In this document: positions 1-43,722 of the stretch, in pieces | Numbering within the stretch: the first letter of the stretch is position 1 | Layout of the letters: the number at the start of each line of letters is the position of its first letter | Assembly (NCBI RefSeq): GCF_900110135.1 | Contig: NZ_FOCO01000026.1 | Location: forward strand, 1-43,722 | DNA length: 43,722 nucleotides | Reading direction: 5' to 3' | Source of the DNA: Pseudorhodobacter antarcticus | GTDB lineage: Bacteria; Pseudomonadota; Alphaproteobacteria; Rhodobacterales; Rhodobacteraceae | The notes under the pieces: generated by a model | Told to the model about the DNA's origin: nothing | Database searches by the model: none | Seen by the model: only the letters and a program-made list of their open reading frames with translations | Position numbers and translations under genes: made by a program

Positions 1-470
1 AATTATCAGCCAACGTTCAGTTTTAAGGGTGCGTAAACTCAAAAAGCCTTGAGCTGCTCTGAATTCCAGCAGAGTCGAGTAGGCTAAAAATGGCTTTGCT
101 ACAGGTTCCAAAAACGCTCGTATGGGCCGATGACACAAACGTTGGATTCTGACCTGATTGTTCATTACGGACCTTGGCTGCGGTGTAAAACGCTAGCTTT
201 TTGAGGCGCAAGCTCTTGAGTTTTCACTCGCTACCAGCAGTCGTTAAACCGCATCTATCTTGGGACAATCACCTCATCAACGTTTGATTGCGGAAGCGGA
301 CCTTGGTCCGCTGTGCAGCATCGGTCAGATTGGGCTCGAACCTGCCGTTAGCCGCACCGTCCACGAAGGTCCGAATTGGAAGCCGCGGCGCTGTGTGCAG
401 ACACGCCTAAGACCCTTTTTATCGAACGAATCTCGTATTGTTCCGCTTCCTTCCAGACGGTTACTGGACC
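1..470. other. Left-end stretch without a supported gene
   Basis: No convincing coding region is visible here; the short open frames have no family features. It lies directly beyond the last tail gene, where a lambda-like phage would continue with tail-tip, host-specificity and lysis genes, so it probably holds the scar where the prophage was cut. A 10-bp perfect inverted repeat (CTCAAAAAGC at 38-47, GCTTTTTGAG at 196-205) brackets about 150 bp and could be the ends of a small degenerate element, but nothing else supports that. Confidence 0.4.
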
Positions 471-1637
471 TCACCCTGCAACCTCCACAACCGGCAGGGT
501 CACTTCGCTCGCCACCGCCGCATGCCTGATCTCCATCCTGTCAGCGTCAGAGCGGACCAGCGTCAGGAAATGCACTTTTGTGCCTAATGGAACCGGCTCA
601 CCGAGGCTGGAGGAGATCGTCAGGCGGTGGTCGATCCCGTCGGCGACGGCTGAAGTGATCGTCCGGAACCGCAGCGCCCCGGGCATCTCCAGCAAGATCG
701 GCCGTCCCACATAGCCAGCCAGTGCCGCGACAGGCGCCACGCGCATCAGCGTCGATCCCGAGGTCATCGCGGCCCGCAGCTGCAGCTCGCGCCCCCAGGT
801 TGGCAGCCAGAAGCTCGATTGGCGGCCACGCAACGACCAGAGCCAACGGCGCTGCGCCCAGCGCGCGGACGCGCCTTGGGCCTTTAGCGTGATCGCCTCA
901 CCGCGCTCAAACACATCGCGCAAGGGCTCGACCACAACGGGGCCGAAACCATTGTCGACATATTCCACTGCACGGCGGAAGCTGGCGCTGAGCGGGCTGC
1001 GCACAAGGCTGGGGTTGGTCTGGACCGGGCGACCGAGATAGCTCGGCAACACGGGGGCCGTGAGGTCGGAGGCATCCCGCAGCAGGAAGGTCGCTGTGAC
1101 CATGCTATCACTCTGGCGACGCCGCGTGATCTCGATGGCAGCGGCGAGAGCGCCCTGCCGTACAGGGGCGACGGCGATGCGCGCAGCAGCGACAGATGGT
1201 GCGGGCAGCTGCGTGCCCAGCGGTTCTTCCAGAAAGATACGATCCGCCGCCACGCTGGCAATCTCGACCAGAACGGCTTCGCGCCCATCGATGGCAATGG
1301 CTGCAAACTCTGCCGCCCGCAAATCCGACACAGTGGTATCGAACAGGATCTCGGTTGCCCCCTGTGCGAGATCAGCGGTCGGCTGCAGGGCCATATGCCA
1401 AAGCGGCACCCGCCAATCGGCTGCAAACCCCGCGCGGGCCAATTCCGCGGCGCGTGCCATGCCAAGGGCATCACAGCGATGTTGGAGCGTGATGATCTCG
1501 CGCGGCCGAGGCCGCAGCGCGATGCGCTGTTCGCCCGCCTGCGCTGACAAGATATCGGTGCGCCATTCCAGAACTTCGGTAATTTGCGTCGCTGCGGGGA
1601 AGGCCCAGAGCGGTGGTCGGTCATACAGCTCAGGCAT
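471..1637 (-). CDS. Phage tail protein, last gene of the tail module
   Basis: A 388-residue protein directly downstream of the tape-measure gene. In siphophages of this type that place is held by a distal-tail or tail-tip component, so a structural role at the tail end is inferred from position; I recognise no catalytic motif. The sequence looks beta-rich, with many Trp, Val and Leu. The ATG at 1637 is chosen because it overlaps the tape-measure stop by 8 nt (ATGCCTGA) and has a GGGG ribosome-binding tract about 6 nt upstream; a GTG at 1649 is the alternative start. No further tail gene follows: the usual hub, NlpC/P60 peptidase and host-specificity genes are missing, so this is the last surviving gene of a truncated module. 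Confidence 0.7.
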   Translation of the reverse strand: MPELYDRPPLWAFPAATQITEVLEWRTDILSAQAGEQRIALRPRPREIITLQHRCDALGMARAAELARAGFAADWRVPLWHMALQPTADLAQGATEILFDTTVSDLRAAEFAAIAIDGREAVLVEIASVAADRIFLEEPLGTQLPAPSVAAARIAVAPVRQGALAAAIEITRRRQSDSMVTATFLLRDASDLTAPVLPSYLGRPVQTNPSLVRSPLSASFRRAVEYVDNGFGPVVVEPLRDVFERGEAITLKAQGASARWAQRRWLWSLRGRQSSFWLPTWGRELQLRAAMTSGSTLMRVAPVAALAGYVGRPILLEMPGALRFRTITSAVADGIDHRLTISSSLGEPVPLGTKVHFLTLVRSDADRMEIRHAAVASEVTLPVVEVAG

Positions 1638-4107
1638 TGATGGCCCCACGATTGCGGCGGATGACGTTCAGGATGGCGCGTTCCCCTGAGGGCGTGGCGA
1701 GATAATCGCCAACGACGCTGGGGTCGAGCACGTTGATGATGCGCGTGGACATCTGGGCTGCGGGGGCCGCTCCATCGCCATTCATCTCGACGCCAAGCCG
1801 TCCGCCACGCCCGCGCTTCAACGGCATGATGGCCTCTGGCCCGGCCTCGCCCATCAGCCCGATGCCCGACGCAAAGGGAAACACCGTGGGTCGGTTGACG
1901 ACCCCACCACGCGCGAAGGCGGTCATCTCTGAGCCGCCCGCAAACACCCCACCCTTCGCAAATCCAAAGAGGCTCGCAAGAAAGCCACCGCCGCCGCTAC
2001 CACCCCCGCCAGAAAACGCATTGATCAGCGCGTTCTCGATCGGCTTGAAGGCCAGATCGATTAGCCGGGTGGCGAGGTTTTGGGCGATGCGCGAGATTGC
2101 CCCTGCAAATGTCTCCCAGGTGAACTCGCCGGATTTGAGCGCGTCTTTGATTGGGCCAGTGATATCTTGTGCCAGACCTTGCGCGATCTCGCGGGACCGT
2201 TCTTGTGCCGCGCGGACAGCCTCGGACGTGGCCTCCCAGGCGTTCTTCGCGCTGTCGGCAGCGTCACGCAGCGCATTGCCTGCAGCACGGCCTGCACCTC
2301 CGGCACCCGCAGCGGCCTCGCTTGCGCCATCCAGTGCAGTCTTGAGACCCGTCGTCGCGCTCTGCGCCGCCGTGAGGCCGGTTGCCGCCTCAGCCGTTCC
2401 CGCAGCAACCGCCGTGCGCAAGGCCGCCACAGATTGCAGGGGCGCTGTCGCCGCCGTCGCAACCTCGCCCATCATCTCTCTGAGGCGCGCCGCCTCGCTC
2501 CTGGCCGTCTCGGCGGCGGCGGTGAGCCCCAGATCAGGTGGCGCAATCGGATCATTTGAGAACGCGGCCTGAAACGCCGCGCGCGCCTCGGCACCGGCAT
2601 TCGCCGCCGCTCCGGCAAAGGGATTCTCTATCCCGCCGAGTTCGATCGTGCCGATAAGGGGCACACGCTTCTCGATGCCAAGGACATCAAGACCGGCATT
2701 GATCCCCTCCAAAAACCCGTCGATCCGCTGAGCTACGCCGTTCAGCATGGCTTCGACACCACCGATCATTGCGTTGGCAGCGCCATAAGCAAATTCCCCG
2801 ATAGTTGCGGGCAGTGCACCCCAGAGCACTTTGATCGCATCAAAAGCCCCTTGGAATGTGTTCAGCGTGGCATTGCCAAAGCCGACCACGGCTTCAAGCC
2901 CGGTTTGCAAGGCGGCAGCGATGCTCGCGCTGATCTCTGCCCAGCCTGATACAATGGCGAGGCCTAAGGCCACCATGCCAAGACGCATGCGATCCCAGAC
3001 CTCGCGGGCAAGATCCCCCAGAAGGCCGAGAGCGGCCCCCACGCTGCCTGCGCCTTGCACCAGGCGCCCAAACTGAAATACCAACTCGCCCGCGCCAACG
3101 ATCAGCGCGCCGATCCCGGTTCGGATGAGCGCGCCTCGAAGGATCACAAGGGCGGTCGCAAGGCCTCGGACGGATAGGGCGGCAGCCGCCAGCCCTGCGA
3201 CCCAGCGCCCCGCCATGAGACTGGCGAAGGCCGCGGCGTAGGAGGCCAATCGCCCCATATTGGAACTCAACGCCTCAAGGGCAGTCCGGAGCGCGCCGCC
3301 GTCGCCTGCCAGTGCCACGAAGACTTCGGCCAGCCAAGTCACCGCCGGGGCCACGGCCACAGCGATCTGGTTGCGCAGCCCATCGAACACCATCGACAGG
3401 CTGCCCAGCGCAATCTGCGTCTGGCGCAGGGAGGCCAGCGCCTCACCGTCCAGAACAGCGCCGACCGCGCGGGCCTGATCGCCAAAGCGCGTCATCTCGG
3501 CCCCGCCGTCGCGCAGGATGGGCAAAAGGCGGGTGGCATCCGAGGCCATGGCTTCGAGATAGTAGGTCATCTCTTGCTGGCTCAGACCGGCGCGGTCGAG
3601 AGAGGTCACATAGAGCTGCAGGGCTTCTGGCCCCGAAAGTCGGGCGAACTGATCGGCTGTGACGCCTACGCGGGGGGCCACCTGTTCGAAGAAATCCTTC
3701 ATCGGCCCGCCGCCCGTCTGCAAGAAATCCCCAACCCGGTCGTTCACGTCCTTCAGGATATCTGCGAGCTTTTCCTGCTCGACCCCGACCGTGCGCGCGC
3801 CTGCCGCCCAGCGCTGGAAGCTCTCGGGTGTGGCATTGGCCACTTGTGCGAACAGCCGGATTTGATCTGCGCTCTCGGCGGCATTGCGCACAATGATCCC
3901 GAGCCCTGCGGTTGCGGCAGACGCTGCCGCCGCCATCGCGATGCCAGCCCGCCGCGCAAAAACGGCAAGCCGGGTGTTGGCCGCATCCATCTCGCGCGAC
4001 AGACGCCCAAAACCCCGTTTGCCCGCGTCGCCAATGCCCTCCAGCTCTGCACGCACCTGGCGGCCGCCGACTGCTGCGAGGCGGACAGAGACGCGTTTTT
4101 CTGCCAT
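1630..4107 (-). CDS. Phage tail tape measure protein (lambda gpH-like)
   Basis: An 825-residue protein that sets tail length and is ejected with the DNA in siphophages. It is the longest gene of the block, as is usual for tape measures, and is rich in Ala, Gly and Leu with long predicted helices. Hydrophobic stretches lie near residues 55-75 and roughly 290-400. The C-terminal part carries a Gly-rich tract (GGGGSGGGG) and then the motif GLMGEAGPEAIMPL, which I know from the C-terminus of lambda gpH-type proteins. It lies 15 nt downstream of the frameshifted tail-chaperone reading frame, as expected from the lambda order G-T-H. The start at 4107 is preceded by AAAGGA. At 825 residues it would imply a tail of average siphophage length. 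Confidence 0.9.
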   Translation of the reverse strand: MAEKRVSVRLAAVGGRQVRAELEGIGDAGKRGFGRLSREMDAANTRLAVFARRAGIAMAAAASAATAGLGIIVRNAAESADQIRLFAQVANATPESFQRWAAGARTVGVEQEKLADILKDVNDRVGDFLQTGGGPMKDFFEQVAPRVGVTADQFARLSGPEALQLYVTSLDRAGLSQQEMTYYLEAMASDATRLLPILRDGGAEMTRFGDQARAVGAVLDGEALASLRQTQIALGSLSMVFDGLRNQIAVAVAPAVTWLAEVFVALAGDGGALRTALEALSSNMGRLASYAAAFASLMAGRWVAGLAAAALSVRGLATALVILRGALIRTGIGALIVGAGELVFQFGRLVQGAGSVGAALGLLGDLAREVWDRMRLGMVALGLAIVSGWAEISASIAAALQTGLEAVVGFGNATLNTFQGAFDAIKVLWGALPATIGEFAYGAANAMIGGVEAMLNGVAQRIDGFLEGINAGLDVLGIEKRVPLIGTIELGGIENPFAGAAANAGAEARAAFQAAFSNDPIAPPDLGLTAAAETARSEAARLREMMGEVATAATAPLQSVAALRTAVAAGTAEAATGLTAAQSATTGLKTALDGASEAAAGAGGAGRAAGNALRDAADSAKNAWEATSEAVRAAQERSREIAQGLAQDITGPIKDALKSGEFTWETFAGAISRIAQNLATRLIDLAFKPIENALINAFSGGGGSGGGGFLASLFGFAKGGVFAGGSEMTAFARGGVVNRPTVFPFASGIGLMGEAGPEAIMPLKRGRGGRLGVEMNGDGAAPAAQMSTRIINVLDPSVVGDYLATPSGERAILNVIRRNRGAINA

Positions 4108-4121
4108 GGTGGGATGTCCTT

Positions 4122-4795
4122 TTAATCGCCAGATATATCAGCCTGGCTGTTTTGTTTTGTCACGCCGCGCACCATCGCGGCCTCGATCACGGGCAGAAGC
4201 TCAACGACCGCCCGCGGAGAAATGCCCAGCGCGGTTGCCATGGCCAAAGCTGCGGTCATGTCCCAGCCAAGGATGGCACCGGGTATTGCGCGGATTTGGC
4301 CGCCAAGACGTTGTGCCAGGTCCCAGACCTGCCAGCCTTCGTGGGTATGGGGGGCGTTCAGGATTTGCGGGCAGTCTTCGCAATGCCCTTCGCAGGCTGC
4401 ACAGTAGCGCTCGCCCCCACCGAAGACCCAATCGGCAAGGGCGGTGATCCGTTTTTTTCGGCCTCGAGCTCCAGACCCTTGGCGACATAGGCTGTCTGGA
4501 ACTTCTCAAAGATCGGCCAGAGGTCCAAAAGGGCGTCGATGGCCTCAGGGCTTGCGGGGATAGGAACACCGTTCTCGTCCCCCACGCCCTCCCAATCGAC
4601 AATGGCGTGGGTGGCGATGGATTTGGCAAAGACCACCGCGATGCTATCGTCGGGGGTGCCGGGGGCAATATTGCGCACCCGGGGATCGGTGCGGGCGGCG
4701 ACCATGATCGCCGTCGTGAGGGGCTCGACCTTGATGCGCACGCCAAGGGCCAGATCGAGCCACTCGGCTTTACGGGTGAGGTTCAGGCGCAGCAT
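4122..4795 (-). CDS. Tail assembly chaperone fusion (GT) made by -1 frameshift
   Basis: Predicted 224-residue frameshift product. Ribosomes read 115 codons of the G-like frame down to the slippery heptamer A AAA AAC (4457-4451), slip back one base, and continue for 109 codons to the TAA at 4124-4122. The extension has a Cys-rich start (C-A-A-C, then C-E-D-C-P) followed by GWQVWDLAQRLGGQIR and a helical C-terminus, so it looks like real protein. In lambda, G and GT are made the same way and chaperone the tape measure protein during tail assembly. The extension has no start codon of its own in a sensible place, and it ends 15 nt before the tape-measure start. The C-rich part could bind a metal. 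The slip is inferred; the alternate frame and the heptamer in correct phase are directly visible. Confidence 0.8.
4358..4795 (-). CDS. Tail assembly chaperone, short form (gpG-like)
   Basis: A 145-residue protein between tail tube and tape measure, the position of lambda G. The N-terminal part is folded and acidic (KVEPLTTAIMVAARTDPRV, then WEGVGDENG), and the tail after residue 112 is what non-frameshifted ribosomes make. It binds the tape measure protein and recruits tail tube subunits in the lambda model. Its last ~30 codons overlap the -1 frame of the GT extension. It starts 3 nt after the tail tube stop, so the two are probably translated from one transcript. Confidence 0.8.
   Translation of the reverse strand: MLRLNLTRKAEWLDLALGVRIKVEPLTTAIMVAARTDPRVRNIAPGTPDDSIAVVFAKSIATHAIVDWEGVGDENGVPIPASPEAIDALLDLWPIFEKFQTAYVAKGLELEAEKNGSPPLPIGSSVGASATVQPAKGIAKTARKS
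4451..4457 (-). promoter_or_regulatory. -1 ribosomal frameshift slippery site A AAA AAC
   Basis: On the minus strand the G frame reads GAA AAA AAC, so A AAA AAC is in the X XXY YYZ phase needed for simultaneous tandem slippage. AAC/AAA codons are known efficient slippery combinations. After a -1 slip the frame stays open for 109 codons and stops just before the tape measure gene. I did not find an obvious stimulatory hairpin by eye, though the GC-rich downstream sequence could form one. Confidence 0.8.
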
Positions 4796-4798
4796 GGA

Positions 4799-5737
4799 TC
4801 AATACTCCTCAATGTCGTTGATAAGGGTGGCGGTGCACATCCGGCCCAATGTGGTGTCACGGGCCGCTTGCCAATCAAAACTGGCCTGTACGCCCTGCGG
4901 ACCAGAAATCTCAATCCGAGGGCGCGGCAGATAGACGGCATGGGCGGTGAAGGTGAAACTCTCGCCGGAGGGCAGGACGTAAGCAAACTCGAGCGCACAG
5001 GGATCGCCTGCGATGGCCTGGTTGACCAGCACCTGATCGGCGAAGCGCACCTCGATCTTGCCGGTCAGGGCCGCGATGGACGGGTCGGCCCCGTCGATCC
5101 GCCCGTCCGAGCGGATGGTCTCAATCCGGTCGAGGCTGTTGGCGTAAGTGATCTCGGCGGAGACGATATTGCCCAAGCTCGCGCCATTGCGCGTGATGGC
5201 TCCGTTGAAATGCCCGAACCGCTTCAGGGCAAGTTCGGACAGCGCGCCCGCAGCAGACGTGCTGGCGACGGCTTCGCCCTGTGCCACAAGGCTTGCCGTC
5301 GCGGTCAGCAGCCCAGAACGCTGCATTTGCCAGTTGAGCGTGTCGAGCACGCAGCCCGAATACATGGCAAATCGGGGCACCTCGGGCATGCCGGTCTCGA
5401 TCGACAGGCTGGGCAGCGTCCAGCCCCCGGAGCGGAACTCATGGGTCCAAGGGCCGGTGCCGGTGGTCACAGGTTGGCCGAAGGCCGCCTTTAGCCAGAA
5501 TCCAAAGGTCGCGGCGTCGATCGGCAGGACGACATTGCCGTCCGCCGTCACCGCGTCCTTGATTGGCGCCAGCGGATCGCGGCCATAGCCCAGAAGCTCG
5601 CTGTTCAAGAGCGGCTGCTCAGACCCCAGCGTGGTGCTGGCAAAGGGCATCTTGGTGAAACCGCCAGCAGGCGGGGTGCCGTAAACCGTCTCGAACGCAA
5701 GCGCCATCTGCGCCCGCGCGCCTTGCGCACGTGCCAT
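4799..5737 (-). CDS. Phage tail tube protein
   Basis: A 312-residue major tail protein that polymerises into the tail tube. It begins with ARAQGARAQMALAFETVYGT, a start I associate with the alphaproteobacterial phage tail tube family, and contains repeated beta-strand-like segments ending in SFDWQAARD near the C-terminus. It holds the position of lambda V, between the U-like terminator and the G/GT chaperones. The start at 5737 has a strong AGGAG about 6 nt upstream. The length is typical for this family; no enzymatic motif is expected or seen. Confidence 0.85.
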   Translation of the reverse strand: MARAQGARAQMALAFETVYGTPPAGGFTKMPFASTTLGSEQPLLNSELLGYGRDPLAPIKDAVTADGNVVLPIDAATFGFWLKAAFGQPVTTGTGPWTHEFRSGGWTLPSLSIETGMPEVPRFAMYSGCVLDTLNWQMQRSGLLTATASLVAQGEAVASTSAAGALSELALKRFGHFNGAITRNGASLGNIVSAEITYANSLDRIETIRSDGRIDGADPSIAALTGKIEVRFADQVLVNQAIAGDPCALEFAYVLPSGESFTFTAHAVYLPRPRIEISGPQGVQASFDWQAARDTTLGRMCTATLINDIEEY

Positions 5738-5762
5738 GGGGGTCTCCTTTTGTGGTGGGATG

Positions 5763-6185
5763 TCAGGCCAGCGGGTCTGAGGTGGAATAATGCAGGACGA
5801 TGGTGATGATCGCAGCCTTCAGGCTCGCCGCGCCCTCGATGGGCAGATCGACCGGGCGCGGCGCTTCCGCCTCAATCCAATCGCAGAGGCCACCAAGTGT
5901 GTGGTCGGCCGAGATCACAGCGCCAATCTGGCCGCAGAGCGTGGCAAAAGTCGCATCACGGCCCACACCCTGTACAATGATCTCCAGCTCCGCGCGGTGC
6001 TGGAAGTGATATAGGAGCGGTGACAGCGTCACCGACGGATCGCCCGGATCGCCATCACGTAGAATCAGCAGGCCTGCAGCTGGCACGCGTTCAGGCAGGA
6101 CCTCGCCGCGCAGAACCGGGACGAACGGGATCAGCCGCAAGAGATCCGCAAGGGCGGTTAGAATGGTTTCGCGGGTGGTGGGCAT
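5763..6185 (-). CDS. Tail terminator/completion protein (gpU-like)
   Basis: A 140-residue protein in the lambda U position, just before the tail tube gene. It starts with MPTTRETILTALADLLR and contains the pattern RAELEIIVQG followed by an acidic/aromatic segment (CDWIEAEAPRP), which I know from small phage tail terminator proteins of Rhodobacteraceae. The role, capping the tail end that meets the head, is inferred from position and length. Upstream (higher coordinate) the operon is broken by the plus-strand MFS gene, so transcription from the head genes would have to cross about 1.4 kb of antisense DNA to reach it. Confidence 0.65.
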   Translation of the reverse strand: MPTTRETILTALADLLRLIPFVPVLRGEVLPERVPAAGLLILRDGDPGDPSVTLSPLLYHFQHRAELEIIVQGVGRDATFATLCGQIGAVISADHTLGGLCDWIEAEAPRPVDLPIEGAASLKAAIITIVLHYSTSDPLA

Positions 6186-6282
6186 ATGTTAATCCAAGAC
6201 TGATGGTTTCGTCGGCGGCGGCTTCAAAGGGCAAGTGCTTCAACCTGCACCGATAACCTTTTCATGCTTCGGTTTGCTTCAT

Positions 6283-6312
6283 TTGACAGCATAAGAAATG
6301 ACTGGGCACTAA
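6283..6312 (+). promoter_or_regulatory. Candidate promoter of the inserted MFS gene
   Basis: A perfect -35 hexamer TTGACA sits at 6283-6288, 49 nt before the MFS start codon, in locally AT-richer DNA. The best -10 is weak (CACTAA at 6307-6312, 18-bp spacer). An own promoter is expected for a gene facing against the phage late operon. Only the -35 is convincing. Confidence 0.35.
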
Positions 6313-6336
6313 CACGGCCTCGAAAGAACGCACTTT

Positions 6337-7566
6337 ATGATCACTTCTCGCTCGACAACATCAGTTACTATTGTCGCAATACTAAGTTGCGCTGCGCTCC
6401 TGTTTGCCGGCAATGGGCTTTTCCAGACGTTGTTACCTATCCGTGCGACACAGGAAGGCTATTCTAGCGCACTCATCGGTTGGCTTGGCACCGCATATTT
6501 CGGCGGTTTCACAATCGGGTGCTTTCTCGGTCCCAAGATCATCATGAGTGTAGGTCACGCCCGAACGTTTGCTGGTATCACGGCGTTGCTGACGGCGACG
6601 ATCCTCGCGTTTCCATTATTTGTTGATCTTCTATTTTGGGGTGTCCTGCGCGTCTTGAGCGGTGCGTGTTTGGCGATGCTCTATATTGTCGTTGAAAGTT
6701 GGTTAAACGACAGCGCAAGCAACGCAAACCGAGGTCGCACGCTGTCCATCTACATCATTGTGAGCAACATCGTCACCATGGCTGGACAGCTATTGGTCAA
6801 TTCGTTTGATACTTTGGATGCGACCTTGTTCATCCTGGTCGCCATCCTGATCTGCCTGTCTATTGTGCCGATCAGTTTGACACCGACGCCTGCGCCGTCT
6901 CCGGTCCCTTCTGCAAGGCTTGATCTCAAGGCACTTTACAGGTTGTCGCCTGTGGGCGTTGTAGGTTGTTTGCTTGCTGGTATCGTCGAAGGAGCCTTTT
7001 GGTCACTTGGCCCTGTTTTTGCGCAAGGTCGCGGCATGGGGACGGCCGATGTTGCGCTGTTGATGGCAGCGTTTGTATTGGGCGGAACTATATCGCAATG
7101 GCCTTTGGGTTGGGCATCTGATCGGATTGATCGACGGATTGTTATTTCAATGGCAGCATTTGGCACTGTCGTAACAGGTCTCGTGATAGGCTTCGATATT
7201 GTCCCACAAGGTCTGGCAACCTTTTTCGTAGCAGGTTGCCACGGCGCGTTGATGATACCAATTTACGCCCTTTGCATTTCTCACGCAAACGACGTTGTTC
7301 CAAACGAGCGCATGGTGGAGACAAGCGGGGGCTTGCTGTTGTCATTCTCGATTGGCGCAACTGCGGGGCCGATCACGGCATCACTGTTTATGAGCGATAA
7401 TCAGCCGGGTGGTCTCTTTATCTTTATAGGCGCAATTCTGTGCCTATTGGGCATGTTTGTGATCTTTCGGTTCTTGACTGAAAAGCGCGAAAAACCGCTT
7501 AAGAAGGGCCAGTTCACCCAAACGTCAGCGGCGTCGCACGTGGTATTTCCGACTGACGCTGATTAG
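6337..7566 (+). CDS. MFS transporter (YcaD-like), cargo inside tail genes
   Basis: A 409-residue membrane protein with about 12 hydrophobic segments. YcaD-family features as I remember them are visible: LLPIRA near the first helix, the pair YIVVESWLN then NRGRTLSIYII around residues 108-135, GQLLV following, and SQWPLGWASDRIDRR (about 245-260), the MFS loop motif between two helices. Substrate is unknown; I would predict export or uptake of a small molecule in the inner membrane. The gene is on the plus strand between two minus-strand tail genes, has a visibly lower GC content and more TTT/ATT codons than its neighbours, and no phage role: a probable moron or recent insertion. The start ATG has only a weak ribosome-binding site. 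Its stop lies 84 nt before the DUF6441 stop. Confidence 0.85.
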   Translation: MITSRSTTSVTIVAILSCAALLFAGNGLFQTLLPIRATQEGYSSALIGWLGTAYFGGFTIGCFLGPKIIMSVGHARTFAGITALLTATILAFPLFVDLLFWGVLRVLSGACLAMLYIVVESWLNDSASNANRGRTLSIYIIVSNIVTMAGQLLVNSFDTLDATLFILVAILICLSIVPISLTPTPAPSPVPSARLDLKALYRLSPVGVVGCLLAGIVEGAFWSLGPVFAQGRGMGTADVALLMAAFVLGGTISQWPLGWASDRIDRRIVISMAAFGTVVTGLVIGFDIVPQGLATFFVAGCHGALMIPIYALCISHANDVVPNERMVETSGGLLLSFSIGATAGPITASLFMSDNQPGGLFIFIGAILCLLGMFVIFRFLTEKREKPLKKGQFTQTSAASHVVFPTDAD

Positions 7567-7650
7567 TTATAGGGGCGAGTGCAGTAAACCGCTAAAACCA
7601 GCCGCTCGTCTTGCCCCCGCCAAGGTCGGTTTTGCCCCGCATTACAGGCG

Positions 7651-8283
7651 TCAGCCCAGGTGTACCTCCAGCCAGTTCGTCACTATCAGGCCCGGCACAC
7701 CGTCCACCGCCCGATCTGCATCCCGCGCCAAGTCCAGCCGTTTCCGCAACTTGACCTGCGGCACCAGCAGGAAGATCGGCACGGTTGCAACGCCGCGCCC
7801 GGTTTTCGATCTGCTCGCCACAGCCCGGCCTTTGGTATTCAACCGCCCCTCGGCCACCAGCAGACTTGGACCCCGGCGACGGTAGATGAAGCGCAGGCGC
7901 AACCCAGCGCGGCGCTCCCATTCACCAGGGGTAATCCGCCCACCCTTGCTGCTTTTGCCAGCGGCCGCTGTCGGGATCGCAAGCCAAAACCCATTCTTGG
8001 ACCGGATCAGTGGTCCGGTGTTATGCGCGCCAACGATGACCGGCGCATTTGACCAGACCAATGCTGCCGCGCTCAGACTGTCGCCGGATTTGGGAAAGCT
8101 GGCGAGGCGGATAGAATTGGCAAGCCGGGTGCCCAGCCCAGCGCCGGTGATCTGTGTCCGCCAAGCGGATTTCAGGCCCGTTCCGGCCTCGCGCATGGCG
8201 GCAGTCACGGCGCGTTCGCCTGCGGCCACCTCGGCCGCCATCATGGCGACGATGTCAGGATCAATGGCGAGCTTCAGTTTCAT
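7651..8283 (-). CDS. Phage tail protein, DUF6441-like (gpZ position)
   Basis: A 210-residue basic protein that starts with MKLKLAIDPDIVAMMAAEV and contains GLKSAWRTQI followed by GLGTRLANSIR, features I associate with the DUF6441 phage family. It stands where lambda has the minor tail protein Z, between the head-tail joining protein and the tail terminator, so a function in tail completion is inferred. The central part has many Arg/Lys (RFIYRRRGPSLLVAEGRL). Its start overlaps the upstream gene by 4 nt (ATGA). The next phage gene downstream is separated from it by the plus-strand MFS insertion. Confidence 0.7.
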   Translation of the reverse strand: MKLKLAIDPDIVAMMAAEVAAGERAVTAAMREAGTGLKSAWRTQITGAGLGTRLANSIRLASFPKSGDSLSAAALVWSNAPVIVGAHNTGPLIRSKNGFWLAIPTAAAGKSSKGGRITPGEWERRAGLRLRFIYRRRGPSLLVAEGRLNTKGRAVASRSKTGRGVATVPIFLLVPQVKLRKRLDLARDADRAVDGVPGLIVTNWLEVHLG

Positions 8284-8594
8284 GCAGGGCGCAAATCCAA
8301 GGTCCAGACCAGCCGCTCGCGGTCACGGACGGGCTCGCCCTGAATGAGGAAGGCATCGCCATCAATCTCGATCCTGTCGCCGGGGCGCGGGTTCGGCACT
8401 TCGGCCACCTGCAAATCAACGCGGGTCGTTTCCGACCAGAGCCGGGCATCGCCGAACTCGGTGACGTCATCGGCGCGTCGGGCAATGAGGCGCACCAGAA
8501 CCGGTGCGCCTCCGTCGGCGATATAGACGGCATCGCGCCCGATGTTGCCATCGACGAAAAGCGCACCGACAGCAGCAGCAAAGGCCGTCATCAT
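8280..8594 (-). CDS. Head-tail joining protein (gpFII-like)
   Basis: A 104-residue protein directly after the major capsid gene. The beta-rich pattern PRPGDRIEIDGDAFLIQGEP followed by a short C-terminal strand (LVWTLDLRPA) matches the small FII-type head-tail connectors, which sit at the head-tail interface. Overlaps of 4 nt on both sides (with capsid and DUF6441 genes) show a compact translationally coupled run. Assignment rests on length, position and this pattern. Confidence 0.65.
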   Translation of the reverse strand: MMTAFAAAVGALFVDGNIGRDAVYIADGGAPVLVRLIARRADDVTEFGDARLWSETTRVDLQVAEVPNPRPGDRIEIDGDAFLIQGEPVRDRERLVWTLDLRPA

Positions 8595-9604
8595 GTCCGC
8601 CGTGCTGAGCGCAGCACCTGTGGCCGAGTGCAGATCGGCAGCGGATTACTCTCAATCTCGAGGCGCACCCACTCGTCGCGATCCCGGTCGGGGATCATCC
8701 GCGCGTAGAGTGGCTGGCCCAGCGTGTTCACCGTCTCGAAGGTATCAGCGGGGGCGTAATAGATCTCGAACAGCCCCTCGACGCCTTCAGGATAGAAATA
8801 GGCCTTGTCGGTCGGCACACCAAATCCAAGGCCGCCGCGGTAGCGGTGGAAGCTGATGCCACCAAAGCTGACCGCTTCCCCCACACGGCCCCGCAGATCA
8901 GCCGCAGCCGCCGTATTCAGGTAGGTCTCCCGCACTTCCTTGTGGGCGACCAAATCGGCAAAGAAGGCAGAGCCGCATTCAGCGCGAAGTTGCACCTGTC
9001 CAGCGGCGAGTCCGCCAAGACTGTCCTCAACAGTTTCGATCAGGGCTTGGCAGCGTTTGCGCAGCGCCCCCGAGCCAGGGGTGGCATTGTCGAGGTCAAA
9101 ATCCACTTCCACCGCAGGCGTGATGCCAAACTCGGTGTAGTAGTTGATCACCGTCGCCCCGTCCTTGGGGTCTTTCACCACCCCTTGGATACCGTTGAAG
9201 AGGTGGAACTCGAAGGTGGCCTCAGCGTCGTTCCTAAGCCGCCCCATCTTGCGCGCGACCTCTGCCTGCACCTGTTGGGTTGCGGTTTCCGAGCCAAAGT
9301 CACGGATGCCTTGGATCTCTGAGGCCCAGAGCACATCCTGCTTTTTAAACTGTCGGCAGACAAAGGCCCGCATGTCGCGCCGTTCGGGGACCTGTTGTTC
9401 GTAAGCCGAGCCACGCTCCGAGAACGGGATCAACGACAGCGTGCCATTGCGGCTCTCAATCATAATCGTGCGCGCCCGCACGCCGCGCGCGCCAAACAGG
9501 TTTGCCCCTGACAAGATTGCAGGTTTGAAGGGGATGTTTTCGAGCGCGCGGGTCAGCTCGATAATGCTGAAGGCGTCGCCTTCAAAGATGTCCATGGTGG
9601 CCAT
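8591..9604 (-). CDS. Major capsid protein E (lambda gpE family)
   Basis: A 337-residue HK97-fold major head protein of the lambda E type. Family features: the N-terminal DIFEGDAFSIIELTRALENI, then a loop with RNGTLSLIPFSERG, FEFHLFNGIQGVVKDPKDG in the middle, and a C-terminal region with YFYPEGVEGLFEIYYAPAD. It follows the decoration protein gene, as in lambda D-E. Lengths of 330-350 residues are typical. The start ATG at 9604 is preceded by a purine-rich AGGAGGTCGG tract. It overlaps the downstream connector gene by 4 nt. Confidence 0.93.
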   Translation of the reverse strand: MATMDIFEGDAFSIIELTRALENIPFKPAILSGANLFGARGVRARTIMIESRNGTLSLIPFSERGSAYEQQVPERRDMRAFVCRQFKKQDVLWASEIQGIRDFGSETATQQVQAEVARKMGRLRNDAEATFEFHLFNGIQGVVKDPKDGATVINYYTEFGITPAVEVDFDLDNATPGSGALRKRCQALIETVEDSLGGLAAGQVQLRAECGSAFFADLVAHKEVRETYLNTAAAADLRGRVGEAVSFGGISFHRYRGGLGFGVPTDKAYFYPEGVEGLFEIYYAPADTFETVNTLGQPLYARMIPDRDRDEWVRLEIESNPLPICTRPQVLRSARRT

Positions 9605-9651
9605 GAGCCGACCTCCTATTCAGTTGGGGATGATGGGTCTGCGCCGATCGC

Positions 9652-10023
9652 TCAGCGCAAAATGATGCCAAGGGCTGCCAATGCCGTGATGGCAGCAGTG
9701 ATCTGCGCCTCAGTGGCGGCCTCGGGCAGGATGATCTCAGCGCGGTTCACGATGGCAGGGCCGCGCAAGATCACCACGCTGGCCTTGTCGGCATCCGTGG
9801 CATCGACAGCGGCCCACAGAATGCCGGCCGCGTTTTGGCTGCCATTTGTAGCTGCAGGTGCGAGACCGGCATATTTACCACCCGTGGTGATTTTGCCGAG
9901 CACTGTGCCCGGGGCAAGTTTGCCCGCGCCAGAGGCGACTGTGATGGTTTCGCGGGTATAATCGCGCAGCACTTCCCAGACGAGGAAGCCGCCTGGATGT
10001 GGGCCTTCGGTGAGCGTGGTCAT
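9652..10023 (-). CDS. Head decoration protein D (lambda gpD family)
   Basis: A 123-residue capsid-stabilising protein that binds at the three-fold axes of the expanded head. The N-terminal part reads TLTEGPHPGGFLVWE, followed by the conserved pattern GAGKLAPGTVLGKIT and NGSQNAAGIL, which I recognise from the gpD/decoration family. It sits between the protease and the major capsid gene as in lambda. A 47-nt gap separates it from the capsid gene. Confidence 0.88.
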   Translation of the reverse strand: MTTLTEGPHPGGFLVWEVLRDYTRETITVASGAGKLAPGTVLGKITTGGKYAGLAPAATNGSQNAAGILWAAVDATDADKASVVILRGPAIVNRAEIILPEAATEAQITAAITALAALGIILR

Positions 10024-10029
10024 GCAAAT

Positions 10030-11157
10030 TTATCCTTTCAACTTGAAGGTGCGGGCGATGACATCGCCCCAGGGGTGAGTGGAACTTGCCAAGCCCGGTT
10101 GGGCATGGGCGCTGCTGATATCAGGATCGGTATCTGCCTTGGTGGCCAGAAGGGCTGCGCGAATGTCCTCAAGGCCCCTGCCCGCTTCCAAAAACCTCCC
10201 CGCCATTTGCGGCTGACCAGCGAGGCTGCAGAGATCAATCACAGCGCACGCATGCGCGATGGCTTCTGCGCGGATGGCGCTGGCGTCGGGAGCAGTGTTG
10301 GCAACCCCAACAGTGCTCTGTCCATCAGAGGGGGGAGCTGGTTCTGGACCCCGATCAAAAGTCTTGTCAGCCGCAAGAGTTTCTGGACCAGGCGCGGGTT
10401 CCGCGTCTGGACCTGCTTCAAGGTCAGCCTCGGCAGCTTCGACGCTCTCCTCACGCGATGGCGGATCGCTGATCAGAATACCGTCGTGACTGTCAACAGT
10501 TTCACCCACTCCAACCTCTGCCGCCTCGACGGCCTCGACAAGCACTGGCGGTGCATTGCGGAAGCGCCCGATGTCGAAGCTGGCGGCAATACGGACTGGC
10601 TCTGCCATGCGCGTGGCCAGCCCCAGATCTACCGCGTCCTGCGCATCGAACCATGTCTCTGCCGCCATCAGGACCGCAATCTCCGTCTCAGGTTTGCCAG
10701 ATTTGGCGGCATACCCTCGCGTCATGCTGCCTGCGATCTTGTCCATTGTTTCGGCCATCTCGCGCATGTCAGTGGCCGTGCCCATGACAAGGCCAGAAGG
10801 ATCATGGATCATCAGGAAAGCGTTCTCGGGCATGATGATCTCGTCACCTGCCATAGCGATATAGCTGGCAGCTGAAGCCGCAATGCCGTCTATCCAGACC
10901 GTGACGGTGCCGGTATGACGCTTCAGCGCGTTGTAGATCGCCACTGCATCAAACACCGACCCCCCCGGACTGTTGATCCGCAAGGCCAGCGGCGTGCCAT
11001 CCGGCAGCGCGCCCAGCTCCGCCAGAAACCCCTTGGCCGAGACGCCATAAGCTCCGATTTCGTCGTAGATCAGCACCTCCGCGCCCATCGCTTGGGCTTG
11101 GGTTTGGGTTTGGGCTTGGGTTTGGGTTTGGGCCCGGATCGTGTACCAGCTGTTCAT
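10030..11157 (-). CDS. ClpP-like head maturation protease (gpC-like)
   Basis: A 375-residue S14/S49-like serine protease that processes the prohead, probably with a built-in scaffold region. Protease part, residues 25-200: INSPGGSVFDA at 61-71, the nucleophile motif GIAASAAS at 91-98 (S95 or S98), and catalytic His in MIHDPSG (H118). The C-terminal ~170 residues are acidic and Pro-rich, as expected for a scaffold or delivery segment. Residues 9-23 are an odd QTQAQ repeat encoded by a DNA hexamer array. Start: ATG at 11157 (MNSWYTI) lies 4 nt after the portal stop; the longer upstream frame is only an overlap with the portal gene. An ATG at residue 24 (MGAEVLIYDE) just after the repeats is a possible alternative start. 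Confidence 0.88.
   Translation of the reverse strand: MNSWYTIRAQTQTQAQTQTQAQAMGAEVLIYDEIGAYGVSAKGFLAELGALPDGTPLALRINSPGGSVFDAVAIYNALKRHTGTVTVWIDGIAASAASYIAMAGDEIIMPENAFLMIHDPSGLVMGTATDMREMAETMDKIAGSMTRGYAAKSGKPETEIAVLMAAETWFDAQDAVDLGLATRMAEPVRIAASFDIGRFRNAPPVLVEAVEAAEVGVGETVDSHDGILISDPPSREESVEAAEADLEAGPDAEPAPGPETLAADKTFDRGPEPAPPSDGQSTVGVANTAPDASAIRAEAIAHACAVIDLCSLAGQPQMAGRFLEAGRGLEDIRAALLATKADTDPDISSAHAQPGLASSTHPWGDVIARTFKLKG
11091..11132. repeat. Seven tandem YTTGGG hexamers
   Basis: Seven uninterrupted copies of the hexamer CTTGGG/TTTGGG, differing only at the first base. They encode the repeating Gln-Thr/Gln-Ala stretch at residues 9-23 of the head protease. Arrays of this kind change length by replication slippage; six-base units keep the frame. 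Confidence 0.9.
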
Positions 11158-11161
11158 GATG

Positions 11162-12715
11162 TTACTCCTGTTGTGTGGCGGGATCGGACGCCGTTGCGCC
11201 ATCGTCACCGTCACCGTCATTGCCGTTGCCATCACCGTTGCCCTTGCCCGGGTTCGGACGGGTGGCGGGCGTGGCCCGCGCGCCCTGCGTCTCGCCAGGG
11301 CTGGTGCGGTACTGAAGGCCCAGTGCTTTCACGCGCGCCGCGTCGGCTGCGTTTTCGCGGTCTATTTCCTCGACGTCGTAGCCCGTGGCCTCGACAACCT
11401 TGCGGCGCGAGACAATCCCTGCCTCCATCGCCAGCACCTGCGCCTGGATGTCTTTCAGCGGATCGACCCAATCCCAGCGTGGCGGGATCCAATTCACCGC
11501 GCGGTACCGCGCAGGCGAGCCTGCATAGTCTGGCAAGTCCAAGGCGCCCGACAGCACCGCCGTCTCTAACCAGCGGGCCCAAACCCTGCGACAAAGCTGA
11601 TGCGCGACAACACCGTGCTGCAGCTGTTCGACCCTTCGGCGGAACTCGACCAATTCAGCGCGCAGGCTGGAATAGTTCGCTTGGCGCACATCGCCGGTTA
11701 CCAAGTGATACGGCAGGCCCAAGGACGCTGAGACCGATAGCAGTGTCCGGTATTGAAACGCCTCATAGCCGCCGCCAACATCGGCAGGGCTGGAGAATTT
11801 CACATCCTCCCCCGGAAGCAGCACCTGCAGCGTGCCGGGCTCCAGACTGACCGTAGCGCCGCTGTCATCGGTCGCCTCAATCTCGCCCATCAGCTGCTCT
11901 TCTGGTGCTGTCTTGGTGATGAAGCCCGCGAACATCGCAGCCGTTTTCTTGCGGTCCAGTTCGGCGTCATCATATTGGTCGAGCAAAAACAGCCGCACCA
12001 TGGCAGGCGCCATGTGGGGCAACCCCCGGATTTGCCCCGCGTCAATGGGGCGGTAGATGTGCAGTACGTCCTCGGCTGGAACGCGGGTCGTCAGCGGCAC
12101 TGGCAGGGTCTGGTCCGTGCTGTCGCCGGGGTGACGGCGCCGGAAGTGATACGCCACACGCCGTCCAATCAGGTCAAACTCAATCCCGCAGCGGATTGGG
12201 TTGCCGTTGGCGGCAACCTCGGTTTTCTCAAAGGGCAGCATTTCAGACTGCAATAGCTGCAGCTGGATCGGCACCAGCAGGCCATCCTCGGACCGGCGCG
12301 GGCGCATCCGCACAAAGCATTCGCCAGCAACGAACATCTCGCGCGCCACCATCGCTTGCAACCCGTAGAAGTCGGTCAGACCGTCAGCATCCGCCTCATC
12401 GGTCCAGGCAAGCCACAACCGCTGCACCTGATCACGCAGAGCCGGGTCCTCAATCAGCGACGACGGCTTTATCCCGTCGCCCACCAGGTTCGACGCAAAA
12501 GCCTCACAGGCATTTGCCGCATAGCCATTGGTCACCACCAACTCACGCGACCGCGCCAAAAGACGCGGGCCGCCCGAGGCGACCAGCGAGTTGATATTCT
12601 CCAAGGGCGGTTGCCAGCCCCGCAAGCGCCGCTGCGACATTGCTCCTTCCAGTCGCCCACGCACGTCTTTTGGGCCGCCAGTTCCCCGGCGGCGAAAGCC
12701 ATCAAGCCAGCCCAT
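11162..12715 (-). CDS. Phage portal protein (lambda gpB family)
   Basis: A 517-residue portal that forms the dodecameric DNA channel at the head vertex. It contains the family segments SRELVVTNGYAANACEAF, NLVGDGIKPSS and the downstream HIYRPIDAGQIRGLPHMAPA, all typical of lambda-type portals, and QANYSSLRAELVEFRRRVE near residue 360. The last ~40 residues are a low-complexity Gly/Asp/Asn tail (GDGNGNDGDGDDG) encoded by short repeats. The gene begins 3 nt after the gpW stop and ends 4 nt before the protease start, keeping the W-B-C order. Length is normal for the family. Confidence 0.92.
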   Translation of the reverse strand: MGWLDGFRRRGTGGPKDVRGRLEGAMSQRRLRGWQPPLENINSLVASGGPRLLARSRELVVTNGYAANACEAFASNLVGDGIKPSSLIEDPALRDQVQRLWLAWTDEADADGLTDFYGLQAMVAREMFVAGECFVRMRPRRSEDGLLVPIQLQLLQSEMLPFEKTEVAANGNPIRCGIEFDLIGRRVAYHFRRRHPGDSTDQTLPVPLTTRVPAEDVLHIYRPIDAGQIRGLPHMAPAMVRLFLLDQYDDAELDRKKTAAMFAGFITKTAPEEQLMGEIEATDDSGATVSLEPGTLQVLLPGEDVKFSSPADVGGGYEAFQYRTLLSVSASLGLPYHLVTGDVRQANYSSLRAELVEFRRRVEQLQHGVVAHQLCRRVWARWLETAVLSGALDLPDYAGSPARYRAVNWIPPRWDWVDPLKDIQAQVLAMEAGIVSRRKVVEATGYDVEEIDRENAADAARVKALGLQYRTSPGETQGARATPATRPNPGKGNGDGNGNDGDGDDGATASDPATQQE

Positions 12716-12718
12716 GCG

Positions 12719-12934
12719 TTACAGCCCTTTGCTGGTGATCACACGCACTTGGCGGATAATCTTGCGCCCCTCGGCCGCTGCGATCTCGCGGTCCAGTACC
12801 TCGATGGCTCGGTCGATTTCGGCGATGCTGCGGTAATCGACGGTCTTGCCGTCGTAACTGACCCGTGCCACGCCGGAGGAACGCTGTGCCGACAGTGCCT
12901 CACGGCGGGTTTTAAGGTCGGTGATTGTCGGCAT
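12719..12934 (-). CDS. Head-tail joining protein gpW
   Basis: A 71-residue gpW-type protein that plugs the portal and lets the tail connector bind. It reads MPTITDLKTRREALSAQRSSG, then VSYDGKTVDYRSIAEIDRAI, a clear lambda gpW pattern of two helices and a hairpin. It is correctly placed before the portal gene. Upstream, where the terminase should adjoin directly, the plus-strand DUF1186 gene intervenes, so gpW and everything after it are cut off from terL by about 1 kb. Confidence 0.88.
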   Translation of the reverse strand: MPTITDLKTRREALSAQRSSGVARVSYDGKTVDYRSIAEIDRAIEVLDREIAAAEGRKIIRQVRVITSKGL

Positions 12935-12999
12935 ATGAATTGACCCTTGGGTTAAAAGTGCTTCAGTTGATTGGCCTGCCCTCCATTGAAAGCGAACCC

Positions 13000-13893
13000 A
13001 TGACCCCCTCCGAAATCATGCGCGACCTCGCGCGGGACGACATTTTCCCAAAGGCCGCCATGGCCGCTGCAGGCGAGCAGCGCGAAGCAATAACGCCGAT
13101 CTTCCTTGAACTGGTTGCGAGGCTCGGACGCCAACACGTGTCCGCCATGCGCGGCGCTGATCTGATGGCCCTTATCCCGGTCTTCTATCTGCTAGGCGAA
13201 TGGCGGGTTATTCATGCCTATCGCCCCTTGCTTCACATGCTGCGCCGTCCGACCAGAACCCTCGATCACACCCTTGGCGATGCGGTGACGGAAGTCAGCT
13301 TTCGCGTCATCGCGGGCACCTTTGACGGCGATCTGCAGCCCTTGTTCGAGGCCATTCTTGATCTGCAAGCCGACGATTTCGCGCGCAGCTCCCTGATGAA
13401 TGCGCTTGTCCTGATCGCAGACATCCATCCTGACCAGCGGCCCGCGATTGAGGATTTCATCCGGACCTTCCGGAGGCGCCACCCCAAGGCATCGACAGAT
13501 GTGCTGTCAGGGTGGACCGAGACAGTTTCCGATCTTGGTCTTGATGACATGGCCGAAGCAGTTCGCGAGCTTTTCGACAAAGGCCTGATCCCCAAAGATT
13601 ACTGCGACTTCTCACATTTCCTCGAAGATCTGCAGGCGACGCGTGATGCGAACGGTGCCCCAGGCAACCCCCGTTACGGCGAGGGACTGATCACCGATTC
13701 CATCGCTGAGCTGTCGAAATGGCACTGCTACACAGATGCATTCTTCGAGCAGCAAAAGATGCGCAAGGTCAGCAACGACCTGCGCGTGGCGCCTTGGACC
13801 GAGTTCTTCAAGAATCCAGCACCCCCGGTCGGCCGCAACGACCCATGTCTCTGCGGCAGCGGCAAGAAGTTCAAGAAATGCTGTTTGCAATGA
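13000..13893 (+). CDS. DUF1186-like protein with C-terminal SEC-C zinc motif
   Basis: A 297-residue protein on the plus strand inside the minus-strand packaging block. The body is helical with HEAT-like repetition (EVSFRVIAGTFDGDLQPLFE and so on), which matches what I recall of DUF1186. The C-terminus is a textbook SEC-C motif: PVGRNDPCLCGSGKKFKKCC, with zinc ligands in C-x-C-x8-C-C (the same motif as at the SecA tail). Start: ATG at 13000 is preferred; a TTG at 12925 would overlap the divergent gpW gene. It ends 22 nt before the terL stop (convergent). Function unknown; a cargo gene with a role in the lysogen (for example stress or anti-phage activity) is only a guess. Confidence 0.8.
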   Translation: MTPSEIMRDLARDDIFPKAAMAAAGEQREAITPIFLELVARLGRQHVSAMRGADLMALIPVFYLLGEWRVIHAYRPLLHMLRRPTRTLDHTLGDAVTEVSFRVIAGTFDGDLQPLFEAILDLQADDFARSSLMNALVLIADIHPDQRPAIEDFIRTFRRRHPKASTDVLSGWTETVSDLGLDDMAEAVRELFDKGLIPKDYCDFSHFLEDLQATRDANGAPGNPRYGEGLITDSIAELSKWHCYTDAFFEQQKMRKVSNDLRVAPWTEFFKNPAPPVGRNDPCLCGSGKKFKKCCLQ

Positions 13894-13915
13894 AGCAGCG
13901 CTAAGCTTGGACCAA

Positions 13916-15919
13916 TCACCGCATATAATTTGACGCCACAGACCTGCGCCGCGCCGGACTGCGCACAGCACGAATGGATCCTGCTGCGGCCACCTTATCT
14001 TGTGACTCGTCACCGTTGCCGTTGCCGTCCCCGGCCACCTGCGTCTCCAGATCAACCCAGCGCGCCTCTGACCAGCGATCAGCCCCGACAATCCAGGCGG
14101 CGGCGCGGGCGTAGACCCGGCAATCCAGCGCCTCGTTGCGTTCGCGCAGCTTTTGCCATTCAAGCCGGGCAAAGCCGCGTTTGGTGCGTACCGTGACCAA
14201 TTCCTCGGCCACCAGCTGCTTCAGCCATTCGCTATCCACCCAATCAGGTAGATGCACCGTGCCCGGCGGATGCGTTGCCCCCTCGGCAAGTTCCTCCTTC
14301 GTCGGGCGCGGCAGGCCGAGATGGCGATAGGTTTCAGCCTTGAAGGTGGACACCGCCACCGTCCAGAGCCGCGCGCCCCGGCGCAGGCGTTTGCCAGCGT
14401 CCGTCACATCGACATAGGTCGGGCCCGAAACCGGGCTGGAACGATTGAACCCTTCGACGCCCTTGACCGGAGCAACCTGCGCCACCCCTTGCCGCCGCGA
14501 CCAGCCATAAACGGCCGGAGCCTCATAGCCGGTATCAATGGCGAGCTTGGCCAGCCGCAACTGCGGACCGTTTTGGTGGATCCAAGTTCGGTCCAGTAGC
14601 TTTGTCAGCTCGGCCCACGCACCCTGATGATCGGGGCCGCCCTCAATCACGATGTGATCGACCAGCCAGCTTGTGCCGCCCCGACCCCAGGCCCAGACGT
14701 CAACCTCGATCCGGTCCTTCTGCACATCGGCCCCAGCGGTCAGGAACAGACCGCCTGCAGGCACAATGCCCGGCTTCCATGTTTCGCGGCGATCATAGAG
14801 CCGCGACCAGTCCGGTGCTTCGCCGGTTTCCACCCATGTTTCGCCCAGGATGGTGTTCTTGAACGCCCGGATCGCTTCATCCGAGCCTTGCGCTGCCTCC
14901 CATGCCCGCACGATCCGCTCCCAGCTGAGCCAGCCGATCGGCGAATACAGCGCCGAGAGGTGATAGCCGACGGTGCCGGGATCAGAGGCGACAGCAGTTG
15001 CCCGCCATTCGCCCGCCTCCAACAACGCCGTCTTGTGATGTTCGGCGATGGCGCGGTCGCAGCCCTCGCAATGGTATGCCGCCGCCTCAGGCCGCCCCTT
15101 GTCCCAGCGCAGCCGCTCGAACTTCAGCCACTGGAACTGGCTACAATGCGGGCACGGCACGAAGAACCGGCGTTGATCGCTGGCCTCATATTCCCGTTCG
15201 ATCCGGCTCAGCCCCCGGATCGTGGGGGTCGAGACCAGGAAGATCTTGCGCCGGTGTGCGAAGGTCAGTGACCGCGCTTCGGCAAGGCTGACTGGATCGC
15301 CCTCATCATCGGCCGAGGCCGGATAGGCATCAACCTCATCGAGAAAAATGTAGCGCGCTGGCGTGGAGCGCAGCCCGACCGCCGAGTTTGCCCCGGTCAT
15401 GATCAGGATGCCGCCCGCGAATTCCTTCGACAGCATGGTGTTGCCCGCATCCCGCGACCGCGCTGGTTTAACCAGTTCGCGCAGTGCCACGCTTTCCTCG
15501 ATCAGCGGATCGATCCGCTGGCGCGAGTTGCGTTTTGCCAGTTCCACCGTCGGCTGCACCGCCAGCATTGGTCCCGGCGCATGGTGGATGGCAAAGCCGA
15601 TCCAGTTGTTCCCAGCTTCAGTCGCACCAACCTGTGCCGCCTTCATGAACACAATGCGCTGGACGGCAGAACTCGGCGACAGCGCATCCATGATCTCGCG
15701 CATATAAGGCGTGCGCGCCGTGCGGTAGCGTCCTGGCTCAGCGCTGGCACGTGATCCCAGCATCCGGTGCGCATCGGCCCACTCCGACACCGTCAGATCG
15801 GCATCGGGTTGGAGGCCCCGGCCCCAGCTGCGCAGCAGTTGATCAGAACCATCGAAGGGTTCTGTCTCAACGAAGGTCGATGCGGACCTCGGCGAGGGTG
15901 TCGAGTTGGGCAAGGACAT
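13916..15919 (-). CDS. Terminase large subunit (lambda gpA family)
   Basis: A 667-residue packaging ATPase/nuclease. ATPase part: the variant Walker A KAAQVGAT at residues 93-100 (typical for gpA-type terminases, which lack the classical GKT) and Walker B IFLDEVDAYP at 191-200. A zinc-ribbon-like pair CPHC and CEGC lies around residues 250-285. The nuclease part starts around AGADVQKDRIEV with a later Asp in AIDTGYEAP. The C-terminus has a GDGNGNGDE tract resembling that of the portal. It overlaps the small subunit gene by 53 nt. This type cuts at cos sites in lambda; no cos could be identified by eye. Confidence 0.93.
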   Translation of the reverse strand: MSLPNSTPSPRSASTFVETEPFDGSDQLLRSWGRGLQPDADLTVSEWADAHRMLGSRASAEPGRYRTARTPYMREIMDALSPSSAVQRIVFMKAAQVGATEAGNNWIGFAIHHAPGPMLAVQPTVELAKRNSRQRIDPLIEESVALRELVKPARSRDAGNTMLSKEFAGGILIMTGANSAVGLRSTPARYIFLDEVDAYPASADDEGDPVSLAEARSLTFAHRRKIFLVSTPTIRGLSRIEREYEASDQRRFFVPCPHCSQFQWLKFERLRWDKGRPEAAAYHCEGCDRAIAEHHKTALLEAGEWRATAVASDPGTVGYHLSALYSPIGWLSWERIVRAWEAAQGSDEAIRAFKNTILGETWVETGEAPDWSRLYDRRETWKPGIVPAGGLFLTAGADVQKDRIEVDVWAWGRGGTSWLVDHIVIEGGPDHQGAWAELTKLLDRTWIHQNGPQLRLAKLAIDTGYEAPAVYGWSRRQGVAQVAPVKGVEGFNRSSPVSGPTYVDVTDAGKRLRRGARLWTVAVSTFKAETYRHLGLPRPTKEELAEGATHPPGTVHLPDWVDSEWLKQLVAEELVTVRTKRGFARLEWQKLRERNEALDCRVYARAAAWIVGADRWSEARWVDLETQVAGDGNGNGDESQDKVAAAGSIRAVRSPARRRSVASNYMR

Positions 15920-16490
15920 AGGCTTCCAGCACCTTCTGCATCATGACGGGCTCAAGACTTCCCTGATCCGCAATCATCACCCCCAATTCTGACGCCATCA
16001 GCGCCGCTGCGCGCGCGGGCCAGGTCACCCATGCGTCGCGCTCCTCACGGGCCAGCCGGAACACCAGCCCCACCGCGCGGTCGCGGTCGATCAGCTCACC
16101 CTTTAATTTGGCCAGCTTCAGCTTGCGCTCCTGCGCCTTCAGCACCTCGTTGGCGGTCTTGGCCTGCAGGAAGGTTGTGCCGCCGCCTGTGACTGGTGGC
16201 ACCAGACCGTTCTCGCGCAGAGTGTCACCAACCGCCGATACCGCGGTGTCGGGAACCGGCTTTAGCTTGGATGCGGGTGGCGGGGCGGGAGATGTTTTGC
16301 CACGCTGCTTTGCCGGATCCGTCATCGCGGCGCGGTGCAGGTCAGAGGCTGCGGCATCAATCGAGCCATCGGCATGCAGGACCAGCCGCCCGGTCTCCTT
16401 GGCCTTCTGGATCGCGCCCCGCGACAGGCCGACATGGGCCGCGTATTGGCGCTCGCTCATGCCCTGCATCTCGAACCCCGTATCCTTCAT
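15867..16490 (-). CDS. Terminase small subunit (Nu1-like)
   Basis: A 207-residue DNA-recognition subunit. N-terminal HTH: MSERQYAAHVGLSRGAIQKAK, residues 10-30, a MerR-like winged-helix start as in Nu1. Middle: low-complexity linker with Ala/Pro/Thr; C-terminal half helical (KLKLAKLKGELIDRDRAV, then EERDAWVTWPARAAALMASE), the pattern of phage packaging Nu1-type proteins. The end overlaps the large subunit start by 53 nt. A palindrome starts one base upstream of the start codon (16491-16509), so this gene may be regulated together with the divergent plus-strand cassette. Confidence 0.85.
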   Translation of the reverse strand: MKDTGFEMQGMSERQYAAHVGLSRGAIQKAKETGRLVLHADGSIDAAASDLHRAAMTDPAKQRGKTSPAPPPASKLKPVPDTAVSAVGDTLRENGLVPPVTGGGTTFLQAKTANEVLKAQERKLKLAKLKGELIDRDRAVGLVFRLAREERDAWVTWPARAAALMASELGVMIADQGSLEPVMMQKVLEAYVLAQLDTLAEVRIDLR

Positions 16491-16509
16491 AAAGCAATGA
16501 TATTGCTTT
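16491..16509. promoter_or_regulatory. Palindrome AAAGCAAT-N3-ATTGCTTT between terS and cassette
   Basis: A perfect inverted repeat with 8-bp arms (16491-16498 and 16502-16509). It touches the terS start codon and is 74 nt before the first gene of the plus-strand cassette. A second copy of the core GCAAT-N3-ATTGC lies at 17105-17117, 83 nt before the next gene start. Conserved place and flanks (both followed by TGAAnTGA and a GAGCGAT) suggest a shared operator. Confidence 0.5.
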
Positions 16510-16582
16510 GAAATGAGTTGATTACACCCTGCGATGGAGCGATTCTGGGATCAGGAAATCACCCCGGATCGGAGACCAGATC

Positions 16583-16801
16583 ATGACCGCAATTACAACC
16601 ATCCGCATAGACCACGCAGCGCTTCCCGCACCCTTCGACCGCTCGCATCCGAACGCCGTCGCCGAGGCCATAGAGGCCGCGCTGCGCGAAGACGGGATCA
16701 TCGCCGAAGCCTCGGACGTGATCTCGCATCTCAAGATTGAGCTGCCGACCACCCAGCTTGCTGCCGCCAGCGCGGTGCTGGCCAGCTTGCACCTGATCTG
16801 A
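16583..16801 (+). CDS. Small unknown protein of the plus-strand cassette
   Basis: A 72-residue protein, start MTAITTIRIDHAALPAPFD. I recognise no domain. It has a mixed start followed by a helical part (NAVAEAIEAALREDGIIAEAS) and ends AASAVLASLHLI. It is the first gene of a plus-strand group opposed to the phage late genes and ends 11 nt before the next start. Coding bias and tight spacing support that it is real. Confidence 0.6.
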   Translation: MTAITTIRIDHAALPAPFDRSHPNAVAEAIEAALREDGIIAEASDVISHLKIELPTTQLAAASAVLASLHLI

Positions 16802-16812
16802 GGGGAATGACC

Positions 16813-17127
16813 ATGAGCACCCGCGCGCAGATTGCTATCCAAATCGGTCCCGACGCTTGGGCCCATGTTTATTGCCATTATGATGGCTACCCCAGCCACA
16901 TGCTGCCTGCACTGGCGCGCTGGACGCCCGAGGACATCCTCGCCGCCAAAGAAATCCGGCAAGTCCGGGCAGACGCCCTCGACTGTTTTGATCCACCGCG
17001 CGCGCCGCAAATCCTGCCACATCCGACCTGCCAGCTGTGCCACCTTTATCTCTGGCAAGACGGTGGCTGGGTGGATGCCACCGACCGCGCCAAGGGACCT
17101 AAAAGCAATATTATTGCACTGAATTGA
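16813..17127 (+). CDS. Small unknown protein, MSTRAQIAIQ type
   Basis: A 104-residue protein. The opening MSTRAQIAIQIG and the segment HVYCHYDGYPSHMLPAL recall a small family of phage and plasmid proteins that begin MSTRAxI and contain a Y/S-DGYP motif; no function is known to me. The ATG at 16813 is chosen over 16807 because the AGGGG at 16801-16805 is then spaced by 7 nt. A Cys/His cluster (HPTCQLCHLYLW) near residue 75 could bind a metal. The last codons coincide with the second GCAAT-N3-ATTGC palindrome. Confidence 0.65.
   Translation: MSTRAQIAIQIGPDAWAHVYCHYDGYPSHMLPALARWTPEDILAAKEIRQVRADALDCFDPPRAPQILPHPTCQLCHLYLWQDGGWVDATDRAKGPKSNIIALN
17105..17117. promoter_or_regulatory. Second GCAAT-N3-ATTGC palindrome
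   Basis: The core GCAATATTATTGC at 17105-17117 matches the core of the 16491-16509 palindrome, with similar flanks and a similar distance (83 nt) to the next start codon at 17200. It lies in the last codons of the preceding gene. A likely operator or regulatory repeat for the cassette. Confidence 0.45.
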
Positions 17128-17199
17128 CTACGATAATCACCCCATCAGAGCGATGATTGTCTCAACAAAACGATACGACTCGCTCAAGGAGCTAACCCT

Positions 17200-17424
17200 A
17201 TGACCCGCCGCGCCACCGACAATTCAAAAGCCCTCAACGCCTTCCTCGCTGCCAAGGTCGAGATCGACACCATGCTCGAACGCCTGAAAGCCCTCAGCGC
17301 AGACCATTTCGACGCCCACCCTGACGAGATCAAGTGGGGCCATGTCGGAACCCTGAACCATTACGCGGGACTGCTGCGCCAGATCAGCGACAGCGCCTTC
17401 TGCGAGGGCGAACACGCAACGTGA
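17200..17424 (+). CDS. Small unknown helical protein of the cassette
   Basis: A 74-residue protein starting MTRRATDNSKALNAFLAAK, apparently mostly helical (EIDTMLERLKALSADHFDAH). I recognise no domain. The start is supported by AAGGAG 8 nt upstream. It is followed by an 8-bp hairpin (17453-17471), so it may form its own small transcription unit with the upstream palindrome as control element. Proteins of this size and style are common in Rhodobacteraceae accessory regions, but I cannot name one. Confidence 0.6.
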   Translation: MTRRATDNSKALNAFLAAKVEIDTMLERLKALSADHFDAHPDEIKWGHVGTLNHYAGLLRQISDSAFCEGEHAT

Positions 17425-17452
17425 TCTTTTGCCCCCGACACAACACAAGGTC

Positions 17453-17471
17453 AGCCCGCCACTGGCGGGCT
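17453..17471 (+). terminator. Hairpin terminator-like after 17200 gene
   Basis: Perfect 8-bp stem AGCCCGCC/GGCGGGCT with loop ACT, 28 nt after the stop at 17424. The following T-run is short (TT), so termination would be weak or the hairpin could act as attenuator for the DUF3489 gene that follows. Confidence 0.5.
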
Positions 17472-17523
17472 TCACCCGGTAGAAGGTGACGCATGTCGCG
17501 TCGCCTGTTAACCGGAGACCGTC

Positions 17524-18039
17524 ATGACCCAAATTCATCTGTCCGATGCCCAATCCGTCATTCTGTCCGCAGCCTGCGCCCGCGAAGACGGGATGGTGTT
17601 CCCCGTCACCGCCAGCCTCAAGGGCGGCGCTGTGGGCAATGTCTGCAAGAGCCTGCTCAAGCGCGGGTTGATCGAGGAGATCGTCGCCGCTGATCCCGAC
17701 ACGGTCTGGCGCCACGATGCGGATCGCGGGCCGATTACATTGCGAACAGCATTGCATGGGTATGTGGTGCTTGGCATCACCAACGCGCCTGCGCCCGAAG
17801 GGATTGCCGCCAATCCCGCATGGGAACCTCTCCGCAGACGCACCGGCAGCAAGCAGGACACATTGATAGCGATGCTTCAGGCCGAGCGGGGTGCAAGCAT
17901 CGATGAAATCGCCACCACCCTTGACTGGCAACATCACACAACGCGTGGCGTAATTTCAGGCGTTTTGAAGAAAAAGCTTGGCCTGAAAATCACCTCCGAG
18001 AAGGTCGACGAGAGAGGGCGGGTGTACCGCTTGTCTTGA
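17524..18039 (+). CDS. DUF3489 domain protein
   Basis: A 171-residue protein. N-terminal half: LSDAQSVILSAACAREDGMV and SLLKRGLIEEI, a winged-helix-like region. C-terminal half (about 108-171): RRTGSKQDTLIAMLQAERGA, then IDEIATTLDWQHHTTRGVIS and GVLKKKLGL, which is the DUF3489 pattern I know from Alphaproteobacteria; the HTH-like layout suggests DNA binding. Its function is not established. It converges with the minus-strand gene at 18065 with 25 nt between the stops. Confidence 0.8.
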   Translation: MTQIHLSDAQSVILSAACAREDGMVFPVTASLKGGAVGNVCKSLLKRGLIEEIVAADPDTVWRHDADRGPITLRTALHGYVVLGITNAPAPEGIAANPAWEPLRRRTGSKQDTLIAMLQAERGASIDEIATTLDWQHHTTRGVISGVLKKKLGLKITSEKVDERGRVYRLS

Positions 18040-18064
18040 CTTGGAAACGTCATGGCGCCGATGT

Positions 18065-18511
18065 CTAGCTTCCGATCTGACGCTGCTCCAATGTCTCGTC
18101 GTCACCATCTGATTTCATGACATTCCCAATCAGGTGCTCCACCATTTCGCTGAAATACCCGGTCAACTCACGGTGTAGGCTTTGGAACTCTGCGGCAATC
18201 GTACGTTCAAATTCGCTTTTGCGCACCCGAACCATAACCGTGGTGCGCCGCTGTCGAGGATAGCGATAAGGCTTTATTTCATGTTTCCGACACAGCGCTA
18301 CAAACAATTTGACCGCCCAGACGTCGGGAAGAGAATATTGCAGCTCAATCTCCGGTTCCGCTGCCGCTTTGCCACCCAAATCCAGCCGGGCTTGCATACG
18401 CTCGAGCGCAGCACCCGCCGCAGCGCGCTCTCCCTCTGTCGCACCACGGGCGAAGAGCGCTTCCAACTTGGCAAGCCGATCGCGTATATCCTGCTGTGGT
18501 ATCGTCATCAT
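18065..18511 (-). CDS. Unknown protein with DUF2786-like N-terminus
   Basis: A 148-residue protein. The first ~45 residues (DRLAKLEALFARGATEGERA, then AALERMQARL) resemble the helical DUF2786 repeat region found next to zinc-metalloprotease-like domains, but no HExxH motif is present. The middle contains WAVKLFVALCRKHEIKPYR and a basic tract (RYPRQRRTTVMVRV). Function unknown. The start ATG at 18511 (with a second ATG at 18508) has a GGGAG upstream. A plausible promoter lies at 18533-18562. Confidence 0.65.
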   Translation of the reverse strand: MMTIPQQDIRDRLAKLEALFARGATEGERAAAGAALERMQARLDLGGKAAAEPEIELQYSLPDVWAVKLFVALCRKHEIKPYRYPRQRRTTVMVRVRKSEFERTIAAEFQSLHRELTGYFSEMVEHLIGNVMKSDGDDETLEQRQIGS

Positions 18512-18532
18512 CGGCTCCCTTATTTACGCGGA

Positions 18533-18562
18533 GCATAAATCACTGAGGTCGTTTTAGGTCAA
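18533..18562 (-). promoter_or_regulatory. Candidate promoter for the 18065-18511 gene
   Basis: On the minus strand TTGACC (18562-18557) is followed after 18 bp by TTATGC (18538-18533), about 22 nt before the start codon. The -35 matches the consensus in 5 of 6 bases, the -10 is weak. It fits a 119-nt gap between this gene and the preceding minus-strand gene. Confidence 0.35.
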
Positions 18563-18630
18563 CCCGCAGAACGGCCAAACCGGACAACTCCCGTTGGAGC
18601 AACCTGACTGTCCTGCCCAGCGACAGATTG

Positions 18631-18999
18631 TCATTGCTGGGCCAATACCGCCCGGATTGCAGCGAGGCTGATGCCAAACTGCTTTGACAGCACGGATGGT
18701 TTGACCCCTGCCTCAATCGATGACCGCACCAGGCTGACCTGAGATCGTGTCAGATCATGGGCCGTACTATCGACCTTACCTATCCGCCGCTTATCAGGGG
18801 CCACCGGGTCTGCTTTCTGAGGTAGGTTCCGGCGCATCATTTCTTGGAGCACAGCATCCCGAAGCTTTTCCAAATCATCATCTGACGCGTATTGAAGTGA
18901 CAGGCCGAGGTTACTCGGCAAAAGCCGACGAGGCTCGTCCGCTACCACGATCGGCCTCGCAGGGTTCAGTTTTTTCGCTGGCTCATCAGATGCTGTCAT
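18631..18999 (-). CDS. Small unknown protein with C-terminal HTH-like segment
   Basis: A 122-residue protein starting MTASDEPAKKLNPARPIVVA. The C-terminal third (LTRSQVSLVRSSIEAGVKPS then LSKQFGISLAAIRAVLAQ) has the spacing of a helix-turn-helix of the resolvase/Trp-repressor style, so DNA binding is likely. The first 60 residues look unstructured. The start at 18999 overlaps the upstream DUF7220-like gene by 14 nt. It may regulate the late transition or the methyltransferase operon of which it is the last gene. Confidence 0.65.
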   Translation of the reverse strand: MTASDEPAKKLNPARPIVVADEPRRLLPSNLGLSLQYASDDDLEKLRDAVLQEMMRRNLPQKADPVAPDKRRIGKVDSTAHDLTRSQVSLVRSSIEAGVKPSVLSKQFGISLAAIRAVLAQQ

Positions 19000-19237
19000 C
19001 CTTTGAATTATGCCGCGTAACGCCAACCACCGCAATTGTGTCAAACAGCCGCCGCAGTGCATAAGATCTGGCCAAGGATATGATCACAAAGATCAGTCCT
19101 ATCACCAGATGTTCATGCAGCGTGACCTCAATACTAAACCAAGGAAACACCAGCAGCTGGGTGGCGATCGCCAGCACATAACCGACCACGACATTCGTTG
19201 CGGCCTCAACCAGCGACATGGTCCGCGACTGTTTCAC
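18986..19237 (-). CDS. Small membrane protein, DUF7220-like
   Basis: An 83-residue protein with two hydrophobic segments (about 14-35 and 43-58). The sequence MSLVEAATNVVVGYVLAIAT followed by ARSYALRRLFD near the end matches what I know as the DUF7220 family of phage and prophage membrane proteins. Function unknown. The start is a GTG at 19237 whose last two bases belong to the TGA stop of the overlapping WPTP open frame (GTGA, 4-nt overlap), while the methyltransferase frame ends 9 nt earlier. An ATG at residue 7 (19219) is an alternative start. Confidence 0.75.
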   Translation of the reverse strand: MKQSRTMSLVEAATNVVVGYVLAIATQLLVFPWFSIEVTLHEHLVIGLIFVIISLARSYALRRLFDTIAVVGVTRHNSKDDSI

Positions 19238-20424
19238 CCCGCCACCTCATCCATCGGCCAGCAGTTCAGCTGCCAGAGCTCGCAGCGCATGCGCTGCAAC
19301 CAAGGGGACCACACCGTTGCCACAGAGGCGAAGCCGGTCCACCCGGTGGGCCAGCCCATCAGCGCCTCGACGAACAGCGGGTTCAAGGTCCGGCGCACAT
19401 CGGAGGTATCGCTCCCAGCCACCTTCATCACCAGGACCTGGCGGCCAAGCAGGCCGTTGACCGGCGTGTTCGCCAATGTCGTCGCCCCGTCCTTGTGGTC
19501 GCGCGCCGTCGGCGTCATCCACATACGGCTGGCGTGGGTCAGATCGGCCGTCCGGCGGTTGCCCGCGCTCGGCTTGCAGCCGTCGTTCGCCATAGGCGTC
19601 GGCCAGTCGCGCGCCATCTGGTCCAGACCCTTCTCGTCGCGCCTCTCGCCACCCCGGCTGCGGAAACTGTCGGTCTGCGGCGTCGGCCACATCGCGGCGC
19701 TCGTTGCCAGGTTCATCCCGTGTTTGCCCGCTTCCTGTGATGGCGTTGGTTTCGTCTGCCGGTTCTCGTTTGCACTCGCCCTCGGCGTCGGCCACAGCCG
19801 CATCATTTCCGTCCGGTTCCCGCCACTCGACCGGATCCCAGAGCAGGCGCGCGGGGTCGGCCAGCGCGTCACCCTCGCGGATAGCGAGGATGAACAGCCG
19901 CTCGCGCCGATGGGGCGCACCGACTTCCGCCGCCGTAAAGAGGCCTGCCGCAAGGCGGTAGCCCATGCTGACCAGTCCGCTGGCGACTTCGGGGAAGCCG
20001 AGGCGGAGATGATGTGCGACATTCTCAAGGAAGACGAAGGGCGGTTTGATCTCACCGATGATGCGGGCGACATGTGGCCAGAGATGGCGTGGGTCATCTG
20101 CGCCAAGCCGTTTGCCTGCGATCGAAAATGGCTGGCATGGATATCCTGCACTGAGGATATCCACAGCGCCGCGCCACGGTCGGCCGTCGAAGGTTCCAAC
20201 GTCGTCCCAGACAACAGCCTGATCCAAGGCCGCGTCTTCCATCCGCGCCACGAGAGTGGCTGCAGCAAAGGTTTCCCGCTCGACATAGCCCACAGTTCGA
20301 TATCCGGGGATGGCGATGGTGAGCCCGAGGTCGAGACCGCTTGCGCCGGAACAGAGAGACAGGCCGAAGAGGCATGCGTCTGCGGTTCCAGCAACGCGGC
20401 CAGAGGGATGTACAGCCAGGTCAT
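19234..20424 (-). CDS. Overlapping +1-frame ORF with WPTP repeats (unproven)
   Basis: A 396-codon open frame that covers almost the whole cytosine methyltransferase gene in the +1 frame. Its ATG lies 4 nt after the methyltransferase ATG (ATGAATG). Residues 1-180 look like an ordinary shadow, but the second half carries repeats: WPTP at 188-191, 211-214, 246-249, 274-277, a related MWMTPTARD at 301-309, and LNPLFVEALMGWPTGWTGF at 347-365. I recall WPTP-type repeats and a closing LMGxPxGWT motif in stand-alone phage proteins. The stop TGA overlaps the GTG start of the next gene (GTGA), which favours translation. The alternative is that it is a by-product of the methyltransferase recognition-domain repeats (LADAxGxR reads as WPTPxA in the +1 frame). 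Confidence 0.4.
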   Translation of the reverse strand: MTWLYIPLAALLEPQTHASSACLSVPAQAVSTSGSPSPSPDIELWAMSSGKPLLQPLSWRGWKTRPWIRLLSGTTLEPSTADRGAALWISSVQDIHASHFRSQANGLAQMTHAISGHMSPASSVRSNRPSSSLRMSHIISASASPKSPADWSAWATALRQASLRRRKSVRPIGASGCSSSLSARVTRWPTPRACSGIRSSGGNRTEMMRLWPTPRASANENRQTKPTPSQEAGKHGMNLATSAAMWPTPQTDSFRSRGGERRDEKGLDQMARDWPTPMANDGCKPSAGNRRTADLTHASRMWMTPTARDHKDGATTLANTPVNGLLGRQVLVMKVAGSDTSDVRRTLNPLFVEALMGWPTGWTGFASVATVWSPWLQRMRCELWQLNCWPMDEVAG

Positions 20425-20428
20425 TCAT
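19247..20428 (-). CDS. DNA cytosine-5 methyltransferase
   Basis: A 393-residue C5 methyltransferase that would methylate cytosine in phage DNA. Motifs in order: SAM-binding LCSGASGLDLGL at 25-36, catalytic GYPCQPFS (Cys98), FLENVAHHL around 133-141 (motif VI), APHRRERLF at 171-179 (motif VIII), a variable target-recognition region at about 185-350 with repeated LADAxGxR-type units, and the closing RLRLCGNGVVP (motif X). No restriction enzyme gene is adjacent, so it is an orphan enzyme, probably protecting phage DNA. It starts 3 nt after the stop of the upstream methyltransferase gene. The nearest GAGG is only 1 nt from this ATG but 5 nt from the ATG of the overlapping frame. Confidence 0.92.
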   Translation of the reverse strand: MNDLAVHPSGRVAGTADACLFGLSLCSGASGLDLGLTIAIPGYRTVGYVERETFAAATLVARMEDAALDQAVVWDDVGTFDGRPWRGAVDILSAGYPCQPFSIAGKRLGADDPRHLWPHVARIIGEIKPPFVFLENVAHHLRLGFPEVASGLVSMGYRLAAGLFTAAEVGAPHRRERLFILAIREGDALADPARLLWDPVEWREPDGNDAAVADAEGECKREPADETNAITGSGQTRDEPGNERRDVADAADRQFPQPGWREARREGSGPDGARLADAYGERRLQAERGQPPDGRSDPRQPYVDDADGARPQGRGDDIGEHAGQRPAWPPGPGDEGGWERYLRCAPDLEPAVRRGADGLAHRVDRLRLCGNGVVPLVAAHALRALAAELLADG

Positions 20429-20431
20429 GCC

Positions 20432-21685
20432 TCAATCGTCTTTGTTCTTGATTTTGTTGAAGGTCTTGTCCGAGCCGGACAGAACGGCGTTCTGGCCCGT
20501 AAATGCCTGCCACCGCTTCACGGCGACATCGACATAGGCTGGGTTTAATTCGATCCCAAAGCACACTCGCCCGGTCGTTTCCGCCGCGATCAGCGTCGTG
20601 CCCGATCCCATGAAGGGCTCGTAGACGGCTTGCCCGGGGCTCGAGTTGTTCAGGATGGGCCGGCGCATACATTCGACCGGCTTTTGCGTCCCATGAACAG
20701 TTTCTGCATCCTGATCCTTGTTTGCGATCTGCCAGAGCGTCGTCTGCTTGCGGTCGCCCGCCCAGTGGCCCTTGCCGGTCTTTTTCACGGCATAGAGGCA
20801 CGGCTCGTGCTGCCAGTGATAATCGCCGCGGCTTAGCACCAGACGGTCTTTTGCCCAGATGATTTGCGAGCGGATGTTAAAGCCTGAGGCAATCAGGCTG
20901 TCGGCGACCGTGGTCGCGTGCAGTGCTCCGTGCCAGACATAGGCGACATCGCCTGGGAACAGCGCCCAGGCCTCGCGCCAGTCAGCGCGGTCATCATTCA
21001 GCACCTTTCCGGTACGCTTGGTCGCAGCGGCACCTGCCTTGTTCCGCCAGCCAGGATCGTATTCGACGCCGTAAGGCGGATCGGTGACCATCAACAGGGG
21101 CTGCACATTGCCCAGCAGGCGTTCCACATCAGTGGCCACTGTCGCATCACCGCAGAGAAGCCGATGCTTGCCAAGCACCCAGAGATCACCGGACCGGCTA
21201 ATCGGGGTTTCAGGCACCTCTGGAACGTCGTCTTCGCCGTCACGGGATGCGGCTTCGGGATCACCCCCACCCGCCAACAAGGCTTCAAGTTCATCATCCT
21301 CAAACCCGATAAGCGACAGGTCGTAATCTTCAGCCAGCAGATCGTTCAACTCAGCCGACAGCAGCGCCTCGTCCCATGCGCCGAGTTCGGTCAATTTATT
21401 ATCCGCAATGCGGTAGGCGCGCCGCTGGGCCTCGGTCAGATGCCCCAAAACGATCACCGGCGCTTCGGTCAGCCCGAGTTGCGTTGCCGCCAGCACCCGA
21501 CCATGGCCCGCTATCAACTCGCCGTCTTCCGCGACCAGGCACGGCACCGTCCAGCCAAACTCCGCCATGCTGGCGGCAATCTTGGCAACCTGATCCGCGC
21601 CATGCGTTTTGGCATTACGGGCATAGGGCTGCAAGCGCACGAGCGGCCATTGCTCGATGCGCTCCGGGGCGAAGCTGAGGGTCAT
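20432..21685 (-). CDS. ParB-domain DNA methyltransferase (N4/N6 type)
   Basis: A 417-residue fusion. Residues 5-100 form a ParB/sulfiredoxin-like domain (LQPYARNAKTHGADQVAKIA, then ELIAGHGRVLAATQ, with the GHGR box). Residues 165-400 are an amino-methyltransferase: DPPYGVEYD with DPPY at 202-205 before FMGSGTT at 358-364, i.e. a beta-class order for N6-adenine or N4-cytosine. Such fusions are common in phages; the ParB part may give DNA contact or NTP binding. Combined with the downstream cytosine enzyme it suggests DNA masking against restriction. The start ATG at 21685 follows AGGA. Upstream lies a 634-bp gap rich in TGGAYYCC repeats. Confidence 0.93.
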   Translation of the reverse strand: MTLSFAPERIEQWPLVRLQPYARNAKTHGADQVAKIAASMAEFGWTVPCLVAEDGELIAGHGRVLAATQLGLTEAPVIVLGHLTEAQRRAYRIADNKLTELGAWDEALLSAELNDLLAEDYDLSLIGFEDDELEALLAGGGDPEAASRDGEDDVPEVPETPISRSGDLWVLGKHRLLCGDATVATDVERLLGNVQPLLMVTDPPYGVEYDPGWRNKAGAAATKRTGKVLNDDRADWREAWALFPGDVAYVWHGALHATTVADSLIASGFNIRSQIIWAKDRLVLSRGDYHWQHEPCLYAVKKTGKGHWAGDRKQTTLWQIANKDQDAETVHGTQKPVECMRRPILNNSSPGQAVYEPFMGSGTTLIAAETTGRVCFGIELNPAYVDVAVKRWQAFTGQNAVLSGSDKTFNKIKNKDD

Positions 21686-21888
21686 GAAAAAATCCTATTT
21701 TTTATTCGCTTGCACAGAATCACAAAACCGTGATGTCTTTGCCCATCGTTCTGGAAGCCCAAGCTCAGAATGGTGAGGGAGATCCAGCTTCGCCTGTGAG
21801 CAGGCAAAGCTTGGACCTATCCGCTCTTCGCAGAGCGAGTTTGGCGGCGTGTTTGGGAGGAGACGCCGCCGAACTGAGCCCTGCTGGC

Positions 21889-22188
21889 TGGACTCCTCCA
21901 AGTCGGAATCCACTGGCTTCAAGCTGGATTCCGGAGTCCAGGGCATCAACCCCGGAGTCCACCAGACAAGTGTCTGTTTTATTGTGCTATTTCAGGGTTT
22001 TCAGGTGGACTTCACGAGGGGTGGACTCCCAAAAAAATCGCCCTGACGCTAGCGATATGCCGCTCTGCGCCCCCCCGTATACCGTTCTGGCACGAAGGGA
22101 CCCGCAAAACTACGCTGCGACCCTAGCTCGGCTTGCTGGACCCCGAACTGGACCCCGGTTCGGACTCTGGGGTCCACCACGGTATCCA
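21889..22188. repeat. Cluster of TGGAYYCC / GGRRTCCA repeats
   Basis: About eleven copies of an 8-bp element, TGGACTCC or close variants in both orientations, within 300 bp. Clear copies: 21889-21896, 21905-21912 (reverse), 21925-21932 followed at once by the reverse copy 21933-21940, 21954-21961 (reverse), 22006-22013, 22022-22029, 22137-22144, 22149-22156, 22169-22176 (reverse) and a looser one at 22181-22188. Back-to-back inverted pairs make larger palindromes. Such density upstream of an operon suggests a binding array for a regulator or initiator. Confidence 0.6.
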
Positions 22189-22280
22189 CCCGAAGATCGT
22201 TTGCACGGGCAGTCTTCTACACGCGCCTCTCCCGAGTATATCCAATTCATACCCTCGGGAGCCGGTTTATGTCCATTCGA

Positions 22281-22301
22281 AAAGTGTCCGGCGGACACTT
22301 T
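22281..22301 (-). terminator. Perfect 9-bp hairpin after the DUF6362-like gene
   Basis: Inverted repeat with arms AAAGTGTCC (22281-22289) and GGACACTTT (22293-22301) and a 3-nt loop, 19 nt beyond the DUF6362-like stop. On the minus strand the stem ends in TTTT, fitting a weak rho-independent terminator of the early operon. It could instead be an operator. Confidence 0.5.
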
Positions 22302-22319
22302 CCTATCCCGCACGATCCC

Positions 22320-22748
22320 CTACGCCGCACCTGCCAGTTTGATTACCTTCTGCTTCGACAGGTTGCGATTGAACCGACGGTTGTTAAGGCGCAGCGCAAT
22401 CACGGACAGCCCAAAAAGCCAGTGCTGATTGGCAGCGGATCGCTGCAAACCCACTGTCCAGCAGATCTCCTTCCACCGCGTTCCATAGGCACGCAGCCAG
22501 ATGATCTTGCCGTCGACCGGGTCAAGGCCCACCGTCCAGGTCAGCGTCTCCTCCATTCGGCTGATGGCTTTGGGCGATGGCAGGACGCGCATGAGCTTGG
22601 GTTCCTGTTCGACCTTGTCCGCAAAGCTGTAGGCGAACTCGGGCCAGGTGCTGAAGTAACCCGACAGGCGTGGCTCGGGCAGGCGCTTGAGAACCCATGC
22701 GGCTTCGGCCAGCCGGGCTTCGACGATGCTTGGGGTCCAGTCAGCCAT
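22320..22748 (-). CDS. DUF6362-like phage protein
   Basis: A 142-residue protein starting MADWTPSIVEARLAEAAWVL. The segment RLPEPRLSGYFSTWPEFAY and the later WTVGLDPVDGKIIWLRA and WKEICWTVGLQRSAANQHW are the features I associate with DUF6362; the C-terminal half looks like a winged or homeodomain-like HTH (W-K-x-I-x-x-x-x-G-x-x-R-x-x), so DNA binding, perhaps late gene control, is plausible. It overlaps the upstream small gene by 8 nt (ATGGCTGA). It is the last gene of the early operon and is followed by a hairpin. Confidence 0.7.
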   Translation of the reverse strand: MADWTPSIVEARLAEAAWVLKRLPEPRLSGYFSTWPEFAYSFADKVEQEPKLMRVLPSPKAISRMEETLTWTVGLDPVDGKIIWLRAYGTRWKEICWTVGLQRSAANQHWLFGLSVIALRLNNRRFNRNLSKQKVIKLAGAA

Positions 22749-22950
22749 GGCGCACCCCCTGCCCTTCGGGCCGCTTGCCATAGAGTTTTTCGCCAAGCTG
22801 GCGAATGAGCTCTCGCTCAGGCCAGGTCAGCCGGTCATCGTCGATGGCGACAGCCAGCAATCCCTGTTCCTTCCAGCCCTCTCGCTTGACCTCGTCAGGC
22901 TGGCGGCGGTGCCCGCCGTAGCCCTTGGGCGTGAAGCGCATGCCGGTCAT
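22741..22950 (-). CDS. Small unknown basic protein
   Basis: A 69-residue protein starting MTGMRFTPKGYGGHRRQPDE. The start at 22950 overlaps the RuvC-like stop by 4 nt (ATGA), and the end overlaps the DUF6362-like start, so it is firmly inside the operon. Residues 30-55 (LAVAIDDDRLTWPERELIRQ) contain a helical segment. I do not recognise a family. Basic and short, possibly a nucleic-acid-binding accessory protein of the replication module. Confidence 0.65.
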   Translation of the reverse strand: MTGMRFTPKGYGGHRRQPDEVKREGWKEQGLLAVAIDDDRLTWPERELIRQLGEKLYGKRPEGQGVRHG

Positions 22951-23483
22951 CGCGCACCTCCGTGGGTTTCCAGTGCCCACAGCAGGATGGCGATGGCATC
23001 AGCCTCGTTGTCGTCGGCCGGGCTGAAGCCCCGCGAACGGGCCGATGCGATCATGGCCAACTTGTCGGCATTGCCACGGCCAGTGGCATGTTTTTTGATC
23101 GTGCCCACAGGCACGCCCTGATAAGGCACGCCCCGCAGCTCGGCCCATGAGGTCAGGGTCGCCATCAGGCCGCCGTAGACGTGGGCTGCGTCAGTGCCGG
23201 TGTGGCGCCGGACCTCTTCGAACCAGATTGACCCTATCGGTCCAGACAGGCGGTCCAGCTCACCCAGCCAGTTGGTGAAGCGCAGGTAGCGCATGCCGCC
23301 ACCGTCGAAGCGGCCGGGCCGGAAGCTGACGGTCCCGCTGGTGATCAGCCCGTCATAGCCGCGCAGAGCCCAGCCGGTTGTGGTGCCGAGGTCGAGGGCA
23401 AGGATTGTACGGGCCGTTTGCGGCGGCAGTGGCGATTCAGGTCTTGCGCCTCGGATCGTGGCGCGTTGAGGTAGGTCAGCCAT
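22947..23483 (-). CDS. RuvC-like Holliday junction resolvase
   Basis: A 178-residue RNase H-fold nuclease. Catalytic residues are visible: ILALDLGTTTGWAL with Asp31, IWFEEVRRHTG with Glu89/Glu90, and SPADDNEADAIAIL with Asp158 and Asp162. It resolves branched DNA during phage replication/recombination and debranches DNA for packaging. The start ATG at 23483 is chosen because the family fold begins shortly after; the much longer frame upstream runs through the iteron region and is not plausible. It ends with a 4-nt overlap with the next gene. Confidence 0.87.
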   Translation of the reverse strand: MADLPQRATIRGARPESPLPPQTARTILALDLGTTTGWALRGYDGLITSGTVSFRPGRFDGGGMRYLRFTNWLGELDRLSGPIGSIWFEEVRRHTGTDAAHVYGGLMATLTSWAELRGVPYQGVPVGTIKKHATGRGNADKLAMIASARSRGFSPADDNEADAIAILLWALETHGGAR

Positions 23484-23608
23484 GGGCGGTTTCCTTTTTG
23501 GGTGGATTGCTCGGGTGGAAGACGACGGCGGTTGATGCTTGGCGGTACTGGCCGCCGTCGTCGGATTTGGGTTCGGTCCAAGACTTGGGTCCCAGAACGA
23601 TGCCCAGG

Positions 23609-23652
23609 GGTAGGTGGTGATCCTCCCGCGTTTAGCGGGGAGGTCACCTACC
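23609..23652. other. Large imperfect hairpin beside iteron block
   Basis: Two long arms (23609-23629 and 23635-23652) pair around a short GTTTA loop: GGTAGGTG and CACCTACC at the base, CTCCCGC and GCGGGGAG at the top, with a bulge between. It is followed at 23652-23677 by a CCCC-TTA-GGGG mini-hairpin and a T-run. Its place between iterons and the resolvase gene suits an origin element (single-strand initiation or primase site) or a terminator of the primase-helicase transcript. Confidence 0.55.
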
Positions 23653-23673
23653 CCCTTAGGGGTACTTTTTTTG

Positions 23674-23872
23674 AAATTTGAAATTTGGCATAAGGTATTG
23701 AAATTATTCGTGTATTTCAAATTTCTCATCAGATTTGGCCGGCCCCCCAGAGAAATTTGAAATTGACCCTTTAAGACATTGAAACCAGACGTAAAAAGCC
23801 AGATTTCAAATTTGTTAAAGAGTTCAAATTTGGCCCAAAAAGTCCAAATTTGGCTCCAAGTGGTCCAAATTT
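23674..23872. other. Candidate replication origin with AAATTT iterons
   Basis: An AT-rich block with eight AAATTT hexamers in 199 bp (23674, 23681, 23719, 23753, 23808, 23826, 23846 and 23867). The last four read TYCAAATTTGG-like and are spaced 18, 20 and 21 bp, i.e. about two helical turns, as in plasmid and phage iterons. It starts 24 nt after the stop of the primase-helicase gene and continues into a large hairpin. Origins of lambda-like and plasmid replicons often lie in or next to the initiator gene. The iterons are seen directly; the origin role is inferred. Confidence 0.6.
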
Positions 23873-23896
23873 CGCATGTGGTTCTGAGGGAAATAG

Positions 23897-26200
23897 TCAT
23901 GGATTTGCGCCCTCCGCATAGACCCAAACGGCCGGGTTTTCGACTGGCAGGACAGCTCCGGTTTGAGCGCATTTGTAATGGCTGGGCAGGATTTGGATTG
24001 CCTCGGGCAGCACTTCTCCAGTGTCCGCATCGACGGTCTCCACCCCGCTTGCGAGGATCATATGCTCCACGCAAAGGTAGCCGTATTTGCTGTTATCGGG
24101 CGGCAGCCCAATTTCGGTAGCCGCATCAGCTTTTACAAACTTTACGACGCCCTTGGTCGTGAGCACGTTCAACCGGGCGCGAATTCCTGATGCGCCGCTG
24201 AGGCTCGCCTTATTCTCAAAGCCCTCGGCAAACTGGGTCATGGTGTACATTTTGCCCTGCATGGCTTCGTTCATAAGAATGGTGACAATCACCTCACCTT
24301 TTCGATCCCGCTCGGCATCGTGTTTTGCTCCAAGATCGACCCGAACCAGCCGCTCGTTAATTGGATTGATCTCCACCCATTCCCCGTGGACTTTGTCGAT
24401 CAGCTTCGGTGCCAAGGCAGGCCCATTGCGCAGTTCGATCTCCAGTTTGCGCTGGGGGCTTTCCTCGTCAGGACGGTGCAGGATCAGGCCAGAGGTATAG
24501 AAGCCGCGCAGCGCACTGGCTCCGGAGAGCGCCAGAAAAGGATCGTCCTTGACCTGCAGCTTGCTGAGCTTTTTGGTGTGGTGGGCGAGGATGACACCGC
24601 AGTCGGGGTTGATATGATCGCGCAGAACCTCGACCCGCTCCTTGAGGAAGAACATCATGGCAGTGTTGTCGTTTTCACCGCCGCCGTCGGGTCCGCCGTC
24701 AAAGATATTGCGAATTGGATCGATGCAGATGATGTCGACCGGATCGGCAGGGAAGGCACGCCGAATGGCCTCGGCCACGCGCATGCTGCCTTCCGTATCG
24801 AGCAGCATCTTCAGCTTCGGTGTCGCGACCAGGTTGTCGCGCGCGCCAGCCAAAACCCTTTGCGGCAGCGAAATCTGCTTCATCCGTTCGCGCAGATAAT
24901 GATACTGGATTTCGGCCTGCAGGTAGAACACGCGCAGGGGACGCGGCGGTGTGAAGTCGAGAAACGGCACGCCAGCGGCCATATGGACAAGCCAGGAGAC
25001 CAGCAGGTCACTCTTGCCGACCTTGGGTGCCCCGCCCAGCACCAGAAGCCCACCGGGCGTCAGCACGCGCGGAGCGATGATATCAGCGGGCATCGGGCTC
25101 TGGTCGTCCAGCAGTGCACCTAGCGAGAAGGCTGGCACGTCTTGTGGGCCCGGTGCGTTGTTGACCAGCCTGAGCAGCGGCGGGCCATTCTTCTCAATGT
25201 GCTTGGCCCAGAGGCGCTCGGATTCCGCCTTCAGGCGCTCTTCTGGCCAGCTGGGGCGAAGGGCGGCGGCATTGTAGCCGCGGATTGCCTCCCAGCCCTC
25301 ATCAGGCGACATACGACCTTCATGGACCATGCGCAGAAAATGCCCAATGGCGGCACTGGCTCCGGTGAAGCGGCTCCACTCATCCTGATCGCCTTCGCGC
25401 ACCGGCGTGGTCAGCACCGCGTCCAGCGTCGGCTTACCGGAAGCGGCAGTCCCGGTGCTGGCCATCCCCGCGCCCGGTATTGGCGGCATCTCCGCCACAC
25501 GCACGGCAAATTCGTCGAGGTCGACTTCAGTGCTGTGGTGCTCACGGATTTGCACCAGGCGCTGATGCCCGTGCTTGTGATAAACTGAACCCGCTACCCG
25601 GATCGGCTGATGCGCGGAGCGAAAATGCGTGTCGCCGCCGACCTTGAGGGCGATCTCACCCCGCAGGCGGCAAAGCTCGGCCAGCGCCGTTCCCTCGGCA
25701 GATTCGGTCATGCGCCACCAGACATGCAGCTTGCTGGCACCTTCTGAGGTGCGCCCGCCGCTTTCGATGATCAGGGTGGGCTGGCCAAGATGGTGCAGCA
25801 GGTGGTCAAGTTTGGCAGGGATATCACCTGCGTCGAGATCGACGACCAACGCCTGCATCTGCAGCACATCGGCGGATTTGGCCTGTCCGGCTGCCGTGAC
25901 TGTGCCAGGGATCACATAGACGGCCGCGCCTTCGCGCCACGCCCAATTGGCGAAAGTCGCGAGCTTGGTTTGCGCGGTGGCATCGGCGTCGATCCAGATA
26001 TTGTGAGGTCGACCCTCTTTGCCTTGACCCATGTCGACAAAGCCCCGGACCGGGATCAGGCCCTCGGAGTAGCCGAAGACGACGTCAATGAAGGTTTCGA
26101 TCTGGGCGGGATCCGGCTCGACGCCGAACGGGTCCTCGATCAAGGGTGCGTCGTTGAAATCCTGCCAAGGGTTGAAGTGGATGATGTTGTCGTCGCTCAT
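23897..26200 (-). CDS. Primase-helicase fusion for phage replication
   Basis: A 767-residue replication protein. N-terminal part, about 30-240: an archaeo-eukaryotic-type primase pattern with VVDLDAGD (Asp121, Asp123), KLHVWWRM and RSAHQPIRVAGSVYHKHG. C-terminal part, about 350-650: RepA-like hexameric helicase with Walker A LGGAPKVGKSD (389-398), Walker B IICIDPI (490-496), and ILAHHTKK (538-544). It combines what plasmid RSF1010 keeps in RepA and RepB'. The fusion should start and drive replication at the adjacent iteron block. It overlaps the upstream nuclease gene by 4 nt (ATGA). Confidence 0.85.
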   Translation of the reverse strand: MSDDNIIHFNPWQDFNDAPLIEDPFGVEPDPAQIETFIDVVFGYSEGLIPVRGFVDMGQGKEGRPHNIWIDADATAQTKLATFANWAWREGAAVYVIPGTVTAAGQAKSADVLQMQALVVDLDAGDIPAKLDHLLHHLGQPTLIIESGGRTSEGASKLHVWWRMTESAEGTALAELCRLRGEIALKVGGDTHFRSAHQPIRVAGSVYHKHGHQRLVQIREHHSTEVDLDEFAVRVAEMPPIPGAGMASTGTAASGKPTLDAVLTTPVREGDQDEWSRFTGASAAIGHFLRMVHEGRMSPDEGWEAIRGYNAAALRPSWPEERLKAESERLWAKHIEKNGPPLLRLVNNAPGPQDVPAFSLGALLDDQSPMPADIIAPRVLTPGGLLVLGGAPKVGKSDLLVSWLVHMAAGVPFLDFTPPRPLRVFYLQAEIQYHYLRERMKQISLPQRVLAGARDNLVATPKLKMLLDTEGSMRVAEAIRRAFPADPVDIICIDPIRNIFDGGPDGGGENDNTAMMFFLKERVEVLRDHINPDCGVILAHHTKKLSKLQVKDDPFLALSGASALRGFYTSGLILHRPDEESPQRKLEIELRNGPALAPKLIDKVHGEWVEINPINERLVRVDLGAKHDAERDRKGEVIVTILMNEAMQGKMYTMTQFAEGFENKASLSGASGIRARLNVLTTKGVVKFVKADAATEIGLPPDNSKYGYLCVEHMILASGVETVDADTGEVLPEAIQILPSHYKCAQTGAVLPVENPAVWVYAEGANP

Positions 26201-26964
26201 GCGGGCATCCCCCAGCAGCGCTCAGCCCATGGGCAGAAGCGGCATTCAAAGAAGTCGCGCTTCTGGGCTATGCGCGGCAGCAGCTCGCCCGCGTCGGTGG
26301 CCTGCAGAATCCGCACACCGCGATCAGACATCCGCTGCGCCAAATCGGCATCGAACGGCACCAACTCGTGGTGCATCTCGGCTGTATCCTTGTTGATTGC
26401 GGTGAACAGCGCTGGCGCGGCGCTAATGCCGGGGACTGTCGCGTCCATATAGGCCTGGTAGACCGCGATCTGGGCTGCATAGACCGGTTTGGATTTGGTG
26501 ACCCCGTCCTTGACGCAAGCACGCCAGTTCTTCGCGTTCATCGTCTTGCATTCCCAGAGTGCGGGAATGGCTAACCCAAAGCCTTCTGGCCCTGCGGCGA
26601 TGATGCCATCGACATGGCCACGAATGCGCCCACCAGCGATAGAAAAGCCAAACTGGCCGCCGTCAGGGCGATTGCCCTTGCGGGTGTAGAGATCAAAGCC
26701 AGCCTGCCGCAGCCAAGCCACCGCCAGATCCTCAAGGACATGCCCGATGGCGAAGATGCGCAGCAACTGGCCACTGAACTCCTGGCCCTCATCCTTGGCC
26801 GCATGCGTAAACTCAAACTGCAGCGCGCGTTCGCAGGCATGGCCAAGGCGCGAGCCACCAAGATAATCGCGCGGGGTGCGGGCGGCATTGTCAGCGGTCA
26901 GGGTTGCGTCGACTGCGGCGTTCACCTTGTCGGCAAAGCTGGGGCGGGAATTGTAGTCCAGCAT
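26197..26964 (-). CDS. PD-(D/E)XK nuclease with Fe-S cluster signature
   Basis: A 255-residue nuclease of the Cas4/AddB-like kind. The catalytic core is visible: GHVDG (Asp119), then LWECKTMN (Glu138-x-Lys140) and AAQIAVYQAY (Gln165). A first Cys in GHACER (Cys44) and a C-terminal C-x2-C-x5-C (ECRFCPWAERC) make a four-cysteine iron-sulfur signature. It likely acts as single-strand exonuclease in recombination, with the Sak4-like ATPase as partner. The start at 26964 (MLDYNS) is chosen because it overlaps the upstream stop (TGATG); a longer upstream frame is a shadow. Confidence 0.82.
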   Translation of the reverse strand: MLDYNSRPSFADKVNAAVDATLTADNAARTPRDYLGGSRLGHACERALQFEFTHAAKDEGQEFSGQLLRIFAIGHVLEDLAVAWLRQAGFDLYTRKGNRPDGGQFGFSIAGGRIRGHVDGIIAAGPEGFGLAIPALWECKTMNAKNWRACVKDGVTKSKPVYAAQIAVYQAYMDATVPGISAAPALFTAINKDTAEMHHELVPFDADLAQRMSDRGVRILQATDAGELLPRIAQKRDFFECRFCPWAERCWGMPA

Positions 26965-27392
26965 CAGAACGGCGCCTCCTGGGATTTTGCGATGCGCGAC
27001 ATCTCGGCGCCGTAGCCTTCGAGCACCTCTTCGATCAGGGCGGTCACGTCTGTCTCGTTCAGATCGCACAGGCGTTTGCTCCAGCCGATCTGGTCCATGG
27101 TCTGTCCAAGGCGCTTCATCACGAGCGCGATGGCGAGACGTTCTTCGTCGGTCGTTCCAATCATATTCAGTCCTCTTTTGAAGCGCATGGCGAAGACCCC
27201 CTGGCAGGGCATGGAGCAAAACCAGCGGCGGGTTCGGTGCGAGCGCGGCTGATGGGGATCGAACCAACCAAAGCCCTGTGTGGGAGATGTGCAGACAGCG
27301 CAAAGGCTTGGGCGCAGATGCCCGTTGCGCGCAGGCAGCGGTCGATCCTCAGCCGCTGTGGGCGGGGATGGGATTTGCGCGACATGGCTCAT
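26964..27392 (-). CDS. Small zinc-finger-like protein (DUF6511-like)
   Basis: A 142-residue protein with a C-x2-C ... C-x3-C pattern: CAVC near residue 30 and RWFCSMPCQ near 50, with FGWFD between them, so a small zinc site is likely. The rest is helical (GTTDEERLAIALVMKRLGQT). From memory this resembles the DUF6511 family of phage proteins. It sits between helicase and nuclease with overlaps on both sides, so it probably assists DNA processing. Confidence 0.65.
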   Translation of the reverse strand: MSHVAQIPSPPTAAEDRPLPARNGHLRPSLCAVCTSPTQGFGWFDPHQPRSHRTRRWFCSMPCQGVFAMRFKRGLNMIGTTDEERLAIALVMKRLGQTMDQIGWSKRLCDLNETDVTALIEEVLEGYGAEMSRIAKSQEAPF

Positions 27393-29080
27393 GCTGCCCT
27401 GCGCGCATCAGGAGCCGCCGCCATAATCAGCTGGCGGATCGCCCGCTTGTTGAAAGTGAAGGTCATCAGTGCCGAGGCATGATAGCGCGTCAGGCCATAA
27501 TCCTGCCGATAGGCGGGGGCCAAATATTGCAGCTGCTTTTCGGTAGCGGCTTGGTTCAGCCAGCTGCGCGTCTTGAAGGCGCTTTCATCGGTCTCGACCT
27601 CGTTCAGCCAATCATCGGCTTGCGCGAGGCAGACGGTCCGCTCACCAATGCCCAGCAACCGGGGGCTTTGGCCCTTTGCGCCGCCGACCGCATGCCAGCG
27701 TCCTTCGAGGAAAAAGATGCCGCCCCAGGCGTTGAACCCGTTGGCCATCAGCGCGTCATCGGCCCCGAAAAGATCGATCCAGGCGAAACTGGAGCGCTTC
27801 AGAAGGTCGATCTCCGTCATGATGAAGCCGGTCAACTCGGCGCGCCTCGGCGCATCGGCGTCGCCGTCGTCATCAGCGCCAAGAACCTCGCCGCAGAGCG
27901 GGCATTCGAAACAGGCCAGAGGAATGTTAGCCCCACAGGCCGGGCACGCCTTGGTCGGGGCTTCGCCAGTCTCGGTCTTGCCGTCGAGATCGACTTCCTG
28001 TTCCAGCGTGCCGTGGATCAGACTCGAAGTGCCAAAATCCATCACGACGCAGTCGGTCTTTATGACGCCGGGGTGTTCCTCCGGATCAATGGTCCGCAGC
28101 CCGCGCCCGACCATCTGGATCATGGTGGATTTGTAGGATGAGGGGCGCAGCAGCACGACGCAGGAGGTCGGCGGGTGATCCCAGCCTTCGGTCAGTACCG
28201 CCACGTTGACGATGACGCGAATATCCCCGGCGGCATAGCGGGCAAGAATATCGCGGCGCGCTTCACTCGGCAGATCGCCGTGGATCAGCCCCGCCGGTAC
28301 ATCTGCGGCGTTGAATGCTGCCGCAACATGTTCGGCATGGGCGACAGTGGAACAGAACACCACGGTCTGACGGTCACTCGCTTTCTCCTTCCAGTGCCGG
28401 ATGACCTCGTCGGTGACCGGAGCACGGTCCATGATCGACGCGACCTCTGCCATGTCGAAATCCGCCAGCGATTTGCGCACAGTGCGCAGCTTATCCTGCA
28501 CACCGACATCAATCACGAAGGTGCGCGGTGGCACCAGATGGCCCGAAGCGATCAACTCGCCCAGCCGCACCTGATCGGCGACATTGTCGAACACCTCGCG
28601 CAGGCCTTGTCTGTCCCCCCGGTTCGGGGTGGCGGTGACACCGAAGATGCGGGCGTCAGGATTGGCATTGCGAACATGGTCGATGATGCGGCGGTAGCTT
28701 GCCGCCACCGCATGATGCGCCTCGTCGATCACCAGCAAGTCCAGCTTCGGCATTCCCGCCAGATTGCCGATCCGGGCCAGAGTCGGAACCATGGCGAAGG
28801 TCACCTGACCCGCCCAAGATTTGGCTTTGGCATCGACAACCGACGTGGTCATGCCCGGATTGACCCGGGCAAACTTGCCCCGGTTCTGATCAGTCAGCTC
28901 ATCGCGGTGGGCCAGCACGCAGGCCTTGGCGGCGCTGTCGCCGATCACCTCACCGGTGACCGCCGACAGCATGATCGTCTTGCCAGCACCCGTCGGCGCG
29001 ATGCCCAGCGTGTTGCCATGGGCGTTGAGCGCAGCAAGGCTGCGCTCAACAAAGGTTTTCTGACGGGGACGCAGCCGCAT
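27389..29080 (-). CDS. DEAD/DEAH-box superfamily 2 helicase
   Basis: A 563-residue SF2 helicase. Motif I APTGAGKT (28-35), motif II DEAH (119-122), motif III TATP (about 149-152), and motif VI QMVGRGLR (about 335). A zinc ribbon CPACG ... CPLCG follows around 380-400, then a C-terminal extension of ~160 residues with several aromatic residues. Phage helicases of this type remodel DNA for replication or recombination. Start at 29080 follows a GGGGGAG tract. It overlaps the zinc-finger-like gene by 4 nt. Confidence 0.9.
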   Translation of the reverse strand: MRLRPRQKTFVERSLAALNAHGNTLGIAPTGAGKTIMLSAVTGEVIGDSAAKACVLAHRDELTDQNRGKFARVNPGMTTSVVDAKAKSWAGQVTFAMVPTLARIGNLAGMPKLDLLVIDEAHHAVAASYRRIIDHVRNANPDARIFGVTATPNRGDRQGLREVFDNVADQVRLGELIASGHLVPPRTFVIDVGVQDKLRTVRKSLADFDMAEVASIMDRAPVTDEVIRHWKEKASDRQTVVFCSTVAHAEHVAAAFNAADVPAGLIHGDLPSEARRDILARYAAGDIRVIVNVAVLTEGWDHPPTSCVVLLRPSSYKSTMIQMVGRGLRTIDPEEHPGVIKTDCVVMDFGTSSLIHGTLEQEVDLDGKTETGEAPTKACPACGANIPLACFECPLCGEVLGADDDGDADAPRRAELTGFIMTEIDLLKRSSFAWIDLFGADDALMANGFNAWGGIFFLEGRWHAVGGAKGQSPRLLGIGERTVCLAQADDWLNEVETDESAFKTRSWLNQAATEKQLQYLAPAYRQDYGLTRYHASALMTFTFNKRAIRQLIMAAAPDARRAA

Positions 29081-29092
29081 GATTGCTCCCCC

Positions 29093-29764
29093 TCACTCAG
29101 CCCAGCTGGGACGCCCGGAAAAACCGGGGGCCGCAGGGGCTTGTGGCGTCTGGGGTTGCGGTTGTTGAGCAGGTGCTGCGTAGGCCGGAGCCGGGACGGC
29201 ATAACCCTGCTGAGGCGCACCCGTTACCGGGGGTTGGCCGTAACCCTGCATCGGAGCTGCCCCGCCACGCCCCATCAGCTGCGCATAATCGCGGTGGCTG
29301 GGCGTGACGGCTGAGCGGACCTCGTTTTTGTCTTCGCCGTTGGTGTCAGAACCGATATCCATCCGAGCGATGAATTCGATCCCGTCCAACTCCGCAAAGC
29401 CACTGATCCGGCGTTTGGCCTGTGCCTGCGCCGAGTTGTCCTTGTCATCGAGCCCATGCGCTGAGTTCAGGATGCCCTTGATCAGGCCCCGCCCGGCATT
29501 GCCCCAATCGGGGCCCTTCGGGCTGTAAAGCCCGATCAGTGACCAGATCTTGCGCTTGGCGTAAAGCCCTTCAACCACGGTATATTCGGCGTCGAGATAA
29601 ACCGCGCCGGTAGCGCCGCGTTTGGCATAGCCGCCGGTCCAACCCTGCGACGGGTCGTCGAAACCACCCGGGCGGATGGTCAGGCGCACCTTGGCAAGCG
29701 TGCCCTTGGGGATCACGTTGCTGCTTGATTGCGCAGAGTTAAAATCGTTCCAGAGTCCGGTCAT
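29093..29764 (-). CDS. Possible ssDNA-binding protein with disordered tail
   Basis: A 223-residue protein between the Sak4-like ATPase and the helicase. Residues 1-150 look folded and beta-rich (GTLAKVRLTIRPGGFDD, GAVYLDAEYTVVEGLYAKRK), and the last ~60 residues are rich in Pro, Gln, Ala, Gly and Tyr (QQPQPQTPQAPAAPGF) ending in an acidic-aromatic tip. That layout is typical for SSB-type proteins, so a phage SSB is suggested by form and neighbourhood, not by a motif. Confidence 0.55.
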   Translation of the reverse strand: MTGLWNDFNSAQSSSNVIPKGTLAKVRLTIRPGGFDDPSQGWTGGYAKRGATGAVYLDAEYTVVEGLYAKRKIWSLIGLYSPKGPDWGNAGRGLIKGILNSAHGLDDKDNSAQAQAKRRISGFAELDGIEFIARMDIGSDTNGEDKNEVRSAVTPSHRDYAQLMGRGGAAPMQGYGQPPVTGAPQQGYAVPAPAYAAPAQQPQPQTPQAPAAPGFSGRPSWAE

Positions 29765-29777
29765 CGGATTTATCCTT

Positions 29778-30665
29778 TCAATTGACGTGGGAGGGGTTAG
29801 CGGCAGCCTCTATTGGCTGGTCCTGCACAGCGGCCGAATAGGTCAGACGCGCTGCTGCGGGGCGTACTGGGCCGTGGATCTTGGCCATCAGCTGGCCGAG
29901 ATGGGGTACCTCGATCATGTCGAGCCGCCCGGAGCGGTCCTTGGCCGGAAAGCCGAAGCGGTTCAACGTTTGGCAAACGAAAGCGCGCGCAGGCTGCCCA
30001 TCAGCACCGGCAATCTCCGCCATGGTGATCACCTGATCGACGATCCCGGGCAGCTCCAACCCGGTTTTGGCGCCATCAATCTGGGGCGAGAACACCTTAC
30101 GATTGAAGTCATCGAGCTTCTCGTCGAGGATGCCAACGAACCAGATGTTCTTGCCGCGGGTGTGCTGCAGATGCGTAAGCCAAGCGATCATTTCGCGGCC
30201 ATGCAACCCGTAAGCCCCCCGGACATCCGGCTTACCGGTTTTTTCCGAGAACGCCTCAGGCTGGCCCTTGCACCATTGAAAGCACAGCCGCCCGGCAACG
30301 GTAATCGAGTCCACGAACAGCGTCTCGTAGCGTTCCAGCACGGCGGGGTCGCCGAACTTCTGGCAAACGGCGGCGTGATGCGCCGGGCTGTAGGCCTGAT
30401 CGTCGCGCAAGCTGGGGTTCGGGCCACCGATGAACACGGCGAAATCACGGCAATCCATCCAGGTACGCGGCCGGATCGTGTCGCCCTGCCAGCCCTCGAT
30501 GGCGAGATCGCCCGCTTCAAGATCCATGAACAGGGTCGTCGTGGCATTCAGCGACCACAAAAGACTGGTCTTGCCGATGCCGGATTTCCCGAAGATGCAG
30601 CCCTTGATCCCTCGAGGCTTGGCCAACCGCTGATCAGCGGTGATGATGGGAAGCGCGCCGATCAT
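29778..30665 (-). CDS. Sak4-like AAA ATPase (recombination)
   Basis: A 295-residue RecA-like ATPase. Walker A GKSGIGKTS (26-34), an early acidic strand LFMDLEAGDLAI, and Walker B-like LFVDSIT near 116; the fold and length suit Sak4-type phage single-strand annealing/recombination proteins (annotated as phage nucleotide-binding, AAA_24). Its partners here would be the SSB-like protein downstream and the Fe-S nuclease. It overlaps the upstream gene by 4 nt (ATGA) and is 13 nt from the next gene. Confidence 0.82.
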   Translation of the reverse strand: MIGALPIITADQRLAKPRGIKGCIFGKSGIGKTSLLWSLNATTTLFMDLEAGDLAIEGWQGDTIRPRTWMDCRDFAVFIGGPNPSLRDDQAYSPAHHAAVCQKFGDPAVLERYETLFVDSITVAGRLCFQWCKGQPEAFSEKTGKPDVRGAYGLHGREMIAWLTHLQHTRGKNIWFVGILDEKLDDFNRKVFSPQIDGAKTGLELPGIVDQVITMAEIAGADGQPARAFVCQTLNRFGFPAKDRSGRLDMIEVPHLGQLMAKIHGPVRPAAARLTYSAAVQDQPIEAAANPSHVN

Positions 30666-31144
30666 GCCAGCACCTCCGGCGCTGCAGCAGATGCATCAGC
30701 ACCATTACAGGTCACCGCCACGTAGAGCGCATCAAGACGGTCGGCCTCGTCCAAGCATTCCTTGCCCTTGCGCCGCATAAAGCGGCGTGCGTCATCCAGC
30801 AGATCCGGCTCGGCGATCAGACCAGAGATCGAGACATATTCCTCAGCACTTTCGACAAAGTAGGACTTTGAGCGCAGGTCTTGGACAAGAGGTGCAAAGT
30901 TCTCGCTCAACTCGGAGAAATCTGACTGGCCCAGAACGTCGCTCCGGTTGCGTAGGGTGCGTTTTACCTCCGTGATGACGCCGATGCGCAGCATCCGCAG
31001 CGCCCCTTCCTGCCGCGCCTGCGTACAGGTGAGTGGAAACGCAGTTTCCATCATGTCATCGGCGATTTTTGGGGCGTTGTTTCCAAGCTGGGAGGCCACC
31101 TCCCAGACACGTTCGGCAAATGCCGCTGATTGACTATCAAGCAT
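30662..31144 (-). CDS. Unknown helical early-operon protein
   Basis: A 160-residue protein starting MLDSQSAAFAERVWEVASQL. It is helical (ARQEGALRMLRIGVITEVKR) with a basic/acidic alternation. No family recognised. The start at 31144 is chosen because its ATGCTTGA overlaps the upstream stop by 8 nt; a much longer frame to 31651 would cover the upstream gene. It ends with a 4-nt overlap with the Sak4-like gene, so it may be part of the recombination module. Confidence 0.65.
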   Translation of the reverse strand: MLDSQSAAFAERVWEVASQLGNNAPKIADDMMETAFPLTCTQARQEGALRMLRIGVITEVKRTLRNRSDVLGQSDFSELSENFAPLVQDLRSKSYFVESAEEYVSISGLIAEPDLLDDARRFMRRKGKECLDEADRLDALYVAVTCNGADASAAAPEVLA

Positions 31145-31907
31145 CAGACCACTCCTTGATTGTTGTGAAAGCAGTAGACCCCTGGGCGATGGCCTTGGCG
31201 TCGAGAGCGTGAAATGGGGTATCGCTCGCCTCCCGCATGCCCTTGCGTGCAAGGGCAAGGTTCTCGTCGGTGGCCCATTCGGCAAATGCGCGGAATATCC
31301 CAGTGACATGCCGCCAGGCGGCCTGTTCACGCGTGGGTGCCACATAGAGCGGATTGCAACGATTGGGGCGGCGCTGCGGTCGCATCCCGCGCATGGCAGC
31401 ATCGACAACCATTTTGCGCAAAGCCGACCGAGTGGGTTCCTCGCCCCGCGCGAGGCGATCATCCAAAGTGCGGCGTACGATGCCGGGGTCATTCGCCTCA
31501 GCGTCACGAAGCTGTCTGGCATCATAAATCTGGTCGCGGCGCAGTCCGATATCTGAAGCGGACGCAGTGTTGCGGTCTTCAACAGTGCTGCGGTTGCCAC
31601 CGTTACGCTTAACCTCGCCCCGCCCTTGCGCAGAATCGTATTCATCAGCAAGTCGGCGCTTGGCTAGGGCCTCGATTTCAAGTGCATCAGCCTGGGCACG
31701 GTGTGCCGCAGCGACCAGATCATCATGCGCCGCTTTTGCCCGGCCAAGGCGTGCGGCCCCTTTGGCAGTATCGTAGGCGAGACCCGCCGCTTCGCGGGCT
31801 TCGAGAACCTCAGCTGCGCACTTTGCACCCGCAAGCATGGTTGCGGCTCGGTCAATCAAGCTTGGAAGGTCCTGACAATAGGTCGAAATGGGGGCAAGCA
31901 CTGTCAT
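31137..31907 (-). CDS. Unknown early-operon protein, partly coiled coil
   Basis: A 256-residue protein starting MTVLAPISTYCQDLPSLIDR. Residues 20-100 form a long Ala-rich helix (AAHRAQADALEIEALAKRRL) suited to a coiled coil; residues 105-180 (KRNGGNRSTVEDRNTASASD, then IYDARQLRDAEAND) recall phage or ICE proteins in which a ParB/KorB-like helix bundle is combined with linkers. I cannot name a family. It overlaps both neighbours by a few bases. Confidence 0.6.
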   Translation of the reverse strand: MTVLAPISTYCQDLPSLIDRAATMLAGAKCAAEVLEAREAAGLAYDTAKGAARLGRAKAAHDDLVAAAHRAQADALEIEALAKRRLADEYDSAQGRGEVKRNGGNRSTVEDRNTASASDIGLRRDQIYDARQLRDAEANDPGIVRRTLDDRLARGEEPTRSALRKMVVDAAMRGMRPQRRPNRCNPLYVAPTREQAAWRHVTGIFRAFAEWATDENLALARKGMREASDTPFHALDAKAIAQGSTAFTTIKEWSDA

Positions 31908-32392
31908 CGCCGGACCTCATTCGGCTCGAGCATGACCTTCAGCGTGCCGGTCCGCACCGTGCGCGCGGGCTCGAAACCCTGACGAATGGCATCGGGCCAG
32001 GCGACATAGTTGCGTTCCGGCACCTTGAAGCTGATCTCGACATATTCGGCGGGGTCATCACCTGCGGCGCGGATGCGCTCGACCATGGCGGCAAGCCGGT
32101 TTTGATCCCAATCCACTCGTTTAGGCAGATCGGCGACGATGGTGAATTCACCCTCGTCAAAGCGCACCGTGCCGGTGTCTTTGCCCAAAGCGCTGCGCTC
32201 TTTCGCGGCGCGCGTGGCGAACCGAACCTCCAGCGCGGTGTTGAAGCGCGTGGTCACGGCCTTCATCTGTTTGGCGGCCGCGTCGATCTCGCGCTGCAGG
32301 ACGGCGAGCAGGTCCACGGGCAGCAGAGCGATTTCACCCACGGGCAGATTGATCAGCTCGTTGATGTCGGGAGTGTTGTCAGGAAAAGGCAT
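31904..32392 (-). CDS. Unknown early-operon protein
   Basis: A 162-residue protein starting MPFPDNTPDINELINLPVGE. Helix at 25-60 (VLQREIDAAAKQMKAVTTRF) followed by a beta-rich half (GTVRFDEGEFTIVADLP, VEISFKVPERNYVAWPD). The middle resembles proteins in Rhodobacteraceae prophages that I know only as hypothetical. The start has AAGGAAA upstream, and the stop overlaps the next start by 4 nt. Confidence 0.6.
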   Translation of the reverse strand: MPFPDNTPDINELINLPVGEIALLPVDLLAVLQREIDAAAKQMKAVTTRFNTALEVRFATRAAKERSALGKDTGTVRFDEGEFTIVADLPKRVDWDQNRLAAMVERIRAAGDDPAEYVEISFKVPERNYVAWPDAIRQGFEPARTVRTGTLKVMLEPNEVRR

Positions 32393-32421
32393 TTGGGTTT
32401 CCTTGTCGGGGAATGGGGGGA

Positions 32422-32769
32422 TCAGGCGGCCTCAAGCAGGCGCATCGAAAGGGAGGCGCCGGCCTTGTGGGGCTTGCGCCGGGCAACGGCGATGTAGGCG
32501 AACTGGTCAGGGCCGATCCGGGCTTGAACGAGGTGGACCAGATCCTGCTCGGCGGCGCGCAGCGCGGCATCGGCGGTCCGACGCAGGGTTGAGCGGCGTT
32601 CGGGCGAAAGAGGCGAGGCCGAGCCAAAGGTATCGACGGCGAGAAAGCCGCGATGGTAGACCAGCGTCTCGCCGGGCGCGGCTTGTGCCACCCATGCGCA
32701 GAAGGCTATCTCGTCGGTCGATGCGTGGATCGGCGCTACATGAGCAGGCCTGAAACTTGCCATCATCAT
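32422..32769 (-). CDS. Small unknown protein next to excisionase-like gene
   Basis: A 115-residue protein starting MMMASFRPAHVAPIHASTDE; three ATG codons in tandem give alternative starts at 32769, 32766 and 32763. The middle (CAWVAQAAPGETLVYHRGFL) and the later DLVHLVQARIGPDQFAYIAV look well structured. Its start overlaps the stop of the excisionase-like gene by 4 nt. No family recognised; similar small proteins follow the first early gene in related prophages as far as I remember. Confidence 0.6.
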   Translation of the reverse strand: MMMASFRPAHVAPIHASTDEIAFCAWVAQAAPGETLVYHRGFLAVDTFGSASPLSPERRSTLRRTADAALRAAEQDLVHLVQARIGPDQFAYIAVARRKPHKAGASLSMRLLEAA

Positions 32770-32978
32770 GCTGCCCCTGCCCCGGCGACCGAGGTCGTGT
32801 TCTGGCGCAACTGCGCTTGCTCAAAGGCAAGAATGTCGTCGAGACGGTAAACCACCCGCCCGCCGATCTTCATGTAAACGGGGCCTTCCCCGACCCAACG
32901 CCAGCGCTCCAGCGTGCGGTGCGAAATCGTCCAGCGCCGCGCAAGTTCCTTTTGGGTGAGGCAGGTTTGGTGCTGCAT
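32766..32978 (-). CDS. Excisionase-like HTH protein (first early gene)
   Basis: A 70-residue MerR/excisionase-type DNA-binding protein: TQKELARRWTISHRTLERWR (residues 8-27) is a classic HTH, followed by KIGGRVVYRLDDILAFEQ as the wing and dimer segment. It is the first gene of the early operon with a strong GAGGAG site upstream. It could act as Xis or as an early regulator like Cro; no integrase gene is found nearby, so a regulator role is as likely as an excision role. Confidence 0.75.
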   Translation of the reverse strand: MQHQTCLTQKELARRWTISHRTLERWRWVGEGPVYMKIGGRVVYRLDDILAFEQAQLRQNTTSVAGAGAA

Positions 32979-33080
32979 CGCGTTCTCCTCTGATGGCTAC
33001 AGAGCGAAGATGCAAAATACTGATGTGGGATGTCGTCGGGATCGGCGGTGGATGCAGAGGGGGATGGGAGCAGCCTTGAA

Positions 33081-33132
33081 ATTAATAGAAAAAATGAAAG
33101 AAGGGGATGAGCATCCACCGCTCATCCCCTTC
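33081..33132 (-). terminator. Strong rho-independent terminator
   Basis: A perfect 12-bp stem GAAGGGGATGAG / CTCATCCCCTTC (33100-33111 and 33121-33132) with a 9-nt loop. On the minus strand it is followed by CTTTCATTTTTTC, i.e. a U-rich tail, 45 nt after the stop of the 227-residue gene. It separates that gene from the early operon promoter. Confidence 0.8.
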
Positions 33133-33176
33133 ACAACCCCCCACACTCGTCCCCCACCAAGGGCATATGAAAGTGC

Positions 33177-33860
33177 CTAGTCGACGTTCAGGCAGTAATT
33201 TCCACGCCTGTCGGACCGAATCAGTTCTCGCCAGTTTTCCTTGGACTTGAAAACATCCGCCATCTTGAGGCTCTTTGATCCGGCCGCCCCCAAGATCAGC
33301 TTCCCGTTCTGAAAAGGCTGCCCAGCCTCGGCCGCCGCGTGCAGCGCCCGAACGACCTCGGCTTGGATGGGGCCCAGCTGGAACAGGTGCCCGTTGCAGC
33401 GCACCTCTTTGTAACCATGCGAAGCAATAAAAGTACGCTCTGGCGCATTTCTAATTCCCGCATGAAAGCCTGACTTTACTTCATAGATATCCCGTTCTGC
33501 TCGCCGCAGAAGAAGGTCACCAATAACCACATATTGGGGTATCTGAGCATCCTGAAGGCAGGCATAACCGCACCGATCATACCGAAACTCGCTGAGATGG
33601 ATCTCTCCAGCCCGAAACAGATGAAAAACATCGCAGGCGTGCAGATCCAAAAGCCCGCTAAAGCTCTTCCGCTCATGGGGTACGCGAAACAGTGCCCCAT
33701 CGATGTCTGCATCGTAGTCGCCAAACTCCAGAAATAGATTGAAGACGCGAATCGAAAGCCGAACATTGTTATTCTCGGCGAGATAAATCAGATCATCCTC
33801 AGCAATGGACCAACGATTTAGAACCTCGGGCAGCGAAAAATAAGCCTTTTCAATATCCAT
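33177..33860 (-). CDS. Unknown protein divergent from the repressor
   Basis: A 227-residue protein. The N-terminus DIEKAYFSLPEVLNRWSIAE with DDLIYLAENNNVRLSIRVF is a pattern I have seen in phage/ICE-encoded proteins next to repressors, whose N-terminus is a small HTH-like module; the rest is not recognised. The C-terminal part (FQLGPIQAEVVRALHAAAEA) looks like a winged-helix or DNA-binding fold. The start at 33860 has a GGGGGG tract just upstream; a longer start at 33893 is less likely. It has its own terminator and is transcribed away from cI, as expected for a lysogen gene or a Cro-like partner. Confidence 0.65.
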   Translation of the reverse strand: MDIEKAYFSLPEVLNRWSIAEDDLIYLAENNNVRLSIRVFNLFLEFGDYDADIDGALFRVPHERKSFSGLLDLHACDVFHLFRAGEIHLSEFRYDRCGYACLQDAQIPQYVVIGDLLLRRAERDIYEVKSGFHAGIRNAPERTFIASHGYKEVRCNGHLFQLGPIQAEVVRALHAAAEAGQPFQNGKLILGAAGSKSLKMADVFKSKENWRELIRSDRRGNYCLNVD

Positions 33861-33908
33861 CTTCCCCCCAAATCTTACGTGCATTCGTTCCACTTATGTT
33901 CTAGCGCC

Positions 33909-33937
33909 TTGACGATCATCACGCAATCCTATCTTAT
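33909..33937 (+). promoter_or_regulatory. Promoter of the repressor gene
   Basis: TTGACG at 33909-33914 (5 of 6 consensus bases), a 17-bp spacer, and TCTTAT at 33932-33937 (4 of 6), ending 31 nt before the repressor ATG. Two similar 9-mers (CATTCGTTC at 33882-33890 and CTTATGTTC at 33893-33901) just upstream could be operator half-sites. This divergent region controls both the repressor and the 33177-33860 gene. Confidence 0.5.
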
Positions 33938-33968
33938 CCTTTCTAATCCACAGGCCCTTGGGGATAAC

Positions 33969-34646
33969 ATGACCGAACACCATACGATTTCTGACCGACT
34001 GCACGCACGCTCGAGCCAGCTTGGACTAAGCCCCGCGCATGTCGCAGAGATGGCCGGCGTAAACCGCTCCTTCGTATATGATATCCTGCGTGGCCGCTCG
34101 ACGCGGCCTGGCATTGATCGGCTGGGGGAAGTTGCCCGCGTTCTAAAGGTGGAGCTTGAATGGTTGATCCACGGCATCGGTGATGTGGAGGGAACATCGC
34201 CGTTCATCGGAAATCCAGATGACACGTTCGTTTCCATTACCCATGCTGGCATCCGCCCATCAATGGGCGGCGGGTCTGTCGCCCTTGAAGAACACGAAGC
34301 GCCTGGGCGCGCCTACCACTTCCGAAGATCCTGGATCAAAAATGGGCTGAGAGCTTCGCCATCACAGCTGCGCATCATGACTGTAGAAGGTGATAGCATG
34401 GAGCCAACCCTCTTGGACGGTGACACCGTGCTTGTCGACATGACCCGCCAGTCCCCGAACCCGCCAGGCATCTTCGTGCTCGACGATGGCATCGGACTGG
34501 TCGCCAAGCGACTGCAGCATGTGCCAAACAGCGATCCGCCCGCTGTGCGGGTCATCTCGGACAACAAGCACTACCCCGAATATGAACGTACCGCAGAAGA
34601 GGTCAACATTATCGGGCGTATTCGCTGGTTTGCACGGGAGATATGA
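33969..34646 (+). CDS. CI/LexA-type phage repressor with S24 peptidase domain
   Basis: A 225-residue lysogeny repressor. N-terminal HTH, residues 20-60: LGLSPAHVAEMAGVNRSFVY and DILRGRS. C-terminal S24 self-cleaving domain: VEGDSMEPTLLDGDTVLVD with catalytic Ser143 and VAKRL with Lys180. An Ala-Gly pair in ITHAGIRP (93-94) is the probable RecA-stimulated cleavage site. The ATG at 33969 is chosen because the HTH begins soon after and it fits the promoter at 33909-33937. It represses the phage lytic genes and would be inactivated by the SOS response. Confidence 0.9.
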   Translation: MTEHHTISDRLHARSSQLGLSPAHVAEMAGVNRSFVYDILRGRSTRPGIDRLGEVARVLKVELEWLIHGIGDVEGTSPFIGNPDDTFVSITHAGIRPSMGGGSVALEEHEAPGRAYHFRRSWIKNGLRASPSQLRIMTVEGDSMEPTLLDGDTVLVDMTRQSPNPPGIFVLDDGIGLVAKRLQHVPNSDPPAVRVISDNKHYPEYERTAEEVNIIGRIRWFAREI

Positions 34647-34650
34647 AAAA

Positions 34651-34896
34651 ATGGCCTATGTTATCATCCGCGGCAATAATGGCCGGCGCCATGAAGTCGA
34701 CTTTGAAAATGCTGAAATCAAAGTTGAAGTTCACATCAACGAAGAAAATGTAGAATTGGTGATTGAGGCGTTGGATGAGGATCGTCCAAGAGAAAAAAAG
34801 CGGTTTACTTTGGTTAATCTTCCGAGGTCAGCCTTTGACAAAGCGATGGCAGAAATGGCGCGATCCAAGGGCATAGCCATCAAAGCAGTCGATTGA
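34651..34896 (+). CDS. Small unknown acidic protein behind the repressor
   Basis: An 81-residue protein starting MAYVIIRGNNGRRHEVDFEN, 4 nt after the repressor stop, so the two are cotranscribed. The first half is beta-rich with alternating Val/Glu (IKVEVHINEENVELVIEALD), the second is basic and helical. No family recognised. It may modulate the repressor or act in lysogeny/superinfection immunity, judging by position only. Confidence 0.65.
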   Translation: MAYVIIRGNNGRRHEVDFENAEIKVEVHINEENVELVIEALDEDRPREKKRFTLVNLPRSAFDKAMAEMARSKGIAIKAVD

Positions 34897-35289
34897 CAAA
34901 CAGCGCTTCACAAACGCGGTATTGGTGGACCCCGCTTAAAGGGTGACATTCCATAGTAACGAGATCGGCTTCTGAGTCGTTCGCGTCAAGGCGCGCGGGC
35001 ACCGGAATCTTGTCACCACCATCGGCCTTGCCCTGTTTTAGTTCCGGTCTCTTCCGAGCAATTTTTACAGATGCTCAGGCATGGGTGAAATCCTTCGCCA
35101 ATTGGTATAACGGCGAGCATCTGCACAGCGCCATCCGCTTCGTAACTTTCACAAGACTGCGCCCCCGCAAGGGCCTGCGGCGAGGCGCGGTTGACAGGCG
35201 ATGACCTGCTGGTTGAGATTATCATCATCGCGGCGGTGGGTTGACGGGGGTGCCACCCAAGGCCCATCGCTGTTTGCATCCACATGGTG
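34897..35289. other. Junction region between prophage and host genes
   Basis: No complete gene is supported in these 393 bp. They contain the IS3-type transposase remnant at 35061-35156. This is where the integrase and an attachment site would be expected in a lambda-like layout; neither is seen, which supports deletion of this end. Confidence 0.5.
35061..35156 (+). pseudogene. Remnant of an IS3-family transposase C-terminus
   Basis: A fragment of about 30 codons reading DAQAWVKSFANWYNGEHLHS, then AIRFVT, which is the typical C-terminal end of IS3-family OrfB (integrase core, with WYN-x-EHxHSAIRxVT). The rest of the element is missing on both sides. It marks an old transposition at the junction of prophage and host DNA. 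Confidence 0.7.
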
Positions 35290-36183
35290 TTAACTGGGGC
35301 AACAGCCCCCCCGAGTGCCGTCCAGCAATGCCCAAAATGCCTCCAACGGTGGGTTGGGCCGCCCGCCTTCTTGCCGCACTTTGCGCAACTCTCTGCGGGC
35401 AATCGGGCGGGAAGGCACAAAAAACTCTACTCCCTCGGGCTGGCCCGCGATGGCATCATAGGGCAGAATGCTGGCCCCCAAGCCGCTGCGGACAAAGGAC
35501 AGAATGGCCGTGGTATTGCGCGCGGCCAGATTGCTGGCAGCAAGCAGGGTGCGGATGCCCGGGTCATCCACCAGCAAACACAGCGGATTGGCGATCAGCG
35601 GCTCATGGACCATCACATCCCAGCTTGATGTGCCACCCTGTGCCAGATGAGCGCGGTGAATGGCACCGCCTTCGCGGCACACGATCCCCAGATCATCGCT
35701 CAGGATCAGTTCTCCCTCTGCCCTATTTCCGGGGCGTGCAGAAAGAATCCCAATATCGGCCTCATCGCGCTGCACCCGGCGGCGCACGGCCGCGCTGTCA
35801 ACATCGCTGATCTCCACCCGGACATCCGGCCACGCGCCGCGAAACGCTGTCAGCACGCCAGGCAAAACGGAAACCGTGGCCGAAGGCACCGCCGCGATCC
35901 GCACAATGCCACCTGTGGACAGCGCGTGGCGCGAAATCGCCTTAACGCTGCGGTCAAACACATCCGTGGCGCGGCAGCTTTCATCCAGAACCAATTGGCC
36001 CAAGGGGGTCAAACGGTTCTTTCGGTCCGTCTCAAACAGCGGCGCGCCGATCTGCGCCTCCAGCTGCGCCAACATCATCGACACCGCCGAGGGCGTGCGC
36101 CCCAAAGCATCGGCGGCCAGTGCAAGCGTGCCCTTTTCCGCCACCGTGCGAAACACCCGCAACATTTCCAGCTTCACTGACAT
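35290..36183 (-). CDS. LysR-type transcriptional regulator
   Basis: A 297-residue LysR protein: winged HTH at 1-60 (MLRVFRTVAEKGTLALAADA, GRTPSAVSMMLAQLEAQIG, FETDRKNRLTPLGQLVLDE) and an effector-binding domain behind it (IRIAAVPSATVSVLPGVL and so on). It is divergent from the aldehyde dehydrogenase operon with 88 nt between the start codons, the standard arrangement for regulating a neighbouring catabolic operon. The effector is probably the operon's substrate or an intermediate. The start has an AGGAAAT upstream. Confidence 0.92.
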   Translation of the reverse strand: MSVKLEMLRVFRTVAEKGTLALAADALGRTPSAVSMMLAQLEAQIGAPLFETDRKNRLTPLGQLVLDESCRATDVFDRSVKAISRHALSTGGIVRIAAVPSATVSVLPGVLTAFRGAWPDVRVEISDVDSAAVRRRVQRDEADIGILSARPGNRAEGELILSDDLGIVCREGGAIHRAHLAQGGTSSWDVMVHEPLIANPLCLLVDDPGIRTLLAASNLAARNTTAILSFVRSGLGASILPYDAIAGQPEGVEFFVPSRPIARRELRKVRQEGGRPNPPLEAFWALLDGTRGGCCPS

Positions 36184-36271
36184 TAAGATTTCCTGAAATT
36201 ATATTAAGTTTTTCAAGAGTGACTGAATGCACACCCAAAGTCTATCGTCACTAAAATTCACGGAGGCTTTT
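36184..36271. promoter_or_regulatory. Divergent control region of LysR gene and operon
   Basis: Holds the promoters of both transcription units. The dyad ATTTC-CT-GAAAT at 36188-36199 lies in an AT-rich stretch and is the best candidate for a LysR-type operator. A strong CGGAGG at 36261-36266 serves the aldehyde dehydrogenase start at 36272. Confidence 0.45.
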
Positions 36272-37723
36272 ATGACACAGCGCACTGGCATTTACATCGA
36301 CGGCCATTGGACCACTGGCACATCGCAGGTGGAAAACCGCAACCCGTCCGATACGACCGACCTGATTGGCATGTATGCCCAAGCGGATGCGGCCCAGTTG
36401 GATACGGCGATTACTGCCGCCCGGCGCGCGCAGCCAATCTGGTGGGCCGCAGGCGTGCAAAAGCGCCATGATGTGCTGATGGCGATTGGCACCGAGATGA
36501 TGGCACGCGCCGAGGAAATTGGCCGCATCATCGCCCGCGAGGAAGGTAAACCCGCCACCGAGGGCAAGGGCGAGGTTTACCGCGCCGGCCAGTTCTTCAC
36601 CTATTTCGCAGCGGAAACCTTACGCAATCAGGGCGATTTGGCAGAATCGGTGCGCCCCGGTATTGAAATTGACGTGCGCCGCGAACCCGTGGGTGTGGTG
36701 GCGATCGTCAGCCCGTGGAACTTTCCGGTGGCAACGCCGGCTTGGAAAATCGCGCCCGCGCTGGCGTTCGGCAACGCGGTGGTGTGGAAACCTGCCAACC
36801 TGACGCCCGCCAGTGCCGTGGCCCTGACCGAGATTATCGCCAAGCAAGATATCCCTGCAGGCCTGTTCAATATGGTGCTGGGCTCGGGGCGCGATGTGGG
36901 CCAGCGGCTGGTGGAAAGCCGCGGCATTGACGCGATCAGCTTTACCGGCTCGGTTCCTGTCGGGCGCGGGATTGCGGCGGCGGCGATCCAGAATATGACC
37001 AAGATCCAGATGGAGATGGGTTCCAAAAACCCGTTGATCGTGATGGAAGACTGCGATCTTGATTTGGCCGTGACCCATGCCGCCAATTCGGCCTTTGGTG
37101 GCACGGGTCAAAAATGCACCGCCGCCAGCCGCTTGATCGTGCATGCGGCAGTGCATGATCAGTTTGTGGAAAAGCTGGTTGCAGCGGCGCAGGCGTTCAA
37201 GGTCGGTCACGCGCTGGAGGATGGCACCCAAATCGGACCCGTCGTCAGCGCAGGCCAGCTAAAGGGCAACCTTGACTATATCGACATTGGCCGCGCCGAG
37301 GGAGCAGAGCTTTTGTGCGGAGGCACCCGCCTTGACCGCGCCACCGACGGCTATTTCATGGCCCCCACGGTGTTTGCAAGCACCACCAACGCTATGCGCC
37401 TGAACCGCGAGGAAATGTTTGCCCCCGTCACCTGCGTCCAGCGCGCGGGCAGCTATGCCGAGGCGCTGGCGCTTGCTAATGACAGCGACTTTGGCCTGAC
37501 CGCGGGGATAATGACGCGCAGCCTGTCGCGCGCCAGCCATTTTCGCAGCAATATGCGGGCGGGCTGCGTGATGGTGAACCTGCCAACGGCGGGCACCGAT
37601 TACCATGTGCCATTTGGCGGGCGCGGGGCGTCCAGCTATGGGCCGCGCGAACAGGGCCGCTATGCCGCCGAATTCTACACGAGCGTAAAAACCGCCTATG
37701 TCGCGGCGGGGGCGCCAGAATGA
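36272..37723 (+). CDS. Aldehyde dehydrogenase (ketoglutarate-semialdehyde-like)
   Basis: A 483-residue NAD(P)-dependent ALDH. Cofactor and catalytic residues: PWNFPVATPAWKIAPAL with Asn150, FTGSVPVGRGI (about 224-234), Glu248 in QMEMGSKNP, and Cys282 in GQKCTAASR. The sequence around the Cys and MEMGSKNPLIVM resembles alpha-ketoglutarate semialdehyde dehydrogenases and related ALDHs. The first enzyme of the operon, probably oxidising an aldehyde from substrate breakdown. ATG at 36272 is preferred over a longer start at 36227 because of the CGGAGG site. It overlaps the dipeptidase-like gene by 4 nt (ATGA). Confidence 0.88.
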   Translation: MTQRTGIYIDGHWTTGTSQVENRNPSDTTDLIGMYAQADAAQLDTAITAARRAQPIWWAAGVQKRHDVLMAIGTEMMARAEEIGRIIAREEGKPATEGKGEVYRAGQFFTYFAAETLRNQGDLAESVRPGIEIDVRREPVGVVAIVSPWNFPVATPAWKIAPALAFGNAVVWKPANLTPASAVALTEIIAKQDIPAGLFNMVLGSGRDVGQRLVESRGIDAISFTGSVPVGRGIAAAAIQNMTKIQMEMGSKNPLIVMEDCDLDLAVTHAANSAFGGTGQKCTAASRLIVHAAVHDQFVEKLVAAAQAFKVGHALEDGTQIGPVVSAGQLKGNLDYIDIGRAEGAELLCGGTRLDRATDGYFMAPTVFASTTNAMRLNREEMFAPVTCVQRAGSYAEALALANDSDFGLTAGIMTRSLSRASHFRSNMRAGCVMVNLPTAGTDYHVPFGGRGASSYGPREQGRYAAEFYTSVKTAYVAAGAPE

Positions 37724-38733
37724 AGCCCCTGATCGACGGCCTGCAATACGCCAACTGGTCGGAAAAAATCTTCCGCCAGATGCGCGCGGGTGGGGTTGAT
37801 GCGGTGCATGTGACCGTCACATACCACGAAACCTTCCGTGAAACCGTCGCGGTGATCGAGGCATGGAACCGCTGGTTTGAACGCCACCCTGACCTGATTT
37901 TTCAGGGCCGCACGGCGGCGGATGTGCAGCTTGCGCGCGACACAGGGCGTACTGCGATCTTTTTCGGCAGTCAAAACCCATCCTGCATCGAAGATGATAT
38001 TGGCCTTGTTCAGGTGCTCCACACCCTTGGCCTGCGCTTCATGCAGTTGACCTATAACAACCAATCCCTGCTGGCTTGCGGCTGTTATGAGGCCGAGGAC
38101 AGCGGCATGACCCGCATGGGCCGCGCCGTGGTGGCCGAGATGAACCGCGTCGGCATGGTCATCGACATGAGCCATTCGGGCGAGCGTTCCACCCTTGATG
38201 CCATCGCCCGTTCCAGTCGCCCCATCACCATCAGCCATGCCAATCCGCACAGCTGGCACGCTGCGTTGCGCAACAAATCCGACCATTTGCTGCGCGCCCT
38301 TGGGGAAAGCGGTGGTTTTCTGGGCCTGTCCGCCTATCCGCATCACCTGAAAGGCGGCAGCGCCTGCACCTTGCAAGACTGGTGCGATATGGCAGCACTT
38401 GCCTGCGATCTGGTTGGCCCTCGCCAAGTCGGGATCGGCACCGATCTGTGCCAAGACCAGCCCGACAGCATCGTCGAATGGATGCGCGTGGGCCGCTGGA
38501 CCAAAGAGATTGATTACGGCGAAGGCAGCGCCACAAACGCAGGCTTTCCGCCAATGTGCGACTGGTTCCACGACAACCGCGATTTCGCCAAAATCCGTGC
38601 CGGCCTGCTCGCCAGCGGCATGGATGCCACCACCGTTGACGGTGTGATGGGCGCCAACTGGCACGCCTTTTTCGACAAAAGTTTTGGCCCGCAGCTTGCA
38701 GCCAATCGCCAACACCGCCGCGCCGCTGAATAG
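37720..38733 (+). CDS. M19 dipeptidase-like protein, metal ligands altered
   Basis: A 337-residue TIM-barrel protein of the renal dipeptidase (M19) family. Conserved parts: LGLRFMQLTYNNQS, EMNRVGMVIDMSHSGERSTL and ISHANPHS, the two SH motifs giving the second-site His ligands. But the N-terminal HxD pair is replaced (IDGLQYANW in place of a DGHxD), and the bridging Glu is replaced in the FFGSQNPS segment. I know a similar variant next to glycine-betaine demethylation genes in Pseudomonas. It probably hydrolyses an amide or a non-peptide substrate, or has lost catalysis. It starts by an ATGA overlap with the ALDH gene. Confidence 0.8.
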   Translation: MKPLIDGLQYANWSEKIFRQMRAGGVDAVHVTVTYHETFRETVAVIEAWNRWFERHPDLIFQGRTAADVQLARDTGRTAIFFGSQNPSCIEDDIGLVQVLHTLGLRFMQLTYNNQSLLACGCYEAEDSGMTRMGRAVVAEMNRVGMVIDMSHSGERSTLDAIARSSRPITISHANPHSWHAALRNKSDHLLRALGESGGFLGLSAYPHHLKGGSACTLQDWCDMAALACDLVGPRQVGIGTDLCQDQPDSIVEWMRVGRWTKEIDYGEGSATNAGFPPMCDWFHDNRDFAKIRAGLLASGMDATTVDGVMGANWHAFFDKSFGPQLAANRQHRRAAE

Positions 38734-38767
38734 CGCGCCTTAAAATTCGTTCGGGGAGGAACGTAAT

Positions 38768-40357
38768 ATGACCAACACCACACCAAAACCAAAAGACCCG
38801 CAGGGCGGCTCGTGGCTGGGCAATGTCGACAAGCCACTGTTCGCCATCTCGGGCGGCTTTATTGCGTTGTTTTGCCTTTATGCGCTGATTGATATTGAAG
38901 GGCTGTCGGCCCTTGTGGATGCAGGCTTTGCCTTTGCCGCCAAGTATTTCGGCCTTTACTGGCAAATTTTGCTGCTTGCGACCTTTCTGATCGGTCTGGT
39001 CCTGTGCGTTTTGCCGGGCGGCCGCGCTGTTCTCGGCGGGCTTGCCAAGCCCGAGTTCAAGACCTTTAACTGGGCCTCGATGATCATGTGTACGCTGCTG
39101 GCAGGCGGCGGCGTGTTCTGGGCTGCGGGAGAGCCGATTGCGCATTTCCTATCCACCCCACCCCTGTTTGGCGATGCGCCCGCCGATATGCAGGCCCGCG
39201 CCAACATCGCATTGGCGCAAAGTTTCCTGCATTGGGGCTTTTTGGCTTGGGCGATCCTTGGGTCGCTGACCACCGTGATGCTGATGCATTACCACTATGA
39301 CAAAGGCCTGCCACTGGCACCGCGCACTTTGCTCTATCCGGTGTTCGGTGATCGGGCGATCAAGGGTCCGATTGGCACCATTGCCGATGCTGCGTGCATC
39401 GTTGCCGTGGTTGCGGGCACCGTGGGGCCAATCGGGTTTCTGGGCTTGCAGATGTCCTACGGCTTGAATGCGCTGTTGGGGGTGCCAGACACATTCGCCA
39501 CTCAAGCCGTCGTGATCATGGGGCTGGTGGCGCTTTATACCCTGTCGGCGATCAGCGGCCTTTCCAAAGGCATCCAGCTTCTCTCCACCATCAACGTGGC
39601 GCTTGCGCTTGGCCTACTGGCCTTCTTGCTGGTGTTTGGCCCAACTGCTGCCATCCTGACCGGATTTTTCGGCGGCATGGGCGTGTATCTGGAAAATTTC
39701 TTCCAGATGGCGATGTATCGCGGCGAAGCTGGTGTGTTTGGTGAGCCGGGCTGGCTGGGCTGGTGGACCGTGTTCTTCTGGGGCTGGTTCATGGGCTATG
39801 GTCCCCTGATGGCGATCTTTATTGCCCGCATCAGCCGGGGCCGATCGATCCGCCAGATCATCATCATGCTGTCAATCGCTGCACCCTTGATCACCAACTT
39901 CTGGTTCACCATCATCGGCGGCTCGGGCATTGCGTTTGAAATTGCAACGCCAGGCGTCATCTCTGGCCCGTTTGAAGGGTTCAACCTGCCCGCCGGATTG
40001 CTGGCCATCACCCAAGCCATGCCATCGGGGCTGATCCTATCGGTGCTGTTTCTGATCCTGACCATGCTGTTCGTGGCCACCACCAGCGACTCGATGAGCT
40101 ATGTCATCTCCACCTCCATGTCCAAGGGTGAACCCTCAACCCCTCTGCGTGCCTTTTGGGGCTTGTCGATGGGGGTAATGGCCTTGATCCTGATTTCCAC
40201 AGGCGCAGGTGGTATTGGCAAATTGCAAAGCTTTATCGTGGTGACGGCGGTGCCCGTGTCCTTGATCTTGCTGCCCTCGCTTTGGGACGCCCTGCGCATC
40301 ACCTTGATGTTGGGCAAACAGCAAAAGGCCACGATTCAGCCAAATCCCGCCGAATAG
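38768..40357 (+). CDS. BCCT-family transporter
   Basis: A 529-residue secondary transporter with about 12 hydrophobic helices. The conserved BCCT segment is WTVFFWGWFMGYGPLMAIF followed by ARISRGRSIRQ (about 330-360). In betaine transporters this helix has the aromatic box with W-x(3)-W-x(2)-W; here two of the Trp positions are Phe and Tyr. Substrate is probably a quaternary amine or a related compound. Strong GGGGAGGA ribosome-binding site upstream; it is the transporter of the operon, 34 nt after the dipeptidase-like gene. No osmo-sensing C-terminal extension is seen, so it is likely used for catabolic uptake. Confidence 0.9.
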   Translation: MTNTTPKPKDPQGGSWLGNVDKPLFAISGGFIALFCLYALIDIEGLSALVDAGFAFAAKYFGLYWQILLLATFLIGLVLCVLPGGRAVLGGLAKPEFKTFNWASMIMCTLLAGGGVFWAAGEPIAHFLSTPPLFGDAPADMQARANIALAQSFLHWGFLAWAILGSLTTVMLMHYHYDKGLPLAPRTLLYPVFGDRAIKGPIGTIADAACIVAVVAGTVGPIGFLGLQMSYGLNALLGVPDTFATQAVVIMGLVALYTLSAISGLSKGIQLLSTINVALALGLLAFLLVFGPTAAILTGFFGGMGVYLENFFQMAMYRGEAGVFGEPGWLGWWTVFFWGWFMGYGPLMAIFIARISRGRSIRQIIIMLSIAAPLITNFWFTIIGGSGIAFEIATPGVISGPFEGFNLPAGLLAITQAMPSGLILSVLFLILTMLFVATTSDSMSYVISTSMSKGEPSTPLRAFWGLSMGVMALILISTGAGGIGKLQSFIVVTAVPVSLILLPSLWDALRITLMLGKQQKATIQPNPAE

Positions 40358-40380
40358 CTGCACATACAGGAGCATTTGAG

Positions 40381-42057
40381 ATGACCAATCCCGCCCCCCA
40401 AATTTCCAGCGCGGCCGCCCCGTTTCGCCGTGATCCGGCAAATGTCATGCGCCTTGCGCGGATGGGGGCGGGGCACCCTACCCGCTTGTCATTCCTGCGC
40501 GTGCTGCTGCGCCGAATTGAGACCGAAGGCTGGCAATGTGACCGCCCCGTCTGGCAGGTCGACGACAAAGGCGTCGGCCACGCCGTTTACCGCGTGCAGG
40601 GGCCGGGGTGCTGCTACAGCCTTGTGGCCTTTGCCCATGATCTGCCCGATGATATGCGGTCGGACCGGGTTATAGCCACCGCTTGGGATGCCACCTTCAC
40701 CCTGTTTGACGGCGATCCAACCCCTGCCGATATTGACCGCCTGCGCGCCAATGTGCCTTTTCAGGAGGCTGGCCGCATCACCCCGCGCGAGCTGACCCTT
40801 GCCCGTGCCAACCGTTCCGTCCGTCTGTTCGCCCATGTTGTCGATGCCCTGTCGCAAGGCCGCCAACCCGACGAGGCCGAGATTGCCGCCGTGGGCTATC
40901 TCATGCGCACCACCGCCGTTTACGGATCGGGCAAGTTCGGCGCGTCAGACCGCGCCCGCATCGCCACCCGCGCTGAATTGAACGGCCCGTTTCAAGTGGA
41001 GATGCTGACCGTTTGGCTGATCCGCGCCTTTACCGTTGATATCGTTGAACATATGGCGCGGCTTAACGGCGGCGCGCGCGCCATCCGTCTGGACCCTGCC
41101 CTGCGCCGCAGCCTTGGCGTGGGCAATTCCACCGGGCTGGGCATGGCCCCCTTTGTGGTGCGCCACCCGACCTTGCTGAACAACTGGACCATTGCCCGAG
41201 AGGAGGCATTGGCCCGCGTTCGCGCGCAGCCGGGTGCCACCCAGCAGGCCATAGCAGACCTTCACAGCGCGCTGGACGCCGCCATCCTGAACGCCCGGGC
41301 GTGGCATTCCGATCACCCTGTTCAAATCCCCCGTCTGGCCGATTTGCGCCGTGATCTTGCCCTTGTCAAAGCCACCCTGCCCGGCTGGGATTGGACCGCC
41401 CCAACCCCTTGGGACGCGCTGTGGCACTGGGGCGAGGCGCACCTGTCGCTGGAAGGGCAAGAGGCGCTTTTATCCTTGGTGCTGGAACCCCACGGCGCGT
41501 TGATCGACGATCTGGCACAAACCATGGGCGCGGATGAGGAGGTGTCCTTCCGCCTGAACGGTGCCATGCGCGTGTCTGAGTTGCACGCGATCTTGCAGCA
41601 ACACTACGCCTGGGCGCTGGCGATTGACTTCGATTTGCCGGAGAATATTGCGCGGTTCTGGTATGTGTCGGAGGAGAAGTTGGAACCTCGTCTGGGAGAG
41701 CGCGCACGCGAGGACGGTGGTTCGCTGGAACAACCTTTGTGCATCGCCCGCCTTGCTTCCCTTCTGGCCGCATCGTTGGAAGGCTTGGACGGGGATACCC
41801 CCGTGGCAACCCTGCTGCTGGCCCATCCCGACCACCGCTTTATGGTGCGGCGCGCCCAAATGGCCGCAACCCATCCTTATGCCGAGATTCGTGACAACCT
41901 GATTGGTATCGATATGCTACCCATCGACATGATGCGCTGCAAGCTGGCGTTTTTCGGGGCGGATCGCTTTGACCCACGCTCGGACCGCTGGATCAGGATT
42001 AGCCTGTTCCAAGGCGCTGCGTTCCCGGATGAGATAGTATTGGGGCCACGCGCATGA
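40381..42057 (+). CDS. Unknown 558-residue protein of the catabolic operon
   Basis: I do not recognise a family. The sequence begins after ~15 flexible residues with VMRLARMGAGHPTRLSFLRV. Conspicuous segments: WQVDDKGVGHAVYRVQGP, SDRVIATAWDATFTLFDGDP, YLMRTTAVYGSGKFGASDRA, VGNSTGLGMAPFVVRHPTLL and, near the end, MLPIDMMRCKLAFFGADRF. It has no signal peptide and no membrane segment. A good AGGAG lies upstream, and its stop overlaps the DUF3726-like gene (ATGA), so both are likely to function together, perhaps as two subunits of an enzyme that acts on the transported substrate. Confidence 0.85.
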   Translation: MTNPAPQISSAAAPFRRDPANVMRLARMGAGHPTRLSFLRVLLRRIETEGWQCDRPVWQVDDKGVGHAVYRVQGPGCCYSLVAFAHDLPDDMRSDRVIATAWDATFTLFDGDPTPADIDRLRANVPFQEAGRITPRELTLARANRSVRLFAHVVDALSQGRQPDEAEIAAVGYLMRTTAVYGSGKFGASDRARIATRAELNGPFQVEMLTVWLIRAFTVDIVEHMARLNGGARAIRLDPALRRSLGVGNSTGLGMAPFVVRHPTLLNNWTIAREEALARVRAQPGATQQAIADLHSALDAAILNARAWHSDHPVQIPRLADLRRDLALVKATLPGWDWTAPTPWDALWHWGEAHLSLEGQEALLSLVLEPHGALIDDLAQTMGADEEVSFRLNGAMRVSELHAILQQHYAWALAIDFDLPENIARFWYVSEEKLEPRLGERAREDGGSLEQPLCIARLASLLAASLEGLDGDTPVATLLLAHPDHRFMVRRAQMAATHPYAEIRDNLIGIDMLPIDMMRCKLAFFGADRFDPRSDRWIRISLFQGAAFPDEIVLGPRA

Positions 42058-42773
42058 CCCAGCAGCCAAGTGATCAAACGCGCGGCGATTCCACTGCCTT
42101 TTTCAGCGGCGATCAATCGGCGCAAATGTCACAAAACGAAGTAACCGCCCTTTGCCTGAAAGCCGCGCGCGGGGCGGGTATGAGTTGGGGGCTGGCCGAG
42201 GAGGCAGGCTTTGCCGCAAGCTGGTTGACAGCGCGCGGCATTGACGGCCCGCGGCACCTTTTGTCGCATTTGACGGCCGCACAAGGCCGCGCATGGGGCG
42301 ATTTGTGCCCCAAAGTCGCCCCCGGTGCATGGCAGGCGGCTACGGGCAAAACCCTTTGCCCCGTGGTTTTGGGCGCAACCCTAAGCGATCATGCAACCTT
42401 GCCCGGTGGCTTGACCAGTGGCGCCATTCTGACCGGGCCTGTTGACCATCCCATCTTACTATGTCCGTTCCTAAGCGTGATCGCCGAGGCTGCGGGCGGG
42501 ATTGTCACGCTGGAATGGGACGGTAGGCGCTTGGACATTGATGCAAATGGCGCAACATCGCCTGCGGCGTTTGCTGCTCTTGAAGGACAAACAGCTGTGG
42601 CGCTGCGTCTGTCCATCCGGCCGGGCTTGGCGGTACATCATCCCCAAACCCCATCACCCGCCATCGCGGCAAATACGGTTACAGCCCTAAATGCCTTTGC
42701 CTTGCGCACCACGGTTCCCGCATCCGACGCCTCACGCGCGGGTGCGGGTGCCGCCTCAAATGACAATGATTGA
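42054..42773 (+). CDS. DUF3726-like protein
   Basis: A 239-residue protein. The segment LSQNEVTALCLKAARGAGMS-type with WGLAEEAGFAASWLTARGID is the N-terminal signature I associate with DUF3726. The rest is Ala/Gly/Thr-rich with short strands (PVVLGATLSDHATLPGG). Function unknown. Its start overlaps the 558-residue protein by 4 nt, so the two are translationally coupled. Ends 16 nt before the RidA gene. Confidence 0.75.
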   Translation: MTQQPSDQTRGDSTAFFSGDQSAQMSQNEVTALCLKAARGAGMSWGLAEEAGFAASWLTARGIDGPRHLLSHLTAAQGRAWGDLCPKVAPGAWQAATGKTLCPVVLGATLSDHATLPGGLTSGAILTGPVDHPILLCPFLSVIAEAAGGIVTLEWDGRRLDIDANGATSPAAFAALEGQTAVALRLSIRPGLAVHHPQTPSPAIAANTVTALNAFALRTTVPASDASRAGAGAASNDND

Positions 42774-42789
42774 AAGAACAGGAAACACC

Positions 42790-43149
42790 ATGACTCTCTC
42801 CCGACTAAACCCCGGCGCCCGCATGTCTGAAGCTGTCTGTATCGGAAACATCGCCTTTCTGGCGGGCCAAGTCCCCAATGATCTGACCGCAGATATCACC
42901 GATCAGACCGCCCAAGTGCTTGCCAATGTCGATAAGGTGGTCGCCTCGCTTGGTGGCAAGAAATCTGATATCGCCTCGGTGCAGGTCTGGCTTGCTGATA
43001 TGGCCGATTTTGCGGGGATGAATTCGGTTTGGGATGCTTGGGTGGACCGCGATGCGCCGCCTGCCCGCGCCACAGGTGGCGTTGCACTGGCGCGGGCTGG
43101 GATGCGGGTGGAAATGATTGTCGTTATGGCGCTGGGGTCAGCAGACTAA
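42790..43149 (+). CDS. RidA-family imine/enamine deaminase
   Basis: A 119-residue RidA/YjgF protein. Family features: IAFLAGQVPND near the start, TQ-type VLANVDKVVASLGGKKSDIA, VWLADMADFAGMNSVWDAWV, and PPARATGGVALARAGMRVEM with the substrate-binding Arg. The layout is closest to YoaB/RutC-type RidA proteins. It hydrolyses reactive imines/enamines or related intermediates, so the pathway of this operon probably passes through an amine oxidation or dehydration step. Start at 42790 has AGGAAA; the longer frame from 42691 overlaps the previous gene. Confidence 0.9.
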   Translation: MTLSRLNPGARMSEAVCIGNIAFLAGQVPNDLTADITDQTAQVLANVDKVVASLGGKKSDIASVQVWLADMADFAGMNSVWDAWVDRDAPPARATGGVALARAGMRVEMIVVMALGSAD

Positions 43150-43339
43150 ATATCCGCAATAAAAAGCCAATGGTACTGGCCGCCGTAATATCGGCGCCCA
43201 GCCACCCTTTACCCTAGAATCCTAAACTCAGGCTATTGCAAACATCCGTGGCCACCGTTGTCTGTCGTCGATATGGCGGCAAATCATGGCAAACAAACCT
43301 CAATCAACAGCGAGAAAATCAGTGTTCCGTATTCATTGA

Positions 43340-43722
43340 TCAGGGCGAGCGTCGCTTCCAAACAAGAAAATCCTTTGAGGTATCATAGGTGTCACATCCC
43401 GGCAGGTAATATGGGTGCTTCTTGAACAGTTGCGGTTTGAGTTTGTGCCAGTCTTTCATCGCTTGCAATGGGGTTTTGCTTCCCAAGGCTGATTGTGGAA
43501 GCTGCTGGTTGTAAAGCAGCACATAGCGGTGCAGCGTGGTTTCCAATTCTTCTCCGGAGCGGAAGTGATGGCTTTGCAGAACTTCCTCGATCCGGCCGTT
43601 GAAACGCTCAACCATGCCATTGGTCTGCGGATGATGCGGCGGGGCCAGGCGGTGTTCGATGTCCAGATCGTGGCACAAGGCATCGAACTCGTGCTTGCCG
43701 GTGGCAGCGCGCTTGCGCAGAC
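43340..43722 (-). CDS. IS481-family transposase, C-terminal part (cut by window edge)
   Basis: The last ~127 codons of an integrase-core transposase; the frame is open to the window edge, so the 5' end lies outside. LCHDLDIEHRLAPPHHPQTN is followed by GMVERFNGRIEEVL, which carries the DDE-type catalytic Glu, and YNQQLPQSALGSKTPLQAM, as in IS481 transposases. The element lies just downstream of the RidA gene on the opposite strand. Confidence 0.85.
   Translation of the reverse strand, partial: LRKRAATGKHEFDALCHDLDIEHRLAPPHHPQTNGMVERFNGRIEEVLQSHHFRSGEELETTLHRYVLLYNQQLPQSALGSKTPLQAMKDWHKLKPQLFKKHPYYLPGCDTYDTSKDFLVWKRRSP

Follow-up and report, generated by a model that had tools for sequence, protein, structure and literature searches.

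Overlapping genes for a probable two-polypeptide C5-cytosine methyltransferase resembling M.EcoHK31I

The stretch of DNA analyzed here (the window; 43,722 nucleotides from Pseudorhodobacter antarcticus) carries a C5-cytosine methyltransferase gene of 393 codons that is nearly coextensive with a second ORF of 396 codons in the +1 frame of the same, minus strand (Table 1). Both ORFs start with ATG. The locus raises the question of whether the +1 frame is a gene and, if so, what its product does. An earlier note on this DNA had pointed out the coextension and suspected that both frames are used. The sequence details that it gave hold: the +1 product (beta) contains WPTP four times (residues 188, 211, 246, and 274), MWMTPTARD (W302), and LNPLFVEALMGWPTGWTGF (residues 347 to 365); the DNA word GGCGTCGGCCA, located by eye, has three exact copies (19595, 19679, and 19784), with the fourth WPTP coming from a variant word near 19855; and the stop TGA of the +1 frame shares bases with the GTG that starts the next gene. 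The 396-residue beta spans the whole gene of the frame 0 product (alpha). The window also contains phage genes (i.e., terminase GpA and a lambda-type portal).

Table 1. Features of the overlapping genes and their neighbors in the window
Feature	Coordinates	Strand	Basis or remark
Alpha, C5-cytosine methyltransferase polypeptide, 393 aa, frame 0 ATG ORF	19247..20428	-	PF00145, phrog_363
Beta, PTP-repeat/motif-IX polypeptide, 396 aa, +1 frame ATG ORF	19234..20424	-	phrog_1008, ALT dNN/dNS
Paired start codons ATGnATG	20422..20428	-	alpha ATG 20426-20428, beta ATG 20422-20424
Alpha motifs I to VIII, periodicity mostly frame 0	19883..20362	-	alpha codons 40-80 and 140-160 also have conserved silent sites
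+1-constrained segment, alpha codons ~188-335	19421..19864	-	codon-position diversity, ALT/REF
Beta PTP repeats W188, W211, W246, W274, W302	19510..19863	-	translated +1 ORF, periodicity windows
Beta motif-IX-like LNPLFVEALMGWPTGWT, residues 347-363	19336..19386	-	canonical motif-IX profile on beta ORFs
Alpha motif X (RLRLCGNGVVP...), frame 0 periodicity again	19259..19345	-	translation, periodicity windows
Next gene, DUF7220 (PF23858, E = 6.4e-32), neighbor outside the enzyme	18986..19237	-	GTG overlaps beta TGA
Upstream N6_N4_Mtase gene (PF01555, E = 1.7e-21), single-frame control	20432..21685	-	Pfam match

Alpha is recognizable as a C5 methyltransferase, and it is incomplete. It matched phrog_363 over residues 23 to 386 (E = 1.2e-56) and PF00145 over residues 23 to 188 (E = 1.1e-31), the latter match being confined to positions 4 to 166 of the 324-position profile. 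Motifs I, IV (PCQ), VI (ENV), and VIII were located by eye (PCQPFS, ENV, and RRERL). Motif X is present, and no motif IX was seen by eye in the alpha of the window; with the PF00145 match stopping at position 166, alpha does not hold motif IX and a recognition domain in the same chain. Beta matched phrog_1008 (annotated as DNA methyltransferase; E = 2.4e-19), and other beta-frame proteins matched phrog_10223 (DNA methyltransferase) as well as phrog_27243 and phrog_26627 (both of unknown function); these PHROG entries mention neither an overlap nor a two-subunit enzyme.

A search of viral contigs gave 216 relatives of beta and 342 of alpha; the best 80 of each were kept, and these often came from shared contigs. 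Of the 165 records then available (164 loci and the window), all but two (L003 and L004) matched both proteins at E <= 1e-10. These records contained 94 distinct full-length genes, or 92 after two with a frame 0 stop or an N were dropped; 91 genes, including that of the window and excluding L002, entered the codon alignment. The earlier note had held that relatives with stops in the +1 frame would speak against its suspicion. No such relatives occurred: the 92 genes keep both frames open, the +1 stops being limited to a TGA that overlaps the start ahead of the beta ATG and, in L002 and L070, to the final few codons. In the 94 genes, the +2 frame has 8 to 14 stops per gene, and the three antisense frames have 0 to 10, with one such frame being stop-free in two genes. 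In synonymous shuffles (500 per gene) of 17 genes sampled from the clade of the window, the mean number of +1 stops was 0.7 to 3.1, and the probability of no +1 stop was 0.01 to 0.34 in the 14 genes that lack the ATGA start stop. Openness of the +1 frame alone is weak evidence, and we did not use it as proof of coding. The +1-frame motifs exceed chance. WPTP occurs three to four times per gene in the 17 genes (0.09 to 0.18 expected from shuffles), and LNP..VE.LMG.P.GWT and WLY[IVL]P, found in 16 and 15 of these genes, respectively, were absent from the shuffles.

The comparison of synonymous and nonsynonymous rates in both frames, which the earlier note had proposed, was run with an OLGenie-like dual-frame substitution count written for this analysis (120 low-divergence pairs, which are not independent of one another). 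This test, which we regard as the decisive one, found the +1 frame to be constrained. Over the whole gene (91 genes), REF dNN/dSN for alpha was 0.25 (0.19-0.33), and ALT dNN/dNS for beta was 0.24 (0.18-0.31). In codons 190 to 335, ALT was 0.10 (0.06-0.14) versus a REF of 0.94 (0.59-1.55). The +2-frame control had an ALT of 2.33. The antisense frame in the phase of +1, which carries stops in 92 of the 94 genes, also had ALT values below 1 (0.39 over the whole gene and 0.28 in codons 190 to 335); part of the low +1 ALT is therefore a phase effect, although the lowering in the antisense frame is weaker. Toward the ends of the gene, ALT for +1 was 0.61 (0.41-0.85) in codons 1 to 190, which is not clearly better than the 0.69 of the same-phase antisense frame, and 0.66 (0.22-1.30) from codon 335 on (the motif IX region), which is indistinguishable from neutral. 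As these two values are not decisive, the evidence for constraint on beta outside the middle of the gene comes from the fourfold sites of alpha. Their diversity was 0.31 to 0.38 in codons 20 to 40 and 100 to 120, 0.06 to 0.10 in codons 40 to 80, 0.04 to 0.05 in codons 140 to 160, 0.01 to 0.05 over codons 200 to 360, and 0.03 in codons 340 to 360; the corresponding value for the neighboring N6_N4_Mtase gene was 0.395.

Codon periodicity gave the same picture. Diversity at frame 0 codon positions 1, 2, and 3 was 0.076, 0.049, and 0.197 in codons 1 to 190 and 0.243, 0.059, and 0.042 in codons 190 to 335. Position 1 is the most variable in the latter segment, and this base is in third position when the +1 frame is read. 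Along the gene (91 genes), the periodicity passes from frame 0 to +1 over the PTP segment and returns to frame 0 at motif X. The neighboring N6_N4_Mtase gene, given the same treatment on 73 of the same contigs, had a +1 ALT of 0.99 (0.77-1.31), versus 0.25 (0.20-0.32) for the methyltransferase genes on those contigs.

A second clade, found via compact betas, was analyzed in the same terms (150 of 492 pairs); each of its 40 genes is on a genome contig. Clostridia, or genera that we take as such, are named in 38 of the 40 titles; the other two read only "bacterium." ALT and REF were 0.97 and 0.12 ahead of the beta start, 0.19 and 0.12 (i.e., both low) over the beta N terminus (codons 100 to 175), 0.28 and 0.97 over the PTP-IX segment, and 0.90 and 0.21 at motif X. 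Three smaller clades (five to seven genes each) gave alignments that were heavily gapped in the middle. Judged by the substitution patterns in the 91 genes and the 40-gene clade, both frames are protein-coding and selected as proteins, which supports the suspicion of the earlier note. Between motifs VIII and X, alpha appears to have been kept open with no detectable protein-level selection. The LADA repeats of this segment, which the earlier note had taken for a recognition domain in the methyltransferase frame, do not bear that reading: together with the VADA repeats, they would be the image of the WPTP repeats seen from the other frame.

The motif that alpha lacks is found in the +1 frame. 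The LNPxxVExLMGxPxGWT of beta matches motif IX in spacing and position, and LNPLFVEALMGWP has the 13-residue spacing of that motif (compare LTPRECARLQGFP). The distance from the beta motif IX to the alpha motif X has a median of 21.7 codon units (223 pairs), versus 29 residues in canonical genes (53 genes). When 230 distinct beta ORFs were scored with a profile built from 53 canonical IX sites, the LMG-type site came first in 229, and 226 exceeded the 95th percentile of the best scores from shuffled betas; the median profile score was 4.3 for beta versus 35.8 for canonical sites, and the beta ORFs had been chosen with a similar pattern.

A survey independent of beta covered 142 Alphaproteobacteria genomes chosen on PF00145, 53 of which had a match. 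It comprised 82 loci (30 + 52) and 66 distinct methyltransferase ORFs, weak or short places (G051:C2:1793895, G062:C5, G077:C162, G071:C96, and G069:C157) being set aside and loci lacking PCQ/ENV giving no gene model. A strict IX pattern missed many canonical genes, and the counts are thus from a looser pattern plus seven genes assigned by eye. Motif IX was in frame in 60 of the 66 ORFs (53 by pattern and 7 by eye); one ORF was a fragment (L334), and five (L288, L294, L296, L297, and L298) were without it. In each of the five, as in the window, motif IX is read in the +1 frame. With the strict pattern, a +1 motif IX was found among 61 gene models only in L294, L296, L297, and L298, and a +2 motif IX was found in none; that of L288 was recovered with the looser pattern. 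No other survey ORF had a +1 motif IX among the 61 gene models or the 82 loci. In the five IX-less relatives, the best in-frame IX score after motif VIII was -14 to -20, versus a canonical median of 36. Two of the five (L297 and L298) are further copies within the genome of the window itself.

On these grounds, we consider a two-polypeptide C5-cytosine methyltransferase made from overlapping genes, similar to M.EcoHK31I, to be a highly probable explanation of the locus. Alpha would be the catalytic polypeptide, with motifs I to VIII and X and without IX. Beta, which begins 4 nt downstream in the +1 frame, would place its PTP repeats where the target recognition domain usually lies, followed by motif IX. 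We infer that the two are made separately, that they come together as a single enzyme, as M.EcoHK31I is reported to do, and that this enzyme methylates DNA. The PTP/LMG frame, for which the earlier note had offered no function, is thus most likely the motif IX and recognition part of the same enzyme. Beta probably supplies motif IX and target recognition; as alpha between VIII and X is unselected and the beta segment is selected, recognition most likely resides in beta. On the basis of position and selection, the PTP repeats may be a DNA-contacting recognition element, possibly with one module per repeat.

Rearranged loci bear on this assignment. In Mycobacterium phage Ulysses, gp78 (1977 to 2510 of L245) carries motifs I to VIII, and gp77 (2488 to 3072) carries LPTP repeats together with IX and X, all in the same frame. 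The annotated genes overlap by 23 bases, and the beta ORF is open from further upstream. The lack of any stand-alone homolog, named by the earlier note as a possible refutation, was therefore not borne out, the Ulysses beta being largely un-nested. The same layout was assigned to 7 of the 11 loci in a separate set. In phrog_116, positions 211 to 380 match alpha and positions 409 to 489 match gp77 (E = 6e-9). L425 has LPTP, IX, and X within a +1 ORF of 431 residues; L427, which counts against the two-polypeptide reading, combines a frame 0 IX and X with LPTP in +1; and L426, a single metagenomic contig, unites I to VIII, the LPTP repeats, IX, and the first part of X (the match ends after GNG) in one frame. 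Throughout these examples, the order along the DNA (I to VIII, PTP, IX, X) is constant and only the frame assignment varies; this is our reason for taking PTP-IX to be the half of the enzyme that holds the small domain.

The first alternative is that beta is translated and acts outside the methyltransferase, as an overprinted protein with a role in, for example, regulation or counter-defense. Beta had no match in Pfam, NCBIfam, or PDB sequences (the last queried with a single sequence and with a profile), 71 relatives of beta gave only scattered chance-level matches to Pfam, and PF00145 found no match in Ulysses gp77. AlphaFold2 models of beta alone were of low confidence and unusable (pLDDT, 38.6, and pTM, 0.16, for the window; 60.1 and 0.27 for a compact relative), which counts against the two-polypeptide reading. 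Held patches are also present in the N-terminal half of beta, and they are not known to resemble any methyltransferase part. These patches and the lack of a domain or PDB match would suit a separate role, but a +1 motif IX turned up in loci whose alpha is devoid of it and not elsewhere, the Ulysses beta carries IX and X together, and L426 joins the parts in one chain. We consider a separate role improbable, and the two-polypeptide enzyme remains the preferred reading.

How the two chains are made bears on a second alternative, in which ribosomal frameshifting fuses the frames, from 0 to +1 after motif VIII and back before motif X. The sharp passage of constraint between frames would fit such a fusion, as would the single-frame L426. 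Yet each gene would need two opposite shifts, and beta has a start of its own: an alpha ATG with a beta ATG four bases on (ATGnATG) is found in 91 of 91 genes. In the window, GAGG at 20430 to 20433 (located by eye) precedes the beta ATG by 5 nt and the alpha ATG by 1 nt. In clades other than that of the window, the beta start is inside alpha; among 162 loci, 43 distinct beta starts were inferred, some of them doubtful, and 22 of the 43 have GGAG, AGGA, or GAGG within 16 bases upstream (versus 17% of 430 shifted sites). These Shine-Dalgarno cores and the kept starts favor separate translation over frameshifting. Both frames are moreover constrained over the beta N terminus of the second clade, and the alpha silent sites are held at codons 40 to 80 and 140 to 160, which also speaks against a fusion. 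A double frameshift is thus disfavored by the kept starts, the internal Shine-Dalgarno cores, and the dual-constraint zones, and we regard it as very unlikely. That the +1 frame is untranslated, merely the shadow cast by a conserved methyltransferase frame when DNA is GC-rich, for which the weakness of openness as evidence in the clade of the window and the low ALT of the same-phase antisense frame might be cited, was rejected with near certainty because some 150 codons have +1 constrained and frame 0 free by both periodicity and dN/dS, the pattern recurs in the second clade and is absent from the neighboring gene, and the pair is found at GC contents of 0.35 to 0.63.

The gene pair recurs widely. 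By motif, 230 of 240 loci (three sets, with 80 loci kept in each) had an offset of +1, none had an offset of +2, one was a single ORF (L238), and nine were unclassified. As the sets were picked by beta, the presence of beta is by construction; the constant partner and offset are informative. In one check of 80 kept loci spanning the GC range given above, alpha was one base behind beta in all 80. Alpha ends before motif IX with beta open in 6 of the 230 loci (L049, L077, L177, L224, L350, and L395), and L208 has a stop inside the beta match; these loci count against the two-polypeptide reading. The genome contigs kept include Firmicutes, Alphaproteobacteria, Bacteroidota, Acidobacteria, Chlorobiota, Coriobacteriia (Actinobacteria), and Desulforhopalus, and the pair was also found in viral contigs and a Synechococcus phage. 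A tblastn search with a compact beta gave matches in 171 of 50,697 phage records and 14 of 72,556 plasmids. Annotation of the pair varies among eight phage records: alpha only in three (L003, L004, and L247), both in two (L245 and L246), beta only in two (L002 and L005), and beta plus the tail of alpha in one (L001). In L005, beta is the product named cytosine-specific methyltransferase. In the sequences, then, selection on both frames, a motif IX in +1 where alpha lacks it, and kept starts go together with wide recurrence.

The small polypeptide of M.EcoHK31I is reportedly encoded within the gene for the large one in another frame, and the second polypeptide of the window is likewise nested in the first in another frame. 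Monomeric enzymes of the PF00145 family (M.HhaI and M.HaeIII) have the same linear order of motifs (I to VIII, IX, X) along the DNA, but in one chain and one frame. According to PMC3404938, M.AquI and M.EcoHK31I each consist of two polypeptides. As described there, the large subunit of M.EcoHK31I (YGGCCR) has motifs I to VIII and X, with IX alone in the smaller polypeptide, which is the distribution seen in the window; its recognition domain is predicted to lie in the large subunit, whereas the corresponding alpha segment of the window is unselected and beta is selected. M.AquI (CYCGRG), by the same account, has motifs I to VIII in alpha and IX and X in beta. It thus shares with the window a split C5 methyltransferase and with the Ulysses group the layout itself (alpha, I to VIII; beta, PTP-IX-X); motif X in the small subunit, found in Ulysses, is not found in the window, whose motif X belongs to alpha and whose beta lies nested in +1 along the full gene. 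Among the open-access papers that our searches listed, we found none describing, by title or abstract, nested phage C5-methyltransferase subunits. A precedent for the architecture thus exists; what appears to be new is how widely it occurs and that a segment of alpha is unselected.

A further proposal, which we put forward as possible though doubtful, is that, in a large and mostly phage-borne class of cytosine methyltransferases, the entire recognition half of the enzyme (the PTP array, perhaps of several target recognition units, plus motif IX) moved to the nested +1 gene and left the corresponding part of the catalytic gene as a selection-free spacer. Phages could then alter the number of repeats or the specificity while leaving catalysis intact, and any recognition domain assigned in the alpha frame of this class would be a wrong-frame artifact.

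Long nested gene pairs on the same strand are usually considered rare among DNA phages; the pair described here, read over ~390 codons in the window, recurs across very different bacteria and phages. If the two-polypeptide reading is true, many phage entries named "DNA cytosine methyltransferase" would be half-enzymes, expected to show no activity or no specificity if expressed by themselves, and one could test directly where the recognition part of M.EcoHK31I-like enzymes lies.

In two phage records, those of Acidovorax phage Alfacinha3 (L005) and L002, the annotated gene is the frame of beta, the +1-frame polypeptide with PTP repeats and a motif-IX-like site, and not that of alpha, the frame-0 C5-cytosine methyltransferase polypeptide over which it is nested. 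In Alfacinha3, this beta-frame gene is named "cytosine-specific methyltransferase." Among the related loci, beta is open but the alpha ORF stops ahead of motif IX in L049, L077, L177, L224, L350, and L395.

The split point between the frames differs in L427, where frame 0 carries motifs IX and X and the +1 frame carries LPTP. By eye, the start of its +1 ORF (from about 1943) resembles a LAGLIDADG-type homing endonuclease, and this insert appears to lie directly after methyltransferase motif VI. In L238, alpha, beta, and motif X swap frames at a short simple repeat (about 3040 to 3090; translation, RERERER). This repeat might be phase-variable, or it might stem from misassembly.

The genome containing the window has two more alpha/beta pairs like the one described here, L297 and L298, both of them diverged. 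Within the window, the start of the DUF7220 gene sits on the beta stop (GTGA overlap). Two further ORFs are possible cargo genes. One, by eye an MFS-type transporter ORF, occupies a lower-GC stretch (0.55) on the strand opposite the phage structural genes. The other, which by eye has a SEC-C-like zinc motif at its end, lies between the portal and terminase genes, on the opposite strand.

Locations of the genes, ORFs, and alpha/beta pairs
Feature	Location	Strand	Remark
DUF7220 gene	window 18986-19237	-	immediately downstream of beta
MFS-type transporter ORF	window 6337-7566	+	by eye
ORF with SEC-C-like zinc motif at its end	window 12925-13893	+	by eye
Annotated beta-frame gene, L005	2505-3671		Acidovorax phage Alfacinha3
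Annotated beta-frame gene, L002	1862-2977		
Diverged alpha/beta pair, L297	G000:C19:14000-17200		
Diverged alpha/beta pair, L298	G000:C20:23800-26800
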